In this document: positions 1-61,191 of the stretch, piece by piece
Numbering within the stretch: the first letter of the stretch is position 1
How the letters are laid out: each line of letters starts with the position of its first letter
Source of the DNA: Pseudomonadota bacterium
Lineage (GTDB): Bacteria; Pseudomonadota; Alphaproteobacteria; GCA-2731375
Reading direction: 5' to 3'
DNA length: 61,191 nucleotides
NCBI GenBank assembly: GCA_027623205.1
Contig: JAQBYC010000008.1
Location: 1-61,191 of the forward strand
Made by a program: the position numbers and the translations under genes
The notes under the pieces: model-generated
Told to the model about the DNA's origin: nothing
Databases searched by the model: none
The model's input: the letters and a program-made list of their open reading frames with translations, nothing else

Positions 1-95
1 GCCTAGCAAATAAAAGCGGACATTTAATGTGCTACAAAAACCGGACATCTGTATGTGTCATTGACAGTGTTGTTGCGGCCTTTGTCTCCCGCCGT
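1..95. mobile_element. possible insertion-sequence end (partial, at window edge)
   Basis: Two imperfect direct repeats of about 20 bp lie side by side here, one reading AAAGCGGACATTTAATGTG and the next AAACCGGACATCTGTATGTG. Tandem short repeats of this kind are typical of the ends of IS21-type elements, where the transposase binds several sites. No transposase is visible because the window begins here. The DUF3179 gene ends directly afterwards. This is an inference from pattern only and could be an ordinary AT-rich spacer. Confidence 0.3.
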
Positions 96-1082
96 CTACT
101 CGACGATGATCTTGGCGGTCGGGTGGAAAGCATAAAAGGCAAAGGCAAAGTCGACCCGGTAAAGCACATCGACCAGTTTGCCATTGGCATTTCGCCGTTG
201 CACAAGGACGTTGCCTACGTCTCGGCCTTCGGCGATGAGTTCACTATCGAGCGCGGAATTTTGCCCATATTCCCAAGTCAGGATCAGACCGTCCGGCGTT
301 TCGATGCGCTGCTTGATCTGCAAGAAATCCACCGACCAGGCGCGATCGCCAACCGCCACCACACGGGCCAGGGGCGCCACGACTTCCGGCAACTTGCCGC
401 GGTACAGGAATGGCGTATGGGCTGAATCGTAGCCGCCATACGGGTTCATGCCATAGCGGCGCATGTAGGGATCGTTCGGAACCAGGACCTCGCCATCTGG
501 CGCGCGAGCCTTGAAGCTAGCGAAAGATTCCAATCGGGCCGGCACAAAAAGCAATTTTTGTCCCGTCATCGCGCCGATAATGGCTTCTCCGGTAAACTGC
601 TGCCACCAGCTTTCGCTTTGCCGGTCATACATCACCAGATCGGAATAGCGCAGCTTGCCCGTGGTGCCGAATTCCAGCGTTTCTCCGGCGACACGGCGGT
701 CAAACACCACCGCGGCATTGCACAAGGGGCAGAAAGTCACCGCCACCGGCACCCCGGCAAAGACATCATTGACAATTTCATGCCAGATCAGGACGGACAG
801 TGGATAGGCCCGGCTTTTGCCGTTGATGGTCAGGCCGATCACCGGCTCGGTCTGGGCCAGGCCTTCCGCTTCGGCCGCTGCTACGAAGCGGGGCTGATCG
901 ATGGAGGGGATGCGGTCTTTCGTCACCCCGCCCGACATGATCTGCTCAAACGGCACCGCATGCTTGTCGAAATCCGTTTTGGGCCATTCGGAACGCCATT
1001 GTCCGGGGTTGGCCTGAATTTGCCCTGGCGCCGCCAGCCAGGTCAGGGCCACCAAGACCGCCATGTTGAAATATGATCGCAT
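96..1082 (-). CDS. DUF3179 domain-containing exported protein
   Basis: A 328-residue protein with an N-terminal hydrophobic stretch (about residues 6-24) that looks like a signal peptide. The DUF3179 hallmark FCPLCNAAVVFDR is at about residues 117-129, with two cysteines in a CPLC motif. A YGGYDSAHTPF-type segment lies in the C-terminal half. The family is widespread in marine and environmental bacteria and has no settled biochemical role; a redox or metal function of the CxxC pair is only a guess. The start is placed at the ATG that opens the signal peptide, since longer reading to position 1436 adds low-complexity arginine-rich sequence overlapping the divergent oxidoreductase gene. Confidence 0.85.
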   Translation of the reverse strand: MRSYFNMAVLVALTWLAAPGQIQANPGQWRSEWPKTDFDKHAVPFEQIMSGGVTKDRIPSIDQPRFVAAAEAEGLAQTEPVIGLTINGKSRAYPLSVLIWHEIVNDVFAGVPVAVTFCPLCNAAVVFDRRVAGETLEFGTTGKLRYSDLVMYDRQSESWWQQFTGEAIIGAMTGQKLLFVPARLESFASFKARAPDGEVLVPNDPYMRRYGMNPYGGYDSAHTPFLYRGKLPEVVAPLARVVAVGDRAWSVDFLQIKQRIETPDGLILTWEYGQNSALDSELIAEGRDVGNVLVQRRNANGKLVDVLYRVDFAFAFYAFHPTAKIIVE

Positions 1083-1183
1083 AGCTGTTTTCCTTTCCCT
1101 TTGTGCCATCGTCCCCATGAAAGCGATGCCGCGCAAATCACAGCTGCTTGACCCAGGCATCGGCGCAGGCCAAGTTGCGCGCC

Positions 1184-2329
1184 ATGATCGATCATGTGGA
1201 CAGCATCGTGGTGGGGGCAGGCGTGGTCGGTCTTGCCGTCGCACGGCAATTGGCCCTTGCCGGCGATGAGGTCGTCGTTCTGGAAGCAGCCGATGCCATT
1301 GGCACGGAAACCTCGTCGCGCAACAGCGAGGTGATCCATGCCGGCATCTACTATGCCAAGGACAGTCTGAAGGCGCGGTTCTGCGTTGCAGGCAACGCCT
1401 TGTTGTACGAGTTTTGTGCGACCCACGGCGTGCCACATCGAAATTGCGGCAAGTTGATTGTCGCCACCTCTCCGGACGAACTGGAAATCTTGGCGGGCAT
1501 CAGGGCCAAGGCGGCCGCAAATGGGGTCGGTGATTTGTATGAAATCAGCGCGTCCGAGGCGATTGCGCAAGAACCGGCGTTGTTCTGCACCGGGGCGCTG
1601 GTCTCCCCCTCCACCGGTATTATCGACAGTCATGGCTTGATGTTGGCCTATCAGGGTGAAGCCGAGGACCATGGCGCCGTCATTGCCTTTCGCAGCCGAG
1701 TCCTGGGCGGGCGGGTGCTACAGCCAAAGTTCGAGGGTATCGCTCTGCGGGTTAGGGGAGAAGACGGCGGTGAAATGGAAATAGCCTGCCGCCGGCTGGT
1801 CAATGCCGCCGGACTGTATGCCCAGCCTTTGGCTCGATCCATCGAAGGGCTGGACCCGGGCACGGTGCCGCCGTTGTATTATTGCAAAGGCAATTATTTT
1901 TCCCTTGCCGGTCGGCAGCCGTTTTCCCGGCTGATCTATCCGGTTCCAGCCTCGGCCAGTCTCGGCGTTCATCTGACCATTGATTTGGGCGGCCAGGCGC
2001 GCTTTGGCCCGGACCAGCAATGGCTGCCGGAGGCGGTGGAAGATATGGACGGCACAATCGATTATCGCGTCGAGCCGGCCCGTGCGGAGGTTTTTTATGA
2101 TGCGGTGCGCCGCTACTATCCTGATCTGCCGGACGATTCGCTGCGACCGGCCTACAGCGGCATGCGGCCCAAGCTGCAAAGACCCGGCGGTGGGGCCGAG
2201 GATTTTCTGCTCCAGGGACCGGACAGCCATGGCGTGGCGGGCCTGATTAACCTCTATGGTATCGAATCGCCCGGCTTGACCGCCTCTCTTGCTATTGCTG
2301 AACATGTGGCCGCAATGTTGTCTGATTGA
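1184..2329 (+). CDS. lhgO: FAD-dependent oxidoreductase, L-2-hydroxyglutarate oxidase-like
   Basis: A 381-residue DAO-type flavoprotein. The dinucleotide-binding motif GAGVVGLAVARQLA is at about residues 11-24 and is followed by the family's conserved SSRNSEVIHAGIYY segment. The C-terminal part has YSGMRPKL and a final FAD-contact region NLYGIESPGLTASLAI. This pattern matches L-2-hydroxyglutarate dehydrogenase/oxidase (LhgO/YgaF), which returns L-2-hydroxyglutarate to 2-oxoglutarate and passes electrons to the quinone pool or oxygen. The ATG at 1184 is preferred over an in-frame TTG at 1148 because the flavin motif then starts at the usual place. A glutamine-synthetase-family gene and two dehydrogenases follow on the same strand, which fits a glutamate-linked setting. 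Substrate is inferred. Confidence 0.8.
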   Translation: MIDHVDSIVVGAGVVGLAVARQLALAGDEVVVLEAADAIGTETSSRNSEVIHAGIYYAKDSLKARFCVAGNALLYEFCATHGVPHRNCGKLIVATSPDELEILAGIRAKAAANGVGDLYEISASEAIAQEPALFCTGALVSPSTGIIDSHGLMLAYQGEAEDHGAVIAFRSRVLGGRVLQPKFEGIALRVRGEDGGEMEIACRRLVNAAGLYAQPLARSIEGLDPGTVPPLYYCKGNYFSLAGRQPFSRLIYPVPASASLGVHLTIDLGGQARFGPDQQWLPEAVEDMDGTIDYRVEPARAEVFYDAVRRYYPDLPDDSLRPAYSGMRPKLQRPGGGAEDFLLQGPDSHGVAGLINLYGIESPGLTASLAIAEHVAAMLSD

Positions 2330-2402
2330 GGGTTGCTTGTCACTCTGGCGAAGCATGGGATAGTTTGCGCAGGGGCATGGGAAGGCGATAGAAGGATAGG
2401 TA

Positions 2403-3263
2403 ATGGGCGGGCATTCGATTTTCAGCTTTGTTTTTGCTTTGCGGCGCGGGGCGCTACCCGCGCTGCTATTGGCGCTGGGTTTGCCCATGGCCCAGGCCGG
2501 GGCAGAGACCAAGTATAATGATTGGGAGCTTTGGAGTTCTGCCGCCAATGCGGTGTTGCCGGCAAGACGGGGAGGTGCGAGCCCGTTTCGCGTCAATGCC
2601 GCAGTCGGTGCGGTTTATGCGCCGGATTATCTCGGCGCAGACAACATGACCACGCGGGCCCTGCCCCTGTTGGATGTGAACTATGCCGGCACCTTGTTCC
2701 TATCGACGCAACAGGGCATCGGCTGGAATATGTGGCGCAAACGGACGCTTCGGGCCGGTCCCAGGATAACCTTCGATTATGGCCGCGAGTCATCGGATTC
2801 ACCCAGCCTGACCGGCCTGCCGGATATAGATTTAGGAACAGAGGCGGGCCTGTTTATTGAAGGTTTTGTGTCTTCCTGGCGTTTCAAGGGCGATATCCGC
2901 CAGGAAATCGGTGGCGGCCATGGCGGCCTTTTGATCAATGGCGAGGCATCCTGGGGCAGCCGCTGGACAAAAAAGTCCTCTATAATCATGGGCATGCGCG
3001 CGACCTATATGGATGACAGCTATGCCGAGAGCTATTTTTCCGTGTCGGCGGCGAACGCGCTCCCCTCTCGCCCGGCCTATACGGCGTCCGGCGGCTTTCG
3101 CGACGTCAACGCCTATTTTCAAGTGATTTATGACTTCACCCAAACCTTTTATGTGGCAACCGAACTGCGTGGCACTGCCTTGATGCAGCAGGCCTCCGAT
3201 AGTCCCATATCCGAAAGCGAGGCCTTCGTTACCGGTTCGATCATGGCGGGTGTTCGTTTTTAA
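2403..3263 (+). CDS. MipA/OmpV family outer-membrane protein
   Basis: A 286-residue protein with a signal peptide (hydrophobic core about residues 16-32, ending near AQAGAE). The rest is rich in aromatic residues and alternating hydrophobic segments as in a beta-barrel, and it ends in phenylalanine (AGVRF), the usual C-terminal signal for outer-membrane insertion. The opening of the mature part, with AVYAPDYLGADN, resembles the MipA/OmpV family. Members form scaffolds or channels in the outer membrane; transport of small amines or other solutes has been proposed for some. Only 2 nt separate its stop from the next gene, so the two are probably co-transcribed. Confidence 0.8.
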   Translation: MGGHSIFSFVFALRRGALPALLLALGLPMAQAGAETKYNDWELWSSAANAVLPARRGGASPFRVNAAVGAVYAPDYLGADNMTTRALPLLDVNYAGTLFLSTQQGIGWNMWRKRTLRAGPRITFDYGRESSDSPSLTGLPDIDLGTEAGLFIEGFVSSWRFKGDIRQEIGGGHGGLLINGEASWGSRWTKKSSIIMGMRATYMDDSYAESYFSVSAANALPSRPAYTASGGFRDVNAYFQVIYDFTQTFYVATELRGTALMQQASDSPISESEAFVTGSIMAGVRF

Positions 3264-3265
3264 TC

Positions 3266-4678
3266 GTGTCTGGCGCCGGCAAATCAGCTAAATCCACTGG
3301 TGTTGGTGCCCGCGCGGTGCACACTGCCGCCCAGGCCCGCCAGATCGTCAAACAACGGGACCTGGATTATGTGAAGGTGGGCGTATTCGACACCGACGGG
3401 GTGTTGCGGGGCAAGTTCATGGGGCGGGAGAAATTCCTATCCGCCCTGGATAAGGGATTTGGATTTTGCGACGTCGTGTTGGGTTGGGACAGCGCCGATC
3501 AGCTTTACGACAACACCGTTTTTACCGGCTGGCACACGGGTTACCCTGACGCGCAGGTGCGAATTCTGCCAGAAAGCTGCCGGGATCTACCCTTTGAGTT
3601 TGACGGCCGGGGCCTATTGTTCCTGGGCGAGTTCGCTGGTGCGGCAGAACAGGTCTGCCCCCGTGGCGTGCTGCGCCGGGTTGTGGCGCGGGCCAAGGAT
3701 ATGGGTCTGGCCGCCACGGCGGCGCTCGAATATGAGTTTTTTCTGTTTGATGAAACGCCCAATAGCGCGGCAGCCAAAGGCTATCGCGGCCTACAGCCCA
3801 TCTCGCCGGGCAATTTTGGCTATTCCCTGCTGCGTGCCTCGACCTGGGCGGATTTCCATGGCGCCCTGTTGCGGACCTGTCAGGAAATGGATTTTCCCCT
3901 GGAGGGCTTTCACACCGAAACCGGTCCTGGTGTGTTGGAGGCCAGTATCGACAAGGATCACGCCCTGGCGGCGGCGGACAAGGCGGCGTTATTCAAGACC
4001 TTCGCCAAGGTTGAGGCGCAGCGGCATGGCCTGATGGCAACCTTCATGGCCAAATGGTCGGCCGACTATCCTGGCCAGTCGGGCCATATCCATCTTTCCC
4101 TGAATAGTATCAAGAACGGCCAATCGGCCTTCTTCGCTGCCAGGGCGGCGGATGGCATCAGCCCCACCATGCGCCATTTTCTGGGTGGCCAGCAGGCCTT
4201 GATGCCCGAGTTGCTGGCCATGATCGCACCGACGGTGAATGCCTATACCCGTCTGATTCCTGGCTTTTGGGCTCCGACGGAGGCGACCTGGGGGCTGGAC
4301 AACCGCACCTGCGCCCTGCGTGTAATCGGCGGCGGGTCCGACGCACAGCGGGTTGAATATCGGGTTGCCGCTGCCGATGCCAATCCCTATCTGGCCTTGT
4401 CTGCCGCCCTCGGCTCTGGTCTGTGGGGCATCGAACACGGGATCGAGCCGGCGGCCCCCGTAATGGGTAATGCCTACGACCAGCGCCAACCGAAACGCCT
4501 GGCTCTGCCGCAAAGTTTAGGCGAAGCGGCCCAGCGGCTGGTGCGTTCGAAAGCGGCGCGGGTCTTGTTCGGTGATGCTTTTGTCGAGCATTTCGCCGCC
4601 AGCCGGAGTTGGGAAGAACGGCAAAGCCGCCGCGCCGTGACCGATTGGCAATTGCAACGCTATTTTGAAATTATCTGA
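3266..4678 (+). CDS. glutamine synthetase family protein (gamma-glutamyl-amine ligase-like)
   Basis: A 470-residue GS-fold ligase beginning at a GTG. The beta-grasp N-domain carries DTDGVLRGKFMGREKF (about residues 38-53). Catalytic-domain motifs are present: LEASIDKD, SGHIHLSL near residue 272, and GLDNRTCALRVIGG near residue 345. Members without the full GlnA signature join glutamate to amines such as putrescine, ethanolamine or isopropylamine using ATP, rather than making glutamine. It lies between a porin-like gene and an iron alcohol dehydrogenase whose ATG follows its stop by a single base, which suggests a joint role in assimilation of an amine or amino alcohol. The specific substrate is inferred from context only. 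Confidence 0.85.
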   Translation: MSGAGKSAKSTGVGARAVHTAAQARQIVKQRDLDYVKVGVFDTDGVLRGKFMGREKFLSALDKGFGFCDVVLGWDSADQLYDNTVFTGWHTGYPDAQVRILPESCRDLPFEFDGRGLLFLGEFAGAAEQVCPRGVLRRVVARAKDMGLAATAALEYEFFLFDETPNSAAAKGYRGLQPISPGNFGYSLLRASTWADFHGALLRTCQEMDFPLEGFHTETGPGVLEASIDKDHALAAADKAALFKTFAKVEAQRHGLMATFMAKWSADYPGQSGHIHLSLNSIKNGQSAFFAARAADGISPTMRHFLGGQQALMPELLAMIAPTVNAYTRLIPGFWAPTEATWGLDNRTCALRVIGGGSDAQRVEYRVAAADANPYLALSAALGSGLWGIEHGIEPAAPVMGNAYDQRQPKRLALPQSLGEAAQRLVRSKAARVLFGDAFVEHFAASRSWEERQSRRAVTDWQLQRYFEII

Positions 4679-4679
4679 T

Positions 4680-5849
4680 ATGCCGCGCATTCTGCAGGGG
4701 GATTGGGCGCTGCCGACCCGAATATGGTCGGGGGCCGGACGTTTGGCTGAATTGCCACAGGCCTGTCGCGCGCACGCCATTGGCCGACCCTTGGCGGTGA
4801 TTGATCCGGGCCTTGTCGGCCTGCCTTTTGTTAACCAGGCCATTGACCAATTGCGCCAGGCCGGGATGGCGGTCGAGACTTTTAGCGGATTGGCGCCCAA
4901 CCCCGGCGAAGCGCATGTGGCCGCGGGAATCGCCGCCAGCCAGGCGGGGGGCCATGACGGCATCGTCGCCATTGGCGGCGGCAGCGCCATGGACACCGCC
5001 AAGGCGATTGCTCTGATGACGGGGCAAACCCGGCCGTTGATGGATTTCATCGATGCCGGCGACAATTGGCGGCGGGCCGACGGGGCGGCCATCCTGCCGG
5101 TGATCGCGGTGCCGACCACGGCGGGCACCGGTTCCGAGGTGGGCCGCTCGGCGGTGGTGACGGCGGCGGCGAGCCAGCGCAAAGTGGTGATCTTTCATCC
5201 CGCCTTGATGCCGGCTCTGGTCATCGCCGATCCTGAACTGACCGTCGGTCTGCCTCCGGGCTTGACGGCGGCGACGGGCATGGACGCCCTGAGCCATTCC
5301 CTGGAAGCCTATTGTGTCGATGCCTATCACCCCATTTGTGACGGCATCGCCCTGGAAGGTATGCGACTGGTGGCGCGCTGGTTGCCCATCGCGGTGGCGA
5401 ATGGCAAGGATATTGAGGCGCGCGCCGAGATGCTGACGGCCGCGGCCATGGGCGCCACGGCGTTTCAGAAGGGCCTGGGCGCCATGCACGCCATGAGCCA
5501 TCCGTGCTCGGCCCGCCACGGCAGCCAGCATGGCCTAACCAATGCCATCGTGATGCCCTATGTCCTGGCCTACAACCGGCCCGCGATCGAAGAACGCATG
5601 GAAATTCTGGCCCGTCTTCTGGGGCTGGCGAGGCCTGGTTTTTCGGCGGTGCTGGATTGGATTCTGGACCTGCGGCAGCAAATTGGCATCCCCCACAACC
5701 TGGCCGCGCTTGGTATCGGCGAGGCTGATATCGAGCATCTGGCACCCGATGCCTTCGCCGACCCATTGACCCAGTTGAACCCGGTGCCGGTGACGGAACA
5801 GGATTACCGCGATCTGTACGGACAGGCGATCAGGGGCGACACGCTCTAA
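4680..5849 (+). CDS. iron-containing alcohol dehydrogenase
   Basis: A 389-residue group III alcohol dehydrogenase. The NAD-binding GGGSAMDTAKAI is near residue 99 and PTTAGTGSEVG near residue 145. The metal ligands fit the usual Asp-His-His-His set: DALSHSLEAY around residue 202, HAMSHP around 270 and HGSQHGLTNA around 281. The family reduces aldehydes or oxidises alcohols with NAD(P) and Fe(II). The ATG at 4680 lies one base after the stop of the ligase gene, so translation is probably coupled. In combination with that ligase it could oxidise the alcohol of a gamma-glutamylated amino alcohol, but simple aldehyde reduction is equally compatible. Confidence 0.88.
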   Translation: MPRILQGDWALPTRIWSGAGRLAELPQACRAHAIGRPLAVIDPGLVGLPFVNQAIDQLRQAGMAVETFSGLAPNPGEAHVAAGIAASQAGGHDGIVAIGGGSAMDTAKAIALMTGQTRPLMDFIDAGDNWRRADGAAILPVIAVPTTAGTGSEVGRSAVVTAAASQRKVVIFHPALMPALVIADPELTVGLPPGLTAATGMDALSHSLEAYCVDAYHPICDGIALEGMRLVARWLPIAVANGKDIEARAEMLTAAAMGATAFQKGLGAMHAMSHPCSARHGSQHGLTNAIVMPYVLAYNRPAIEERMEILARLLGLARPGFSAVLDWILDLRQQIGIPHNLAALGIGEADIEHLAPDAFADPLTQLNPVPVTEQDYRDLYGQAIRGDTL

Positions 5850-6094
5850 TCCTTTTCGATGAAATCTGGACCAGCCCGGCGTTGGACCGATGAAAGTCGA
5901 AATTGCTTAATTATTCCGGCGCTCAATTGGCGATCTTTAATTTCACATAATCAAATCTGAGTGAAATATTGTGCTGGCTCCGGCAAGACCCGCGACAGTA
6001 TCTGGCGAATTGCCCAAAGCGATCTTTAACAAATTGAAAATTAACGAATTTCCTGTGAGATAAGGACTGTCTTCAGACTTAATCAGGGAAATTC

Positions 6095-7180
6095 ATGATG
6101 TCCGTATTCGCCGGCAAGAGTTTCCGTAATCATGAGCAGGTTCTGTTTCACCACGACCGGGCCAGTGGCCTTTTCGCCATTATTGCCATCCACAGCACGG
6201 TCTTGGGACCGGCCCTGGGCGGCTGCCGTTATTGGACTTATGACGACGAGGCGGCGGCTATCGATGATGTGCTGCGGTTGTCGCGGGGCATGACCTACAA
6301 GGCGGCCTTGGCCGGTCTGGCGTTCGGCGGCGGCAAGGCGGTGGTTCTCGCGCCGAAGGGCACGGGAAAAACCCCGGCGCTGCTTACCGCCTTTGGCAAT
6401 TTCGTCAACCGCCTCGGCGGCCGCTATATCACGGCTGAGGATGTGGGCACCTGCCCCGCTGATATGGAAATCGTCCGTGGCGCAACGCCCTTTGTGGCCG
6501 GCATAGCCAATGGCGGTGCGGGCGACGGTGACCCTTCGCCGGCCACCGCCTGGGGCGTGTTCCACGGCCTGCGCGCCGCGGCCAGGGCGCAATTAGGCCG
6601 TGACGATGTGCGGGGCGTGCATGTGGCGCTGCAGGGCCTGGGGCATGTGGGCGGCCATCTGGCCCGGTACCTGGCCGATGCAGGCGCCCGCCTGACCGTC
6701 GCTGATTTGGATCAATCCCGCCTGACCTGGGCCCGGGATAGCCTGGGCGCCGAGGTGGTTGACGAGGATGCCATCTATGATGTGGCAGCGGATGTCTTCG
6801 CCCCAAACGCCATGGGCGCGATTTTGAATGACCAGACGATCCCGCGCCTGCGCGTCTGCGCCGTTGCCGGGTCCGCCAACAATCAACTGGCCGAGGACCG
6901 CCACGGCGCGGCGCTGGCCGAACGGGGGATCCTGTATGCGCCCGACTATGTGATCAATGCAGGCGGCATCATTAACATCTCGCACGAAGGCCCGGCCTAT
7001 GATCGGGATGCGGCTCTGGCCCATTGTGCCCGGATCCACGACACCCTGGCGGAGATATTCCGGCGCGCCAAACGCGAGAGCCGGCCCACCAACGAGATCG
7101 CCGACCAGCTGGCCGAAGAGCGTATCGCCACCCACACGGCAGGACCGGCGCAAAACGCCCTACGCAGCGCCGTCGGCTAA
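6095..7180 (+). CDS. Glu/Leu/Phe/Val dehydrogenase family protein
   Basis: A 361-residue amino-acid dehydrogenase. The substrate-binding N-domain has GGGKAVV near residue 79, holding a conserved lysine, and the Rossmann domain has GLGHVGGHLARYLADAG near residue 181. Length and the GGGK form resemble leucine or phenylalanine dehydrogenases rather than hexameric glutamate dehydrogenase. The reaction is reversible NAD-dependent oxidative deamination to a 2-oxo acid and ammonia in the cytoplasm. A 245-bp AT-rich spacer separates it from the upstream genes, so it likely has its own promoter, and a CAGGGAA ribosome site lies just before the ATG. Exact substrate cannot be read from the sequence. Confidence 0.88.
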   Translation: MMSVFAGKSFRNHEQVLFHHDRASGLFAIIAIHSTVLGPALGGCRYWTYDDEAAAIDDVLRLSRGMTYKAALAGLAFGGGKAVVLAPKGTGKTPALLTAFGNFVNRLGGRYITAEDVGTCPADMEIVRGATPFVAGIANGGAGDGDPSPATAWGVFHGLRAAARAQLGRDDVRGVHVALQGLGHVGGHLARYLADAGARLTVADLDQSRLTWARDSLGAEVVDEDAIYDVAADVFAPNAMGAILNDQTIPRLRVCAVAGSANNQLAEDRHGAALAERGILYAPDYVINAGGIINISHEGPAYDRDAALAHCARIHDTLAEIFRRAKRESRPTNEIADQLAEERIATHTAGPAQNALRSAVG

Positions 7181-7248
7181 ACCGGCGCAGATAGTGAACA
7201 AGGCATTCAGCCCGCGACGCCGGCCCGGAGCCTGCGCGCCACCCCCTT

Positions 7249-7268
7249 ATACCAATGGTCCTTGATAT
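7249..7268. repeat. 20-bp dispersed element, copy 1 (inverted)
   Basis: Reads ATACCAATGGTCCTTGATAT, the reverse complement of a consensus ATATCAAGGRCCATTGGTAT that recurs at 20326, 25094 and 43027. It lies in the spacer between two convergent genes. Confidence 0.6.
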
Positions 7269-7273
7269 TGGCC

Positions 7274-7335
7274 GCGCGCTTCAGCGCGCCGGCGCGAATG
7301 AAAATGTACCGCATGGTTCGATGACAGTCGAACCA
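7274..7335. terminator. pair of hairpins between convergent genes
   Basis: Two perfect inverted repeats follow each other: GCGCGCT-TC-AGCGCGC at 7274-7289 and TGGTTCGA-TGACAG-TCGAACCA at 7314-7335. They sit between the stop codons of two convergent genes, where a two-way terminator is expected. No long T run follows, so they may instead be part of a repeat element that includes the 20-mer just upstream. Confidence 0.45.
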
Positions 7336-7338
7336 CGC

Positions 7339-7659
7339 CTAGCCGTGCTCGCCGCTGCCCATCACCTGATCGAATTTGGCCTTTTTCTCGCCGCTGGCTT
7401 CGGTCTGGTACTTGTCGCGCCATTCGCTAAAGGGCATGCCATAGACGATTTCCCGCGCGCCCTCCTTATCCAGGCTCAGGCCTTTCTCGTTGGCCTCTTC
7501 CATATACCAGCGCGAGAGGCAATTGCGGCAAAACCCGGTCAGGTTCATCATATCGATGTTCTGGACATCCGTGCGCGCCCGCAGATGGTCCCGCATGCGG
7601 CGAAAGGCCGCCGCTTCCAGTTCCAACTGGGTTTGGGGATCTATGATTTGCTCACTCAT
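7339..7659 (-). CDS. DUF1244 domain-containing protein
   Basis: A 106-residue protein whose core, AAFRRMRDHLRARTDVQNIDM followed by NLTGFCRNCLSRWY, is the DUF1244 signature, including the conserved CxxC pair. The family is small, alpha-helical, common in alpha- and gammaproteobacteria and of unknown function. The start is set at MSEQIID; ten further in-frame codons upstream are not conserved-looking. It is the last gene of a leftward group after the carboxylate-amine ligase. Confidence 0.85.
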   Translation of the reverse strand: MSEQIIDPQTQLELEAAAFRRMRDHLRARTDVQNIDMMNLTGFCRNCLSRWYMEEANEKGLSLDKEGAREIVYGMPFSEWRDKYQTEASGEKKAKFDQVMGSGEHG

Positions 7660-7714
7660 CGTTTGTGTCCTCTTATGTTGTTGATCCAATATATAGCTTT
7701 CCGGTCGCCGTCGG

Positions 7715-8851
7715 CTATAGGTCGCGAACGGTTTCAGCGATCAGCCAATCCACTACCTGGATGAAGGTGCCCGTCTTGGTGGCGCCGCCCGCCATGGCCT
7801 GATCATAGATCCGTATTTGCTTTTGGGCCGAGGTGCCCCTGGCCAGGATTTTTCGGGCCTGGCACACTTCATCGGCACAGCCCAAGGCTTCGGCGTCGGG
7901 GGCAACCATATCCATGATCTCCGCCAACAATTCGCCATAGGGCACCTGTTCGCCCAGTCCGAAGTCGACCATCGTGTCAGTGACGCCATAGCGTTGCGCC
8001 CGCCAGCGGTTTTCCTCGACACAGATCAAGGGATAGATGCGCCAGCGCTGGTTAGAGGTGCGCAGGCGGTACAGCATGGCGAGGATGCATTGGTATAGTG
8101 ACGCGACGGTCAAGGTATCTTCCAGGCTGGTGCAAATGTCGGTCATCCGCATTTCAAGGGTCGGATAGCGGGCTGAGGGGCGCATGTCCCACCAAATCTT
8201 GGTACCGTCCTCGATCACCCCGGCACTGACCAGGCGGTTCACCAGGCGTTCGTATTCGCCAAAGGAATCAAAGCGTTCCGGCACACCGGTGCGAGGCAGG
8301 GCGTCAAACACAGTCAGCCGATAGGACATCAGGCCGGTATTCTCGCCGTCCCAAAACGGCGAAGACGTGCTCAACGCCAGCAGGTGAGGCAGGAAATAAG
8401 TCGCCTGGTTCATCAAGTCGATACGCAGGTCCTCGTCTTCTACGGCCACATGTACGTGCATGCCCGATATCAGCAACCGCCGGGCCGTGGCCTGCAGGGC
8501 ATTGGCCAGATCGGCATAGCGTTCCTTGTCGGTGTGGCTTTGCTTGCGCCAATGGGCAAAGGGATGGGTGGAGGCGGCGATGGGCGCCAGACCGAACTGT
8601 TTGGCAACCTCGGCCACGGTGCCGCGCAATTCCTGCAATTCGCCACGCGCCTCGCCGATATTGGCGCAAACCTTGGTGCCGACCTCGACCTGGCTGCGCA
8701 TGAACTCGGCCGTGACCCGCTGGCCTAGGCGGGCCTCGCATTCGGCCAGCAGTTCCGCCGGCGGGTTGGCCGCCAAATCCCGGGTCTGCAGGTCCACGAG
8801 GAGATACTCCTCCTCGATGCCCATGGTGAAGCTTGGTTTCGAAATCGACAT
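7715..8851 (-). CDS. carboxylate-amine ligase, YbdK/GCS2 family
   Basis: A 378-residue glutamate-cysteine ligase type 2 protein. The diagnostic GIEEEYLLVD is at residues 11-20, followed by HPFAHW and GMHVHVAVEDEDLRI, then WWDMRPSARYPTLEMRMTD, as in YbdK. Such enzymes make a gamma-glutamyl bond with ATP; several show only weak gamma-glutamylcysteine synthesis and the true amine partner is often unknown. The N-formylglutamate amidohydrolase gene ends 9 nt upstream, so the two form one transcription unit connected with glutamate derivatives. Confidence 0.88.
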   Translation of the reverse strand: MSISKPSFTMGIEEEYLLVDLQTRDLAANPPAELLAECEARLGQRVTAEFMRSQVEVGTKVCANIGEARGELQELRGTVAEVAKQFGLAPIAASTHPFAHWRKQSHTDKERYADLANALQATARRLLISGMHVHVAVEDEDLRIDLMNQATYFLPHLLALSTSSPFWDGENTGLMSYRLTVFDALPRTGVPERFDSFGEYERLVNRLVSAGVIEDGTKIWWDMRPSARYPTLEMRMTDICTSLEDTLTVASLYQCILAMLYRLRTSNQRWRIYPLICVEENRWRAQRYGVTDTMVDFGLGEQVPYGELLAEIMDMVAPDAEALGCADEVCQARKILARGTSAQKQIRIYDQAMAGGATKTGTFIQVVDWLIAETVRDL

Positions 8852-8860
8852 TTCGCCAGC

Positions 8861-9655
8861 TTATACCATTGACTGGTCCCTGCCATAGTCGGCCAGCACT
8901 GGCCGCAGGGCGGCGGCCAATATTTGGGCCCAGCGGTTGGCGCCCTGTTCCGTTTCGATCAGGTCCTGGCGGATTTCGAACACCGCGATAGGCACGCCGT
9001 TGTCGGCGGCATGGGCGTGCAGGGCATAACCTGGCGGGTTGGATCCGTCATAGGGTTCGTTCTCCCCGACCATCAGTTTTCGATCGCGGCGCAATCTGCG
9101 GATCACCGGGGCGGCTAGGCGTTGATCCTGGTCCCACAGCATGCCCACATGCCAGGGTCGATGAAAGCCATTCATCCGTGGCGTGAAGGAATGTATGGAG
9201 ATCAGGGCAGGACGGCGATCATGGCGCAGATGGCTCTGAATGCGGTGGCTGATTTCATCATGATAGGGACGAAAATAGCGGTCGATCCGACGTTGCCGTT
9301 CACCCTCGTCGATCGTGGCGTTGGCCGGGATGGCCACGCCATCGCTGCTGGCCGGGATTGAACTGTCCGCGGCAAAAGGACGATTGCAATCAATCACCAG
9401 GCGGGAGGTTCCGCACAGCACCGCCGGTGCCTCCAACAGGGCCGCCAACCGCCGGGACACGTCACCAGCGCCAATATCCCAGGCGATATGGCGCGTCAAA
9501 TGGTGGGCCGAAAGACCAAGATTGCCGTATTCCGGCGGCACGTGGCCGCTGGCATGGTCGCAGATAATCAGGACCGGCGCCGGTCCGTTATCATTTACGA
9601 CATGGAAAGGTGCCTGGGCGGCAATGGTTTGTTCGATTTCGGAGGTCTGTTTCAC
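8861..9655 (-). CDS. N-formylglutamate amidohydrolase family protein
   Basis: A 264-residue zinc-hydrolase-like protein. Recognisable features are LIICDHASGHVPPEYGNLGL near residue 29, AWDIGAGDVSRRLA, VIDCNRPF, and ISIHSFTPRMNG. Classical members (HutG) split N-formyl-L-glutamate in histidine breakdown, but many alphaproteobacterial homologues are found outside hut operons and their substrate is open. Here it lies upstream of a YbdK-type ligase with no hut genes nearby, so a role in recycling some N-acyl- or gamma-glutamyl compound is as likely as histidine use. Confidence 0.85.
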   Translation of the reverse strand: MKQTSEIEQTIAAQAPFHVVNDNGPAPVLIICDHASGHVPPEYGNLGLSAHHLTRHIAWDIGAGDVSRRLAALLEAPAVLCGTSRLVIDCNRPFAADSSIPASSDGVAIPANATIDEGERQRRIDRYFRPYHDEISHRIQSHLRHDRRPALISIHSFTPRMNGFHRPWHVGMLWDQDQRLAAPVIRRLRRDRKLMVGENEPYDGSNPPGYALHAHAADNGVPIAVFEIRQDLIETEQGANRWAQILAAALRPVLADYGRDQSMV

Positions 9656-9733
9656 GTGTCGGATACTACCTTAAAACACTCTGGTTCAAAGAATTGCGCT
9701 ATGTATTGGTCACAAGATCTAGTTGCGGTATGA

Positions 9734-10149
9734 AACAATTGCGATCGAGCAAAGCCGAGGCGTGATTTCGCTGGGCCAACTTTCGAGTTGGAAGTTTTCC
9801 GCCTAGCACAGGATTTGGAAATGCCACAAGGCAATTCGTTGGCCGCCGTCGATCGTACCACGGACGGTTACGCCTTTTTTGACGAAGACAATTGCCTGCG
9901 TTATTACAATGAATAGCATCTGAGGATCCTTGGATATCTGAGGGATAAAATCGTGCCTGACATTCTGGCCACCGTAATTCTCTGGGTACCATGCGCGCCT
10001 TTGCAAGGCGATGGGCGTGTGCGGGGCCGCTCAGCGCGGCGCAATCGGCGCATGTGCCGTCACCGGGCGTGCGCGGTGGGAGACGGTCGGAGGGTCAATC
10101 AGCGTTTTCCCAGGAAACCACTCGTCCAACGGGCGGCGGCATAACTGCC
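9734..10149 (+). pseudogene. decayed PAS-domain gene remnant
   Basis: Frame-by-frame reading gives a PAS-like stretch: LAAVDRTTDGYAFFDEDNCL then RYYNE, matching the common 'DGFALFD..DRLV.CNE' opening of alphaproteobacterial PAS sensors. An in-frame TAG at 9914 breaks it; the same frame continues with HLRILGYLRDKIVPDIL and later GDGRRVNQRF, as expected for the rest of a PAS fold. A frame change near 10110 leads to TTRPTGGGITAV, the usual PAS end, which runs straight into the glycerate kinase frame. No histidine kinase or GGDEF part is left. I read this as a dead sensor fragment fused by deletion to the next gene; it fills the roughly 500-bp space here. Confidence 0.45.
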
Positions 10150-11415
10150 GTGGCGGAATATCCGCGGGGTTTATTGAACCAATTGTTCCAGGCTGCCGTT
10201 GCCGCGGCGGATCCGGCAACTTGTCTGCCGCCGCATCTGCCCGGCCGGCCCAAGGGGCGGACATTGGTTTTGGGCGCCGGCAAGGCGGCTGCCAGCATGG
10301 CCCAAGCGGTGGAGCGAAATTGGCAAGGGAATCCGGAGGACCTGGCTGGTCTGGTCGTCACCCGCTATGGCCATGGCGCGTCGACCCGATATATTGAAGT
10401 GATCGAGGCCGCCCACCCAGTCCCCGATGCCGCGGGAGCGGCGGCAGCCGCGCGCATCCTTGCGGCGGCATCGGACCTGGGGTCCGATGATCTATTGCTG
10501 GTATTGATATCGGGCGGCGGATCATCATTACTGAGCCTGCCCAGCGCGGGCCTGAGCCTGGCGGATAAACAGGCGGTGAATCAGGCGCTGTTGCGCAGTG
10601 GCGCACCGATTGATCAAATGAACGTGGTGCGCAAGCATCTTTCCGCCATCAAAGGCGGCTGGCTGGCCGCCGCGGCCGCGCCCGCTCAGGTCGTCAGTTT
10701 ACTGATTTCCGACGTGCCGGGCGATGATCCTGCGATTATTGCGTCCGGCCCGACAGTGGCTGATCCGTCGACTTTTGCCCAGGCCCGGCAAATTCTGGCG
10801 AATTATCGGATTACGCCGCCCGCGGCCGTGGCCCGGCATCTGGCGGCTGCTGAAACGGAAACACCAAAACCGGGTGACCGCCGCCTGGCCAATAGCCGGA
10901 CCGTGTTAATCGCCACCCCCGCGCGGGCTCTTGCGGCGGCGGCAAAAGTCGCGGCGGCGGCGGGCTATGAGGTGCAGTTGTTGGGCGACGATCTGGAGGG
11001 GGAAGCCCGCGATCTGGGCGCCCAACATGGCCGGTTGGCGCGAGCCAGCCAGGTCGCCGGGCGGCGGATGGCGCTGCTGTCGGGCGGCGAGACCACGGTC
11101 ACGGTGGCCGGCAATGGACGCGGCGGGCGCAATCTCGAATATCTGGCCGGTTTGGCCTTGGCCCTGGGGGGTCACGACGGGATCAGCGCCATCGCCTGTG
11201 ATACCGATGGTATCGACGGCACCGAAGATAATGCCGGCGCCGTGGTGTTGCCTGATACCTTGGCCCGTGCGGAGGCGGCTGGCCTGAATCCCGGCGCCCT
11301 GTTGGCCAGTAATGATGCCTATGCGCTGTTTCACGCGCTGGATGACTTGGTCATTTGCGGCCCAACCCTTACCAACGTCAATGACTTTCGCGCAATTTTG
11401 ATCGATCCCGTGTAA
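10150..11415 (+). CDS. glycerate 2-kinase (MOFRL family)
   Basis: A 421-residue protein counted from a GTG at 10150. It has the glycerate kinase landmarks LVLGAGKAAASMAQAVE, ISGGGSSLLSLP, QMNVVRKHLSAIKGG, SDVPGDDPAIIASGPT and a C-terminal MOFRL region (SGGETTVTVAGNGRGGRNLE). It phosphorylates D-glycerate to 2-phosphoglycerate in the serine, glyoxylate and tartrate routes. Pyruvate kinase starts 9 nt after its stop; together they take glycerate to pyruvate by way of enolase. The frame is open further upstream to 9991 but that part looks like a decayed PAS domain, so the GTG start is preferred; no strong ribosome site is visible. Confidence 0.85.
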   Translation: MAEYPRGLLNQLFQAAVAAADPATCLPPHLPGRPKGRTLVLGAGKAAASMAQAVERNWQGNPEDLAGLVVTRYGHGASTRYIEVIEAAHPVPDAAGAAAAARILAAASDLGSDDLLLVLISGGGSSLLSLPSAGLSLADKQAVNQALLRSGAPIDQMNVVRKHLSAIKGGWLAAAAAPAQVVSLLISDVPGDDPAIIASGPTVADPSTFAQARQILANYRITPPAAVARHLAAAETETPKPGDRRLANSRTVLIATPARALAAAAKVAAAAGYEVQLLGDDLEGEARDLGAQHGRLARASQVAGRRMALLSGGETTVTVAGNGRGGRNLEYLAGLALALGGHDGISAIACDTDGIDGTEDNAGAVVLPDTLARAEAAGLNPGALLASNDAYALFHALDDLVICGPTLTNVNDFRAILIDPV

Positions 11416-11424
11416 ACTGTTCCC

Positions 11425-12840
11425 ATGCACAGAAAACGCTCCACCAAGATTATTGCCACCCTGGGTCCGGCCAGCAGCGATCTGGCCATAATCGCTGGAC
11501 TGCACGCGGCTGGGGCGGATTTATTTCGGCTTAATTTCAGCCACGGCGTGCATGCCGACCATCAGGCCCGGCTGACGGCGATACGCGCGGTTGAACAATC
11601 CGCCGGTGCACCCATTGGCGTCATAGCGGATCTGCAGGGGCCGAAGATCCGCGTTGGCAGGATCATGGGCGGCGGCGTGGATCTCGCCGCCGGCAGCGCC
11701 TACCGCCTTGACCTGACCGACGAGCCGGGTGACGGTCGCCGGGCGCCCTTGCCCCATCCAGAGGTTTTTGCCGCCCTGGAACAGGGAATGGATTTATTGA
11801 TCGATGATGGCCGCATCCGCCTGACCGTCAAGCGCTCCGGCGCTGACTTCGCCGATTGCCAGGTTATCGCGGGCGGGCGTATCAGCGACCGCAAGGGCGT
11901 TAACCTGCCGCAAGCTTTGTTGCCCGTGGGCCCGATGACGGCCAAGGATCAGGCGGACTTGCGCTTCGCGCTTGATGCCGGCGTGGATTGGATTGCCTTG
12001 TCGTTCGTGCAACGGCCCGAAGACATCGCCGAGGCGCGGCGCCTCGTCGCCGGCCGTGCGGCGATCATGGCGAAAATCGAGAAGCCGGCGGCGCTGCGCC
12101 AGATTGACGGGATCATCGAACTGGCCGATGCGATCATGGTCGCGCGCGGGGACCTTGGCGTGGAGCTGCCGGTAGAGGAAGTCCCGGCCTTGCAAAAGGA
12201 TCTGGTGCGCCGCGCCCGGCGGGCGGGGAAGCCGGTGGTCGTGGCGACACAGATGCTGGAAAGCATGATCGCCGCACCGGTGCCAACACGGGCCGAGGTA
12301 TCCGACGTTGCGACCGCCGTATACGATGGCGCCGATGCGGTCATGCTGTCTGGCGAAACCGCTTCGGGCGATCATCCTCTCGCCGCCGTGAAAGTCATGA
12401 ACCGGGTGGCAAGCCAGGTTGAAGGAGATCCTGGCTACCGCAAATTCATGGATGCCGAACATGCGGACCCAGAGGCAACCTCCGCCGATGCCATTACCGC
12501 CGCCGCCCGCCAGGTCGCGGAAACCATTTCTGCTTCCGCGATCGTGACCTACACCACGTCGGGTTCCACTGCCCTTCGTGCCGCGCGGGAGCGGCCCCCT
12601 GTGCCGATCCTGGTTCTGACGCCCAGCCTGATTACGGCGCGGCGCCTGGCCGTGGTCTGGGGCCTCTTTTGTGTGCACAGCGCGGATGCTTCCGGTTTTA
12701 CGGATATGGTAGACCGAGCCTGCCGCGCCGCTGCGGATTGTGGCATAGCCGAACCCGGCGACCGTCTGGTGATCACCGCCGGCGTTCCATTTGGAACCCC
12801 CGGCGCGACCAATAGCCTCCGAATTGCCTGGGTGCCTTAG
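11425..12840 (+). CDS. pyk: pyruvate kinase
   Basis: A 471-residue pyruvate kinase. Clear motifs are IIATLGPASSDL and RLNFSHG at the start, the active-site lysine in IMAKIEKPAAL, the metal- and phosphate-binding DAIMVARGDLGVELP, VVATQMLESM and DGADAVMLSGETASGDHP. The C-terminal allosteric domain is present. It converts phosphoenolpyruvate and ADP to pyruvate and ATP. Pairing with glycerate 2-kinase in one transcript recalls tartrate/hydroxypyruvate operons of other alphaproteobacteria, where this isoenzyme serves glycerate use rather than core glycolysis; that assignment is from context. Confidence 0.95.
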   Translation: MHRKRSTKIIATLGPASSDLAIIAGLHAAGADLFRLNFSHGVHADHQARLTAIRAVEQSAGAPIGVIADLQGPKIRVGRIMGGGVDLAAGSAYRLDLTDEPGDGRRAPLPHPEVFAALEQGMDLLIDDGRIRLTVKRSGADFADCQVIAGGRISDRKGVNLPQALLPVGPMTAKDQADLRFALDAGVDWIALSFVQRPEDIAEARRLVAGRAAIMAKIEKPAALRQIDGIIELADAIMVARGDLGVELPVEEVPALQKDLVRRARRAGKPVVVATQMLESMIAAPVPTRAEVSDVATAVYDGADAVMLSGETASGDHPLAAVKVMNRVASQVEGDPGYRKFMDAEHADPEATSADAITAAARQVAETISASAIVTYTTSGSTALRAARERPPVPILVLTPSLITARRLAVVWGLFCVHSADASGFTDMVDRACRAAADCGIAEPGDRLVITAGVPFGTPGATNSLRIAWVP

Positions 12841-12976
12841 CCCATTCCACGATTGGCTTACCCCGTTCCCTCACTTGTTTCCCAAGGCCCCCTGGGCGCG
12901 CCGAGGGCGCGATCCATGGAGGTCTGGCAGTCCTTTCGGTTGGGGAGCGAGCGGGTAAGTCAGTCTCGAAAACGGG

Positions 12977-13537
12977 CTAGATATTCTCGCCTTTTACCTT
13001 GCGGCGAAGTCGTTTTACCTCTGTTTTGGCCTGGCCTAGATGGGGATTGACCTTCAGTGCCCGTTCGTAGGCGTCCAGGGCGCCGGCGTTATCCCGCAAA
13101 TAGGTATAGATCAGGCCCAGGCCGCTCAAGGCGCCGAAATGACGCGGTTCCAGGGCCAGGGTACGCTCCACATCGACAATCGACTCTTCGTACCGGCCCA
13201 GCAAAAAATAAACCGTGGCCCGCTTGTTCCAACCTTCGGCGTAATTTGGTTCGATTGTGACCACGCTGTGCAGGATTTTCAGTGCGTCGTCAAATTTCTG
13301 CTGTCCCATGGCCGAGACGACCCGTCCCATGAGTAATTTCAAGGTCGGACTTTTGCTTTCCAGCCAGACATCCCAGATCAACTGTTCGATCAAACGCGCC
13401 TGATCGGAAGTATCCACACCCTGTAAATGGACGAATAATTGATCCAGCCGCGGATCGTTTTGATCCGCCCGCGCGTCATGGGCCGTCCCGAAAGTCAGTG
13501 ACAGGAGAAGCGCCAACGTGCCAGCCAGATTTTTCAT
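12977..13537 (-). CDS. exported tetratricopeptide-repeat protein
   Basis: A 186-residue protein with a signal peptide (MKNLAGTLALLLSLTFGTAH, cleavage near ARADQ). Two to three TPR units follow, the clearest being YAEGWNKRATVYFLLGRYEE and HFGALSGLGLIYTYLRDNAG, ending with a basic tail KTEVKRLRRKVKG. It probably works in the periplasm as a small protein-binding adaptor. The start at 13537 is the ATG that opens the signal peptide. No operon partner is evident. Confidence 0.8.
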   Translation of the reverse strand: MKNLAGTLALLLSLTFGTAHDARADQNDPRLDQLFVHLQGVDTSDQARLIEQLIWDVWLESKSPTLKLLMGRVVSAMGQQKFDDALKILHSVVTIEPNYAEGWNKRATVYFLLGRYEESIVDVERTLALEPRHFGALSGLGLIYTYLRDNAGALDAYERALKVNPHLGQAKTEVKRLRRKVKGENI

Positions 13538-13685
13538 CGGTTGATGATAGGAACCGTTGGCTCGACACGCCAGCATGAACTGCATCGCAGCCGCATCATT
13601 TTGTCGTGAAGAATGGTGCACGCGGCGGCGCGATTATGGTCCCTTCAACTTTGGCGACGCCAATTAATTCGAAATTGTTCTGGTA

Positions 13686-14792
13686 TCAATGACCGTTCAG
13701 CAAGGGCGCCAATTTGGCGATCAGGGTTTCTGATTTACCGGCAATCAGGTCGGGATAACGCGGCCGCAGACATTCAATCAGTTCGGCCTGGAATAGCGCG
13801 CGTCCTTCCACGCTGTTGGGATCGTCGATGGTGGTATGAATTTCGGCGGCGGATACCAGGACGTCGGCGACAGTGCGTGGCAATCTGGCCGCCCGGCACA
13901 ACGCGGCGGCGCCCTTTTTGTCACCGTTGGTGATCAGCGCATGGACATTGCCCGGCTCGATGCCGGCGCGCCGGGCGGCCGCCGTCTCGAAAAAGGCCAG
14001 ATGTCCCGTGCATAGAGCGCGTAGGATCAGATGCGGCGTCAAGCGGCCTTTGACGTCCAAATTACGCACCAGGCGTTCCAAGTGTGCCTGCCTTTCGTCC
14101 GGGCGCGTGATTTCCAAGGTCACGACTTCCTGGCCGCGGGCAACCAATTGGTCGGTGATCGCCGGGGACAGACCGCTGATGCCGGCCAATCGCCGACGCA
14201 TGGTGTCCGATACCGCGGTGAGCAGACGCTCGGCCAGTCTGGCTGGAAAATTGGGCCGTTCGATCAAGCCCGCCATCACCGCTTCGCTGTACGCGAAACG
14301 GTCGATCACCTTGTTTGACGTTTCATCGGATAGTTCGGCGCCGGGATTGCGTACCAGGGTTTTTACGGTGCTTTCGCTGCCGGCTTCCACGAGAGCGTCT
14401 GAAACCGCGGCCGGGATGGACTTGCGGCACGCCAACGCCTGTTGCCAGGCGCCGGGCTGGCTACGCGCGATCTCGATCAGTTCGGCGTCCGTGAATACGA
14501 CGGAATAGATCAGCATGGGTGTTGCCACTTCAGCGACATCACGGGCCAATGTCATGGCCAGTTCGGAAGGCACCGCCGGGTTGTCCTTCAAACCCTCGGC
14601 CAAGGCCCGGCGCACAGCCACATCGGTGTCACGCACCATAACGCGAAAGATCGCCTCGGCCAGCCGTTGCTCGGTCGGCGACAGGTCCGGTTTACTAAAC
14701 TCACGAGTCAACAGGGTCGCGGTTTCCCGACGCACGTCCGGGGAACCGTTTTCGCGAAGACGGGTGATCAGATCAGCGGTCAATTGCGCCAT
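13686..14792 (-). CDS. DUF2336 domain-containing protein
   Basis: A 368-residue, wholly alpha-helical protein without signal peptide. The early part (FSKPDLSPTEQRLAEAIFRVM, DVAVRRALAEGLKD, and MLIYSVVFTDAELIEI) is typical of DUF2336, a HEAT-like repeat family found almost only in alphaproteobacteria, often near motility or signalling genes and of unknown function. It is a single gene here, with no flagellar or chemotaxis neighbours. Confidence 0.8.
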   Translation of the reverse strand: MAQLTADLITRLRENGSPDVRRETATLLTREFSKPDLSPTEQRLAEAIFRVMVRDTDVAVRRALAEGLKDNPAVPSELAMTLARDVAEVATPMLIYSVVFTDAELIEIARSQPGAWQQALACRKSIPAAVSDALVEAGSESTVKTLVRNPGAELSDETSNKVIDRFAYSEAVMAGLIERPNFPARLAERLLTAVSDTMRRRLAGISGLSPAITDQLVARGQEVVTLEITRPDERQAHLERLVRNLDVKGRLTPHLILRALCTGHLAFFETAAARRAGIEPGNVHALITNGDKKGAAALCRAARLPRTVADVLVSAAEIHTTIDDPNSVEGRALFQAELIECLRPRYPDLIAGKSETLIAKLAPLLNGH

Positions 14793-14938
14793 GTCAAAGC
14801 CTCAAGCTGCTGCTGCCCGGCCAGCCACCAAAATGGACGCGGGGCAGTCGCAAAGATTCGACATTAACCCACTGGAATTCTTAAGATTTCATCAAGATTT
14901 ATGGTTTCTGGCCGATTTGCGGGATCGAACCCGCCCCG

Positions 14939-16144
14939 CTATTCCGCCGCCGCCAGACGGGCGGCGGGGCGTTCGTTGATCGGCAGATGCACCAGGGCGG
15001 CGAACACGCCCAAGGCAACGCCAAGCCACCAGACCACGTCATAGGAACCGGTTCGATCGAACAGGTAACCGCCCAACCAAACACCGAGGAACGAGCCGAA
15101 CTGGTGCGAGAGAAAAACAAACCCGAACAAGGTCGCCATATAACGCGGACCAAACACCTGGGCGACGATGCCGCCGGTCAGGGGCACCGTGGACAGCCAG
15201 GTCAGGCCAATGGCGGCGGAGAACAGCAAAACAGTCATGGTGTCAATGGGCAGCAGCACGAACAGGGCGATGATCACCGCACGGGACAGGTAAATCAGGC
15301 TCAGAAGATTTTTCTTTTGAAACCGATTGCCCAGAACACCGGCCAGAATGGCGCCGAAAACATTGAACAGTCCCACTGTTGCCAGTGACCAGGCGCCGAC
15401 CTCCGCCGAAAGCCCCCGATCCGTAATATAGGCGGGCAAATGGGTGGCGATGAAGGCGACATGAAAGCCGCAGACAAAAAAACCTGCGGTCAAATAGAGA
15501 TAACCGGAATGCTGTCCGGCTTCGCGCAACGCCTGGCCCATGGATTGCTTCACGGCGCCGGCAGCCTCCCCGGCGCGACCGCGCATGGCGGTCGACAAGG
15601 GGATGATGATGGCAACGATGACGGCCAGCAGAACCAGGGCCGTGGACCAGCCGTACGCCTCCATGAATTTTTGTCCCAAGGGGACCAGCAGGAATTGCCC
15701 CATGGAGCCCGCCGCCGTGGTAACGCCAAAGGCCAGGGTACGGCGCCGTTCCGGTACCAGGCGGCCAAGGGCGGCCAAGACCAGGGAAAAGGATGCCGCC
15801 GACATGCCCAGGCCAACCAACAGGCCGCCAGTCATATACAGCCCCGCGGGGCTGGAGGCGTGCGCCATGCCATAGATGCCTAGTCCATAGAGCAGTCCGC
15901 CAAACGCCAGCACCCGGCCTGTGCCGAATCTATCGGCGATCATGCCGGCGACGGGCTGGCCCAGGCCCCACATCAGGTTTTGAATGGCAATGGACAGGGC
16001 GAATATTTCGCGCCCCCAGCCTAAATCGGCTGACATGGGCGCCAGGAACAAGCCGAAATTGGCACGAATACCAAGGCCCAAAAGCGCAATCAGGCCGCCA
16101 ATTGCCACGACAATCCACATTTTGCGCGCTGCCTGCACCGACAT
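14939..16144 (-). CDS. MFS transporter
   Basis: A 401-residue membrane protein with about 12 predicted transmembrane segments. The loop-2 signature GMIADRFGTGRVLAFGG lies near residue 67 and the related GVLGNRFQKKNLL in the second half. The N-terminal half (GIRANFGLFLAPMSADLGW) resembles monocarboxylate/oxalate-formate antiporter-type MFS proteins. It likely moves an organic anion across the inner membrane; the substrate is unknown. It is transcribed away from the asparaginase-like gene. Confidence 0.88.
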   Translation of the reverse strand: MSVQAARKMWIVVAIGGLIALLGLGIRANFGLFLAPMSADLGWGREIFALSIAIQNLMWGLGQPVAGMIADRFGTGRVLAFGGLLYGLGIYGMAHASSPAGLYMTGGLLVGLGMSAASFSLVLAALGRLVPERRRTLAFGVTTAAGSMGQFLLVPLGQKFMEAYGWSTALVLLAVIVAIIIPLSTAMRGRAGEAAGAVKQSMGQALREAGQHSGYLYLTAGFFVCGFHVAFIATHLPAYITDRGLSAEVGAWSLATVGLFNVFGAILAGVLGNRFQKKNLLSLIYLSRAVIIALFVLLPIDTMTVLLFSAAIGLTWLSTVPLTGGIVAQVFGPRYMATLFGFVFLSHQFGSFLGVWLGGYLFDRTGSYDVVWWLGVALGVFAALVHLPINERPAARLAAAE

Positions 16145-16299
16145 CCCCCTATCAGCCCCTTGCTTCTGTCATCTCGAAGGCGAAAATGCCGTGAATGCCC
16201 GATTGTACCTGGGCCGGCAGCAAACTATATGTTGCGGCTGGGGCCCTCAGGTCAATAGCGGGCCGTATGGTATTTTCTTGCAAGGATACGGGAACGCCC

Positions 16300-17229
16300 A
16301 TGGTGCGAATTCTGGTGACCAACTCCGAGGGCACGCCCGGGGTTGGAAAGACGGCGGAAATGTTGGCGTCGGGCGCGGCTGGCCTGGATGCGATCGAGGC
16401 CGGCATCCGGCTGGTTGAGGCCGATACCACTATCCGCACCGTGGGCCGGGGCGGCTGGCCCAATCTGCTGGGCGAAGTGGAATTGGATGCCGCCATGATC
16501 GATGGCACCAGCTTCCGCAGCGGGGCGGTCGGCGCCTTGCAGGGTTTCCTCCATCCCATCTCCATCGCCCGTGCGGTGCTGGAACGTTTGCCTCATGAAT
16601 TGCTGGTGGGCGCGGGAGCGGCCAGGTTTGCGGCTGAAATCGGCGCCGAGACGACAAACAATCTGATCCCGGATTCAGAACGGGTCTGGCGTGAGTGGTT
16701 TGAAGCGAACGTGCCCATGGCGGATCGGGAAAAGTGGCCCGATGTGCCTTTGGTCGCGTTGTGTCAACAGGCCATCGATCCGGAAAAAGGCATGGACACA
16801 ACGGTTTTCCTGGCCCTGGACGGCAAAGGCGAGATCATGGCCGGCGTCTCCACCTCGGGCTGGGCCTGGAAGTATCCGGGCCGCCTGGGCGATAGCCCCA
16901 TCATCGGCGCGGGCTGCTACGCCGACAGCCGGTATGGCGCGGCGGCTTGTACGGGTGCGGGCGAAATGGCCATCCGCGCCGGCACGTCACGGGCCATCGT
17001 GCTGTATATGAAAATGGGATTGTCGTTGGAAGCGGCCGTCGACGAGGCCGTCGACGATCTGCGCCAATTGCGCGGCGGCCTGCTGCAACGTATCACCCTG
17101 CATGCCATCGACCGCGCCGGCCGCCATCGGGTGGTCGCCGTGAACGCCGAACAGCAGTTGACCTATTGGCTGTGGCGGGAGGGCGATGAAAAACCCCACG
17201 CCGAACCGGCGGAAATCGCCTCCCTATAG
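16300..17229 (+). CDS. N(4)-(beta-N-acetylglucosaminyl)-L-asparaginase/isoaspartyl peptidase family
   Basis: A 309-residue Ntn-hydrolase. The alpha part has GLDAIEAGIRLVEAD and GGWPNLLGEVELDAAMIDG; self-cleavage is expected before the Thr of MDTTVFLALD, followed by STSGWAWKYPGRLGDSPIIG and ADSRYGAAACTGAGE. The order matches glycosylasparaginase/type III asparaginases, which hydrolyse N4-substituted asparagine or isoaspartyl bonds. The ATG at 16300 is taken as start, with AAGGA some 13 nt upstream; an earlier in-frame ATG at 16267 cannot be excluded. The M48 protease follows after 6 nt. Confidence 0.85.
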   Translation: MVRILVTNSEGTPGVGKTAEMLASGAAGLDAIEAGIRLVEADTTIRTVGRGGWPNLLGEVELDAAMIDGTSFRSGAVGALQGFLHPISIARAVLERLPHELLVGAGAARFAAEIGAETTNNLIPDSERVWREWFEANVPMADREKWPDVPLVALCQQAIDPEKGMDTTVFLALDGKGEIMAGVSTSGWAWKYPGRLGDSPIIGAGCYADSRYGAAACTGAGEMAIRAGTSRAIVLYMKMGLSLEAAVDEAVDDLRQLRGGLLQRITLHAIDRAGRHRVVAVNAEQQLTYWLWREGDEKPHAEPAEIASL

Positions 17230-17235
17230 CTGAAT

Positions 17236-18765
17236 GTGCTGCAGATGTGCCTTGAACAGACCAGCCGCCCCTTCGATCGGCTCAATCGACGCCAGCTTCT
17301 GGCGGGTCTGGTCAGCGGCGCCGCCTTGGCCGGGACGTCCGCCTGCGTGGGCACCAACGCGGCATCCGGCAGGGATAGCTTTACCGGCTTTCAAACCATC
17401 CAGGACGATATCGCCGAGGGCCGCAAGAACCATCCGAAGATATTGCAGTCTTTCGGCGGCGCCTACGATGATGCCCGTGTGGCCGGGTATGTAGGGAAAA
17501 TCGGCCTGGCTTTGGCGAAACAGACGGAATATCAGCAATATCCCTATCAATTCACCATATTGAACACGCAGATTGTCAACGCCTTTGCGTTGCCGGGCGG
17601 CTATGTCTATATCACCCGCGGTTTGCTGACCCTGGCCTCCAGCGAGGCCGAGTTGGCCGGGGTTCTAAGCCATGAACTGGCCCACGTCACGGCCCGCCAT
17701 GGCGCCGAACGCCACACGGCCCAGCAGGTCGCCCAACTGGGCCTGTTGTTGGGGGCCCTGGGCCTGCGCGCCGCCGGTTTGCCGTCGGATCTGATGCAAG
17801 TCGGCCAGACGGTCGCCCTGGCGGCGATAACGGGCTATTCCCGCGAGCAGGAGTTGGAAGCCGATACCCTGGGCATCCGTTATATGAGCCGCGCTGGCTA
17901 CAACGCCGACGCCATGGCCTCGTTTCTGGGCAGCTTGCGCGCGCATTCCCAAGTAGAGGCCCAGGTCCTGGGCCTGCCGCCGGGCACGGTGGATGAATTC
18001 AATATCATGTCGACCCATCCGCGCACGGTGGAACGGGTGCGACAAGCCCAGCGGGCCGCGGCGCGCGAGACGGAGGGCCGGGCGGGGCGCTGGGCGGCGG
18101 ATGCGTATTTGAACAAGATCGACGGCATGATGTTTGGCGACGATCCGGAACAGGGCGTCGTCAGGGGGCAGACGTTCATCCATCCTGTCCTGCGTTTTGA
18201 ATTTGAGGCGCCGCCGGGCTTTCATCTGCGCAATAGCCCATCTCGGGTTCAGGGGCGCCATCCATCCGGCGCGGAGATGATCTTCGATATGGCGCCATCG
18301 AACGGCGCCGTCACGGCGATCGACTATTTGCGCCATGTTTGGGCCGCAAAGACCCGCCTGCACAATGTGGAAAGCCTGGTTGTCGACGGTCGTGACGCCG
18401 CCACGGGCTGGGTCGAGGGTCGCGGCCAAAACGGTGCGGTCAGACTCCGGGCCCTGGCGATCCGCCGGGACAGTGAAAAATTTTACCGCTTTATGTATAT
18501 GACGCCAACTGATCAGACCCAGCGATGGGCCGAGCCGTTCCGTCAATCGGGTCGGTCATTCCGTCATATCAGCGCCGCCACGGCGGCCGGCGTGCTGGCC
18601 AAGCGGTTGTTGGTGGTGACCGCCCGGCCAGACGATAATATTGCCGGTCTGGCCCGTACTTTGCCCTATGGCCGCTTCAACGAAGACTGGTTCCGGGTCT
18701 TGAACGATCTTGCCCCAGACCAGGCCATCAAGCCAAAGCAACGTCTGAAAGTGGTAGCGGAATAG
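17236..18765 (+). CDS. M48 family metalloprotease lipoprotein
   Basis: About 509 residues from a GTG start (an ATG three codons later is equally possible). The N-terminus has a twin-arginine-like NRRQLLAGLVSGAALAG followed by GTSAC, which looks like a lipobox, so it is probably an inner-leaflet or periplasmic lipoprotein. The zinc protease motif HELAHVTARH is near residue 146 and the third ligand is in EQELEADTLGIRYM. The C-terminal 60 residues resemble the 'ARPGDT...LN.L' domain common to this subfamily. It belongs with BepA/LoiP-type envelope quality-control proteases. The upstream asparaginase-like gene is only 6 nt away. Confidence 0.88.
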   Translation: MLQMCLEQTSRPFDRLNRRQLLAGLVSGAALAGTSACVGTNAASGRDSFTGFQTIQDDIAEGRKNHPKILQSFGGAYDDARVAGYVGKIGLALAKQTEYQQYPYQFTILNTQIVNAFALPGGYVYITRGLLTLASSEAELAGVLSHELAHVTARHGAERHTAQQVAQLGLLLGALGLRAAGLPSDLMQVGQTVALAAITGYSREQELEADTLGIRYMSRAGYNADAMASFLGSLRAHSQVEAQVLGLPPGTVDEFNIMSTHPRTVERVRQAQRAAARETEGRAGRWAADAYLNKIDGMMFGDDPEQGVVRGQTFIHPVLRFEFEAPPGFHLRNSPSRVQGRHPSGAEMIFDMAPSNGAVTAIDYLRHVWAAKTRLHNVESLVVDGRDAATGWVEGRGQNGAVRLRALAIRRDSEKFYRFMYMTPTDQTQRWAEPFRQSGRSFRHISAATAAGVLAKRLLVVTARPDDNIAGLARTLPYGRFNEDWFRVLNDLAPDQAIKPKQRLKVVAE

Positions 18766-18796
18766 GGCACGGCATTTCCGTTTCAAACGGACAACA

Positions 18797-20245
18797 CTAA
18801 CTTTTGTCGCCGCGGCCGTAGTCGTCATCCTTGCGCAGAATATCGTCTTCGCCCAGGTAGCTGCCCGACTGCACTTCGATTATCTTCAGGTCGATCTTTC
18901 CGGGATTCTCCAGGCGATGCCAGGCGCCGACGGGAATATAGGTCGACTGGTTTTCCTCCAGCATCAGTGTTTCATCATTGCGGGTCACTTTCGCGGTGCC
19001 TTCGACCACGATCCAATGCTCGGCCCGGCGGTGATGCATTTGCAGGGACAGTTTCCGCCCCGGTTTCACACTGATCCGTTTGACCTGAAAGCGATCTCCA
19101 TGATCCATGCTCTCGTAATAGCCCCAGGGACGATAGACCCTTAGGTGTTGTTCTGATTCGTTCCGTCCTGCCGCTTTCAGCCGGTCGACGATGGCCTTGA
19201 CCTCCTGCGCCTTGTCCCGGCTGGCGACCAGGACCGCATCGGCGGTTTCCACGATCACCAGATCCCTGACCCCAAGGGCCGCGACCAGGCGCTTTTCCGC
19301 TCGGACATAACTGTTGGCGACGTCGTCCAGAATGACATCGCCCTTGGTCACGTTATTGGCATCATCGCCCCCGGCGCCGTCGTCCAGGCCCAGTTCCCAC
19401 AAGGCGGACCAGGAGCCCACATCGCTCCACCCCATATCGGCGTTGATCACGGCCGCGGTCTTGGTCTTTTCCATCACCGCGAAATCGAGCGAAATATTGG
19501 GGTTTGCCGCGAACGCGGCGGCATCCAGGCGGGTGAAAAACAGATCCCGTTGCGCGGCGGTTACGGCCTTCCGGCTGGCCTGCACGACTTTCGGGGCCAG
19601 CCGTTCCATCTCCGCCAGCAGCCGATCGGCCCGGAACAGGAATATCCCGCTGTTCCAATCGAAGCCGCCCGCCGCCAGCATCGCCTCGGCCTTGGCCAGT
19701 TCGGGTTTTTCGACGAATTCAACCACCTTGTAACAGTGATCGACGCCCGGCAGGGGGCCGCCGTGCCTGATATAGCCATAGCCGGTTTCGGGCGCCGTCG
19801 GGGTAATGCCAAAGGTGACCAGGGCGCCCCCCTGCGCGGCCTGCGCCGCCGTATCGATGGCGACCTGAAAGGCGGCCGTGTCGGCGATGTGGTGGTCGGA
19901 CGGCAGGATCAGGATCAAGGCATCCGGCGAACGGGTTGCGGCCAACAGAGCGGCCACCGCGGCCGCGGGCGCGGTATTGCGGCCCATGGGTTCCAGCACG
20001 ATATCCGTGGGCTCGACACCAATGGCGTGCAATTGCTCGGCCACAATAAAGCGGTGTTCGTCATTACAGATCATGGTGACGGGATTGAAACGATCCGGGT
20101 CGGATACCCGCAATACTGTCGCCTGCAACATGCTGTGATGATCGGTCAGGGGTAAAAGCTGTTTGGGATAGGCGGCCCGGGACAGGGGCCATAACCGGGT
20201 GCCCGAACCACCCGACAGAATTACCGGATCTATCCGCGTCATCAT
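18797..20245 (-). CDS. manC: mannose-1-phosphate guanylyltransferase / mannose-6-phosphate isomerase
   Basis: A 482-residue bifunctional protein. The nucleotidyltransferase signature LSGGSGTRLWPLSR is at the N-terminus with YPKQLLPL, and FVEKPE and FDWNSGIFLFRAD follow. The C-terminal cupin isomerase has RPWGYYESMDHGDRFQVKRI, KLSLQMHHRRAEHWIVVEG and a final YIPVGAWHRLENPG. It makes GDP-mannose for polysaccharide, LPS or compatible-solute synthesis. The start is chosen at MMTRID because the catalytic loop then lies at the usual distance. No polysaccharide genes are adjacent. Confidence 0.93.
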   Translation of the reverse strand: MMTRIDPVILSGGSGTRLWPLSRAAYPKQLLPLTDHHSMLQATVLRVSDPDRFNPVTMICNDEHRFIVAEQLHAIGVEPTDIVLEPMGRNTAPAAAVAALLAATRSPDALILILPSDHHIADTAAFQVAIDTAAQAAQGGALVTFGITPTAPETGYGYIRHGGPLPGVDHCYKVVEFVEKPELAKAEAMLAAGGFDWNSGIFLFRADRLLAEMERLAPKVVQASRKAVTAAQRDLFFTRLDAAAFAANPNISLDFAVMEKTKTAAVINADMGWSDVGSWSALWELGLDDGAGGDDANNVTKGDVILDDVANSYVRAEKRLVAALGVRDLVIVETADAVLVASRDKAQEVKAIVDRLKAAGRNESEQHLRVYRPWGYYESMDHGDRFQVKRISVKPGRKLSLQMHHRRAEHWIVVEGTAKVTRNDETLMLEENQSTYIPVGAWHRLENPGKIDLKIIEVQSGSYLGEDDILRKDDDYGRGDKS

Positions 20246-20325
20246 CAATGCAATCCCCGTGACGGCGCCGTGTATGCGCCGTGCCGTCAAGCTAACGCAC
20301 CTGCCTACGATTTCCCATAGGGCCT

Positions 20326-20345
20326 GTATCGAGGACCATTGGTAT
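20326..20345. repeat. 20-bp dispersed element, copy 2
   Basis: Reads GTATCGAGGACCATTGGTAT, 18 of 20 matches to the consensus ATATCAAGGRCCATTGGTAT. It ends exactly on the first base of the stop codon of the next leftward gene. Confidence 0.55.
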
Positions 20346-20965
20346 TACGTGCCATAGTGCGCGGCAAGGGTGAAGCAGGATTGCACCAGAATACCGGTGG
20401 CGGTCATGGGGTTGAGAGAGCGGCCGCCACCAAACTGGCAGCGTTCGGCATGGGCCTTGATGGTCATGCCCAGGCCCAGGACATCCCAGACGATATTGGC
20501 GCCGGGTGTGCCAATACCGCCCAGGGCGCGCATGGCCCGCCAGACGTCCTCGCGGGCGGACAGAATGCGGTGTGGCGCGGCGTTGCCGGGGTCGAAGCCG
20601 CCCGGCAGCACGCGGACGTCCCGGTTCGCCAAGCCGTGTAGGCTGGCGCCCTGGAAGATGCCCTCGAATTTTCGGGCGGCGGCCTCCGCCCTGTGGTCGA
20701 TGCGGCCCTTGTTCACCAGCGCATCAATCGTGTCCGGCGCGCGCATGGCATAGATGCGGGGCCCCCGGCCGTCCTGGCCGGTGACTTCGGTGCGGACCAG
20801 GGCGGGATGGTTTTCGCCCAACGGATGATGCTGCATGCGCCAGTTCGTCGGCCCGGCATCACTGCCCAGTTGCAGGCGATCCAGTTGCGCCCGCCTGCGG
20901 GACGTGCGGCGGCGCTTTGGTGCGCCACGGCCCGGTAAATCCGATGCTTGGCCATCGTTGTCCAT
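20345..20965 (-). CDS. DUF6456-like protein (tentative)
   Basis: A 206-residue protein with a basic N-terminus (KRRRTSRRRAQLDRLQLG). The C-terminal half, with SAREDVWRAMRALGGIGTPG and ANIVWDVLGLGMTIKAHAE and the ending LAAHYGT, resembles the alphaproteobacterial DUF6456 domain found in small DNA-binding-type proteins and prophages. Function is unknown. Its ATG directly abuts the stop codon of the GcrA-like gene, with no spacing, so both are on one transcript fired from the shared operator region near 21300. Confidence 0.5.
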   Translation of the reverse strand: MDNDGQASDLPGRGAPKRRRTSRRRAQLDRLQLGSDAGPTNWRMQHHPLGENHPALVRTEVTGQDGRGPRIYAMRAPDTIDALVNKGRIDHRAEAAARKFEGIFQGASLHGLANRDVRVLPGGFDPGNAAPHRILSAREDVWRAMRALGGIGTPGANIVWDVLGLGMTIKAHAERCQFGGGRSLNPMTATGILVQSCFTLAAHYGT

Positions 20966-21286
20966 TTATTCACCGTCTATTTCGTCATCAAATTCGCCAT
21001 AAGCGGGCAGCAGATCCCGCATGTAATGGTCGCATTCAGCCTGCTCCGCCATGAATTGTGGGTCGCCATCGGGATTGATGCTGCGCGCATGGTGTGTGCC
21101 GCAATAGGACCGGCCCCGCAATCGCGGCAGCTGGCAATAGCGCCAGTCCGGGGTTTGCACATCCCCGTCGATCCAACGGCAGCCGGTGATCAGTTGCGCC
21201 GCCGTGCGCCCCGCCCCGCCTCTGCCGGGGGGATCTTCTGATGGCGCGACGGGGAAGGTTGGCGGGGAATTGAGAGGCTGCGTCAT
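20966..21286 (-). CDS. small GcrA-type zinc-motif protein
   Basis: A 106-residue protein. The middle (residues 36-66) has Cys-Arg-Trp, GD, DWRYC, PRLRGRSYC and THHA, the same spacing of three cysteines and a histidine seen at the C-terminus of the cell-cycle regulator GcrA. The N-terminal DNA-binding part of GcrA is missing: the first 35 residues are proline/glycine rich. The C-terminus is acidic. It may bind metal and contact sigma-70 RNA polymerase like GcrA, but this is inferred from one short motif. The start lies 11 nt from a palindromic operator, and the gene is divergent from the repressor. Confidence 0.6.
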   Translation of the reverse strand: MTQPLNSPPTFPVAPSEDPPGRGGAGRTAAQLITGCRWIDGDVQTPDWRYCQLPRLRGRSYCGTHHARSINPDGDPQFMAEQAECDHYMRDLLPAYGEFDDEIDGE

Positions 21287-21296
21287 GGCGGCAATA

Positions 21297-21315
21297 GTAT
21301 ACGATTTCGTATAAT
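21297..21315. promoter_or_regulatory. type A operator, left copy
   Basis: GTATACGATTTCGTATAAT contains a perfect inverted repeat TATACG-ATTT-CGTATA. It matches 16 of 19 bases with the site at 22103-22121. It lies between the GcrA-like gene and the repressor and overlaps a TATAAT on the + strand. Confidence 0.7.
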
Positions 21316-21348
21316 ATTCAAGAAAAATATTCTAGTTCGTATTTGCAT

Positions 21349-21363
21349 CCGTATAAAATACGG
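21349..21363. promoter_or_regulatory. type B operator, left copy
   Basis: CCGTATAAAATACGG is a perfect palindrome with 6-bp arms and 13 of 15 bases shared with 22063-22077. It ends 3 nt before the repressor ATG at 21367 and contains a TATAAA that could be the -10 box, so bound protein would block the repressor's own promoter. Confidence 0.7.
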
Positions 21364-21366
21364 TCT

Positions 21367-22032
21367 ATGTTGTGTGCCATGGTTGATTGGGCAGATACCG
21401 TGCGGCGTCTGCGTCTGGCGCGGCGGCAGACACAGGCGCAGTTCGCGACGTCCCTGGGGACGACACAGGCGACCGTCTCCCGTTGGGAAGCGGGCAAGCA
21501 GGGGCCGGACCGGGAACAGTCCCTTGCCATCACCGCCCTGGACCAACAGCCGGGTAGCGCCGCGCCGCCGGCGGCGGCGCCCCGGCGGGTATCGGGACAA
21601 TCCGACCATCTGATCGCAACGGAAATTCCGGGGCCGCTCGGGCGGATCCAGGATTTGCCGATCCTGGGTCATGCCGAGGCCGGTGAAGACGGCACTTTTC
21701 TGGATAATGGTGCAATTACGGGCTATGCCGGCCGGCCGGCGAATTTGGTGGGTGTAACCAACGCCTATGCCCTGATCGTGCACAATTCGTCCATGCGGCC
21801 GCGCTACGAACCGCGCGAAATAATCGAGGTGGACCCGAACATTCCCGTACGACCGAACGACTACGTTGTCGTACAGACCACGGATGACCGGGCCTTTATA
21901 AAACTGCTGCGGCGGCGCACCGAGCGCGCCATCATTCTGGAACAGTACAATCCCCCGAAGGAAATCAGGTTGGCCCCCGAAGAGGTTGCCGCCATGCATC
22001 TGATCGTCGGGGCGCACCGGGTCTACCGCTAG
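21367..22032 (+). CDS. LexA/CI-type repressor (XRE HTH plus S24 peptidase domain)
   Basis: A 221-residue protein. Residues 11-45 form an XRE helix-turn-helix (RRQTQAQFATSLGTTQATVS). Residues 98-221 form an S24/LexA-like domain: Ser142 in HNSSMRPRYEP and Lys179 in AFIKLLRR are 37 residues apart, the spacing of the LexA catalytic dyad. An Ala105-Gly106 pair is a candidate self-cleavage site. It therefore looks like a repressor that could be inactivated by RecA-stimulated cleavage. Paired palindromes lie on both sides of the gene. No ribosome site precedes the ATG at 21367 and a TATAAA sits about 10 nt before it, so the mRNA may be leaderless; an ATG at 21379 is the alternative start. Confidence 0.85.
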   Translation: MLCAMVDWADTVRRLRLARRQTQAQFATSLGTTQATVSRWEAGKQGPDREQSLAITALDQQPGSAAPPAAAPRRVSGQSDHLIATEIPGPLGRIQDLPILGHAEAGEDGTFLDNGAITGYAGRPANLVGVTNAYALIVHNSSMRPRYEPREIIEVDPNIPVRPNDYVVVQTTDDRAFIKLLRRRTERAIILEQYNPPKEIRLAPEEVAAMHLIVGAHRVYR

Positions 22033-22062
22033 CTGCGACGGGGTGTATCGGGCCGTCGCCGG

Positions 22063-22077
22063 CCGTAAAATATACGG
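22063..22077. promoter_or_regulatory. type B operator, right copy
   Basis: CCGTAAAATATACGG, with arms extending to GCCGTA-AAATA-TACGGC (22062-22078). It matches the site directly before the repressor in 13 of 15 bases. Confidence 0.65.
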
Positions 22078-22092
22078 CAATCGCATCATTTG

Positions 22093-22121
22093 TTGCATAA
22101 ATGTATACGATACAGTATAAT
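22093..22121 (+). promoter_or_regulatory. sigma-70-type promoter
   Basis: TTGCAT at 22093-22098 and a consensus TATAAT at 22116-22121 are 17 nt apart. A start site near 22128 would give a 25-nt leader with AAGGA at 22141-22145 ahead of the TTG start at 22153. The type A palindrome covers the -10 box, so the promoter should be repressible. Confidence 0.6.
22103..22121. promoter_or_regulatory. type A operator, right copy
   Basis: GTATACGATACAGTATAAT has inverted arms TATAC/GTATA and shares 16 of 19 bases with 21297-21315. It covers the spacer and -10 box of the promoter for the next gene. Confidence 0.65.
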
Positions 22122-22152
22122 TCCGGGCTGCGATCGGCGAAAGGATCCGAGC

Positions 22153-22545
22153 TTGCCCTATGATGCCTCCAACCTGATTTGCGTGGCCGGTAACAGCCGC
22201 GCCTCGCACTGGGCCTACAACACCACGGACCGTACGGCCGAGGTTTTGGCGCCTGGTTATTTCCCCGACGACCGCCAGCGGAATTTCATGCATCCGGGCG
22301 AAATTCTGACCCTGACCTGCCTGGCCGTGGCAACGACGCCGCGGCAAAGGCGCAACCCTGTCGCCGTCTTGCAGGCGGTAACGGCCAGAACCCGCGACGG
22401 CATCTGGCTGGTCCTGCCCCTGACCCCTATTGCCCGGCCCGGCGAGGTTGCCGCCCGGCCGGTTACCGATCTCCCGGGTTGGTATAAGGCCTCGAGATCT
22501 GTCGTCCGCCGCACCTGGCGTCCGCGGCGCCCGCGCTCAGCGTGA
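22153..22545 (+). CDS. small phage-like protein of unknown function
   Basis: A 130-residue protein from a TTG start with AAGGA seven bases upstream. Its first half (YDASNLICVAGNS, HWAYNTTD, AEVLAPGYFPDD, MHPGEIL) resembles short beta-rich proteins often met in prophage structural or tail regions of alphaproteobacteria. The second half ends in a strongly basic tail (RRTWRPRRPRSA). The gene is under an operator-covered promoter and therefore probably controlled by the adjacent repressor. Its last 9 bases overlap the end of the convergent PRPP synthase gene. I cannot assign a function. Confidence 0.6.
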   Translation: MPYDASNLICVAGNSRASHWAYNTTDRTAEVLAPGYFPDDRQRNFMHPGEILTLTCLAVATTPRQRRNPVAVLQAVTARTRDGIWLVLPLTPIARPGEVAARPVTDLPGWYKASRSVVRRTWRPRRPRSA

Positions 22546-23445
22546 CGGTATTCGCGCTTCGGTACCTATGTCCCGAACGGCGCTGGTCATAAGGTCGGTC
22601 AGGTCGATGGCGTTGGAGGCGTGGGGGATCGTATTGCAGGTCACGATTTGCCCCGCACCGGCGGCCTTCAGGTCCGCATAGGCGGTATCCGCGAAAACCG
22701 CATGGACCCCGATGCAGACCGGCGGGGGCAGGGCGGCTGTCTTCAGGTGGCCGATGGTCTCGATCATGGTGCGCGCCGTCGAGATGATGTCGTCAACCAG
22801 GACCGGCGTGCGCGCCCGCCAGCGCGCCAGGTGCGGCACCGAGATCTGAACATCGCGGTCGCCATGGCGGGTTTTCTCCAGCACCACGAAGGGGGCGCCG
22901 GCAGCCGCCGCCACGGCGGCGACCCACTGTTCGCTCTCGCTGTCGGGTCCGACCAGAATCGGGTTCGGTACGGCATCGCGGATCCAGGCCGCGATGGCTG
23001 GCGCCGCATGCAGCGCCGCCGCCGGCACGGCATAGATCTCGGACAGGGCGCTGCGCCGGTGAAGGTGAGGGTCAATGGTCACCAGCCAGTCGATCCAGCC
23101 GTCCAATGTCTTGGCGAAATAGGTCGAGGTGATACCTTCGCCGGCCCGGAAGCGGCGGTCCTGCCGCATATAGGCGAGGTAGGGCGCAACCAGTCCGACC
23201 TCTGCCGCTCCCAGATCACGGGCCGTGGCGGCCGCAAACAGCAGCGGCAAAAATTTCCCGTCGGGCCGATCGAGGGTGCAGACGAAGACCGCGCGTCGGC
23301 CATCGACCGCACTTGCCAGGCGCACATGGGATTCCGCATCGGGGAAGCGGTGCAGTTTCAGACTGCCAAGCTCAGCCGAAAGATTATCGCGGAGCGCCTG
23401 CGCCAAGGTTTCGTTGCCGGGCAGGGGAAATACTATCGTCTGCAT
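22537..23445 (-). CDS. ribose-phosphate pyrophosphokinase family protein
   Basis: A 302-residue PRPP synthase. YLAYMRQDRRFRAGEGITS carries the ATP-binding and flexible-loop residues, DPHLHRR the catalytic metal site, and VLVDDIISTARTMIET the PRPP-binding loop. It differs from the housekeeping Prs in length and in its tail, and its ATG overlaps the stop of the thymidine phosphorylase gene (1-nt overlap), so it is co-translated with that enzyme. It probably links the ribose phosphate freed from nucleosides or nucleotides to PRPP. Direction of flow in this pathway is not known from sequence. Confidence 0.88.
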   Translation of the reverse strand: MQTIVFPLPGNETLAQALRDNLSAELGSLKLHRFPDAESHVRLASAVDGRRAVFVCTLDRPDGKFLPLLFAAATARDLGAAEVGLVAPYLAYMRQDRRFRAGEGITSTYFAKTLDGWIDWLVTIDPHLHRRSALSEIYAVPAAALHAAPAIAAWIRDAVPNPILVGPDSESEQWVAAVAAAAGAPFVVLEKTRHGDRDVQISVPHLARWRARTPVLVDDIISTARTMIETIGHLKTAALPPPVCIGVHAVFADTAYADLKAAGAGQIVTCNTIPHASNAIDLTDLMTSAVRDIGTEARIPSR

Positions 23446-24953
23446 CAGATGTCTCCGATATCGATGATCGGCGGATGGCTCGCCACATACGCCAGGGCGT
23501 AGTCGAGTTCGCCGCGGGTCTCGGCGTGAAGGGTAAATAAAGCCGCGCCCGTTTCGATCCGGGCGCCCAAGGGGGCATGAAGGTCCAGTCCCGCGGCCCT
23601 GGCGTCGGGCGCGCCCGCCAGCTTGGCGGCTTTGGCCAAACGCCGGTTGTCGATGTTCGCGACCAGACCGCCCCGTTCGGCCAGGATCGCCCGCCGGTGC
23701 GAAGATCGAGGCGGCGTCCGCATGCCGCCCTGGGCCTCGCAGATATCCTGAAACTTGCGCCAGGCTCTGCCGTCGGCGAGCACCGCGGCCGCCATGCCTA
23801 CGCCGGCGCCTTCCCTTGCGCCGCCGCCAAGTTCCAACAGCGCGCCTGCAAGTGTCACCGACCGTGTCTTGAGATCGGCTGGCGCATCGGGCGTCCCCTG
23901 CAGCACCGCCAGCACGTCGCGGGCCTCGAGCGCCGGGCCGATGCCCCGGCCCACGGGTTGGAGGCCATCGCTTCGCACGAGCCGTGTGTCAAGGCCCAGC
24001 GCCGCTGCCACGGCCAGCAGGTGGGCGCCAAGCGAGTCTGCGTTGGCCTGGCTGCGCACCTTGGCGGTGGGGCCGACGGGCAGATCAATCACCAGGTGGG
24101 TCGAACCGGCAGCCGCCTTTTTGGACAGCACCGACGCCACCAGCTGACCCTCGCTGTCGAGTTCGAGCACGCGCTCCACCCGGATCAGCGTATCGTCGGC
24201 CGGGCTGAGGTTGACGGCGCCGCCCCAGACGACGCAGCCACCCTGTTGCTCCACCACCCGGCGCATGGCGTTGAGGTCGAGGCTGACGGGCGCCAGGGTT
24301 TCCATGGTATCGGCAGTCCCGGCCGGCGACGTAATCGCCCGCGATGATGTCTTGGGCATGGTAAGCCCGCAGGCGGTAACGATCGCGACGATGATCGGCG
24401 TGGTCCGGTTGCCCGGCAGGCCGCCGACGCAATGCTTGTCGACGATGGGCGTCGCGCCCCAGTCCAGACGCTTGCCCACGGCGACCATGGCGCGGGTGAG
24501 GCCGATGATTTCCTCGGTGTCCAGGCCCCGTGCCGCGCAGGCGGTGATGTATGAAGAGAGTTGGATGTCGGAATAACGGCCGGCGACGACATCGTCCATG
24601 ATCGCGGCGAACGCGCCATCCGCAAGGCGTTGGCCGTAGACCTTGCCGCGAACGAGGCTCAACGAGTCCAGCGGCGGCGGGTGGTTGACGGCGATGTCGG
24701 CGCCTTCCGGAGCGCCCAGCCGGGTCCAGGCGGTCTCCGACAGGCCGGCCTCGCCGGGCGCCAGAAGATCCCCGGTGATGTGGTTCAGGGTCGCGATGAT
24801 CGAGGTGCCGCCGGCGGTCACCCGAATGCGCGCCAGGGCGGAGAAGCCCTCGGCCCGGCAAACATGGCAGTCGCGGTGCATGTAGATAACCGCCTCCTGA
24901 TGGGTGTCGATGCCAAGCCGTCTGAGGCGCAGCGTGGGCGATGTCTCACTCAC
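23445..24953 (-). CDS. thymidine phosphorylase, AMP-phosphorylase-like subfamily
   Basis: A 502-residue protein. The phosphorylase core has VDKHCVGGLPGNRTTPI, SSRAITSPAGTADTMETL and the lysine-rich SKKAAAGSTHLVIDLPVG. The N-terminal 80-residue extra domain is present, as in the archaeal AMP phosphorylase family and its bacterial relatives rather than in DeoA. Members split nucleosides or NMPs with phosphate to give base and (deoxy)ribose-1-phosphate or ribose 1,5-bisphosphate. The GTG start at 24953 has AAAGGAA a suitable distance upstream. It forms an operon with a PRPP synthase, and an RNA-type metallo-beta-lactamase gene lies just upstream on the same strand. Confidence 0.88.
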   Translation of the reverse strand: MSETSPTLRLRRLGIDTHQEAVIYMHRDCHVCRAEGFSALARIRVTAGGTSIIATLNHITGDLLAPGEAGLSETAWTRLGAPEGADIAVNHPPPLDSLSLVRGKVYGQRLADGAFAAIMDDVVAGRYSDIQLSSYITACAARGLDTEEIIGLTRAMVAVGKRLDWGATPIVDKHCVGGLPGNRTTPIIVAIVTACGLTMPKTSSRAITSPAGTADTMETLAPVSLDLNAMRRVVEQQGGCVVWGGAVNLSPADDTLIRVERVLELDSEGQLVASVLSKKAAAGSTHLVIDLPVGPTAKVRSQANADSLGAHLLAVAAALGLDTRLVRSDGLQPVGRGIGPALEARDVLAVLQGTPDAPADLKTRSVTLAGALLELGGGAREGAGVGMAAAVLADGRAWRKFQDICEAQGGMRTPPRSSHRRAILAERGGLVANIDNRRLAKAAKLAGAPDARAAGLDLHAPLGARIETGAALFTLHAETRGELDYALAYVASHPPIIDIGDI

Positions 24954-24976
24954 TCGGCCGGTTCCTTTCCGTCGCC

Positions 24977-25071
24977 GCAATTTTCAATTAATCGGAGTCG
25001 AAACTGCGACTTAGGTATTTGCTTCAATTGCTCTGTTCCTAAGAGTCCGGGCATGTTTCGAAGAAACATGC
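24977..25071. repeat. compound palindromic repeat, copy 1
   Basis: A left part starts GCAATTTTCAATTAATC, has GAGTCG/CGACTT in the middle and ends CAATTGCTC; the right part is the perfect hairpin GCATGTTTC-GAA-GAAACATGC (25051-25071). The same two-part layout occurs at 54839 and, inverted, at 31381. It lies between the metallo-beta-lactamase gene and thymidine phosphorylase. Confidence 0.75.
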
Positions 25072-25093
25072 TGTAGGTTCAGTTCGCATAAAA

Positions 25094-25113
25094 ATATCAA
25101 GGGCCATTGGTCG
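25094..25113. repeat. 20-bp dispersed element, copy 3
   Basis: Reads ATATCAAGGGCCATTGGTCG. It is 9 nt beyond the stop codon of the metallo-beta-lactamase gene. Confidence 0.55.
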
Positions 25114-25122
25114 TACCCGCGG

Positions 25123-26487
25123 TCAAATCAGCGCGATGCGGTCACGATATTCGGGTACGAGGCAGGGCCAGTCCAGTTCGTCCTTGATCCGGCGCCGCAG
25201 GGTGTCCGAGGCCGCGGGTTCGCCATGGGTGATGAAGGTCTGCCGCGGCGGTGCCCGGAAATGACCGAGCCAGGCCAAGATCTCGTCCGCATCGGCGTGG
25301 GCTGAAAGCATATGGAGGGTTTCCACTTCGGCGCGGATCGGCACATTCCCGCCGTGAATCTTGACGGTCTCGGCGCCGCCGGTCATCGCCGCGCCACGTG
25401 TGCCGCCAGCCTGAAAACCGGTGAACAGAATGGCATTGCGGTGGTCGGGCGCGAAATGTTTCAGATGATGCAGGATACGGCCGCCCGTGGCCATGCCGCT
25501 CGCCGAAATGATGATCTTGGGCATGGCGCTGGCGTCAAGCGCCTTGGAGTCTTCGACCTCCCGGACATAGGTGGCGACCCGGCGGGTTGCCTCGCATTGC
25601 GCCGCCGTCAGGCGATGCTCGCCCAGATAGCCGCAGAAGATTTCGCTGGCATTGATGGCCATGGGGCTGTCGAGGAACACCGGCAGATCGGGAATACGCT
25701 TGTCCGCCTTCAACTGCTGCAGGTGGAACAGCAGGCTTTGGGTCCGGCCGACGGCAAAGGCCGGTATCAGTACGGTGCCGCCCCGGTCGGCGACCCGGTT
25801 GACGATATCGGCGATGCGGTCTTCCGCATCCGTCACCTCGTGTCGCCGGTCGCCGTAGGTGGACTCGACAACCAGATAATCGGCCTGCTGCACGATCGTG
25901 GGATCGACCATGGTCGCCGATCCAGGCCGGCCCAGATCGCCCGAGAACAGGACCGTGATCCCAGCCACGGTGAACCGCACCAGCGCCGCCCCGAGGATGT
26001 GCCCGGCGGGCAGGAAGCGGACACCGAGGTGCGGCCCAAGTTCAAAGTCCTGCTCGAAGGCGACCGCTTTGAACTGCTTGAGGCACAGGGTCGCGTCATC
26101 GCGGGTGTAGAGGGGTTTCGCCGGGCTGTGTTTGGAAAAGCCGTGCCGGTTGGCGAATTCCGCCTCCCGCTCCTGCAGGTATCCGCTGTCCGGCAGCAGG
26201 ACGCCGCAGAGATCATGGGTGCCCGGCGTGGCGTAGACCGGACCCTTGAAGCCGTTCCTGACGAGCAGCGGCAGATAGCCCGAATGATCCAGATGGGCGT
26301 GGGTAAGGACAACGGCGTCCAGGCTTGCCGGATCGAACGGCAGGGGCGCCCAATTGCGCAGCCGCAACTGCTTGAAGCCTTGGAAAAGGCCGCAATCAAT
26401 CAGGATCCGCCGGCCGCCGGCTTCCAACAGGTACTTGGAGCCGGTGACGGTGCCGACGCCGCCCAGGAAGGTGAGATGGATCGTCAT
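25123..26487 (-). CDS. metallo-beta-lactamase/beta-CASP RNA-processing-type protein
   Basis: A 454-residue protein. The zinc signature HAHLDHSGYLP is near residue 60, with further ligands in PAGHILGAA, FSGDLGR and STYGDRRH. The beta-CASP and RMMBL parts are represented by FAVGRTQSLL, ISASGMATGGR and SAHADADEIL. This is the bacterial CPSF73/Ysh1-like group, predicted exo- or endonucleases. The start at 26487 opens the fold directly (MTIHLTFLGGVGTVTGS). Together with the phosphorylase and PRPP synthase it suggests RNA breakdown feeding nucleotide salvage; this connection is inferred. Confidence 0.9.
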   Translation of the reverse strand: MTIHLTFLGGVGTVTGSKYLLEAGGRRILIDCGLFQGFKQLRLRNWAPLPFDPASLDAVVLTHAHLDHSGYLPLLVRNGFKGPVYATPGTHDLCGVLLPDSGYLQEREAEFANRHGFSKHSPAKPLYTRDDATLCLKQFKAVAFEQDFELGPHLGVRFLPAGHILGAALVRFTVAGITVLFSGDLGRPGSATMVDPTIVQQADYLVVESTYGDRRHEVTDAEDRIADIVNRVADRGGTVLIPAFAVGRTQSLLFHLQQLKADKRIPDLPVFLDSPMAINASEIFCGYLGEHRLTAAQCEATRRVATYVREVEDSKALDASAMPKIIISASGMATGGRILHHLKHFAPDHRNAILFTGFQAGGTRGAAMTGGAETVKIHGGNVPIRAEVETLHMLSAHADADEILAWLGHFRAPPRQTFITHGEPAASDTLRRRIKDELDWPCLVPEYRDRIALI

Positions 26488-26629
26488 GACGTAACTCCCG
26501 TTTTCCCCACACGCCGACGCTTGATCCAAAAGGCAATATTGAGGATCTGCTGCCACGGGCGCTATCCCTGCCCGCCCGGGTGGTCCAATATGATCAGACT
26601 TGTCCGGTTTTGAAAGGTTTCAATCCGTC

Positions 26630-28576
26630 ATGTCCGAACCAAGCGGCGCTGGCGCGCCAAAGCCCGCATCGGCCGCGACCCAGGCGGCGCAAAAAGCTGT
26701 CCTTGCGGAACTGCCCTTTGCCGATCAGGTGGATTTTGCACAGGCCCAGCGTGGTTTTATCGCCCCGGTGCCCGACGGCCTCGTCAAGAACGAGCGCGGC
26801 GCGGCGCTTTGGGATTTGCAGGCCTATGACTTCCTGGACGCGGCGGAGGCCCCCGATACGGTCAATCCCAGCCTGTGGCGCATGGCGCGGCTGAACATGA
26901 ACAACGGTTTGTTCAAGGTCTGTGACCGGGTTTATCAGCTGCGCGGGCTCGATCTGGCCAATATGACCATTGTCGAGGGCGAGCGCGGCCTGATCGTCAT
27001 CGACCCCATGACCACGGCCGAGGTCGCCCGCGCCGGGCTGGACCTCTACTACGCCCACCGCCCGGAAAAACCGGTGCTGTGCGTGATCTATAGTCACAGC
27101 CACGTGGATCATTACGGCGGTGTGATGGGGGTGACCAGCGCGGACGCGGTCGCCGCGGGCAAGGTTGCGGTCATCGCGCCGGACCGCTTCATGGAGGAAC
27201 TGAGCGGCGAAAACGTCCTGGCCGGCAACGCCATGATGCGCCGGGCGCAGTTTCAGTTCGGCGGCCTGTTGGCCAAGGGCGCGCGGGGCCAGGTCGATGC
27301 CGGGCTGGGCAAGGTCACGGCACGGGGCCGGGTCACCTTGATCGCACCAACCCGGGTGATTGTTGCGGCCACCGAAGCCCACACCATCGATGGTGTCGAG
27401 ATGGTCTTTCAATTGGCCCCGGATTCGGAGGCGCCGGCGGAAATGCACATGTTCCTGCCCCAGTTCGGCGTCCTGAACATGGCCGAGAATACCACCCGGC
27501 ATCTGCATAATTTCATCCCCCTGCGCGGCGCCGTGGTGCGCGACCCGCGCATCTGGTCGCGGCATATTTCCGATGCCATGGCGCTATTTGGCGGGCAAAC
27601 CGAGATCCTGATCGGTCAGCACCATTGGCCGACCTGGGGGCGGGCGGACGTTCTGGGCTATCTGGAAAAACAGCGGGATTTGTACAAATACATCCACGAC
27701 CAGTCGGTCCGCCTCATGAACCATGGGCTGACGGCGGCGGAGATTGCCGAGGTGTTGGTATTGCCGCCCGGCCTGGATCGGGAATGGACCGTGCGCGGCT
27801 ATTACGGCAGCGTCAGCCACAACGCCAAGGCGGTGTATCAACGCTATCTGAGTTGGTACGACGCCAACCCGGCCAACCTGAACCCGTTGCCGCGGCGCGA
27901 GACGGGCCGCAAGACCGTCGAATACATGGGCGGCGCGGCGGCCCTGCTGCAACGCGCCCGGCTGGATTTCGCGGCCGGTGAATACCGCTGGGTGGCGCAG
28001 GTCTTGAGCCATCTGGTGTTTGCCGAGCCGGACAATCTGGCGGGCCGCGCCCTGCTGGCCGACAGCTTCGAACAGCTTGGCTATCAGGCCGAAAGCGCCA
28101 CCTGGCGTAACGCCTATCTGTATGGCGCCCAGGAATTGCGCCATGGCTTGGCCAGGTTGCCGGCGCGGCGCATGCTCAGCCCGGAAATGATGACCGCCCT
28201 GACCGCCGACGCCCTGTTTGATTTCATGGCCGTACGTTTGGACATGGCCAAGGCCGGCGGGCTGCGCTGGAAGATCAACTGGCGCCTGACCGACAGTGAC
28301 CAGCAAATCGTGCTGAACCTGCAAAATTGCACCCTGACCCAGGTATCGGGCCAGGTGGCCCCGGATGCCGTGGCCTCCGTGCGGGCCAGCCGGAAAGTGC
28401 TCGTCGCCCTGAATGTGCGCCAGACCAGCGTGGCGGAAGCGGTCGCGGGGGGCGAGCTGGAAATCGATGGCGAGGCGGCGGTCATCGAGCGGCTGTTCGC
28501 CATGCTCGATGATTTCGAGATGATGTTCGATGTTGTTGCCCCTGGCCTGGGGCCGGCGGACAGAGGGACGGATTGA
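26630..28576 (+). CDS. linear alkylsulfatase family hydrolase (SdsA1-like)
   Basis: A 648-residue protein. The metallo-beta-lactamase zinc motif SHSHVDHYGGV lies near residue 158; FLPQFGVLNMAENTTRHLHN and GQHHWPTWGR follow as in SdsA1/BDS1 sulfatases. A helical dimerisation domain (about residues 360-510) and a C-terminal SCP2-like domain (LRWKINWRLTDSDQQIVLNL) complete the usual three-domain plan. Most such enzymes release sulfate from alkyl sulfates such as SDS. No signal peptide is visible. The oxidoreductase gene starts on the last base of its stop (TGATG). Confidence 0.9.
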   Translation: MSEPSGAGAPKPASAATQAAQKAVLAELPFADQVDFAQAQRGFIAPVPDGLVKNERGAALWDLQAYDFLDAAEAPDTVNPSLWRMARLNMNNGLFKVCDRVYQLRGLDLANMTIVEGERGLIVIDPMTTAEVARAGLDLYYAHRPEKPVLCVIYSHSHVDHYGGVMGVTSADAVAAGKVAVIAPDRFMEELSGENVLAGNAMMRRAQFQFGGLLAKGARGQVDAGLGKVTARGRVTLIAPTRVIVAATEAHTIDGVEMVFQLAPDSEAPAEMHMFLPQFGVLNMAENTTRHLHNFIPLRGAVVRDPRIWSRHISDAMALFGGQTEILIGQHHWPTWGRADVLGYLEKQRDLYKYIHDQSVRLMNHGLTAAEIAEVLVLPPGLDREWTVRGYYGSVSHNAKAVYQRYLSWYDANPANLNPLPRRETGRKTVEYMGGAAALLQRARLDFAAGEYRWVAQVLSHLVFAEPDNLAGRALLADSFEQLGYQAESATWRNAYLYGAQELRHGLARLPARRMLSPEMMTALTADALFDFMAVRLDMAKAGGLRWKINWRLTDSDQQIVLNLQNCTLTQVSGQVAPDAVASVRASRKVLVALNVRQTSVAEAVAGGELEIDGEAAVIERLFAMLDDFEMMFDVVAPGLGPADRGTD

Positions 28577-29541
28577 TGGCGGACGCGGGACATAAGGCCG
28601 GGGTCATTGGCCTCGGCATCATGGGGCGGCGGATGATCAGCAATCTGGCCGCCCATGCCCGTTTCAGCAATCCCTGTGCCTGGGATCCCAATCCGCGGGC
28701 CTGTGCCGATGCCGTGGCCGAAACGCCCGGCCTGCTCATCATGGACGATGCCGATGCGGTGATCGCGGCGGCGGATCTGGTCTATATCGCCACGCCGCCC
28801 CTGTGGCACCGGGGTTATGCCGAATGCGCCATGGCCGCGGGCAAGCCGGTCTATTGCGAAAAACCCCTGGGCGTCGATGTGGCCGAGAGCCGCGCCCTGG
28901 TCGCCGCATTGGAGGATAGCGGCACACCGAACGTGGTGAATTTTATCCAGGCAGCCTCCCGCGCCGTGACCCTGACCAGGGAGCGGCTCGATAGCGGCGC
29001 CCTGGGCGCTATCCTCGGCGCCGATATCATCGTGCATTTCGCCCGCTGGCCGCGGGATTGGCAGGCGGACGCGGACTGGTTGCGTTTTCGCGACCAGGGC
29101 GGCTACTGCCGCGAAGTGCTGTCGCATTTCCTGTATCTGACCCAGCGCCTGTTGGGTCCCGCCACTCTGCTATCGGCCCGTCCGGTTTATCCCGCCGATC
29201 CGGCCCTCTGCGAAACCCATATCTCGGCGGCCCTGAACTGCAACGGCGTTCCCGTCTCGGTGCTCGGCTCCAGTGGCGGGGCGGGACCGGACCGGGTGGA
29301 AATGACCCTATGGGGCAGCCGGCGCAGTCATCGCCTGCATGATTGGTTTTTCCTGCAGTCCAGCGACGGCGGCGAATGGCAACAGGAATTCCCCGAGCTT
29401 GACGACCCCCGCGCCGAGGCCTTTCACTCGCAGTTGGACAATGTGGCCGCCTGGTGCGAAGGGCGGGCCAATATCCTGCCTTCGGCCCGCGACGCCCTGG
29501 CGGTGCAGGAACTGGTCGAGGCGATGCTGGCCGCCGGATGA
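28576..29541 (+). CDS. Gfo/Idh/MocA family oxidoreductase
   Basis: A 321-residue NAD(P)-dependent oxidoreductase. The Rossmann motif GVIGLGIMGRRM is near residue 7, and the family marker EKPLGVD near residue 95 carries the catalytic lysine. The C-terminal half provides the substrate pocket. Substrates in this family range from sugars to inositols and biliverdin, so none can be assigned. It is coupled to the alkylsulfatase upstream and to a methyltransferase-fusion gene downstream (ATGA overlap). Its last 33 bases recur almost unchanged 1.8 kb downstream (31311-31343). Confidence 0.85.
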   Translation: MADAGHKAGVIGLGIMGRRMISNLAAHARFSNPCAWDPNPRACADAVAETPGLLIMDDADAVIAAADLVYIATPPLWHRGYAECAMAAGKPVYCEKPLGVDVAESRALVAALEDSGTPNVVNFIQAASRAVTLTRERLDSGALGAILGADIIVHFARWPRDWQADADWLRFRDQGGYCREVLSHFLYLTQRLLGPATLLSARPVYPADPALCETHISAALNCNGVPVSVLGSSGGAGPDRVEMTLWGSRRSHRLHDWFFLQSSDGGEWQQEFPELDDPRAEAFHSQLDNVAAWCEGRANILPSARDALAVQELVEAMLAAG

Positions 29542-30428
29542 CCCAGCGGCGACAACAAATTGAGGCGTTTGTGCGGCGCCTTGTCGTCGAGCTTGAGGCT
29601 GCCGAGGCCGCCGGGCTGGCTTCGCCCGACGCCATCGCCGATCATTTCAACAGCAAGGGCATTACCACCCGCAAGGGCCGGTGCTGGAACGGCGCGACCG
29701 TTGCGAAATTTCTGAGTAGTCCGGGCGCCGCGCGCTACCGCGAGGAGGGGAAGGCGGGGCGCACGGCCAATCGGGGCGGTAATCCCGGCACGCAGCCCTC
29801 CGCGCTCGATGCAGCGCACTTGCGTCTGATATCGGACACAACCATCGGCCATTACGACCGGGTGGCCGAAGATTACCGGGGCGGCACGCTAAATCACGAT
29901 GTCAGCCAAAACCATGCGGCGCTCCTGGACGGGATTGAGGGCGAGCCCCCCTATGCCATCCTCGACCTAGGCTGCGGTCCCGGACGGGACTTGCGCTATT
30001 TCCGTTTGTTGGGCCATGACGCCACGGGTCTGGACGGATCGCTGGCATTCGTCGCCATGGCGCGCCGCTATTCCGGATGCGACGTTCTGCACCAGGACTT
30101 TCTTGCTTTGCGATTGCCGGCCCACGGCTTCGACGGCGTGTTCGCCAATGCCTCGCTGTTCCACGTGCCGCGCCAGGAGTTGCCCCGGGTGTTGGCTGAT
30201 CTTGCCGGAGCCTTGAAACCACGGGGCATTCTGTTCTGCTCAAACCCGCGCGGCAAAAATGTGGAGGATTTTAGTGGCGACCGCTATGGCTGCTTTCTGG
30301 ACCTTGCCACGTGGCGCGGTTACGCCACGGCAGCCGGCTTCACGGAGGTTAGGCATTACTACCGCCCGAGCGGACTCCCGCGCCACCGGCAACCGTGGCT
30401 CGCGACCGTTTGGCGCAAAGACGAATGA
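29538..30428 (+). CDS. recombinase-like N-terminus fused to class I SAM methyltransferase
   Basis: A 296-residue protein. Residues 1-75 (FVRRLVVELEAAEAAGLASP, ADHFNSKGITTRKGRCW, NGATVAKFL) look like the helical domain of large serine recombinases, where a 'new residues plus GITTRKG.W' segment is typical. From about residue 105 a methyltransferase follows: GHYDRVAEDYRGGTLNH, the SAM loop ILDLGCGPGRDLRYF and a later LKPRGILFCSNPRG. The two parts do not normally occur together, so a gene fusion in this rearranged region is likely. The start overlaps the oxidoreductase stop. Methyl acceptor unknown. Confidence 0.7.
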   Translation: MTQRRQQIEAFVRRLVVELEAAEAAGLASPDAIADHFNSKGITTRKGRCWNGATVAKFLSSPGAARYREEGKAGRTANRGGNPGTQPSALDAAHLRLISDTTIGHYDRVAEDYRGGTLNHDVSQNHAALLDGIEGEPPYAILDLGCGPGRDLRYFRLLGHDATGLDGSLAFVAMARRYSGCDVLHQDFLALRLPAHGFDGVFANASLFHVPRQELPRVLADLAGALKPRGILFCSNPRGKNVEDFSGDRYGCFLDLATWRGYATAAGFTEVRHYYRPSGLPRHRQPWLATVWRKDE

Positions 30429-30594
30429 CACCGATGGGGTGGACGGCCCCGCCTCGGCATCTATTCGGAACGGCAGAAATCTCAACAGAGGCAAAAATTT
30501 GCGTCCAAAGCCGGCGTGAAAGGCGGTCTTAACCTGGGTTTTGTTGCTGTCGCCCGCAGGGTCTCTAAATTTTTTAATAAATTAAATCAACATC

Positions 30595-31263
30595 TTGACG
30601 TGTTTCTGCAAGAAGAAAGACCTGACCCTGGTCTTTCGATATCCCCGGCTGATTGGTCGACGCGCCCTGATCTGGGTGCTGGCCCTGTTCCTGGCCGCAA
30701 GTGCCAATCAGAGTTTTTTTGAGAAAACCCTCACCCTTTATCCGCTGGCGGAGCATTGGCCGTTCCTGCTATCGGCTGCGGTTGTGCTGGTCTGTGCGCT
30801 GGCCTTCGTAACGGCGGTCTTCTCGCTGGTCTTTCCGGTGCGCGCGGTCGGCGCCTTTATGCTGATCCTGGCCGCGGTTGCGGGGCATTTTACCGATACC
30901 TTCGGCGTCATCATCGACCGCGAGATGATCCGCAACATGGCGCTGACTGATGCGGGCGAGGCGCGCGATCTCGCAACCTCCGGTCTGGTGTTGCGCGTCC
31001 TGCTGTTGGGCTTGCTGCCGGCGGCGGCGCTGTTCCTGATACCGTTGAAAGAGACCGGGTTTTGGCGCCGGCAGGTTGCGTTCGCCACCGTGATCGGACA
31101 AGCGACGGTGCTGACGCTCGTCTGCATGCTGCCTTTTACCGATGCCTATGACGTCTATTTCCGCGAGCATAAACCGCTGCGCTACTACACGAATCCGACC
31201 TATCCGATTTATTCGGCGATCAAATTCGCGCTCGACCAGCGCGAGGCGCTGACGGCCCACTAA
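30595..31263 (+). pseudogene. phosphoethanolamine transferase (EptA-like), membrane domain only
   Basis: A 222-residue reading frame with five likely transmembrane segments. Segments such as FGVIIDREMIRNMALTDAGE and REHKPLRYYTNPTYPIYS match the N-terminal membrane domain of EptA-type lipid A phosphoethanolamine transferases (normally about 540 residues). The whole periplasmic sulfatase-fold catalytic domain is missing; the frame stops a few codons after the point where that domain should start. A TTG start is used for lack of an ATG in the right place. Near-identical inverted repeats lie at both ends (30609 and 31270), so the fragment was probably captured or cut by a mobile element. Enzyme activity is not expected. 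Confidence 0.7.
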
Positions 31264-31289
31264 ATGTTGGGGTCGGGTCTTTCCTCTTG
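30609..31289. mobile_element. candidate cassette bounded by 20-bp inverted repeats
   Basis: The left end CAAGAAGAAAGACCTGACCC (30609-30628) and the right end GGGTCGGGTCTTTCCTCTTG (31270-31289) are inverted copies with 18 of 20 matches. They enclose the truncated EptA membrane domain. No transposase is inside, so it would be non-autonomous. Confidence 0.55.
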
Positions 31290-31300
31290 AATTGGTTTCC

Positions 31301-31350
31301 GGTGCCTTGACGGTGCAGGAACTGATCGAGGCGATGCTGGCCGATAAATG
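31301..31350 (+). pseudogene. 3' remnant of a second Gfo/Idh/MocA oxidoreductase gene
   Basis: Positions 31311-31343 match 29501-29533, the last codons of the oxidoreductase gene, in 32 of 33 bases. Translation gives LTVQELIEAMLADK then stop, against LAVQELVEAMLAAG in the intact gene. Only about 14 codons are left. Confidence 0.7.
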
Positions 31351-31380
31351 ATTGGGTTGGGAAGGCGCCGGGCCCTCTTA

Positions 31381-31480
31381 GAGCATGTTTCTTCTAAACA
31401 TGCTCCGACTCTTAAGAAAAGAGCAATTGAACAAGTCAATTGGATCGCTAAAGCGAATCCAATTGATTGAAAATTGCTCT
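31381..31480. repeat. compound palindromic repeat, copy 2 (inverted)
   Basis: Starts with GAGCATGTTT-CTTCT-AAACATGCTC (31381-31405), then GAGCAATT...AATTGCTC (31421-31479) enclosing TCAATTGGATCGC-TAAA-GCGAATCCAATTGA. The parts are in opposite order to the copies at 24977 and 54839. It ends 3 bases from the stop of the leftward hydrolase gene, where it could act as terminator. Confidence 0.75.
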
Positions 31481-31482
31481 AG

Positions 31483-32469
31483 CTAATCGGACACAGTTTC
31501 CAGGAACGCCCCGATGTCTTTAAGCAAGGCGTCGGCGGCATGATAGCCGCCGATCTTGACATCGCCTTTTTTGGCGCAGGCTCTGAAGGCCTTTCCGCGC
31601 TCTGCCCTGGTCAACAGGTAACGTGAACCAGTTTCGTATTCATAACCATCGGCGCGCAGGGCAACGCGGCAACCGGCCATGCCGTAGGCGTAGGGGATAT
31701 TGCGGATGCCTTCGATTGGTGCGTCAAAGCCGTGATAGGCGCCTTCATAGAGCGTAATCGCCCAATCCCGCCCAAGCGCCTTCATTCGGCTCGCCTGCGC
31801 AATGCAGGGCGCAGGGGGCGTCCAGTTGTCCAACTCGCCAATGAAGACCCGAACGGCGTTGGCGGTGACCTTGCCGTCTTCAATCCTGGTGCATAGCGGA
31901 TACAGCAGAAGGTAGGCGGCGTAGTCCAGGCCGCCGGCGATTTTCTCCCGAATGGGGTTCCAGGCCGCATAAAGGGCCGCCACGGCGCCTTTGCTGCTGC
32001 CCATGACAACAATCTTGTTTGGATCGACGTTGGGCAGGGTAGCGAGGAATTTTAAGGCCCGCAGCAGATCGGCCGTCATCATCGCCGCAGTCACATTGGT
32101 TTGATTGCCTACCGTCGAACCGATGCCCCTGGGCCCGAAGCTGTCGAGCTGCAAACTCACGAAGCCAAGTTCGCGCGCCAATTCGAGATAGCGGTGATGA
32201 TGAAACTGCCGCCCGCTGGAGCCGTGCATGAAGACGAATGCCGGCATGCGCTCGCCAATCTTATCGGGATAGACCAGATCGGCGCTGATCTCCAGGTCGT
32301 ATGTTGGCTTGGCCGTGGTTAATAGATCAGCCAGTTGATAGGGGCTGGCCGAAGTGAAGGTGACTTGCTTGGCGACGGCATCCGGCGCGGCCAACAGGCT
32401 CAACGCAATCAGCAGAACCCGGCCTCGGAGCCTTGGGAACAATCTTATCACGATATTCGCATCAAACAT
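31483..32469 (-). CDS. exported dienelactone-hydrolase-type alpha/beta hydrolase
   Basis: A 328-residue protein with a signal peptide (hydrophobic about residues 14-33, ending DAVAK). The oxyanion region FVFMHGSSG is near residue 79, the nucleophile elbow GSSKGA near residue 157, and a histidine in YEGAYHGFDAP near 245 completes a likely Ser-Asp-His triad. The acid is probably in FIGELDNWTP. It is a periplasmic or secreted esterase-type enzyme with unknown substrate. It stands alone, pointing at the repeat region. Confidence 0.82.
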   Translation of the reverse strand: MFDANIVIRLFPRLRGRVLLIALSLLAAPDAVAKQVTFTSASPYQLADLLTTAKPTYDLEISADLVYPDKIGERMPAFVFMHGSSGRQFHHHRYLELARELGFVSLQLDSFGPRGIGSTVGNQTNVTAAMMTADLLRALKFLATLPNVDPNKIVVMGSSKGAVAALYAAWNPIREKIAGGLDYAAYLLLYPLCTRIEDGKVTANAVRVFIGELDNWTPPAPCIAQASRMKALGRDWAITLYEGAYHGFDAPIEGIRNIPYAYGMAGCRVALRADGYEYETGSRYLLTRAERGKAFRACAKKGDVKIGGYHAADALLKDIGAFLETVSD

Positions 32470-32630
32470 TTTTTATGGCGTCAGTTTCCGGTCTGCTATG
32501 CCACGCTCGCTTCCCAGGAGCAAGCGCCCGGACCGATGGTTTGGATCAGGGCGATTTGGTATAAGCCGTATCGAGCGTTAAGATTTCAGGCGGCAACGCC
32601 GGATGGCTTGGGAATAGGGGGAGGTAACAG

Positions 32631-33953
32631 ATGCCGGGTGGCAATGGTTTCAATGTCGATGCCTTGGTGGAGCCGGACCGGGTGCACCGGGCCTGTTATG
32701 TGGACGACGAGATCTTCGAGCGCGAGATCCGGCGGATCTTCCATCGGTCGTGGATCTATGTGGGCCACGAAACCCAGGTCCCAAAGACCGGCGACTATGC
32801 GACCACGGTGATCGGCCGGCAGCCGGTGATCATGGTGCGCCATGCCGACCGCTCCATCCACGTGCTCTATAACCGCTGCCCCCACCGTGGCGCCAAACTG
32901 TGCAGCCAGCGGGCGGGCAATGTGGGCGCCGCCTTCACCTGCAGCTACCATTCCTGGCAGTTCAAACTGGACGGCAAGGTGCGCCACATCCCCATTCAGA
33001 ACGGCTATGAGAATACCCGCTTCTCGCTCGACAGTCCCGATGCCCATATGAAACCGGTGGCGCGGCTGGAGGTCTATCGCGGCTTCGTCTTTGCCTCCCT
33101 ATCGGCGGCGGGACCGGGCCTGCAGGATTGGCTGGGCGCGGCCATCGCCGGCATCGATGATATGTGCGACCGCGCGCCCGAGGGCGAGGTCGAGGTGGTG
33201 CCAACCTGCTTCCGCATGATGCAGAAATCGAACTGGAAAATTTTCCTGGAAAACCAGCTGGACGCGGTGCATCCCTCGATCACCCATAGTTCGACCGGAC
33301 TGGCGGCGCAAAAGGTGGAACAGGAGATGCGGGCGGAAACCGGCAAGCCGCCGCCGTTGTCCTATCACTACATTTCGGCCTTTGCCATGGAGCTCGACAA
33401 ATGGGGCGCCCTGGATGTGGTCGGTTATCCGAACGGCCATTGCGTGCTGCAGGGCTATATGGGTTTGCGCCCGACCGATCCGGATACCCTGGAATATGAA
33501 GCGGCAATGCGGCAAAATTATAGTCCTGCAAGGACCGAGGAAATCCTGGACGTGAACATCCATCATCTATTGGTTTATCCCTGCCTGTCGATCCAATCGC
33601 CTTTGCAGCAGCTGCGCGCCGTGCGGCCGATTGCAAAGGACCGGACCTTGACCGAGATCTGGCATTTCCGCCTCAAAGGCGCGCCGGAGCCGATTTATCG
33701 CCGGGCGCTGGATTATTTTTATCTGGTCAATTCCCCATCGACCATGATCAACGCCGACGATCTGTTCAACTTCCGGAAATGCCAGGAAGGCCTGGAAAGC
33801 GAGGGGGGCGATTGGGTCAGCTTTCACCGCAACGCCGGCCAGGACCGGGTCGAGGGCGGCATCACCACGACCAATATCGGCTTTTCCGAGGCGCCCATGC
33901 GCAACCAGTTCGCGGCCTGGCGCAACTATATGGCGGCGGAGCCGGCGGCATGA
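32631..33953 (+). CDS. Rieske aromatic-ring-hydroxylating dioxygenase, alpha subunit
   Basis: A 440-residue protein. The Rieske 2Fe-2S ligands are in CPHRGAKLC (near residue 83) and CSYHSWQF (near residue 104). The catalytic domain has the mononuclear iron region NWKIFLENQLDAVHPSITH. The alpha-subunit length and its coupled small subunit indicate an alpha-beta dioxygenase that adds O2 to an aromatic ring or carboxylate. A strong GGGGGAGG ribosome site precedes the ATG. The beta-subunit ATG overlaps its stop (ATGA). No ferredoxin or reductase gene is nearby, so electrons must come from elsewhere. Confidence 0.9.
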   Translation: MPGGNGFNVDALVEPDRVHRACYVDDEIFEREIRRIFHRSWIYVGHETQVPKTGDYATTVIGRQPVIMVRHADRSIHVLYNRCPHRGAKLCSQRAGNVGAAFTCSYHSWQFKLDGKVRHIPIQNGYENTRFSLDSPDAHMKPVARLEVYRGFVFASLSAAGPGLQDWLGAAIAGIDDMCDRAPEGEVEVVPTCFRMMQKSNWKIFLENQLDAVHPSITHSSTGLAAQKVEQEMRAETGKPPPLSYHYISAFAMELDKWGALDVVGYPNGHCVLQGYMGLRPTDPDTLEYEAAMRQNYSPARTEEILDVNIHHLLVYPCLSIQSPLQQLRAVRPIAKDRTLTEIWHFRLKGAPEPIYRRALDYFYLVNSPSTMINADDLFNFRKCQEGLESEGGDWVSFHRNAGQDRVEGGITTTNIGFSEAPMRNQFAAWRNYMAAEPAA

Positions 33954-34489
33954 GCCGCGCACAGGAGAATTCCGCGGGCAGGGACCCCTTGCCCGCCGCC
34001 GCCGTGGGTCTGGAAACGCAGCATGCCGTGGCGCAATTTCTCTACCGGCAGGCGGAAATCCTGGATGATCGGTTATGGGATGACTGGTTGGCGCTGTTTA
34101 CGCCCGATGGTCATTACTGGATGCCCGCGGCGCCGGAACAGCTGGTGGGCGAGGGCCAGCCGAATATCTTCTATGAGGATCATTATCTGATGCGGGTGCG
34201 CATTGGCCGCGTCAACCATCCCAACGCCTGGTCGCAATATCCGCCCAATCGAACCGGGCATGTGGTCTCCAACGTTGTGGTGGAGGCCGCGGACCCAGCG
34301 TCGGGCGATCTGGTGGTCCGTTCAAAGTTCCTTGTCGCCGAATACCGCAACGATGAACAACGGGTCTTCGCCGGCAAATATCGCCATCAGCTAAAAAAGG
34401 GCCCGGACGGCTACCTTATTCAGTTACAACGGGTCGATATCGTCAATGTGGAAGGACCGTTCGATTACGTCCTGCAGTATTGGATTTAG
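33950..34489 (+). CDS. aromatic-ring-hydroxylating dioxygenase, beta subunit
   Basis: A 179-residue NTF2-fold protein. It contains FLYRQAEILDDRLWDDWLAL and FTPDGHYWMPA, standard for the small subunits of ring-hydroxylating dioxygenases, then TGHVVSNVVVEA and a closing VEGPFDYVLQYWI. It stabilises the alpha-beta hexamer and has no catalytic metal. It overlaps the alpha-subunit gene by 4 nt. Its TAG stop codon is the first three bases of the 263-bp inverted-repeat element that follows. Confidence 0.9.
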   Translation: MSRAQENSAGRDPLPAAAVGLETQHAVAQFLYRQAEILDDRLWDDWLALFTPDGHYWMPAAPEQLVGEGQPNIFYEDHYLMRVRIGRVNHPNAWSQYPPNRTGHVVSNVVVEAADPASGDLVVRSKFLVAEYRNDEQRVFAGKYRHQLKKGPDGYLIQLQRVDIVNVEGPFDYVLQYWI

Positions 34490-34749
34490 AGCACTTCCGG
34501 GCTATTCTGGGTCATTTGACCGCCCACCAAGGCCCCGTGGGTAGGCGCGGTTTGCAGGTCTATGTGGTACATCGTCCAAGAACCGCAACGCCGCCACGGG
34601 GCCTTGGTGGACGGCCTTTGGTGGCGACCCTAAGCCATTCGGATGCGTTGCGCCGCTTGCCCGATGAACCACATCGCGCTACGCGACACGCCTACCCGAA
34701 TGGATTATGGTCACCATCAAATGACCCACAATAGCCCGGAAGTGCTCTA
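34487..34749. mobile_element. 263-bp MITE-like element with 33-bp terminal inverted repeats
   Basis: The ends, TAGAGCACTTCCGGGCTATT... (34487-34519) and its inverted copy ...AATAGCCCGGAAGTGCTCTA (34717-34749), agree in 32 of 33 bases. Inside, ACCAAGGCCCCGTGG (34526-34540) pairs perfectly with CCACGGGGCCTTGGT (34594-34608), and TATGTGGTACATCG (34561) pairs with a GATGAACCACATC near 34662. No coding potential. It holds the stop of the dioxygenase beta subunit and ends 6 nt before the next gene. Confidence 0.75.
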
Positions 34750-34754
34750 AGCCT

Positions 34755-35819
34755 ATGGCAATGACAAAACACGAGATTGTTACGGGTGTCTGTGGCTGGC
34801 ACGGCAAGGATATGGTGGAAAATCCGCGCTGGCGTTTCGCGCTGTCCGGCGCGGATATCGACGAGTTGCAGGCCGCCCTGGCTGTCGTGCGGCGGAAAGC
34901 TCTGTCCTGGGCGCAAATGCGCAGAGCGGATTTCCCGCTGGCCGGGCTGGCCGGCAAGTTGGCGGCGATGGCGGCGGAGTTGGAGGACGGCAGCGGCCTG
35001 GCCAATCTGTCGGGCCTGCCCATCGGGGCCTTCGGTGATGGCCTGCGGCATGTGTGGTACGGCATAGGCCTGCATCTGGGACTGCCGGTCTATCAGGATT
35101 GCGACGGCCTGTTGATGCGGGATATCCAGGACGAAAGCGAGGATACCGACAGCGTCCTGGGGCATCGCCTGACGGCGCGGGATGGCAGCGCCTTCAAGTC
35201 GTCCAAGGCGCGCACATTGTCCAACGCCCTGTTGCGCTTTCACACGGACCGCGCGGACGTCGTGGGCCTGCTATGCGCGCGCCAGGCCCCGGTTGGCGGC
35301 GTCAGCCGCATCGCCTCGTCCGTCGCGGTGCACAACATGATGCTGGAACGCCGGCCCGATCTGGCGGCCCTGCTGTATGAACCCGTGCACCGGGCCCGCC
35401 TGGGCGAGGAACGGGGCGGCGAGCTTTTAAGCTACGCCCTGCCCGTATTCGGCCAGCGCGACGGCCGTTTCACCTCGCACTATTCCCGCACCTATGTGGA
35501 AGCGGCCCAGGAAATGCTGGCTGTCCCCCGCATGGACAGGCAGCAGTGGCAGGCCCTGGATATGCTGCATGATCTGGCCGAGGAACTGTGTATGGAAATA
35601 ACCATGCAGCCGGGTGATATGCAGTTCATCAACAATCATGTGATTTATCATGCCCGCACCGCCTATGAGGATCACCCGGGCGCGGCCCTGGAGCAGCGGC
35701 GCTGTCTGCATCGTTTGTGGCTGGCCATGCCCAACAGCCGGGCCCTGCCCGAGGATCACGGCGTGCTGTGGGGTGCGGTCGCGGCAGGCGCCCGGCGGGG
35801 TGGAATCGTCCAGCCCTGA
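34755..35819 (+). CDS. TauD/TfdA family Fe(II)/2-oxoglutarate-dependent dioxygenase
   Basis: A 354-residue oxygenase. The iron-binding triad is visible as HTD in LRFHTDRADVVGLL (near residue 162) and a distal His in NNHVIYHARTAYED (near residue 297); the 2-oxoglutarate-binding arginine is in CLHRLWLAMP. The family couples oxidation of 2-oxoglutarate to hydroxylation of sulfonates, aryloxy acids, amines and others. The substrate is unknown; position behind a Rieske oxygenase pair suggests use of an aromatic or related compound, though a repeat element now lies between them. Confidence 0.88.
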   Translation: MAMTKHEIVTGVCGWHGKDMVENPRWRFALSGADIDELQAALAVVRRKALSWAQMRRADFPLAGLAGKLAAMAAELEDGSGLANLSGLPIGAFGDGLRHVWYGIGLHLGLPVYQDCDGLLMRDIQDESEDTDSVLGHRLTARDGSAFKSSKARTLSNALLRFHTDRADVVGLLCARQAPVGGVSRIASSVAVHNMMLERRPDLAALLYEPVHRARLGEERGGELLSYALPVFGQRDGRFTSHYSRTYVEAAQEMLAVPRMDRQQWQALDMLHDLAEELCMEITMQPGDMQFINNHVIYHARTAYEDHPGAALEQRRCLHRLWLAMPNSRALPEDHGVLWGAVAAGARRGGIVQP

Positions 35820-35837
35820 TCTGTCGGGCGGCGTCGG

Positions 35838-35883
35838 TCGAATTGCTCTTCCTTAAAGAGTTTGAGAACATTTGGATCAAATG
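35838..35883. repeat. degenerate palindromic repeat, related to the 53555 copy
   Basis: Reads GAATTGCTCTTCCTTAAAGAG and then the perfect hairpin CATTTG-GAT-CAAATG (35869-35883). The sequence around CATTTGGATCAAAT is shared with 53638-53651. The stop codon of the leftward VOC gene (35877-35879) lies inside the hairpin. Confidence 0.6.
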
Positions 35884-36317
35884 GCCTCCAGGGGCACCCC
35901 GGGAACCCAGAGATAGCCGTCCTGGTCGATGATATAGCTCTCGCGCAGGCCATGGGGTTTGTCCATGGCGCCGGCCAGAACCTTGAAACCCAAGGCGCGG
36001 GCCTGGGCCTCCGCCACATCCGGATCGCGGCCGTATAGCCGCAGTTCGGCGCCAATGCCGCGGGGCATGTCCGCGCCCAGGCTGCCTTTCAACGGATGGT
36101 CGCTGTAGGTATGGTCCGCGTGCAGCATCCATTCCGCGCCGTAACCGCGCAAAGCGGCGAAATCGACATCGCCGTGGACAACTACCGCCCCTAGAACCCC
36201 GGTCTGAAACGCCAGGGCGGCCGGCACGTCGCGGACCAGCAGATTTAGCCCGAGGCCGCGCAGACCGCGGCCATATTCGGGTGCGGGCATCCAGGATGGT
36301 TCGGTGGCTCGTTTCAT
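35877..36317 (-). CDS. VOC (glyoxalase/bleomycin resistance) family protein
   Basis: A 146-residue protein of the vicinal-oxygen-chelate fold: GLGLNLLVRDVPAALAFQTGVLG at the start, then GAELRLYGRDPDVAEAQARALG and SYIIDQDGYLWVPGVPLEAI. Usual length for a single-chain VOC unit pair. Members include dioxygenases, lyases and binding proteins, so no activity is assigned. The ATG at 36317 has AGGTGAG about 5 nt upstream and is preferred over a GTG three codons earlier. It is divergent from a MocR-type regulator, which may control it. Confidence 0.85.
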   Translation of the reverse strand: MKRATEPSWMPAPEYGRGLRGLGLNLLVRDVPAALAFQTGVLGAVVVHGDVDFAALRGYGAEWMLHADHTYSDHPLKGSLGADMPRGIGAELRLYGRDPDVAEAQARALGFKVLAGAMDKPHGLRESYIIDQDGYLWVPGVPLEAI

Positions 36318-36364
36318 AATTCTCACCTCGCGGGGCGTTGGTCCGAATACGGCTAGTCTATTTT

Positions 36365-36417
36365 AAAATTGGCCTGTAGAAAAGTATAAATTGTGATAAT
36401 ATCATAAGGCCAATTTT
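36365..36417. promoter_or_regulatory. 11-bp inverted repeat in the VOC/MocR divergent promoter
   Basis: AAAATTGGCCT (36365-36375) and AGGCCAATTTT (36407-36417) are perfect inverted copies separated by 31 bp of AT-rich sequence that includes TATAAA and GATAAT. Well-separated sites of this kind fit a MocR dimer with swapped domains. It lies directly before the regulator gene. Confidence 0.6.
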
Positions 36418-36436
36418 GAGATTGGACGATGAGGCC

Positions 36437-37939
36437 ATGCCCAGTGCCAGCAATCTGATCGCTCTCGCCCTTGACCGGGAGGGTAAAGGCCCGCTTTATC
36501 GGCAGTTATACAACGGTTTGCGGGAAATGATCCTGGATGGCCGGTTGCGGTCGGGCAGCCGCCTGCCGGCGAACAGGATCCTGGCCCAGGACCTGTCCCT
36601 ATCGCGCAATACGGTGGCCACGGCGCTGCAACAGCTTTTGGCCGAGGGCTACGTGGCAACCCGGCAGGGAGACGGCACCTATGTGGCGTCGGAATTGCCC
36701 GATGCGGGGCCGGAGCGGCGGCGGCCGGAGCATTTTAGTCCCGCTGGGGCGCAGCCTTTGGGGGATGTGGCCCGGCATTACGGATTGTCCCGCCGCGGCC
36801 GCGCCCTGGCCGCCATCAGCCGGGTCAATTTCGCCAGTGCCGCGGCCTTTGCCCCCGGCCCCGATCTTGCGGCCTTTCCGTTCGACACCTGGGCCCGCCT
36901 TATGACCCGGTGTTGGCGCCGGCCGGGGACGGATCTGACGATCAGCCGCGATGCCGGCGGCTATCCGCCGCTGAAGGCAGCCATCGCCGCCTACCTGGGC
37001 GCGACGCGGGGGGTGCGCTGCGACCCGGACCAGATCATCGTGGTCAGCGGGGCGCAACAGGCGATCAATCTGGCGGCCCAGGTGTTGCTGGATCACGGTG
37101 ATCAGGCGCTGGTGGAAGAACCCGGCTATGGCGGTATCCGCGGCGCCTTGACCGCCGCCGGCCTGCGCGTGGCGCTGGTTCCGGTGGATGCCGAAGGGCT
37201 GGATATCAGCGCCGGCGAGGCGCGCGCGCCCCTGGCCCGGCTGGCCTGTGTCGCGCCGTCGCACCAGCACCCCCTGGGCGTGGTGATGAGCCTGCGCCGC
37301 CGCCTGGCGTTGATCGAATGGGCCCGCCGCCGCCAGGCCTGGATTGTGGAGGATGATTACGATAGCGAATACCGCTACGCCGGCCGCCCGCTCGCAGCCT
37401 TGCAGGGCCTGGATCCCACGGGCCGGGTGATCTACGTCGGCAGCTTTTCCAAGGTTTTGTTTCCGACCCTGCGCCTGGGCTATCTGGTGGTGCCACCGGA
37501 TCTGGTGGAACACTTCATCCGGGCCCGGCGGGTGCTGGACGACCATGCCGCCATGCTGGCCCAGCCGGTGCTGGCGCGGTTTATCGAAGATGGCCATTTT
37601 GCCGCTCACGTGCGCCGCATGCGGCGGCTCTACGCGGCGCGCCAGGAAGCCTTGCTGGACACCGCAAAGCGGCATCTGGCCGGGCTGCTCGAGATCGAGG
37701 CCGACGAAGCCGGCATGCATTTGATCGCCTGGCCGGGCGCCGCCCTGGCAGGCCGCATGGACGACCGGCGGATCACCGAGGCCGCCGCCAGGGCCGGCGT
37801 CACGACGCTGGCGTTAAGCACCACCTATGCCGGCAAACCAACGCGCCAGGGCCTGATGCTGGGCTATGCCGCCCACCATGAAGACGCCATCGCGGCCGCC
37901 GGCCGCCGCCTGGGGCAGATCGTTGCCGGTGCCGTCTGA
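36437..37939 (+). CDS. MocR/PdxR-type transcription regulator (GntR HTH plus aminotransferase-like domain)
   Basis: A 500-residue protein. The N-terminal winged helix (LYRQLYNGLREMILDGRLRS, SLSRNTVATALQQLLAEGYV) is of GntR type; a class I aminotransferase-like domain follows with SGAQQAINLAAQVLL, the DDYDSEYRY segment and the PLP lysine in GSFSKVLFPTLRLGY (near residue 343). MocR proteins sense PLP or an amine and regulate nearby genes, often divergent ones. The ATG at 36437 is chosen; a TTG at 36416 would fall inside the operator repeat. Confidence 0.9.
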   Translation: MPSASNLIALALDREGKGPLYRQLYNGLREMILDGRLRSGSRLPANRILAQDLSLSRNTVATALQQLLAEGYVATRQGDGTYVASELPDAGPERRRPEHFSPAGAQPLGDVARHYGLSRRGRALAAISRVNFASAAAFAPGPDLAAFPFDTWARLMTRCWRRPGTDLTISRDAGGYPPLKAAIAAYLGATRGVRCDPDQIIVVSGAQQAINLAAQVLLDHGDQALVEEPGYGGIRGALTAAGLRVALVPVDAEGLDISAGEARAPLARLACVAPSHQHPLGVVMSLRRRLALIEWARRRQAWIVEDDYDSEYRYAGRPLAALQGLDPTGRVIYVGSFSKVLFPTLRLGYLVVPPDLVEHFIRARRVLDDHAAMLAQPVLARFIEDGHFAAHVRRMRRLYAARQEALLDTAKRHLAGLLEIEADEAGMHLIAWPGAALAGRMDDRRITEAAARAGVTTLALSTTYAGKPTRQGLMLGYAAHHEDAIAAAGRRLGQIVAGAV

Positions 37940-38012
37940 ACGAGCCTGAAATGCGTCCTTGCGGTGACCCGGCGCCTCGCCTATTTTCCCGCTCTTAGTT
38001 GAGGAGAACACC

Positions 38013-38429
38013 ATGAACGACGATATTCTGAACCCCCATAGCGCCCTGATCTATATCATGGTGCTGATTTCCGCCGCCGACAACGACATGACCGACCGGG
38101 AGCTGAAGCGGATTGGCGATCAGGTGCAGAATTTGCCGGTTTTCTCGGATTTCGATCCGGAAGACCTCGTCCCCCTCGCCGAGGAATGCGCCGCCAGGCT
38201 GAACCAGCCCGGCGGCTTGGATCAGGTCCTGAACCTGATCGTCGCCTCCCTGCCCGCCAGGTTGAGCGAGACCGCCTACGCCCTGGCCTGTGAAGTCGCC
38301 GCCGCCGATCTGCATTTGGAGCAGGAAGAGCTGCGTCTTCTGCAAACCTTGCGCGACAGTTTGCAACTGGACCGCCTGATCGCCGCCGCCATCGAACGCG
38401 GCGTCCGCGCCCGGCACACCAGCCTCTAG
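38013..38429 (+). CDS. TerB family protein
   Basis: A 138-residue helical protein: ALIYIMVLISAADNDMTDRELKRI with acidic residues at the usual TerB metal-binding positions, then ALACEVAAADLHLEQEELRLL, the second half of the internal duplication. TerB-like proteins bind divalent metals and are linked with tellurite or stress responses, but single genes like this occur without other ter genes and their role is unclear. The stop overlaps that of the convergent hydrolase (CTAG). Confidence 0.85.
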   Translation: MNDDILNPHSALIYIMVLISAADNDMTDRELKRIGDQVQNLPVFSDFDPEDLVPLAEECAARLNQPGGLDQVLNLIVASLPARLSETAYALACEVAAADLHLEQEELRLLQTLRDSLQLDRLIAAAIERGVRARHTSL

Positions 38430-39073
38430 AGCGACTCCAAAAATCCGGCGACCGTGTCCATGGCGGCAGCCCAATTGTCCTCCTGGTTGTAGCCGGAGCG
38501 TTTGCGCGGCGCCAAATCGTGGTTGCCATCCGGGCACCAATGGAACCGGATCGCGTTGGACAGGGGATAGGCCGCCGCTTCCGCCCGGTTGCCCAAGGGG
38601 TCGCGCTCGCCCTGAACGATCAGGCTGGGCAGGGACAATTCCCTCAGATGCCCGGTGCGCAGGCGATCCGGCTTGCCGGCGGGATGAAAGGGATAGCCCA
38701 GGCAGACCAGGCCGTGAAGATCCCGGCCGTCACCCGCCGCGGCCAACAGCGAGGCCATCCGCCCGCCCATGGATTTGCCGCCAATGGCCAGGCGACCGGG
38801 GCCGGGCCGTGCAGCCGAAGGTACACTTAACCGTGCGATGACCTGCCGCCAGGTTTGCAGTAGAACCGGTTGCCGGTCGGGCGGGCGCGTCTTGCCCGTG
38901 GCGCGGCGAGCCGCCATATAAGGGAATTCAAAGCGCGCGACGGCGATGCCCCGTGCGCCCAGGCCCTGGGCGAAGGCGGTCATGAACGGACTATCCATGG
39001 CCGCGCCGGCGCCATGGGCCAAAACAAGTGTCAGGCCGGCCTGTTTCGGGCCGTCGAACAGGATATGGATCAT
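38426..39073 (-). CDS. alpha/beta hydrolase, dienelactone/KANL3-Tex30-like
   Basis: A 215-residue protein without signal peptide. LVLAHGAGAAMDSPFM is near residue 16, the nucleophile elbow IGGKSMGGRMAS near residue 98, QGERDPLGN supplies the acid and PDGNHDLAPRKRSG the histidine. These features and length fit the KANL3/Tex30 group of hydrolases, seldom characterised in bacteria. Its ATG (39071-39073) overlaps the earliest possible ATG of the divergent desaturase gene. Confidence 0.82.
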   Translation of the reverse strand: MIHILFDGPKQAGLTLVLAHGAGAAMDSPFMTAFAQGLGARGIAVARFEFPYMAARRATGKTRPPDRQPVLLQTWRQVIARLSVPSAARPGPGRLAIGGKSMGGRMASLLAAAGDGRDLHGLVCLGYPFHPAGKPDRLRTGHLRELSLPSLIVQGERDPLGNRAEAAAYPLSNAIRFHWCPDGNHDLAPRKRSGYNQEDNWAAAMDTVAGFLESL

Positions 39074-39086
39074 GTCTGAGAGCATA

Positions 39087-39923
39087 ATGCAAAACGAAGG
39101 CATGATCCGCCTTTCGATTTTCCTGGGCGTTCTGGCGGCAATGGCGCTATGGGAATTTGCCGCGCCGCGCCGCGCCCTGGGCCAGAGCAAATGGCGCCGC
39201 TGGGCCGGTAACCTGGGCATCGTGGCATTGAATACCATGGTGGTGCGCCTGACGTTCCCCATCCTGGCGGTGGGCGCCGCCGTCTGGGCCGAACAAAGGG
39301 GCTGGGGCCTGTTCAACCTGGTGGCGCTGCCCGGCTGGCTGGAAATCGGGGCCGCCGCCGTCCTGCTGGATATGGTGGTCTATTGGCAACATCGCCTGTT
39401 TCATATGATCCCGCTGTTTTGGCGGCTGCACCGGATGCACCATGCGGATTTGGATTTCGATGTCACCACGGCCCTGCGCTTTCACCCGTTCGAGATCATG
39501 CTCTCCATGGGGATCAAGCTGGTGGCGGTGCTGATCCTGGGTCCGGCCCCCTTGGCCGTGTTGATTTTTGAAGTGCTGTTGAACGGCACCGCCATGTTCA
39601 ATCATGGCAACGTGCGCCTGCCTTTGGGCCTGGACCGGGGTTTGCGCCTATTGGTCGTGACACCTGATATGCACCGGGTGCATCATTCCATCGAGGCGCG
39701 GGAATACAATCGCAATTTCGGGTTCAATCTGCCCTGGTGGGATCGCCTGTTCGGTTCTTATCAGGAACAGCCGGCGGCGGGACACGCCGGTATGCGGATC
39801 GGTCTGCGTCCCTACAACGGTAGAATTTGCGCCAACCTGATCTGGATGCTCGTGCTACCCTTTAAGCCGTTGCAGGCGGGTCCTGATGCAGAGCTGCGGG
39901 GAGAGGAACATGGCGAAGGTTGA
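39087..39923 (+). CDS. sterol desaturase / fatty acid hydroxylase family membrane protein
   Basis: A 278-residue protein with four or five transmembrane segments. The histidine boxes that bind the di-iron site are HRLFH (near residue 110), HRMHH (near 122) and HRVHH (near 198), with FRFHPFE-like ALRFHPFEI between them. The family hydroxylates or desaturates lipids such as fatty acids, carotenoids or sterols in the inner membrane. Possible starts are 39072, 39087 and 39102; the middle one avoids overlap with the divergent gene. Its 3' end overlaps the CobW gene by 14 nt. Confidence 0.85.
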   Translation: MQNEGMIRLSIFLGVLAAMALWEFAAPRRALGQSKWRRWAGNLGIVALNTMVVRLTFPILAVGAAVWAEQRGWGLFNLVALPGWLEIGAAAVLLDMVVYWQHRLFHMIPLFWRLHRMHHADLDFDVTTALRFHPFEIMLSMGIKLVAVLILGPAPLAVLIFEVLLNGTAMFNHGNVRLPLGLDRGLRLLVVTPDMHRVHHSIEAREYNRNFGFNLPWWDRLFGSYQEQPAAGHAGMRIGLRPYNGRICANLIWMLVLPFKPLQAGPDAELRGEEHGEG

Positions 39924-41007
39924 GGTGGACAGTCTGCCGGTATCGGTGATCACCGGCTTTCTGGGCAGCGGCAAGACGACCCTGTTGAACCGCCTGATAC
40001 AGCATCCCGGGATGGACAAGACCGCCGTCGTGATCAATGAATTTGGCGAGATTGGCATCGACAACATGCTGGTGGAAAGCGTCGATGACGATGTGGTGCT
40101 GATGTCCAGCGGCTGTCTGTGCTGCACCATCCGGGGCGAATTGGTTGATACCCTGAAAAGCCTCTATACCCGCCGTGCAAAACAGGAAATACCAGATTTC
40201 GACCGCCTGGTGATCGAAACCACTGGTCTCGCCGATCCCGCGCCGATCCTGCATACCCTGATGGCCGATCCGTTCCTGATGGGCCGTTACCGCCTGGACG
40301 GGGTCATTACCACGGTGGACGCGATGCTGGCCATGGACACCATGGAAAAGCATATGGAGGCCGTGAAACAGGCCGCCGTGGCCGATCGTATCGTGATTTC
40401 CAAAACCGATCTGGCGGACGCCGATGCCATTGCCGCCCTGGAGGGGCGCCTGCGCGGCCTGAACCCGGCGGCTGGCATCCACCGGGCGGTTAAAGGTGAA
40501 ATCGATCCGGCGCTATTGTTCAACGCCGGTCTGTATGATCCCGAAAGCAAGACCCTGGATGTGCAACGCTGGTTGCGCACGGAAGCCTATGACGAAGATG
40601 CGAAGCGTGACGAGACCCATGGCCATCGGCACGAACATGGCCAGGGCCACGATGTCAACCGCCATGACGCCCGGATCCAGGCCTACTGCGTCTATCTGGA
40701 AGAGCCTCTGCCCTGGGATCAGATCGCCAGTTGGCTGGAATTGCTGACCACCTATCGCGGCGATGACATTCTGCGCATTAAGGGCATGCTGAACGTGGCC
40801 GAAAGCGAGACCCCCGTTGTCGTCCACGGGGTACAGCACATGTTCCATCCGCCGGTACAGCTGGACGCCTGGCCCGACGCTGACCATCGCTCCCGCATCG
40901 TCTTCATCACCCGTGATCTGGGCCGCGACATCGTGGAAAACATGCTGGCCGCCCTGACCCAGAAAAAGCCGGCCGAATTCGCCGCAGGTCCTCCGTTACC
41001 GCCATAG
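39910..41007 (+). CDS. CobW/G3E family GTPase (metal chaperone-like)
   Basis: A 365-residue P-loop GTPase. Walker A GFLGSGKTTLLNR is near residue 15, the metal-binding CLCC in SSGCLCCTIRGEL near residue 69, and the guanine-specificity SKTDLADAD near residue 162. A histidine-rich stretch (HGHRHEHGQGHD, near residue 238) would hold zinc or another metal. A CobW C-terminal domain follows. G3E proteins insert or allocate metals (Zn, Co, Fe). GGAGAGGAAC stands directly before the ATG. It is coupled to the di-iron desaturase gene, so metal supply to that enzyme is possible but unproven. Confidence 0.9.
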   Translation: MAKVEVDSLPVSVITGFLGSGKTTLLNRLIQHPGMDKTAVVINEFGEIGIDNMLVESVDDDVVLMSSGCLCCTIRGELVDTLKSLYTRRAKQEIPDFDRLVIETTGLADPAPILHTLMADPFLMGRYRLDGVITTVDAMLAMDTMEKHMEAVKQAAVADRIVISKTDLADADAIAALEGRLRGLNPAAGIHRAVKGEIDPALLFNAGLYDPESKTLDVQRWLRTEAYDEDAKRDETHGHRHEHGQGHDVNRHDARIQAYCVYLEEPLPWDQIASWLELLTTYRGDDILRIKGMLNVAESETPVVVHGVQHMFHPPVQLDAWPDADHRSRIVFITRDLGRDIVENMLAALTQKKPAEFAAGPPLPP

Positions 41008-41078
41008 GCAAGGGTGCGGCTGTCGGCAATGACGCCGCGGCGACAAGTAAAAAATATTGGCAGCAGAAAAGGCAGATT

Positions 41079-41798
41079 ATGTACGACATTCATACAGTGC
41101 GCGTCCAGGACAGCCCGATGGAAATCTTCCTGTACGAACCCGAAGGCAACGGCCCGCACCCTGGGATCGTACTGGCGCAACATATCCCCGTCGGACATAC
41201 CGGGATCGAGAACGACGCCTTTACCCTGAAGACGGCTGAACGCTACGCCGAAAACGGCTATGCCGTCGCCGTGCCGTTCATCTTTCATTGGTGGCCGAAG
41301 GAAGCGGGCATTGAGATCAAGCGCGCGGAATTCCGTGACGACTGGACCGTGCTGGATCTCGAAGCATGCTATGATTTTCTGGCGTCCCGGGAACATGTGG
41401 ATGGCGCGCGCATCGGCATTGTCGGCCATTGCTGGGGTGGACGGGTCGCCTGGCTGGGCGCCTGCCACAATCGCGGCTATCGGGCCTGCGCAATTTTCTA
41501 CGGTGGCCGGATCAAACTTCCCATGGGCCCAAATACGCCGCCCGCCATTGACCTGGCGGGGAAGATCAACTGCGCCGTCGCCGGCTTTTTTGGCAACGAG
41601 GACGAAAATCCGTCACCGGCAGACGTGGATGACTACGAGGCCGCGCTCGCGGCCGCCAAGGTACCCCATGTATTCCAGCGTTATGACCATGCGGGCCATG
41701 GCTTCCAGTCCTTCGCCAATAAGGAACGCTTCCACCCGCAGGCCAGCGAAGATGCCTGGGGCAAGGTGCTTGCCTTTTTGCAGGAAAATCTTGCCTGA
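41079..41798 (+). CDS. dienelactone hydrolase family protein
   Basis: A 239-residue protein. The nucleophile elbow is GHCWGGRV (near residue 118), with cysteine as in true dienelactone hydrolases; FFGNEDENPSP supplies the aspartate and DHAGHGF the histidine. True members open dienelactones in chlorocatechol or hydroxyquinol breakdown. An intradiol ring-cleavage dioxygenase gene lies convergently next to it, which supports a role in aromatic catabolism. Confidence 0.88.
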   Translation: MYDIHTVRVQDSPMEIFLYEPEGNGPHPGIVLAQHIPVGHTGIENDAFTLKTAERYAENGYAVAVPFIFHWWPKEAGIEIKRAEFRDDWTVLDLEACYDFLASREHVDGARIGIVGHCWGGRVAWLGACHNRGYRACAIFYGGRIKLPMGPNTPPAIDLAGKINCAVAGFFGNEDENPSPADVDDYEAALAAAKVPHVFQRYDHAGHGFQSFANKERFHPQASEDAWGKVLAFLQENLA

Positions 41799-41943
41799 GT
41801 AGGGTAACCCCTTCACCAGCGCGGGAAAGCGGGCGTGGCATGGGATGGGGGCCAGCCTAGCCGGTCATCTGCATCAGCATTGCGACATCTGCGGTATTTC
41901 ATGGGCCGTAGTTCAGAAGCGGGCCCGATGCCAGTAACCTCCG

Positions 41944-42807
41944 TCAGGCGCGGGCCAGCACGAAATCGACATTGGCGACGTTGAAGGGGCGGTGGATGTC
42001 GGCAAAGCGCGTCAATTCTTTTTCGCTGGGTTGTTGATCGTATGGCACCGCCAGCGGTCCCCGCACGCCAAACACCGCATCCTCGTCGATGTAGGGATCG
42101 CCGGCGTCGAAGATCTGACTGACGTGTCGTCTGCACCCTTGGGCGGAGATCATGATGTGGATATGCGCCGGGCGCCAACAATGCCGGCCACCGGCGCGAA
42201 CCAGTTCGCCGCCGGCGCCATCATCGGGTACCTGGTAGGAAATCGGTTTCGCCGTGGCGAAGGCGTAGTTGCCATCCTCGTCGGCGTGCAGCGTGCCGCG
42301 CAGATTATGCTCGGGTTGGTCGGGATCCTGCACCGCATAGAGACCGTTCGGCGCGTTCTGCCAGACTTCGATCTGGGCGCCCCCGAGCGGTTCGTCATCG
42401 CTAGCGCGGATGCGGCCGTACACGACAATGCGCTCGCCGTCATTGCCGCCCGACAAATCGGCCCCGTTCAGTATAACCGGTGTTTTCGGGACATAGAAAG
42501 GGCCCATCAAGGTCGTGATCGACGCGTTCTTATCCCGCCGACCGTCAATCAAGTCGACCAGGGCCGAGACGCCCAGGAGATCGGACAACAAAATGAATTC
42601 GTTGCGTTGCTCGTCGGTTGACGCCGCGGCGCGCGCCAAAAATGCCATTGCGGCTTCCCACTCCCGGGGGGTCAGCTTGGCTTCGCGGACAAAATCGTGC
42701 AGGCGCCGGATCAACAGGGCCAGGATGTCCCCGGTTCTGCCGTCCGCGGTACTGGCATAGGCCTGAACAACGGTTTCAGTGATGTTATCGTAGGTGACGT
42801 TGCGCAT
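41944..42807 (-). CDS. intradiol ring-cleavage dioxygenase (catechol/hydroxyquinol 1,2-dioxygenase-like)
   Basis: A 287-residue protein. The helical N-terminal linker domain is followed by MGPFYVP and the catalytic beta-sandwich. Fe(III) ligands fit the Tyr-Tyr-His-His set: Tyr in NGLYAVQD, Tyr in PISYQVPDDG, and two His in WRPAHIHIMI. Length and linker favour the catechol/hydroxyquinol subfamily over protocatechuate 3,4-dioxygenase. The product would be a muconate or maleylacetate precursor. Start at 42807 (MRNVTYDN) has GGGGGAA upstream. Confidence 0.88.
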   Translation of the reverse strand: MRNVTYDNITETVVQAYASTADGRTGDILALLIRRLHDFVREAKLTPREWEAAMAFLARAAASTDEQRNEFILLSDLLGVSALVDLIDGRRDKNASITTLMGPFYVPKTPVILNGADLSGGNDGERIVVYGRIRASDDEPLGGAQIEVWQNAPNGLYAVQDPDQPEHNLRGTLHADEDGNYAFATAKPISYQVPDDGAGGELVRAGGRHCWRPAHIHIMISAQGCRRHVSQIFDAGDPYIDEDAVFGVRGPLAVPYDQQPSEKELTRFADIHRPFNVANVDFVLARA

Positions 42808-42874
42808 CTGAATTTCCCCCGCTTCTTGCCTCGTGCGCATTTGCTTGGGATGCGCAAGAAAGTTTTAAAATATT

Positions 42875-42927
42875 GCAATTAAACTGATCGTTAAGTCGAA
42901 TTGGCGACTCTAATCAATTAGAATCGC
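42875..42927. repeat. degenerate copy of the compound palindromic repeat (inverted)
   Basis: GCAATT...TTAAGTCG...GCGACTC...GAATCGC follows the reverse complement of the 54839 copy over its full left part, with many substitutions. The second hairpin is missing. Confidence 0.5.
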
Positions 42928-43026
42928 GCTCGCCAAACCGGTCGACATGCACGCCTATTTTTTGGCACTTATATCAGGAGTTCTCCCAGGGGTGAAGAGC
43001 GCCGCGCCGGTACACGAGCTGAGGCG

Positions 43027-43046
43027 ATATCAAGGGCCATTGGCAT
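43027..43046. repeat. 20-bp dispersed element, copy 4
   Basis: Reads ATATCAAGGGCCATTGGCAT, 19 of 20 against the consensus. It lies in the long spacer upstream of the broken TadE-type gene. Confidence 0.55.
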
Positions 43047-43189
43047 CACAAGATCAAACGCTTGCCCCGCCGATGGAAGCTGCCGATGGAATAGGACCAA
43101 GGGTCGGAGGACACGAATAGTGGCGCTAAAAATTACTGCATATGTGCTAAAATCACACCTGATGCTTGCGGGCTAGGGCCATCTCGGAA

Positions 43190-43728
43190 ATGCCGGATCG
43201 AATGCCAAGTCAGCCAATAACAAATCAGCCAATAACAAGTCAGCCAATAAAGCGCCTATTTGTCAGGGGCCGCGACAATCGGCGCGGTGCGATTGCCGTC
43301 GAGTTCGCGTTGATCCTGCCCGTCATGCGGCTGATTCTGTTCGGCATTATCGAGTTCGGCTCGATCATGTTCGCGCGTCACGTGATGTTCTTCTCGGCGC
43401 GAGAGGCCGCGAGGGCCCCTGTGACCGGTGGCACGGCGGCGAATGTCATCAAGGTTGGAGTTCGCAAGACGTCCGCCAACGGCAATCCAGTGGAATTGAT
43501 GTTTGGCGCCCTGGTGAACTTTTCCACCATCGACATCACCCTCGGTTCCATCGCCATCAGTTCGGGCGGCGGCGGGGCGGCCTGTGTGTCGGCGCTGCAC
43601 ACGACCGCCAGCAGCGCCGTCAAAGCCGGTGGCAACGCCGGCGCCGGTTTTAATGATTGCGATGTCGCGGCCAATTCCAATGACGACGACGCTCTTGAAA
43701 TTTCCGGCAATGCGTCGCTAACCGCCAA
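43190..43728 (+). pseudogene. TadE-like pilus protein, truncated at the 3' end
   Basis: The reading frame opens with RGAIAVEFALILPVM and LFGIIEFGSIMFARHVMFFS, the N-terminal helix and following region of TadE/TadG proteins, then continues with AREAARAPVTGG and a Ser/Gly-rich, cysteine-containing middle. Around 43700-43730 meaningful coding passes to another frame that encodes part of an unrelated membrane protein, and the TadE frame runs on to 43966 as arginine/serine-rich nonsense. No other tad genes are nearby. The ATG at 43190 is used; 43202 is also possible. Confidence 0.6.
43210..43254 (+). repeat. three tandem 15-bp units
   Basis: TCAGCCAATAACAAA occurs three times with small changes in the third unit. 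In the TadE-type frame it encodes SQPIT/NQPIT/SQPIK, so the unit length keeps the frame. Confidence 0.7.
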
Positions 43729-44073
43729 TTGCGCCGCGCCCTGGACCTCGGCGGCGCGCTCTGTTACGCCTGGGTCATTCCGGCCGCATTCTTCCTGCTC
43801 ATCCTGGCGGCCGCATACTGGCGGTTCCGGCAAGCCCTGCCGCCGCGGTCCAGGCGGTTGTTCGTGCTGGCCGCCCTGGTTTATGTCGGCGGCGCTTTCG
43901 GCACGGAGTTCTATGTCAACTACTGGGTCGCCCCGTACGGGACCGATCCGGTCTATGGCCTGCTGAACATTGTGCAGGAAATGATGGAATTTACCGGGCT
44001 TTCCCTTTTCATCGCCGCCCTGCTGGGGCACTTGCGGGGCGCCATAGGCGAACTGCGCGTTGTCGTCGATTGA
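43720..44073 (+). pseudogene. C-terminal fragment of a polytopic membrane protein
   Basis: From about 43720 this frame reads RRALDLGGALCYAWVIPA and then three to four transmembrane segments, with AALVYVGGAFGTEFYVNYW and a final IVQEMMEFTGLSLFIAALLGHL. That last acidic motif is typical of the C-terminal half of a family of 7-8-TM proteins of unknown function. A proper N-terminal half and start codon are absent (only a TTG at 43729). It seems joined by deletion to the TadE remnant. The next gene begins 13 nt on. Confidence 0.55.
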
Positions 44074-44086
44074 GCGGAGCCGCCCC

Positions 44087-45184
44087 ATGCCGCCAAACCA
44101 TGGAGACCGTTCCCGCCCCCCGTCATCCCCCAATGGCCATGGGACCGATGGGTCCGGCGCCGCGCCGACACAGTTTGTTTCGCACTATCTGGTTTCTCCG
44201 GCCTACGATATTATTTTCTTTATTTCGTCGCCCCTGCTGGCCCTGATCCTGGGCCTTGGATTGTCTCATTCACCGTTGAACCGCGGCGAAGTTCTTGGCG
44301 GGGAAAACTGGGTCGAGATGTTCCTCTCGATCTTCGTCATGGCGCATCTATTCATCGTGATATTTCGATCCCATTTCAACCCCGGCATCTACCGGCTCTA
44401 TCCGGTTCGTTTCGCCATTGTGCCGCTGGTGCTGTTTCTGGCGATGGGATATTCCATCTGGGCCATGGTGATCGGATCGGTACTCGCGACATTTTGGGAC
44501 GTCTACCATTCCAGTCTGCAGACCTTCGGTCTGGGCCGTCTTTACGACAAGATCGCGGGCAACGACCCCCGGGTGGGCCGACGCCTCGATATCGCCCTCA
44601 ATCTTTACATCTACGCCGGTCCAATTGCCGCCGGGGCGACCCTGATGGATCACGTGGACGATTTCGCCGAGTTCAAAGCGGTCAATTCGCTCTTTTTCAC
44701 GGAGATCCCCGCCTATGTGGAATTCAACAGCGCCATCCTGACCTGGCTGGTGATCGGTACAGGGGTCCCGTTTCTGTTTTATTACCTGCATGCCTACCGC
44801 AAGCTGGCGCGGGCGGGGCACCGGGTTTCCTTCCAAAAAGTCGCACTGTTGCTCTCAACGGGCATTGTTTCGATCTATGCCTGGGGCTTCAACCCATTCG
44901 GCATGGCTTTCTTCATCATGAATGTCTTCCATGCCTGGCAATATTTCGCCATCATCTGGTGGTCCGAGCGGGACCACCTGATCCGGGCGGTTCGCCAGGA
45001 GGGCCGGACCCGGGCGGTGCCGGCGGCGCTGGCCCTATTGTTGGGCACGAGTCTCGCCTACGGCCTGGTCGCGGGGCTTTATCATGGCGGCAACGACTGG
45101 TTGTTCAGCGTTTTCCTGGTCGTCTCCCTCATGCATTTCTGGTACGACGGCTTCATCTGGTCGGTGCGGCGACATCAAATCTAG
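44087..45184 (+). CDS. polytopic membrane protein of unknown function
   Basis: A 365-residue protein with about eight transmembrane segments and a short hydrophilic proline/serine/glycine-rich N-terminus. Conserved-looking polar motifs inside or near membrane segments are FWDVYHSSLQTFGLGRLYDK, FHAWQYFAIIWW and HFWYDGFIWSVRRHQI at the very end. Histidines in several helices could bind a metal or haem, but I do not recognise an enzyme family. It follows the membrane-protein fragment by 13 nt, so the two may once have formed an operon. Confidence 0.75.
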   Translation: MPPNHGDRSRPPSSPNGHGTDGSGAAPTQFVSHYLVSPAYDIIFFISSPLLALILGLGLSHSPLNRGEVLGGENWVEMFLSIFVMAHLFIVIFRSHFNPGIYRLYPVRFAIVPLVLFLAMGYSIWAMVIGSVLATFWDVYHSSLQTFGLGRLYDKIAGNDPRVGRRLDIALNLYIYAGPIAAGATLMDHVDDFAEFKAVNSLFFTEIPAYVEFNSAILTWLVIGTGVPFLFYYLHAYRKLARAGHRVSFQKVALLLSTGIVSIYAWGFNPFGMAFFIMNVFHAWQYFAIIWWSERDHLIRAVRQEGRTRAVPAALALLLGTSLAYGLVAGLYHGGNDWLFSVFLVVSLMHFWYDGFIWSVRRHQI

Positions 45185-45337
45185 CACAATTTGGGGATTG
45201 TCCGCGCCGTGCGCCCGTCACAATTTACCGGATGGCTGTGGTTTCGTCGCGGCACTTGAACGTGATGCACGTGCATATTGAAGATACTTTTATCTGCGGT
45301 CCCATATTTTTGGGCACGGCGATTTCCACCCTGAGTG

Positions 45338-46411
45338 CTATGCCGCAAGCCATTGCCCAGTTTCGTGAAAGCGCATCAGCCGTGCCAGGTGGGGTTGAAT
45401 GTCGAAGCCGTTTTGGGCCAGCCAGGCATCATTGTAGTAGGTATCGAGATAGCGCTCGCCCGGGTCGCAGATCAGGGTGACCACCGACCCGGTTTCGCCC
45501 GCCGCCGCCATTTCAGCCATGATCTGGACAGCGCCATAGAGGTTGGTCCCGGTGGAGCCGCCGAATTTGCGGCCCAGAACCCGTTCCAGATAGCGCAGGG
45601 CGGCAAACGAGCCCGCGTCGGGAACCTTGATCATCTCGTCGATGACACTGGCGATGAACGACAGCTCGACCCGGGGGCGGCCGATGCCTTCGACCCGCGA
45701 GGCCTGCGCGCCGGTCAGGCCAACGTCATGGCTGTGAAAATAGTCGTAAAAAACCGAATTTTCCGGATCGACCACGCAGAGCCGGGTGTCGAAGCCGCGA
45801 TAGCGCGTGTAGCGGCCGATGGTGGCCGAGGTGCCGCCGGTACCGGCGCCGCAAACGATCCAACTGGGTATGGGATGTTCCTCGCGCGCCATCTGCTCGA
45901 AGATCGTATCGGCGATATTATTGTTGCCACGCCAATCGGTGACCCGTTCGGCAAAGGTGAACTGATCCATGAAATGACCGCCGGCTTCCTGGGCGAGGCG
46001 CAGGGATTCATCATAGATCGTCGCCGGATCGTCAACCAGATGGATGCGGCCGCCGTAGAAGTTGATCTTGGCGATTTTCTCAGGCGATGTGGTCTTTGGA
46101 ATGACGGCCACGAACGGCAGGTTCAACAGCCTTGCAAAATAGGCCTCCGAGACGGCGGTGCTGCCGGACGAGGCCTCGACAATGGTGGTTTCGGGGCCGA
46201 CCCAGCCATTGCAGATCGCATACAGAAACAACGACCGCGCCAAGCGGTGCTTGAGGCTGCCGGTGGGATGGATTGACTCGTCCTTCAGATAGAGCGGCAC
46301 CCCCGGCACACCGGGAACGTCGAGGCGAAACAGATGGGTGTCGGAAGAGCGGTTGAAATCGGCGTCGATCTTGCGCACCGCGTTGTCGATCCACTGGCGC
46401 GAAGTCCCCAT
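45338..46411 (-). CDS. PLP-dependent cysteine-synthase-family protein
   Basis: A 357-residue fold-type II PLP enzyme. The PLP lysine is in PTGSLKHRLARSL (near residue 54), the substrate loop in VEASSGSTAVSEAY, and the phosphate-binding loop in GAGTGGTSATIGRY. This form, with HPTGSLKHR rather than the CysK PGGSVKDR, belongs to the uncharacterised 'cysteine synthase family' of proteobacteria and may be a beta-eliminase or use another nucleophile. The start at MGTSRQW is chosen because it is close to the conserved N-terminus. It is convergent with the unknown membrane protein. Confidence 0.85.
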   Translation of the reverse strand: MGTSRQWIDNAVRKIDADFNRSSDTHLFRLDVPGVPGVPLYLKDESIHPTGSLKHRLARSLFLYAICNGWVGPETTIVEASSGSTAVSEAYFARLLNLPFVAVIPKTTSPEKIAKINFYGGRIHLVDDPATIYDESLRLAQEAGGHFMDQFTFAERVTDWRGNNNIADTIFEQMAREEHPIPSWIVCGAGTGGTSATIGRYTRYRGFDTRLCVVDPENSVFYDYFHSHDVGLTGAQASRVEGIGRPRVELSFIASVIDEMIKVPDAGSFAALRYLERVLGRKFGGSTGTNLYGAVQIMAEMAAAGETGSVVTLICDPGERYLDTYYNDAWLAQNGFDIQPHLARLMRFHETGQWLAA

Positions 46412-46808
46412 GTCAGCCTCCCATGTCCCGGAAACCGTCTGCGACGCCGGCTGTCCCATTGGCGCGCCCGGGGTGCCTATACCTAACATTTTCCGAAGGG
46501 CCAATCAAAGGGCGGCCTGCGCCTGGAAAGGCTCTCTCTTGTGTCCGTCTTCGACAGCTTCCCGGCAAGTTTCCTCAAGGCCGATGCCGTGTCCGCGATC
46601 TCCCCGATACACCGCACTTCGCCACACCGGCCGCCAGCGGCCACCGCGACCGCTATGGGCTACTTGGGAACGTCCAGTCCGATATATCTGACAGTCTCTT
46701 GCATGACCCGTCTCTTATGCGTGGAGGATGGGTGCCGGTGCATCCGGCATAACTCGCGAGATAGGCATATTGTGAGGCGGGTCACCCTAAGTTCAAACGG
46801 ACAGGCTC
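46412..46808. other. 397-bp spacer without a supported gene
   Basis: An open frame exists at 46423-46752 on the + strand but its arginine/proline-rich composition and lack of a ribosome site do not look like a protein. No repeat of the families seen elsewhere, no hairpin and no tRNA were found. It probably contains the promoter of the leftward PLP-enzyme gene. Confidence 0.5.
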
Positions 46809-47498
46809 CTAGCCACTCTCTATCAGCCGCGCCAGGTCCTCCGCCGCGCTCAGCATGGGATAGTGGCCGGTGTCGAGTTCGTGCCAGCGTGCGCCCAGGG
46901 CCTCGGCGCAGCGGCGTTGATGCGCTTCGCCGGGATTGACGGCGCGGCGGCAGTAGATCACCGAGGCCTCCCAGCTTTGCGACCAGAAGCTGTCCAGTTG
47001 CACCGGCAAAGTATGAACGCCGATCGGGTGCAGGGTATAACGTGCCACGGCCCAGGCCCGCACCTCCGGCGCCAGGTCGGCGAACAGCCTGCCTTCCACG
47101 TCCTCGCGCGAGGGGCCCAGCGCCAGCCCGGTATTGACCGCGGCCGGCCGGTTGACGATATCACTGACCGCCTCGCCATGGCGCAGCGCAAGCGCGTCGG
47201 CGAAGACCAGCCGGCCGACCCGTTCGCGGGCAGTTTCCGCCACTTTCGCCATGATCATGCCGCCGCTTGACGTGCCGACGAGCACCACGTCGTTGAGATC
47301 CTCGTAGAACAACAGCTGTGCGACCTCCGCTGCCTGCGTCTCGGTGGTGATGCCCGGGCGCAATTGCCCGGCGCGTTCGGCGCAGCCGTCCAGGGACGGC
47401 GCATAGACCTGGTGACCCTGGGCGCGCAGACGCGTCGCCACCGGTTGCCAAATCCAGCCGCCCTGGTAGGAGCCATGAAGCAGTATGAATGTCGTCAT
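46809..47498 (-). CDS. alpha/beta hydrolase, esterase EstC/methyl-esterase-like
   Basis: A 229-residue protein. It opens with FILLHGSYQGGWIWQPVATRL, has the nucleophile in VLVGTSSGGMIM (near residue 77), and ends with HELDTGHYPMLSAAEDLA, which supplies the histidine. This form resembles the plant methyl-esterase/hydroxynitrile lyase-like bacterial group. It sits 43 nt downstream of an RraA-like gene and an FAH-family gene on the same strand, so it may hydrolyse an ester or C-C bond in the same route. Confidence 0.85.
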   Translation of the reverse strand: MTTFILLHGSYQGGWIWQPVATRLRAQGHQVYAPSLDGCAERAGQLRPGITTETQAAEVAQLLFYEDLNDVVLVGTSSGGMIMAKVAETARERVGRLVFADALALRHGEAVSDIVNRPAAVNTGLALGPSREDVEGRLFADLAPEVRAWAVARYTLHPIGVHTLPVQLDSFWSQSWEASVIYCRRAVNPGEAHQRRCAEALGARWHELDTGHYPMLSAAEDLARLIESG

Positions 47499-47541
47499 TT
47501 TGTCTCTCCGGTATTGTCCGAATGCAGCCCAGCTTTCCATA

Positions 47542-48255
47542 TCACCGGGCATTTGGATCGGTATTTTTCCAATCTTCGTAAGCCTGTAAGGTCTCGGGAT
47601 TGGGCGGATAGGTGCCGATGGTGGGATGGCCCGTGGCGACACGCTGTTTTAGAAAATATTCCAGCCGTTCCTGTTCGGCGCCGTCATCGGCGACCTCCGC
47701 CGCCAGGGCGGCGGGGACGACCACCACGCCGTCGCTGTCGCCCACCAGCACATCGCCAGGTATCACCGCAACGCCGCCACAGGCGATGGGGCATTGCAAA
47801 TCGGCGCCAAAATGCACATTCAGGCTGGCCGGCGCCGCGCCGCCGGCACAGAACACGGGTAATCTTCCCCCAGCCACCTCGGCGGCATCCCGCACCGGGC
47901 CATCGCTGACCACCGCCGCCACGCCGCGTTCCTGAAGCCGGGTGGCCAGGATATCGCCGATGACGCCGGCGCCGAGGTCGCCACGGGCATCGATCACCAG
48001 GACCATGCCGGGGGGGATATCTTCAACCGCCTTGCGCGGGGGGTATTCGGGATCGCCCAGCACCTCGACCCGGGACAGGTCCTCGCGCATGGGGATAAAG
48101 CGAAGGGTATAAGCCTGGGCCGCGAAGCGGCAGTGCGCCGCATTCAACGGCCGGGCGCCTCGAATGAAGCAGTTGCGCAGGCCCCGTTTCAGCAATTGCA
48201 TGCTGACCGTGGCCGTGGAGATCGTTGCCAGCCGGCGCAAAATATCCGGGTTCAT
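47542..48255 (-). CDS. RraA-like / 4-hydroxy-4-methyl-2-oxoglutarate aldolase family protein
   Basis: A 237-residue protein. The active-site region GDLGAGVIGDILATRLQERG and VVSDGPVRDAAEV is that of HMG/CHA aldolases and RraA-like proteins, with Arg and Asp of the R-x-x-G-x-x-x-D/G-x-x-x-R-D pattern present. Aldolase members split 4-hydroxy-4-carboxy-2-oxoadipate-type acids to pyruvate plus a keto acid late in protocatechuate or gallate breakdown. Its ATG overlaps the stop of the FAH gene by 4 nt. Catabolic use is more likely than RNase E control, given that partner. Confidence 0.85.
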   Translation of the reverse strand: MNPDILRRLATISTATVSMQLLKRGLRNCFIRGARPLNAAHCRFAAQAYTLRFIPMREDLSRVEVLGDPEYPPRKAVEDIPPGMVLVIDARGDLGAGVIGDILATRLQERGVAAVVSDGPVRDAAEVAGGRLPVFCAGGAAPASLNVHFGADLQCPIACGGVAVIPGDVLVGDSDGVVVVPAALAAEVADDGAEQERLEYFLKQRVATGHPTIGTYPPNPETLQAYEDWKNTDPNAR

Positions 48256-49445
48256 AACAGACCCCGCGCCGCCAGATTGGCCATCAGGGCGCCGAGGCCA
48301 AAGGTCCAGGGCGGGATCTTGTCCGTATGGTTGACCTGGTTGGTCAGACGGCCCAGCAGGGGGTTGGCGATGGTGACAATGTCGCCCAGGTGATGGGTGA
48401 AGCCCTGGCCGGGGGCATCACGGTCTTCGATCGGCGCAAACATGGTGCCGGTAAACAGCAACAGGCCGTCGGGAAATTGGTTGTGGGCGCCACAGGCATA
48501 GGCAGCCAGATCGGCCAGATCGCGGCTGATTTCGGCGATTGATGAACGGCCCTGCATCTCGAATCCGTCCGTGCCGCTGACCGATAGGCTGATTTCCATT
48601 GCCCGTACGTGATCCAGGTTGAAATCGTCATCAAACAGGCGAACGAAGGGCCCCACGGCGCAGGAGGCGCGATTATCCTTGGCCTTGCCCAGCAGCAGCG
48701 CGCTGCGGCCCTCAAAGTCGCGCAGGTTGACATCGTTGCCCAGGCAGGCGCCAACGATCCGCCCGGACGGGGCGATGGCCAGGACCACCTCGGGCTCCGG
48801 ATTGCTCCAGGTGGACTTGGGATGAATGCCGATCTCCGCCCCGGTTCCGACAGCGGACATGGGCTGGGCCTTGGTAAAGACCTCGGCATCCGGGCCGATG
48901 CCCACTTCCAGGTATTGCGACCACAGGCCGCGTTCCGTCAACACCGTCTTGATCCGCGCCGCTTCATCCGAGCCGGGGGCGACATCGGCCAGGGACTGGC
49001 CAATCTCGGCGCCAATGGCGCTACGGATTTCGGCTGCCTTTTCCGGGTCGCCCTTGGCCTGTTCCTCGATGACCCGTTCCAGCATGGAGCGCACGAAGGT
49101 CACGCCACAGGCTTTCAGGGCCTGTAAATCGCTGGGTGCCAGAAAATGCGGTTTGTCTGGTTCAAGGCTCTGATATGCGCTGTTGGCAAGAATCGTCCCG
49201 GCATCGCCCAGGCGCATGGCGCCACCCGATCGGACCGCGCCGTGCGCCGCCGCCGCCGGGTCGTCCATGGCCAAAAGGCCCGCCAGGGTGGGAGACACGG
49301 ATGAAAGATCAAATACCCCGTCATCGTCGACCAGGACCGGCGTTGGGCCGCCCCCATCGCCAGGCAGCCAGACCCGGCCAACAAAGCAACCCGTCAGGCC
49401 CGCTTCCGGCAGCGTGTTTGCGGCATTCAGTGACAATGCGGTCAT
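48252..49445 (-). CDS. fumarylacetoacetate hydrolase family protein
   Basis: A 397-residue protein. The N-terminal part is a family-specific domain; the FAH catalytic half has NPEPEVVLAIAPSG (metal-binding Glu), GNDVNLRDFEGRSALLLGKAKD and LLLFTGTMFAPI. The longer form resembles enzymes that act on 2-oxo-3-deoxy sugar acids (fucose/arabinose routes) as well as acylpyruvate hydrolases. The start at 49445 (MTALSLN) precedes a conserved beginning. Co-transcription with the RraA-like aldolase suggests two successive steps that end in pyruvate. Confidence 0.85.
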   Translation of the reverse strand: MTALSLNAANTLPEAGLTGCFVGRVWLPGDGGGPTPVLVDDDGVFDLSSVSPTLAGLLAMDDPAAAAHGAVRSGGAMRLGDAGTILANSAYQSLEPDKPHFLAPSDLQALKACGVTFVRSMLERVIEEQAKGDPEKAAEIRSAIGAEIGQSLADVAPGSDEAARIKTVLTERGLWSQYLEVGIGPDAEVFTKAQPMSAVGTGAEIGIHPKSTWSNPEPEVVLAIAPSGRIVGACLGNDVNLRDFEGRSALLLGKAKDNRASCAVGPFVRLFDDDFNLDHVRAMEISLSVSGTDGFEMQGRSSIAEISRDLADLAAYACGAHNQFPDGLLLFTGTMFAPIEDRDAPGQGFTHHLGDIVTIANPLLGRLTNQVNHTDKIPPWTFGLGALMANLAARGLL

Positions 49446-49586
49446 GGTATCGTGATCCCTGAAAATTTTTATTTGCCAGTATGGCAACCGGGCGCGATTG
49501 ATGGAAGACGCAAAGCGGTTGTTGCCGCCGCTGGAAAACGGCTACATTTCATTCCAGCCCAACGGCGACAACAACAGGACAGTATT

Positions 49587-50093
49587 ATGCTTGCCAATGC
49601 CCGACCAATCGCGGCCTTTGCCGTTCTTCTTTACCTTCTGACCGGTCTGGCGCCGGCGCAGGCCATAACGGCGCGCGAAAAGGATTTTCAGGACTGGCGC
49701 CTGCGCTGCGAGAAGGAAACCGACGAAAGCCCTGAACGCTGCTTCATCATGCAGATCGCCAAGACCCTGAAGGACAAGCGCGATGTTCTGCGCGTCGGCG
49801 TACGCTATCCCGAGCCAGACCAACCGGCCATGGTGTTTCTGACCCTGCCCCTGGGGGTATATTTGCCCACCGGTCTGTTGTTGCAGATCGATGACGGCGA
49901 GACCTTGCGGATACCGGTGGAAATCTGCCTGCCCAACGGCTGCCACACGCGCATGGCCCTGGAAGGGGAGCTGTTGAAAAATCTGAAATCAGGCCGGCAG
50001 GCCAAATTGGCCTTTCATGACAGCCAGCAAAAAGAAATTTCCGTACCGGTGTCGCTGGCCGGCTTCACCGCCGCCTTTGCCGCCTTGAAATAG
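49587..50093 (+). CDS. invasion-associated locus B (IalB) family protein
   Basis: A 168-residue exported protein. A signal peptide covers residues 1-26 (hydrophobic core AAFAVLLYLLTGLAPAQA). The body has DWRLRCEK and ERCFIMQIAKTLKD near the start, LTLPLGVYLPTGLLLQID, and ICLPNGCHTRMAL, with two cysteine pairs placed as in IalB. The fold is a small beta-sandwich secreted to the periplasm or outer membrane; in most alphaproteobacteria it has nothing to do with invasion and the function is unknown. AGGA is 8 nt before the ATG. Confidence 0.85.
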   Translation: MLANARPIAAFAVLLYLLTGLAPAQAITAREKDFQDWRLRCEKETDESPERCFIMQIAKTLKDKRDVLRVGVRYPEPDQPAMVFLTLPLGVYLPTGLLLQIDDGETLRIPVEICLPNGCHTRMALEGELLKNLKSGRQAKLAFHDSQQKEISVPVSLAGFTAAFAALK

Positions 50094-50127
50094 GCTGCAT
50101 AAGCAATAGCCAGAACAGGACAGAATC

Positions 50128-51180
50128 ATGGCAGAAACACCTATGACAGAAACGCCATCGGTCGACCCCACCGATCTGTTGTGGGGTTATTTGAAAGGCT
50201 TTCACGCCGTGCACCATGTGGCGATGGGTTCGGAATTGGGCTTGTTCGAGAAAATCCTTGCCGCGGGGGCGGCCGGTTGCCGGCCGTCCGATCTGGCGGC
50301 GGAACTGGAACTGCATCCGCCCTACGTCGATGTCTGGTGCCGCAGCGGCTATCATTATGGTTTTTTGGAAGCCGGCGATACGGGCTGCTTTCGTCTCGCC
50401 GCCATGATGGATAAGTTGCTGGTGGATCCCGGCGATCCACGCAATCTGGCGCCCTACATTACCAGCACGGTCAATTTCGGCAGCGATGACCTGCGCAGCT
50501 ATCCGGCATTCTTCCGTACCGGCGGGACACACCGGTTTCAGGATCATGGCGACGATTTCTCCCGCCATGTGGGTGATACCACCGCCGGATTCCATACGGT
50601 GGTGGCACGGCGCATGCTGGGCGGCATCCCCGGCCTAAAGGACAAGCTGACGGCGGGCGCATCGGTGTTGGACGTGGGCTGCGGTACTGCCGGCCTGATG
50701 ATCAAGATCGCCCAGGCCTGGCCCAACAGCCACTGTCATGGCGTCGAAATCGACCCCCACGGGGTCGAGCAGGCCCGCGCCAACGTCGCGGCCAGCGATG
50801 TCGCCGGGCGGGTCACGGTTGAAGCGATCGGCCCGGATGGCATCGGCCGCAACGAAGACTTCGACCTCGCGGTGATGTTCGAGGTGCTGCACGAAATCGA
50901 CGACGATATCCGGCCTGACGTACTCAAGGACGTGGGCCGGTCGCTGAAGCCCGGCGGCATTCTGTTCATTCTGGATGAAACCTATCCCTCCGATCTGGCG
51001 GGGCTGCGCGATCCCGGCTTCAATTTCGCCGTGCAAACCCAATTCAACGAACTGATCTGGGGCAATGTGGTGCCGACCATTGAAATGCAGCGCGCGCTGT
51101 TCGCCGTCGCGGGCCTGAAGGAAATCGCCCGCGAGCCGATCGGCGGCATCTTCACCATGCTGGTCGCCGCGAAGGAGTAG
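50128..51180 (+). CDS. SAM-dependent methyltransferase with N-terminal winged helix
   Basis: A 350-residue protein. Residues 15-100 form a helix-turn-helix-type dimerisation domain (GYLKGFHAVHHVAMGSELGL, CRPSDLAAELELHPPYV). The Rossmann methyltransferase follows with SVLDVGCGTAGLMIKIAQ near residue 177, VMFEVLHEIDDD and LKPGGILFILDE. The layout is that of small-molecule O- or C-methyltransferases. The next gene starts after 6 nt with its ribosome site overlapping this stop, so methylation of a catabolic intermediate is plausible. Confidence 0.85.
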   Translation: MAETPMTETPSVDPTDLLWGYLKGFHAVHHVAMGSELGLFEKILAAGAAGCRPSDLAAELELHPPYVDVWCRSGYHYGFLEAGDTGCFRLAAMMDKLLVDPGDPRNLAPYITSTVNFGSDDLRSYPAFFRTGGTHRFQDHGDDFSRHVGDTTAGFHTVVARRMLGGIPGLKDKLTAGASVLDVGCGTAGLMIKIAQAWPNSHCHGVEIDPHGVEQARANVAASDVAGRVTVEAIGPDGIGRNEDFDLAVMFEVLHEIDDDIRPDVLKDVGRSLKPGGILFILDETYPSDLAGLRDPGFNFAVQTQFNELIWGNVVPTIEMQRALFAVAGLKEIAREPIGGIFTMLVAAKE

Positions 51181-51186
51181 ACAATT

Positions 51187-51987
51187 ATGACCGCCAACCC
51201 TGACCCCATCGAAGGCGCCGCACGGCATTTGTTCGCCGAGGCGCGGGCGGGCCGCAAGGGCGCCCGCCTGCCGGACGCTCTGGCGCCGCCCGACGTTACC
51301 GCCGCTTATCTGGTGCAGGACCGGTTACAGGCGCTGTGGGTCGAGGCCGGCGCCGGCGCGGTGGCGGGATGGAAGGTCGCCCTGACGTCGAAAGTGATGC
51401 AGGAACTGGTGGGTGTGGCGCAGCCGTGCGAGGGGGCGATCTTCGCCAACCGGATACATCGCGGCGCGGCGCGTCTGTCCCACGGCGACTTCGTCAATAT
51501 CGGCGTTGAATCCGAGATCGCGGTGCGCCTCGCCCATGACCTGCCGCTCTCGGGCGGCCCCTATGACCAGGATAATATCCGCGGCGCCGTGGCGGCCTGT
51601 ATGGCGGCGATTGAAATCGTCGATGACCGGGCGATCGACTACAAGCTGGTCGATGCCGAATTGCTGATCGCCGACAATTCCTTCAATGCCGGCTGTATCC
51701 TGGGGCCGGAGGTCGGCGATTGGCAAGACCTGGATCTCGCCGCCCTGGCCGGCCGCATGTTGATCAATGGCGAGGTGGTGGGCACCGGCGTGGGCGGTGA
51801 TGCCCTGGGCCACCCCCTGGTGCCACTGGCCTGGCTGGCCAACAACCTGAACCAGCGGGGCACCCTGTTGCGTGCGGGTGATGTGGTGATGACCGGTTCC
51901 ATCGTGGCCACTAAATGGCTGCATCCGGGCGATCATATGATCACCGAGGTTGACGGCCTGGGTCAGGCCAGCCTGACGGTGACCTGA
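51187..51987 (+). CDS. 2-keto-4-pentenoate hydratase / FAH-family decarboxylase-like
   Basis: A 266-residue protein. VAGWKVALTSKVMQ near residue 60, the metal-binding GVESEIAVRLAHDLP near residue 106, and DVVMTGSIV and HPGDHMITEVDGLG at the end match MhpD/DmpE-type hydratases and DmpH-type decarboxylases. These act on the 2-hydroxypenta-2,4-dienoate branch of meta-cleavage of catechols. It is followed after 10 nt by an AMP-forming acyl-CoA synthetase. Confidence 0.88.
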   Translation: MTANPDPIEGAARHLFAEARAGRKGARLPDALAPPDVTAAYLVQDRLQALWVEAGAGAVAGWKVALTSKVMQELVGVAQPCEGAIFANRIHRGAARLSHGDFVNIGVESEIAVRLAHDLPLSGGPYDQDNIRGAVAACMAAIEIVDDRAIDYKLVDAELLIADNSFNAGCILGPEVGDWQDLDLAALAGRMLINGEVVGTGVGGDALGHPLVPLAWLANNLNQRGTLLRAGDVVMTGSIVATKWLHPGDHMITEVDGLGQASLTVT

Positions 51988-51997
51988 AGGAGCCAGA

Positions 51998-53557
51998 ATG
52001 TCGGATCTTTATCAGGGATTAACCGCGGCCGCTTTGATGTTGCGGGCGATGGCCCGTTGGGGCAACCGGGTCGCCTTCAGCGGCTATGGCGGCAGTTTTA
52101 CCTACGCTCAATCGCTGCAACTGATTGGCCGCTACCAGGCGGTTATGCAGGCCTCCGGCGCGCTGCGGGGCCAGCGCATTGCGCTGTTGAACGCCAATCG
52201 GGCGGAGGCCTGGCTGGCGGGCGTCGCCGCCCAGGCCCTGGGCCTGTGCATGACCGCGCTGCATCCCCTGGGCGCGTTCGAGGATCAGCTGTTCATTCTG
52301 GAAGATGGCGCGATCGACTATCTGTTGGTCGATACGGAGACCTACCTGGCACGCGGTGGCGAGTTGGCCGCCGCAACCGACCGTCTGCGCCAGGTCTTCA
52401 CCCTTGGCAAAGCGGAATACGGCCTTGATTTGCGGGCCGGCGCGGCCGCTGCCGGGGCCGTGTCGCCGGTATTGCTGGCTGAACCCAACGACGAGGCCTG
52501 GTTGAGTTATACGGGGGGGACAACGGGCCGTTCCAAGGGCGCGATGCGCCGGCATCATTCCTATGTCGCCATGGTGGGCGCCGTGCTGGCGGATTTCGAA
52601 TGGCCCCAGGACATCGTCTATCTTGCCGTCGCCCCCATATCCCATGTCGGCGGCACCAAGATCGCGCCGACCCTGTTGCGCGGTGGCCGGGTGCATTTTC
52701 AGCACGGCTTTGATCCCGGCGCCGTGTTGCAGGCCATCGGGACCGAGCGGGTCTCTGCCGCGCTGTTGGTGCCGACCATGATCGGTATTCTGCTGGACCA
52801 CCCGAAACTGGATACCGCCGATCTCTCCAGCCTGGAAATGCTGATATATGGCGCCGCGCCCATGTCGCCGACGCGCCTTCTGGAAGGGTTGGAGCGAATG
52901 GGGCCGGTCTTTTGCCAGCTTTACGGCCAGACCGAAGGCTACCCCCTGACCGTGCTGCGCCGGGGGGACCACAACAAGGACGAGCCCGGTCTGTTCGCGG
53001 CCTGCGGGCATCCCTGCGCCTCCGTCCGGATTGCCCTGCTGGGCGATGACGGCCAACCGGTGCCGGCGGGTGAGGTGGGTGAGATCTGCGCCCAAGGGCC
53101 GCAATTGATGGACGGCTATTGGAACCGCCCCGAGCAAACGGCGGAAACCATGGCGCATGGTTGGCTGCATACGGGCGACATGGCCTGGGCCGACGACCGC
53201 GGCTACCTTTATATCGTTGACCGCAAGAAGGACATGATCATTACCGGCGGCTTCAATGTTTTCCCCCGCGAGGTGGAGGACATCCTGACCATGGATCGGG
53301 ACATTGCCATGGCCGCCGTCATCGGCGTGCCCGATGACAAGTGGGGCGAGGCGGTCAAGGCCGTGGTGGTGCCCCGTCAAGGCGCCAAGATCGACCCCGA
53401 GGCTCTGATCCAGCGGGTCCGTGCGGCGAAGGGTTCGGTGCAGGCGCCAAAATCCGTCGATATCGTTGATGCCATCCCCCTGACGCCCTTGGGCAAGCCC
53501 GACAAGAAAGCCCTGCGCGAGACATACTGGGCTGGCCGCGCCCGTCGCGTTGGTTAG
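51998..53557 (+). CDS. class I AMP-forming acyl-CoA synthetase
   Basis: A 519-residue adenylate-forming enzyme. The P-loop LSYTGGTTGRSKGAMRRHHS is near residue 168, the adenine-binding YGQTEGYPLT near 308, the hinge region HTGDMAWADDRGYLYIVDRKKDMI near 389, and the catalytic lysine near the end in LTPLGKPDKKAL. It activates a carboxylic acid to its CoA thioester in the cytoplasm. Acid specificity is unknown; neighbours (acyl-CoA dehydrogenase, thioesterase) fit degradation of that CoA ester. The stop TAG is the first triplet of a palindromic repeat. Confidence 0.92.
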   Translation: MSDLYQGLTAAALMLRAMARWGNRVAFSGYGGSFTYAQSLQLIGRYQAVMQASGALRGQRIALLNANRAEAWLAGVAAQALGLCMTALHPLGAFEDQLFILEDGAIDYLLVDTETYLARGGELAAATDRLRQVFTLGKAEYGLDLRAGAAAAGAVSPVLLAEPNDEAWLSYTGGTTGRSKGAMRRHHSYVAMVGAVLADFEWPQDIVYLAVAPISHVGGTKIAPTLLRGGRVHFQHGFDPGAVLQAIGTERVSAALLVPTMIGILLDHPKLDTADLSSLEMLIYGAAPMSPTRLLEGLERMGPVFCQLYGQTEGYPLTVLRRGDHNKDEPGLFAACGHPCASVRIALLGDDGQPVPAGEVGEICAQGPQLMDGYWNRPEQTAETMAHGWLHTGDMAWADDRGYLYIVDRKKDMIITGGFNVFPREVEDILTMDRDIAMAAVIGVPDDKWGEAVKAVVVPRQGAKIDPEALIQRVRAAKGSVQAPKSVDIVDAIPLTPLGKPDKKALRETYWAGRARRVG

Positions 53558-53657
53558 AGCAATTTGCAATGTATTGGAGTCGCGAACGCGATTTTAAGGA
53601 ATTCGTTCTATTGCTCAGTTTTGAAGATTCGGGGCACATTTGGATCAAATTTGCCCC
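53555..53657. repeat. compound palindromic repeat, divergent copy 3
   Basis: TAGAGCAATTTGCAATG begins at the CoA-ligase stop codon; GGAGTCGCGAACGCGA forms the inner hairpin and ATTGCTC closes the first part. The second part is GGGGCACATTTG-GAT-CAAATTTGCCCC (53631-53657), 11 of 12 pairs. Its end is 1-2 nt from the AGGAGG ribosome site of the next gene. Confidence 0.65.
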
Positions 53658-53671
53658 AGGAGGTAGCGATC

Positions 53672-54841
53672 ATGGCGGGACCATTCGGACATGGCATGCG
53701 GGACCTTTGGCCCCTGGAGGCTGGCGCGATCTATCTGAACCACGGCACCGTGGGCGTCACCCCGAACGAGGTCATGGCGGCGCAATGGGCCATCAAACTA
53801 CGGATCGAGGCGCATCCGGCCCGCTTCATGCTGCGGGATTTGAAGCCTGAATTGCGTGCTGCCGCCGACCGGGTGGCGGCCCTGCTGGGTGGGCGCGGCG
53901 AAGACTATGTCTTCACCGACAACGCCACCACCGGTATCAATGCGGTGTTGCGTTCAGCCGATCTGGGACCCGGCGACGAGGTACTGGTCACGGATCACAC
54001 CTATGGCGCCGTCGCCAATGCGGCCCGCCATGCCTGCAACCGGGCCGGCGCTACCCTGATTACGGCCCGGATACCATTCCCCATCAGCGACAATGCCGCC
54101 GCCATTGCCGGGCTCGAGAGCGCCGTGAGCGAACGCACCCGCATTGCCGTTTTGGATCATGTCACGTCGGAAACCGGCATCGTTCTGCCCCTGCGCCGGA
54201 TGGTGGCGATCTGCCATGCCGCCGGCGCCCGGGTTCTGGTGGATGGCGCGCACGCGCCGGGCACTCTCGATCTGGATATTCCTGGCTGCGGGGCGGATTG
54301 GTATGCCGCCAATCTGCACAAGTGGCTGTTCGCGCCCCGTGGCTGTGGCATTCTTTGGGCTGCGGAAAGCATGCAACAGGATCTGCATCCGGCGGTCATA
54401 TCCTGGCGTCTGGGTGAAGGATTTACCGCTGAATTTGATTGGACCGGGACCCGTGATCCTTCACCGTTCCTCAGCCTGCCGGCGGCATTGGATTTTCTGG
54501 CCAGTTTTGGTACAGAAGCGGTGCGTGCTTACAACCACGGCCTGGCCGTAGACGCCGCTGCCATGCTGGGTGATCGCTTCGGCGGTCCCCAGGGCGCGCC
54601 GCCGGCCATGATATCGGCCATGGCGCTGGCCCCGTTGCCGGAAAATCTTGCCGCCGGAACGGAAGAAGCAAAAGCCTTGCGCGATCATTTATTGTACACA
54701 CATAACATTGAAGTTCCGATCATCGCCTGGTCAGGCCGTCTATGGGCCCGGCTTGCGGCTCAGGTGTATTGTCAGATGTCTGATTTCGAAGCGCTGGCGG
54801 ATGCCGTCGAAGGCTGGGCCGCCGAACACGAACGTCACTAG
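53672..54841 (+). CDS. class V aminotransferase (isopenicillin N epimerase-like)
   Basis: A 389-residue PLP enzyme. YLNHGTVGVTPNEVM at the start, FTDNATTGINAVLRS near residue 85, DGAHAPGTLDLDIP near residue 191 and the PLP lysine in AANLHKWLFAPRGCG near residue 213 place it with the CefD-like class V group, which includes epimerases, desulfurases and lyases. Substrate is unknown. The ATG at 53672 has a good AGGAGGT about 10 nt before it. Repeats lie immediately before and after the gene, and its TAG stop is part of the downstream repeat. Confidence 0.88.
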   Translation: MAGPFGHGMRDLWPLEAGAIYLNHGTVGVTPNEVMAAQWAIKLRIEAHPARFMLRDLKPELRAAADRVAALLGGRGEDYVFTDNATTGINAVLRSADLGPGDEVLVTDHTYGAVANAARHACNRAGATLITARIPFPISDNAAAIAGLESAVSERTRIAVLDHVTSETGIVLPLRRMVAICHAAGARVLVDGAHAPGTLDLDIPGCGADWYAANLHKWLFAPRGCGILWAAESMQQDLHPAVISWRLGEGFTAEFDWTGTRDPSPFLSLPAALDFLASFGTEAVRAYNHGLAVDAAAMLGDRFGGPQGAPPAMISAMALAPLPENLAAGTEEAKALRDHLLYTHNIEVPIIAWSGRLWARLAAQVYCQMSDFEALADAVEGWAAEHERH

Positions 54842-54940
54842 AGCAATTTTCAACTAATCCGAGTCGCTTTCGCGACTTAAGTAATTGGTTCAATTGCTCT
54901 AATCTTAAAGAGCCTGAGCATGTTTTAAGGAAACATGCTC
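54839..54940. repeat. compound palindromic repeat, copy 4 (most regular)
   Basis: Part one: TAGAGCAATT (54839-54848) pairs with AATTGCTCTA (54892-54901) around an inner AGTCGC-TTTC-like hairpin with GCGACT (54862-54877). Part two: GAGCATGTTT-TAAGG-AAACATGCTC (54916-54940), ten perfect pairs. The first three bases are the stop codon of the aminotransferase. Confidence 0.8.
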
Positions 54941-54965
54941 TAACCATTCATCGGGAGCCAATCAC

Positions 54966-56804
54966 ATGCCAAGTTATAGCGCGCCGGTACGGGAATTACG
55001 TTTTGTCTTGAACGAACTGTTGGCAATCACGGAATGCACCCATATTCCGGGCTATGGCGAGGTCAGCGATGATCTGGTCGACGCGGTTCTGGATGGTGCC
55101 GCAAAGGTGGCGGAGGAAATCTGGGCGCCGTTGAACCAGACCGGTGACGAAGAAGGCTGCCGCTTTGAGAACGGCGTGGTGCGCGCGCCAAGCGGTTTCA
55201 AGGACGCCTTCAAAGCCTGGTACGACGGCGGCTGGAACGGCATTTCCTCGCCAGTGGAATGGGGTGGACAGGGCCTGCCCGGCGTTCTGGGCCTGGCGAT
55301 TTCTGAAATGGCCATGTCGTCAAACCTCTCGCTCTCGACTTATGTGGGGCTTTCGGGCGGGGCGGCCAGCGTGCTGATGTCCATCGCGCCGGATCAATTG
55401 AAGCAGCTTTACGTGCCTAAGATGATGTCCGGTGAGTGGACCGGCACCATGAATTTGACCGAGCCCCATTGCGGCACCGACCTGAAACTGATGCGAACCA
55501 AGGCGGTGGAGCAGGACGACGGCACCTATGCTATTTCGGGCACCAAGATATTCATCACCGGCGGCGATCACGATATGGCGGAAAATATCGTTCATCTGGT
55601 GCTGGCCAAGGTGGAAGGCGAGGGCGAGGGCCTGTCCGCCGTCTCGCTGTTCCTGGTGCCGAAAATCAAGGTCAATGACGACGGCAGCCTGGCCCAGGGC
55701 AACAATGTCACCTGCGGCAGCATCGAGCATAAAATGGGTATCAAGGGCTCATCCACCGCCGTGCTGCACTACGACGCCGCCATCGGTCATCGTCTGGGCG
55801 CCAAGCCGGCGCCCAAGGCCGAAGGCGAGGATGGGAAAAAGAAAAAGCGCGGTTCCGGCGCCGGCATGGCGGGGATGTTCCAGATGATGAACGGGGCCCG
55901 GATCGGCGTCGGTTATCAAGGCATCGCACTCTCGGAAGTGGCCTATCAGAACGCCGCTGCGTACACCCGCGAGCGTACCGCCGGACGGGCCCTGAGCGGC
56001 GCGAAATACCCCGACCAGCCGGCCGATCCCATCGTGGTGCATCCCGACGTCAGGCGGATGCTGTTGCAAATGCGGTCCTTTAACGAAGGCGCCCGCGCCT
56101 TGTTGATGTGGTTGAGCCACGAGGCCGTGGTCGGCCGCCATGATGGCGATGACGAGCGCAAGCAACAGGTTTCCGATCTGTTCAACCTGCTGATCCCCGT
56201 GGTGAAGGCGCATTTCACCGATGTCGGTTTTGAATGCGTCAACATGGCCATGCAGTGCTTTGGCGGTCACGGCTATATTCGCGAACATGGCATGGAGCAG
56301 TTCGTCCGCGACGCCCGTATCTCGCAACTTTACGAGGGCGCCAACGGTGTGCAGGCGCTTGATCTGGTGGGCCGCCGCATGGGGGTGGACAATGGCCGCC
56401 CGGCCCGCGCCCTGTTCTCGCTGATCAGCGGTTTCATCGCTGAACAAAAGGGTGAGGACATGGCCCCCTTCACCAAGCCGCTGCAGGCGGGCCTTGACGA
56501 TCTAATGGCCACCACCATGTGGCTGGCGCAAAACGCCATTCAGAATCACGAGGAGGCGGGCGCCGCGTCGGTCGATTTTCTGCGCATGATGGGCACCGTG
56601 GCGGTGGGCTATATGTGGGCCCGCATGGCCCGCGTGGCCTTGGATCAACTCGATCGGGGCAGTGACGACGAAGCCTTCTATAAAATGAAGCTGAACACGG
56701 CGCGCTACTACATGGGCCGGGTGATGCCCGATACGGCGTCTCTGAAGATGCGCGCCATGGCCGGCGCCGAGGTCCTGATGATGCCGGACGACGAGGCCTT
56801 TTAG
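54966..56804 (+). CDS. acyl-CoA dehydrogenase (DmdC-like long form)
   Basis: A 612-residue protein. NLTEPHCGTDLKLMRTKA near residue 160 and ISGTKIFITGGDHDMAENI near residue 194 contact FAD and substrate; the catalytic-base region is in QLYEGANGVQALDLVGR near residue 455; and FGGHGYIREHGMEQFVRD lies near residue 433. The extra C-terminal helical domain and length match the 3-methylmercaptopropionyl-CoA dehydrogenase (DmdC) group, which also contains enzymes for other medium acyl-CoAs. It oxidises an acyl-CoA to the 2-enoyl-CoA and passes electrons to ETF. The thioesterase gene follows after 1 nt. Confidence 0.92.
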   Translation: MPSYSAPVRELRFVLNELLAITECTHIPGYGEVSDDLVDAVLDGAAKVAEEIWAPLNQTGDEEGCRFENGVVRAPSGFKDAFKAWYDGGWNGISSPVEWGGQGLPGVLGLAISEMAMSSNLSLSTYVGLSGGAASVLMSIAPDQLKQLYVPKMMSGEWTGTMNLTEPHCGTDLKLMRTKAVEQDDGTYAISGTKIFITGGDHDMAENIVHLVLAKVEGEGEGLSAVSLFLVPKIKVNDDGSLAQGNNVTCGSIEHKMGIKGSSTAVLHYDAAIGHRLGAKPAPKAEGEDGKKKKRGSGAGMAGMFQMMNGARIGVGYQGIALSEVAYQNAAAYTRERTAGRALSGAKYPDQPADPIVVHPDVRRMLLQMRSFNEGARALLMWLSHEAVVGRHDGDDERKQQVSDLFNLLIPVVKAHFTDVGFECVNMAMQCFGGHGYIREHGMEQFVRDARISQLYEGANGVQALDLVGRRMGVDNGRPARALFSLISGFIAEQKGEDMAPFTKPLQAGLDDLMATTMWLAQNAIQNHEEAGAASVDFLRMMGTVAVGYMWARMARVALDQLDRGSDDEAFYKMKLNTARYYMGRVMPDTASLKMRAMAGAEVLMMPDDEAF

Positions 56805-56805
56805 C

Positions 56806-57225
56806 ATGCATGATGCCGCGATCGATCAGGCGCTGACCGCCGAACTGCAGGAACGCATGCCCCTGGTGGGCACCCTGGGGATTGAATTCTACGCCGCCGC
56901 GCCCGACGCTGTCCGGGCCCGCATGGCGTGGAAGCCCGAGCGTTGCACCACGGACGGCATCCTGCATGGCGGCGCGATCATGGCCTTTGCGGACAGTCTG
57001 GGTGGGTTCCTTGCCTTCCTGAACCTTCCCGAGGGGGCCATGGCGACGACCACCATCGAAAGCAAAACCAACTTCTTTCGTGCCGTCCGCGGCGGCCATG
57101 TCCATGCCGAAGCAACGGCGCTGCACGCCGGGCGCAGCACCATCGTGATCGATACCGACCTTAGCGACGATGCTGGCAAGCGGGTCGCGCGGGTCACCCA
57201 GACGCAGGCCGTATTGCGGGGCTAG
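56806..57225 (+). CDS. PaaI family thioesterase (hot-dog fold)
   Basis: A 139-residue protein. The conserved region TTDGILHGGAIMAFADSLGG (near residue 45) is the PaaI/4HBT-type active-site loop, and TIESKTNFFRAVRGGHVHAE follows. It hydrolyses acyl- or aryl-CoA thioesters, often to rescue CoA from stalled catabolic intermediates. The gene starts one base after the acyl-CoA dehydrogenase stop, a clear sign of a shared transcript. Confidence 0.9.
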   Translation: MHDAAIDQALTAELQERMPLVGTLGIEFYAAAPDAVRARMAWKPERCTTDGILHGGAIMAFADSLGGFLAFLNLPEGAMATTTIESKTNFFRAVRGGHVHAEATALHAGRSTIVIDTDLSDDAGKRVARVTQTQAVLRG

Positions 57226-57254
57226 ACGGTTTTCGGGATTGACCAAGCCGCCCG

Positions 57255-57770
57255 ATGAACATGCCCATGCTCAAAGCGGTCCTCATCCTGCCGGGCACGG
57301 CGCTGGTCTACGCGCCGGCGCTGATCATCTGGTTCACCCGAGATACCGCCCTTGCGGCAAGCCTCGCGCCAACCTCGATTATGATCTGGCTGGCGGGGCT
57401 GCCGTTCGCGGCGGCCGGGCTCGTCCTGATGTTCTGGACCGTGCGGCTGTTCGCGGTGAAAGGCGGCGGCGGCACGCCGGCGCCATGGCAGCCCATTCGT
57501 TATTTTATCGTTCTCGGTCCCTATCGCCATGTCCGCAATCCCATGCTGATTGGCGTTATCCTGTTTCTGATTGCCGAGGCGATCCTGCTGCGATCCACCC
57601 CGATCTTCCTGTGGATGGCCGCCTTCGCTATCATCAACACGCTCTATTTCACGCTCTCGGAAGAACCCGAGTTGGAGAAACGCTTCGGCCAGGCCTATCT
57701 GGATTACAAGCGTAACGTCCCGCGATGGCTCCCGCGCCTGACGCCCTATACGCCGCCGCCGCCAAGTTAG
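57255..57770 (+). CDS. isoprenylcysteine carboxyl methyltransferase (ICMT/PEMT) family membrane protein
   Basis: A 171-residue protein with four likely transmembrane segments. The family core is GPYRHVRNPMLIGVILFLIAE (from about residue 93, listed in two pieces: GPYRHVRNPM, LIGVILFL), then SEEPELEKRFGQAYLDYKRNVPRW, which binds SAM. Bacterial members are small integral methyltransferases or NnrU-like proteins with mostly unknown acceptors. Several ATGs lie within the first six codons; the first is used. Probably co-transcribed with the thioesterase. Confidence 0.85.
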   Translation: MNMPMLKAVLILPGTALVYAPALIIWFTRDTALAASLAPTSIMIWLAGLPFAAAGLVLMFWTVRLFAVKGGGGTPAPWQPIRYFIVLGPYRHVRNPMLIGVILFLIAEAILLRSTPIFLWMAAFAIINTLYFTLSEEPELEKRFGQAYLDYKRNVPRWLPRLTPYTPPPPS

Positions 57771-57827
57771 GCCGCGTTATGTTGTCGCGGGTTGCGGCAT
57801 TTACCCGGTCATTTCGCCTCGCCGCGG

Positions 57828-58190
57828 CTACGACGGGCGGTGATGCACAAAGACCTGAACCGCCCTGCCATCGGCATCAAGGACTTTGGTTTCCACCACG
57901 TCTTCCTGGCGGTGGTTTTGGTAATGCAGCGAGATGCTCGACACCCCCGCGCATACCGCGATCAATTCAAACCGTAGCAGACTGCCCGGGCCAAGGCTGG
58001 CGGCAAAATAGTCCGCAAGCTCGGATTTTGATCTGATTGTTCCGTCTTTCCTGCCGGTACGGGCAACAATCAGCGGCGAAACAAAAACCAGATCATCGGC
58101 ATAATGCGCCATGACGCGATCCAGGTCATGGGCATTCCAGGCATCAATCCAATCGGCGGCAATGCGTTCTGCCTCGGCAAGCTCAATCAT
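57828..58190 (-). CDS. SnoaL-like/NTF2-fold protein
   Basis: A 120-residue protein with ADWIDAWNAHDLDRVMAHYADDLVF near the start, the usual opening of SnoaL-like NTF2-fold polypeptides, followed by beta strands ending in AVQVFVHHRPS. Such proteins are ligand-binding or isomerase-type; no catalytic assignment can be made. It lies 36 nt downstream of trpE(G) on the same strand and could be on that transcript. Confidence 0.82.
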   Translation of the reverse strand: MIELAEAERIAADWIDAWNAHDLDRVMAHYADDLVFVSPLIVARTGRKDGTIRSKSELADYFAASLGPGSLLRFELIAVCAGVSSISLHYQNHRQEDVVETKVLDADGRAVQVFVHHRPS

Positions 58191-58226
58191 TCGAGCGCCC
58201 CTTGCGCGGTTTCACAACAAGCCGCA

Positions 58227-60410
58227 TTAAGCCGCTTTCTCCGCCGCGCCTTTTTCGGGCAACAGGGTCGCCAGGACGTTTTCGACGATTTGCAGGCCGG
58301 CCTGGGCATCCATGGACAGGATGGATTCGGGATGGAACTGCACCGCGATGATCGGCAGGCTGGTGTGCCGCACGGCCATCACCATGCCCTCCTGGTTGCG
58401 GGCAATGACCTGCAGTTCGTTGGGGATCCTGTCCGACACGGCCAGCAGGGAATGATAGCCGCCGACCCGGCAGGACGGCGCGATGCCATCAAAAATGCCG
58501 CTGCCGTCGTGCTCAAGCAGCCAGTATTTGCCGTGGCGGGGCACCTCCATCACCGTCAATTCGCCGCCAAAGGCCTCGACGATCCCCTGCAGGCCAAGGC
58601 AGACGCCGAATTGCGGGATGGCCAGATCGGCCACCGTGCGCACCAGGCCGGCAACATCAAAATCTTTCGGCTGGCCGGGGCCGGGGGAATGGATCACCAG
58701 GTCCGGCCGATCGGCCAGCGCCGCCCGGGCCGCGGCGCCATGACGGAAGGTTTTCACCTCCGCGCCCGTTTGGCGGAAATAGTCGGCCAGGGTATGGACG
58801 AAGCTGTCCTCGTTATCGACCATGACGATGCGCACATCGGTGTACTTCGGTGCCGCCTGGGCCTCGACCGCTTCCGGCCCCCTGCGGCCCAGATCCGCGA
58901 CGGCCTTGAAGAAGGCGGTGGATTTGATCCTGGTCTCCTCCTCCTCTTCCGCCGGAACTGAATCATAGATCAGGGTGGCGCCCACCCGGTAATCGGCCCG
59001 GCCGTTTTCCAGATGCACCGTGCGGATGGTGATGCCCGTGTTGACGGTGCCCGAGAACATCAGGGCGCCGATGGCGCCGCCGTACCAACGGCGCGGCGAA
59101 ACCTCCACCTCTTCGATAATCTCGACCGCCTTGCGCTTTGGCGCGCCGGTCAGGGTCACCGCCCACATGTGCGAGAGAAAGGCGTCGATGCCATCGAAAC
59201 CTTCGCGCATGCGGCCTTCCACATGGTCGACCGTATGGAACAGTCCGGCATAGCACTCGATCGCGCGCCGGGCCAGCAGTTTCACCGTACCGGGCCGGCA
59301 GATCCGCGATTTATCGTTGCGGTCCACGTCCGTGCACATGGTCAGTTCAACCTCGTCCTTTGCGGAATTGTACAGGGCCAGGATGCGTTCGGCGTCTTCC
59401 ATGGCGTTACCCCCCCGGCGCGCGGTGCCGGAAATGGGCGACGATTCCACCCGGTCGCCTTCGACGCGCACGAACATCTCGGGCGAGGCGCCGATCAGTT
59501 GCTCACCCGCGAACTGAAAAAAGAACTCGTAAGGCGAGGGATTGATCCGCCGCATCAGGCGGAACATCTCCGCCGGCTGGCCGTGGTAGGCGGTTTGATA
59601 TTTACGGCTCAACACCACTTCGAAAATGTCGCCTACATGCATGCGCGCACGGGCGCCATCCACTTTCCCCATGTAGTCGTCCGGGCTGTGATCCGAGGTG
59701 ATGGTGCCGTCGGCGACCATGTTGGGGCTGGCCGGTTGGCCAACGCCGGTGAAAGCGGTCTCGCCCATGCCCTTGGTGGTCAGCGCGCGCCGGGTAAATT
59801 CGTATTCGAAGGCATGGGCAACCTCCAACCGGCGGTCCATGACCATGATCCGGTCGGGCAGGTACAGATGCAGCAGTTTGTCATCCTCGCCCCGGGGCAT
59901 GGACAGGGGCATCTGCTCAAATTCGTAAATCAGGTCGAAGCCGAAAGCGCCCCACAGTCCCAGGAAGTCGTCGTCCATGCCGCTGAATTCGGCCATCAAG
60001 GCGCGGATCGGGGTAAAGGTGGAAGGCTGGCGGCTGCGCTCTTCCTCGGCGAACAGGCGGTCGGGGCGGGCCACGGTCAGGACCAGATTGACGTCATCCT
60101 CGCTTTGCAGCGTAATCGCCGGATCCTTCAGCAGCAGGGGCCGTAAGATCGCCAGGATGGGCACGCCACGGGGGTTCAGGGCAGTCAGGCGAAACTGTTC
60201 GGCGTGCGCGACCAGCTCCAGCGGCGGGTCGATAAAGCCGAATTCCCAGCGCGAATAGCGGTCCTGGTCCTCGACGCCGGAGGAGAGATAGGCGCCACGG
60301 GTATTGTTCAGGGCATCGATCAGAAAGTCGATGCCCCGTTGGAAATCAATCTTCCGGTCGGTCCGGTCGATGACGATGCCCGAAAGCGAAACATAGGAAT
60401 AATCGGTCAT
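58227..60410 (-). CDS. trpE(G): anthranilate synthase, fused components I and II
   Basis: A 727-residue fusion. The chorismate-binding TrpE part (about residues 1-510) has EMFVRVEGDRVESSPISGTARRG and LTMCTDVDRNDKSRICRPG, then MWAVTLTGAPKRKAVEIIEE. After a short linker the glutamine amidotransferase part begins at RIVMVDNEDSFVHTLADYF; the nucleophilic Cys is in GVCLGLQGIVEAFGG and the His-Glu pair in AVQFHPESIL. It converts chorismate and glutamine to anthranilate, the first step to tryptophan. The fused form is known from Rhizobium and Azospirillum relatives. A possible leader peptide lies upstream at 60614-60549. Confidence 0.95.
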   Translation of the reverse strand: MTDYSYVSLSGIVIDRTDRKIDFQRGIDFLIDALNNTRGAYLSSGVEDQDRYSRWEFGFIDPPLELVAHAEQFRLTALNPRGVPILAILRPLLLKDPAITLQSEDDVNLVLTVARPDRLFAEEERSRQPSTFTPIRALMAEFSGMDDDFLGLWGAFGFDLIYEFEQMPLSMPRGEDDKLLHLYLPDRIMVMDRRLEVAHAFEYEFTRRALTTKGMGETAFTGVGQPASPNMVADGTITSDHSPDDYMGKVDGARARMHVGDIFEVVLSRKYQTAYHGQPAEMFRLMRRINPSPYEFFFQFAGEQLIGASPEMFVRVEGDRVESSPISGTARRGGNAMEDAERILALYNSAKDEVELTMCTDVDRNDKSRICRPGTVKLLARRAIECYAGLFHTVDHVEGRMREGFDGIDAFLSHMWAVTLTGAPKRKAVEIIEEVEVSPRRWYGGAIGALMFSGTVNTGITIRTVHLENGRADYRVGATLIYDSVPAEEEEETRIKSTAFFKAVADLGRRGPEAVEAQAAPKYTDVRIVMVDNEDSFVHTLADYFRQTGAEVKTFRHGAAARAALADRPDLVIHSPGPGQPKDFDVAGLVRTVADLAIPQFGVCLGLQGIVEAFGGELTVMEVPRHGKYWLLEHDGSGIFDGIAPSCRVGGYHSLLAVSDRIPNELQVIARNQEGMVMAVRHTSLPIIAVQFHPESILSMDAQAGLQIVENVLATLLPEKGAAEKAA

Positions 60411-60548
60411 GACAGGGTTTCCTGTTGGCTTGGTCCGCAGGCGGATATCCTGAAAGGAAAAGTGCCGCCACAGCGCAGGTTTAATACTAGGTTACATGAT
60501 TGAGAAGAAGGGGCGATGCTTATGGGCTGCCCGGACAAGCGGAAAGCT

Positions 60549-60614
60549 TCACCAAAGATAGGCGATAAACTTGGGCGGATGCCGTTCCGCCACCGATATG
60601 CGCTGCCGTGTCAT
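60549..60614 (-). promoter_or_regulatory. possible trp leader peptide
   Basis: A 21-codon frame encodes MTRQRISVAERHPPKFIAYLW, with a single Trp codon directly before the TGA stop. Fused trpE(G) genes in related bacteria are controlled by attenuation through a leader rich in Trp. Between it and trpE(G) lie hairpins such as TCCGC-CT-GCGGA and, just before the start codon, ACAGG-AAAC-CCTGT. Only one Trp codon and no good ribosome site, so the call is weak. The divergent methyltransferase gene shares this 251-bp spacer. Confidence 0.3.
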
Positions 60615-60661
60615 TGCGCGGGGACGCTAGCACGGTGGCGCTATGGTGGTAAACTAATTTC

Positions 60662-61191
60662 ATGAACCGTCCGTCCTTACATGAAAGCTATCAGGCAACG
60701 CCCTATCCCAGCCGGCCGGTGCCTCTCTCGCACCCCGATCATCTGTATCTGGTTGGGCGTCTGCACGGCCTCGCGCCGGCCGCGGTCACAGGCGCCAGGG
60801 TGCTTGAATTGGGGTGCGGCGCGGGCGGCAATCTACTGCCCATGGCGGCAACCTTGCCGAATGGCCAATTTTTCGGCATCGATCTATCCGAGCGGCAGAT
60901 CCAAATGGCCCAGGCGGCGGCCCGGGCGGCAAATCTGGGGAACGTCGAATTCCGGGCCGGGGATGCCTTGTCCCTGGCATCGTCACTGGCGGAAACGGCG
61001 GCCGGGCAAGCGTTTGACTACATCATACTGCATGGCCTTTATTCCTGGGTGCCCCTTGACGTGCAGACCGCCTTGTTGCCCCTGTGCCGCGGGCTGCTGG
61101 CCAGTAATGGCCTGATCTATATCAGCTACAACACCTACCCTGGCTGGCATGCACGCGGACTGGTGCGGCAATTGATGCTGCGCGCCGGCCT
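60662..61191 (+). CDS. SAM-dependent methyltransferase with regulatory-domain-type core (partial)
   Basis: The first 176 codons are present; the gene runs off the right edge. It begins MNRPSLHESYQATPYPSRPV and has the SAM loop VLELGCGAGGNLLPMA near residue 58 and the acidic FFGIDLSERQIQMA. YISYNTYPGWHARGLVRQLM is the segment that connects to the 'methyltransferase regulatory domain' in a family seen near secretion and polysaccharide genes. The downstream domain cannot be checked. It is divergent from trpE(G). Confidence 0.85.
   Translation, partial: MNRPSLHESYQATPYPSRPVPLSHPDHLYLVGRLHGLAPAAVTGARVLELGCGAGGNLLPMAATLPNGQFFGIDLSERQIQMAQAAARAANLGNVEFRAGDALSLASSLAETAAGQAFDYIILHGLYSWVPLDVQTALLPLCRGLLASNGLIYISYNTYPGWHARGLVRQLMLRAG

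Follow-up and report, generated by a model that had tools for sequence, protein, structure and literature searches.

The 61,191-nucleotide stretch analysed here (the window) derives from the 5.0 Mb genome of a marine bacterium and contains a small region that, judged from its sequence, is probably an immunity switch of the phage type that persists in the chromosome as an orphan module. By analogy it is best read as an orphan switch wired like that of Caulobacter, where RogA, a LexA-like S24 repressor, controls the two-gene activator GafYZ (PMC9632790). The conserved element of the region is a single predicted operator palindrome, A (ATACG-N4-CGTAT), present in three copies upstream of the repressor gene and in one copy downstream, the latter with a degenerate partner.

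A conserved four-gene cassette

The following genes make up the cassette:

20345–20965, minus strand: DUF6456-like protein, 206 aa (PF20057 in 2 of 10 orthologs; dN/dS 0.24–0.30)
20966–21286, minus strand: GcrA-like protein, 106 aa (C-terminal part of the PF07750 profile)
21379–22032, plus strand: repressor with XRE helix-turn-helix and Peptidase_S24 domains, 217 aa (Pfam; alignments to LexA, lambda cI, 16-3 C and the orthologs; dN/dS 0.12–0.19)
22153–22545, plus strand: small gene with TTG start, 130 aa (orthologs in 10 of 10 carriers; dN/dS 0.16–0.35)

Among 15 genomes of the family, 11 (the window's own counted) gave repressor matches with E no higher than 1e-10, of which ten were strong, and the comparison set consists of 10 loci (window counted) on contigs of the same lineages. 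In all ten the gene order is the same, with the DUF6456-like and GcrA-like genes running leftward and the repressor and small genes rightward, and dN/dS values of 0.12–0.44 indicate purifying selection on each of the four genes. Neighbouring genes encode an M48 protease, ManC, PRPP synthetase and thymidine phosphorylase; the left flank with the M48 protease is constant across genomes and the right flank is variable from window position 22537 on. In genome G009 the M48 gene is kept beside different neighbours and the cassette is absent, which points to a rearrangement boundary, and the repressor search of the 15 family genomes did not recover the cassette in two members of the genus. An antisense frame of 354 codons crosses the repressor gene (21283–22347, minus strand); since the DNA is GC-rich, it is probably no gene. 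Rfam yielded no credible RNA element, the single sub-threshold match being to nadA (E 0.91).

In the alignment of the ten repressor orthologs, Ser138, Lys175 and Ala101-Gly102 are invariant and align with the catalytic and cleavage residues of LexA and lambda cI; by these residues the repressor would be a self-cleaving-type member of the S24/LexA family. Its best phage matches include the repressor C of Rhizobium phage 16-3 and those of its kin. Nothing was found in the PDB by sequence, and pattern scans of IMG/VR revealed no close phage source. Genome G012 additionally carries a paralog (L021:4773-5420, the same locus as L012) with an S24 half that is 78% identical and a different helix-turn-helix. 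Upstream of this paralog the conserved offsets are not occupied by A-type sites, and behind it lies another S24-like fragment, suggestive of domain shuffling.

The similarity of the two leftward genes to GcrA and DUF6456, proposed in an earlier note on this DNA, is borne out by profile searches: PF07750 is matched in 9 of 9 members, in its C-terminal part only (best E 2.2e-6), and PF20057 in 2 of 10 members (best E 7.6e-5), the homolog from a sister genus (locus L075) exceeding the Pfam cut-off. The GcrA-like match covers profile positions 110–144, which represent the sigma-interacting domain with its CCCH motif. GcrA, a cell-cycle regulator of 173 aa, combines an N-terminal DNA-binding with a C-terminal sigma-interacting domain (PMC7403470), whereas the 106-aa GcrA-like protein weakly shares the latter and gave no profile match to the former, so that the full two-domain architecture was not found. 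Weak PDB matches of the GcrA-like protein to iron-sulphur proteins were attributed to chance. Structure models were poor for the DUF6456-like protein (mean pLDDT 44) and beta-rich but of low confidence for the small protein (mean pLDDT 55), and a fold search with such models returned nothing under E 0.1.

The small gene matches phrog_18004 (E 9e-5), a phrog without assigned function, and had no match in the phage search. No relatives outside the genus were found among 385 genomes of the class; a sister-genus locus, L010, carries one, however. In one relative, G008 (L017:2005-2241), a deletion together with a frameshift seems to have truncated the gene.

Gene transfer agents and prophages

One could imagine that the cassette is the regulatory arm of a RogA-GafYZ-type gene transfer agent (GTA), with the structural cluster located elsewhere in the genome. 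Both systems, RogA being compared by its description, would share the logic of an S24-type repressor over a two-gene activator, and GafA homologs carry the DUF6456 annotation (PMC9638019, PMC9765227). Caulobacter was the sole positive among the 14 controls of our DUF6456 search. The DUF6456 match is weak in the orthologs and stronger in the sister genus, and repressor control of the pair is suggested by operator position. What argues against a GTA is that, with positive controls, Phage_portal (PF04860) and Phage_capsid (PF05065) had no match and GTA_TIM (PF13547) no over-threshold match in the 15 family genomes, one sub-threshold GTA_TIM fragment being seen in G008. These searches gave no RcGTA-like cluster, and since particle genes of the three kinds were not detected in the family genomes, they are not the target of the switch there. 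In addition, the window repressor keeps the catalytic Ser/Lys residues that RogA reportedly lacks, and its predicted operators are of the CGTAT-based form ATACG-N4-CGTAT and not of the GGAA-N4-TTCC form bound by RogA. The reported ChIP targets of RogA are gafYZ and CCNA_02002, and Caulobacter possesses GTA genes. From our point of view, the GTA reading is thus rather unlikely, if still worth consideration.

Related gene arrangements occur in distant Alphaproteobacteria, where gene names were assigned by reading translations and not by profile search. DUF6456-like homologs are divergent from S24 repressors in L077–L080, and in the prophages L076 and L081 a DUF6456-like gene lies between replication or early genes and terminase. 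At L077:5715-7084 and in L082, terminase and duplicated portal-like genes come after a divergently oriented pair of S24 repressor and DUF6456-like genes, which looks like a prophage that has been rearranged. In L079 and L080, which belong to a different family, an S24-type repressor is likewise divergent from a DUF6456-like gene and adjoining prophage genes were not recognised. By gene position only, these loci support a late-regulator origin.

Such relatives also lend some weight to the view that the cassette is what remains of a prophage in decay and no longer has a function, given that the repressor and the pair both have phage-like relatives, that DUF6456-like genes reside in prophages of other Alphaproteobacteria, and that the cassette was not recovered from the two genus members and is missing beside the M48 gene of G009. 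Decay is, however, difficult to reconcile with the low dN/dS of all four genes, with operators and promoters conserved in 10 genomes and with synteny that is stable on one side, and besides the cassette itself no phage genes were recognised among the neighbours examined. As such, we regard a remnant as improbable.

Predicted operators and promoters

The earlier note had described two different palindromes framing the repressor gene in mirror order, A-B-gene-B-A. The four repeats exist (A, 21297–21315; B, 21349–21363; B', 22063–22077; A', 22103–22121), and their copies share the bases that had been counted, namely 16/19 (84%) for A and A' and 13/15 (87%) for B and B'. Of the expected conservation in relatives, only one half holds: A matches the consensus at 9–10 and A' at 8–10 of 10 positions in 10 of 10 genomes, but B and B' are mostly not intact and do not form a conserved second class. 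The mirror order is an artefact, as only four of about five operators had been listed and two extra A-type sites, O2 and O3, were missing. Sites were scored by their matches out of 10 to ATACG-N4-CGTAT, and p-values were obtained by dinucleotide shuffling of the intergenic stretches in which they lie. The predicted elements are:

21296–21301, minus strand: -10 of the divergent promoter, TATACT; start codon 9 nt downstream; region conserved
21299–21312: operator O1, core of palindrome A, ATACGATTTCGTAT; 9–10/10 in all 10 genomes; overlaps the divergent -10
21319–21324, minus strand: candidate -35 of the divergent promoter, TTCTTG; 17 bp spacer; assignment uncertain
21329–21342: operator O2, A-type, 8/10 in the window; 7–9/10 in 9 of 10 genomes, offset unchanged
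21341–21354: operator O3, A-type, ATTTGCATCCGTAT, 8/10; 8/10 in 9 of 10 genomes
21343–21371, plus strand: repressor promoter, TTGCAT (21343–21348), 17 bp, TATGTT (21366–21371); similar elements in orthologs
21349–21363: palindrome B, CCGTATAAAATACGG; lies in the spacer of the repressor promoter, without general conservation of its right arm
22063–22077: palindrome B'; its ATACG (22072–22076) probably belongs, as one half-site, to O4, a degenerate operator of the A type
22093–22121, plus strand: downstream promoter, TTGCAT (22093–22098), 17 bp, TATAAT (22116–22121); similar pair in 9 of 10 genomes
22105–22118: operator O5, core of A', ATACGATACAGTAT, 9/10; 8–10/10 in all 10 genomes

Upstream of the repressor, A scores 10/10 (p 0.0004), and the 92 bp gap holds three A-type sites of at least 8/10 where about 0.1–0.15 would be expected from shuffles. 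Relative to the start codon, O1 lies at -79/-80, and O2 and O3 lie at -49/-50 and -37/-38 in 9 of 10 genomes. From the centre of O2 it is 30 bp to that of O1 and 43.5 bp to the start codon of the repressor. O3, centred 31.5 bp before the ATG as is O3 of L075, spans the repressor promoter's -35 together with some of the adjoining spacer, and the right half of O3 doubles as the left arm of B. Since O2 and O3 overlap by 2 bp, and both are imperfect in the window, they may not both be filled at once.

Downstream, A' scores 9/10 (p 0.02), and O5 overlaps the spacer and -10 of the predicted promoter; in some single genomes its score is only modestly above chance (p up to 0.12), and the case for it is recurrence among related genomes. 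More generally, the carrier genomes are related and sites may be common by descent, hence they do not count as independent observations. B' scores 9/10 (p 0.023) and reaches at least 9/10 in the window alone among the 10 genomes. It most likely represents the degenerate operator O4, since its ATACG half lies 33 bp before O5 and relatives have a 9/10 A-type site at a matching distance (34 bp in L016 and L019, 32 bp in L010); O4 is weak in the window and in several relatives.

The repressor ATG follows the -10 by 7 nt (6–7 nt in orthologs), so that its mRNA is probably leaderless. In 9 of 10 genomes a comparable downstream promoter-like pair, spaced by 16–17 bp, is found some 30 nt ahead of the start codon. 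None of the three predicted promoters was listed by a generic promoter scan. A-type half-sites overlap each of them and are conserved in 10 genomes, which agrees with the earlier suggestion that one repressor could switch the GcrA-like/DUF6456-like pair, itself and the small gene; a single repressor thus probably controls all three transcripts. A wider regulon of A sites was considered and rejected: exact sites recur between genomes at the cassette locus only, those elsewhere in the 15 genomes are not common to any two and their totals are near those of a control pattern, and scans allowing one mismatch gave 59 matches compared to 81 for the control.

In genome G011, which belongs to another genus, the locus L075:115-2450 has a DUF6456-like and a GcrA-like gene divergent from an S24 repressor that is not orthologous to that of the window (34% identity over 70 residues only, E 1e-7). 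This locus has its own operator sequence, GCATANNTATGC, in five copies, three before the repressor gene (1636, 1666, 1682) and two after it (2390, 2423), with 0.02–0.03 expected by chance per side, and A-type sites are essentially absent from it. The step from O1 to O2 is 30 bp as in the window, that from O2 to O3 is 16 bp (12 bp in the window), and the two downstream operators, at the place equivalent to O4 and O5, are perfect and 33 bp apart. It would appear that, in this one genome, a natural specificity swap has taken place in which the layout was kept and the recognition exchanged. The L075 pattern further indicates that the third upstream operator is O3 and not B. By eye, two-sided operator arrays were not evident at the S24/DUF6456 pairs of the distant genomes L077–L080.

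The earlier note had also raised the possibility of two regulators that bind A and B separately. B is perfect in 4 of 10 genomes (L001, L013, L018 and L020), i.e. the window and three relatives, at p about 0.001 or less each (10/10, p 0.0006 in the window), which speaks for this possibility. Its imperfect state in the other six, the restriction of intact B' to 1 of 10 genomes, and the composition of both from the CGTAT half-site of A (B is CGTAT-N3-ATACG, i.e. the A half-sites in opposite orientation) nevertheless argue against B as an independent class, as do the five L075 sites that follow one consensus, and we consider a second regulator very improbable. The right arm of B is conserved in two lineages, an observation the operator model leaves without explanation. 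It is hardly credible that the inverted repeats are just common AT-rich promoter DNA whose symmetry arose by chance, in view of the fixed offsets, the 9–10/10 matches across genomes, the three upstream sites and the L075 swap, even though the sites lie in promoter spacers rich in AT and the downstream p-values of some individual genomes are weak.

Relation to known switches and proposed function

The layout, for which the earlier note knew of no described system, does have precedents, since the immunity regions of phage lambda and Rhizobium phage 16-3 are built alike. In 16-3 the order is OR2-PR-OR1-Pc-c-OL1-PL-OL2; the repressor, whose S24 half is homologous to that of the window (38% identity, E 9e-20), sits between two groups of repeated operators, with a divergent promoter on one side and an outward promoter on the other, and c starts 7 nt after its -10. 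The 16-3 region differs in being phage-borne, in its own operator sequence (annotated as 14 bp on the right and 12 bp on the left) and in having no GcrA-like/DUF6456-like pair annotated beside c. Lambda carries OR3-OR2-OR1 and OL1-3 on either side of cI, and thus shares three operators between the repressor and the divergent promoter, more on the far side, and a cleavable repressor. OR2 lies about 42 bp before the cI start compared to about 43 bp for O2, and the lambda repressor mRNA is leaderless. Lambda is, however, not closely homologous; its rex genes precede OL, its operators measure 17 bp and its divergent gene is cro. In the cassette, a helix-turn-helix plus S24 gene is flanked by predicted operator groups (O1–O3 upstream, O5 and O4 downstream) that overlap predicted divergent, repressor and outward promoters; portal and capsid searches of the 15 family genomes and the neighbouring genes gave no sign of a phage or prophage around it. 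We conclude that the cassette would work like an immunity region but, as far as tested, outside a recognisable phage.

In the proposed mechanism, repressor dimers on O1, at the divergent -10, and on O5, at the downstream -10, would shut both promoters. With its centre some 43 bp ahead of the leaderless start, O2 could stimulate the promoter of the repressor gene as OR2 does in lambda, and O3 could limit it as does OR3. DNA damage, through RecA-stimulated cleavage, or dilution would then release the small gene and the GcrA-like/DUF6456-like pair from repression. Like GafYZ/GafA, the pair would probably work jointly through RNA polymerase and switch on genes elsewhere. We tentatively propose, as a possibility that deserves attention more than confidence, a domesticated stand-alone cellular switch: a cleavable repressor with a lambda-like array over a split GafA-like activator (a GcrA-type sigma-interacting domain plus a DUF6456-like protein), free of phage or GTA structural genes, triggered by damage and serving a non-phage programme, the repressor/operator specificity of which may have been exchanged as a unit between genera.

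Switches of the lambda style are textbook phage devices, and here the layout is conserved across a bacterial genus, seemingly without phage particles, and kept even across genera with the recognition code swapped. If true, this would give a well-defined example of a decision circuit that has been domesticated. The DUF6456 family would further gain a regulatory context and a link to gene transfer agents and their control by RogA-GafYZ/GafA, with a predicted operator code that is directly testable.
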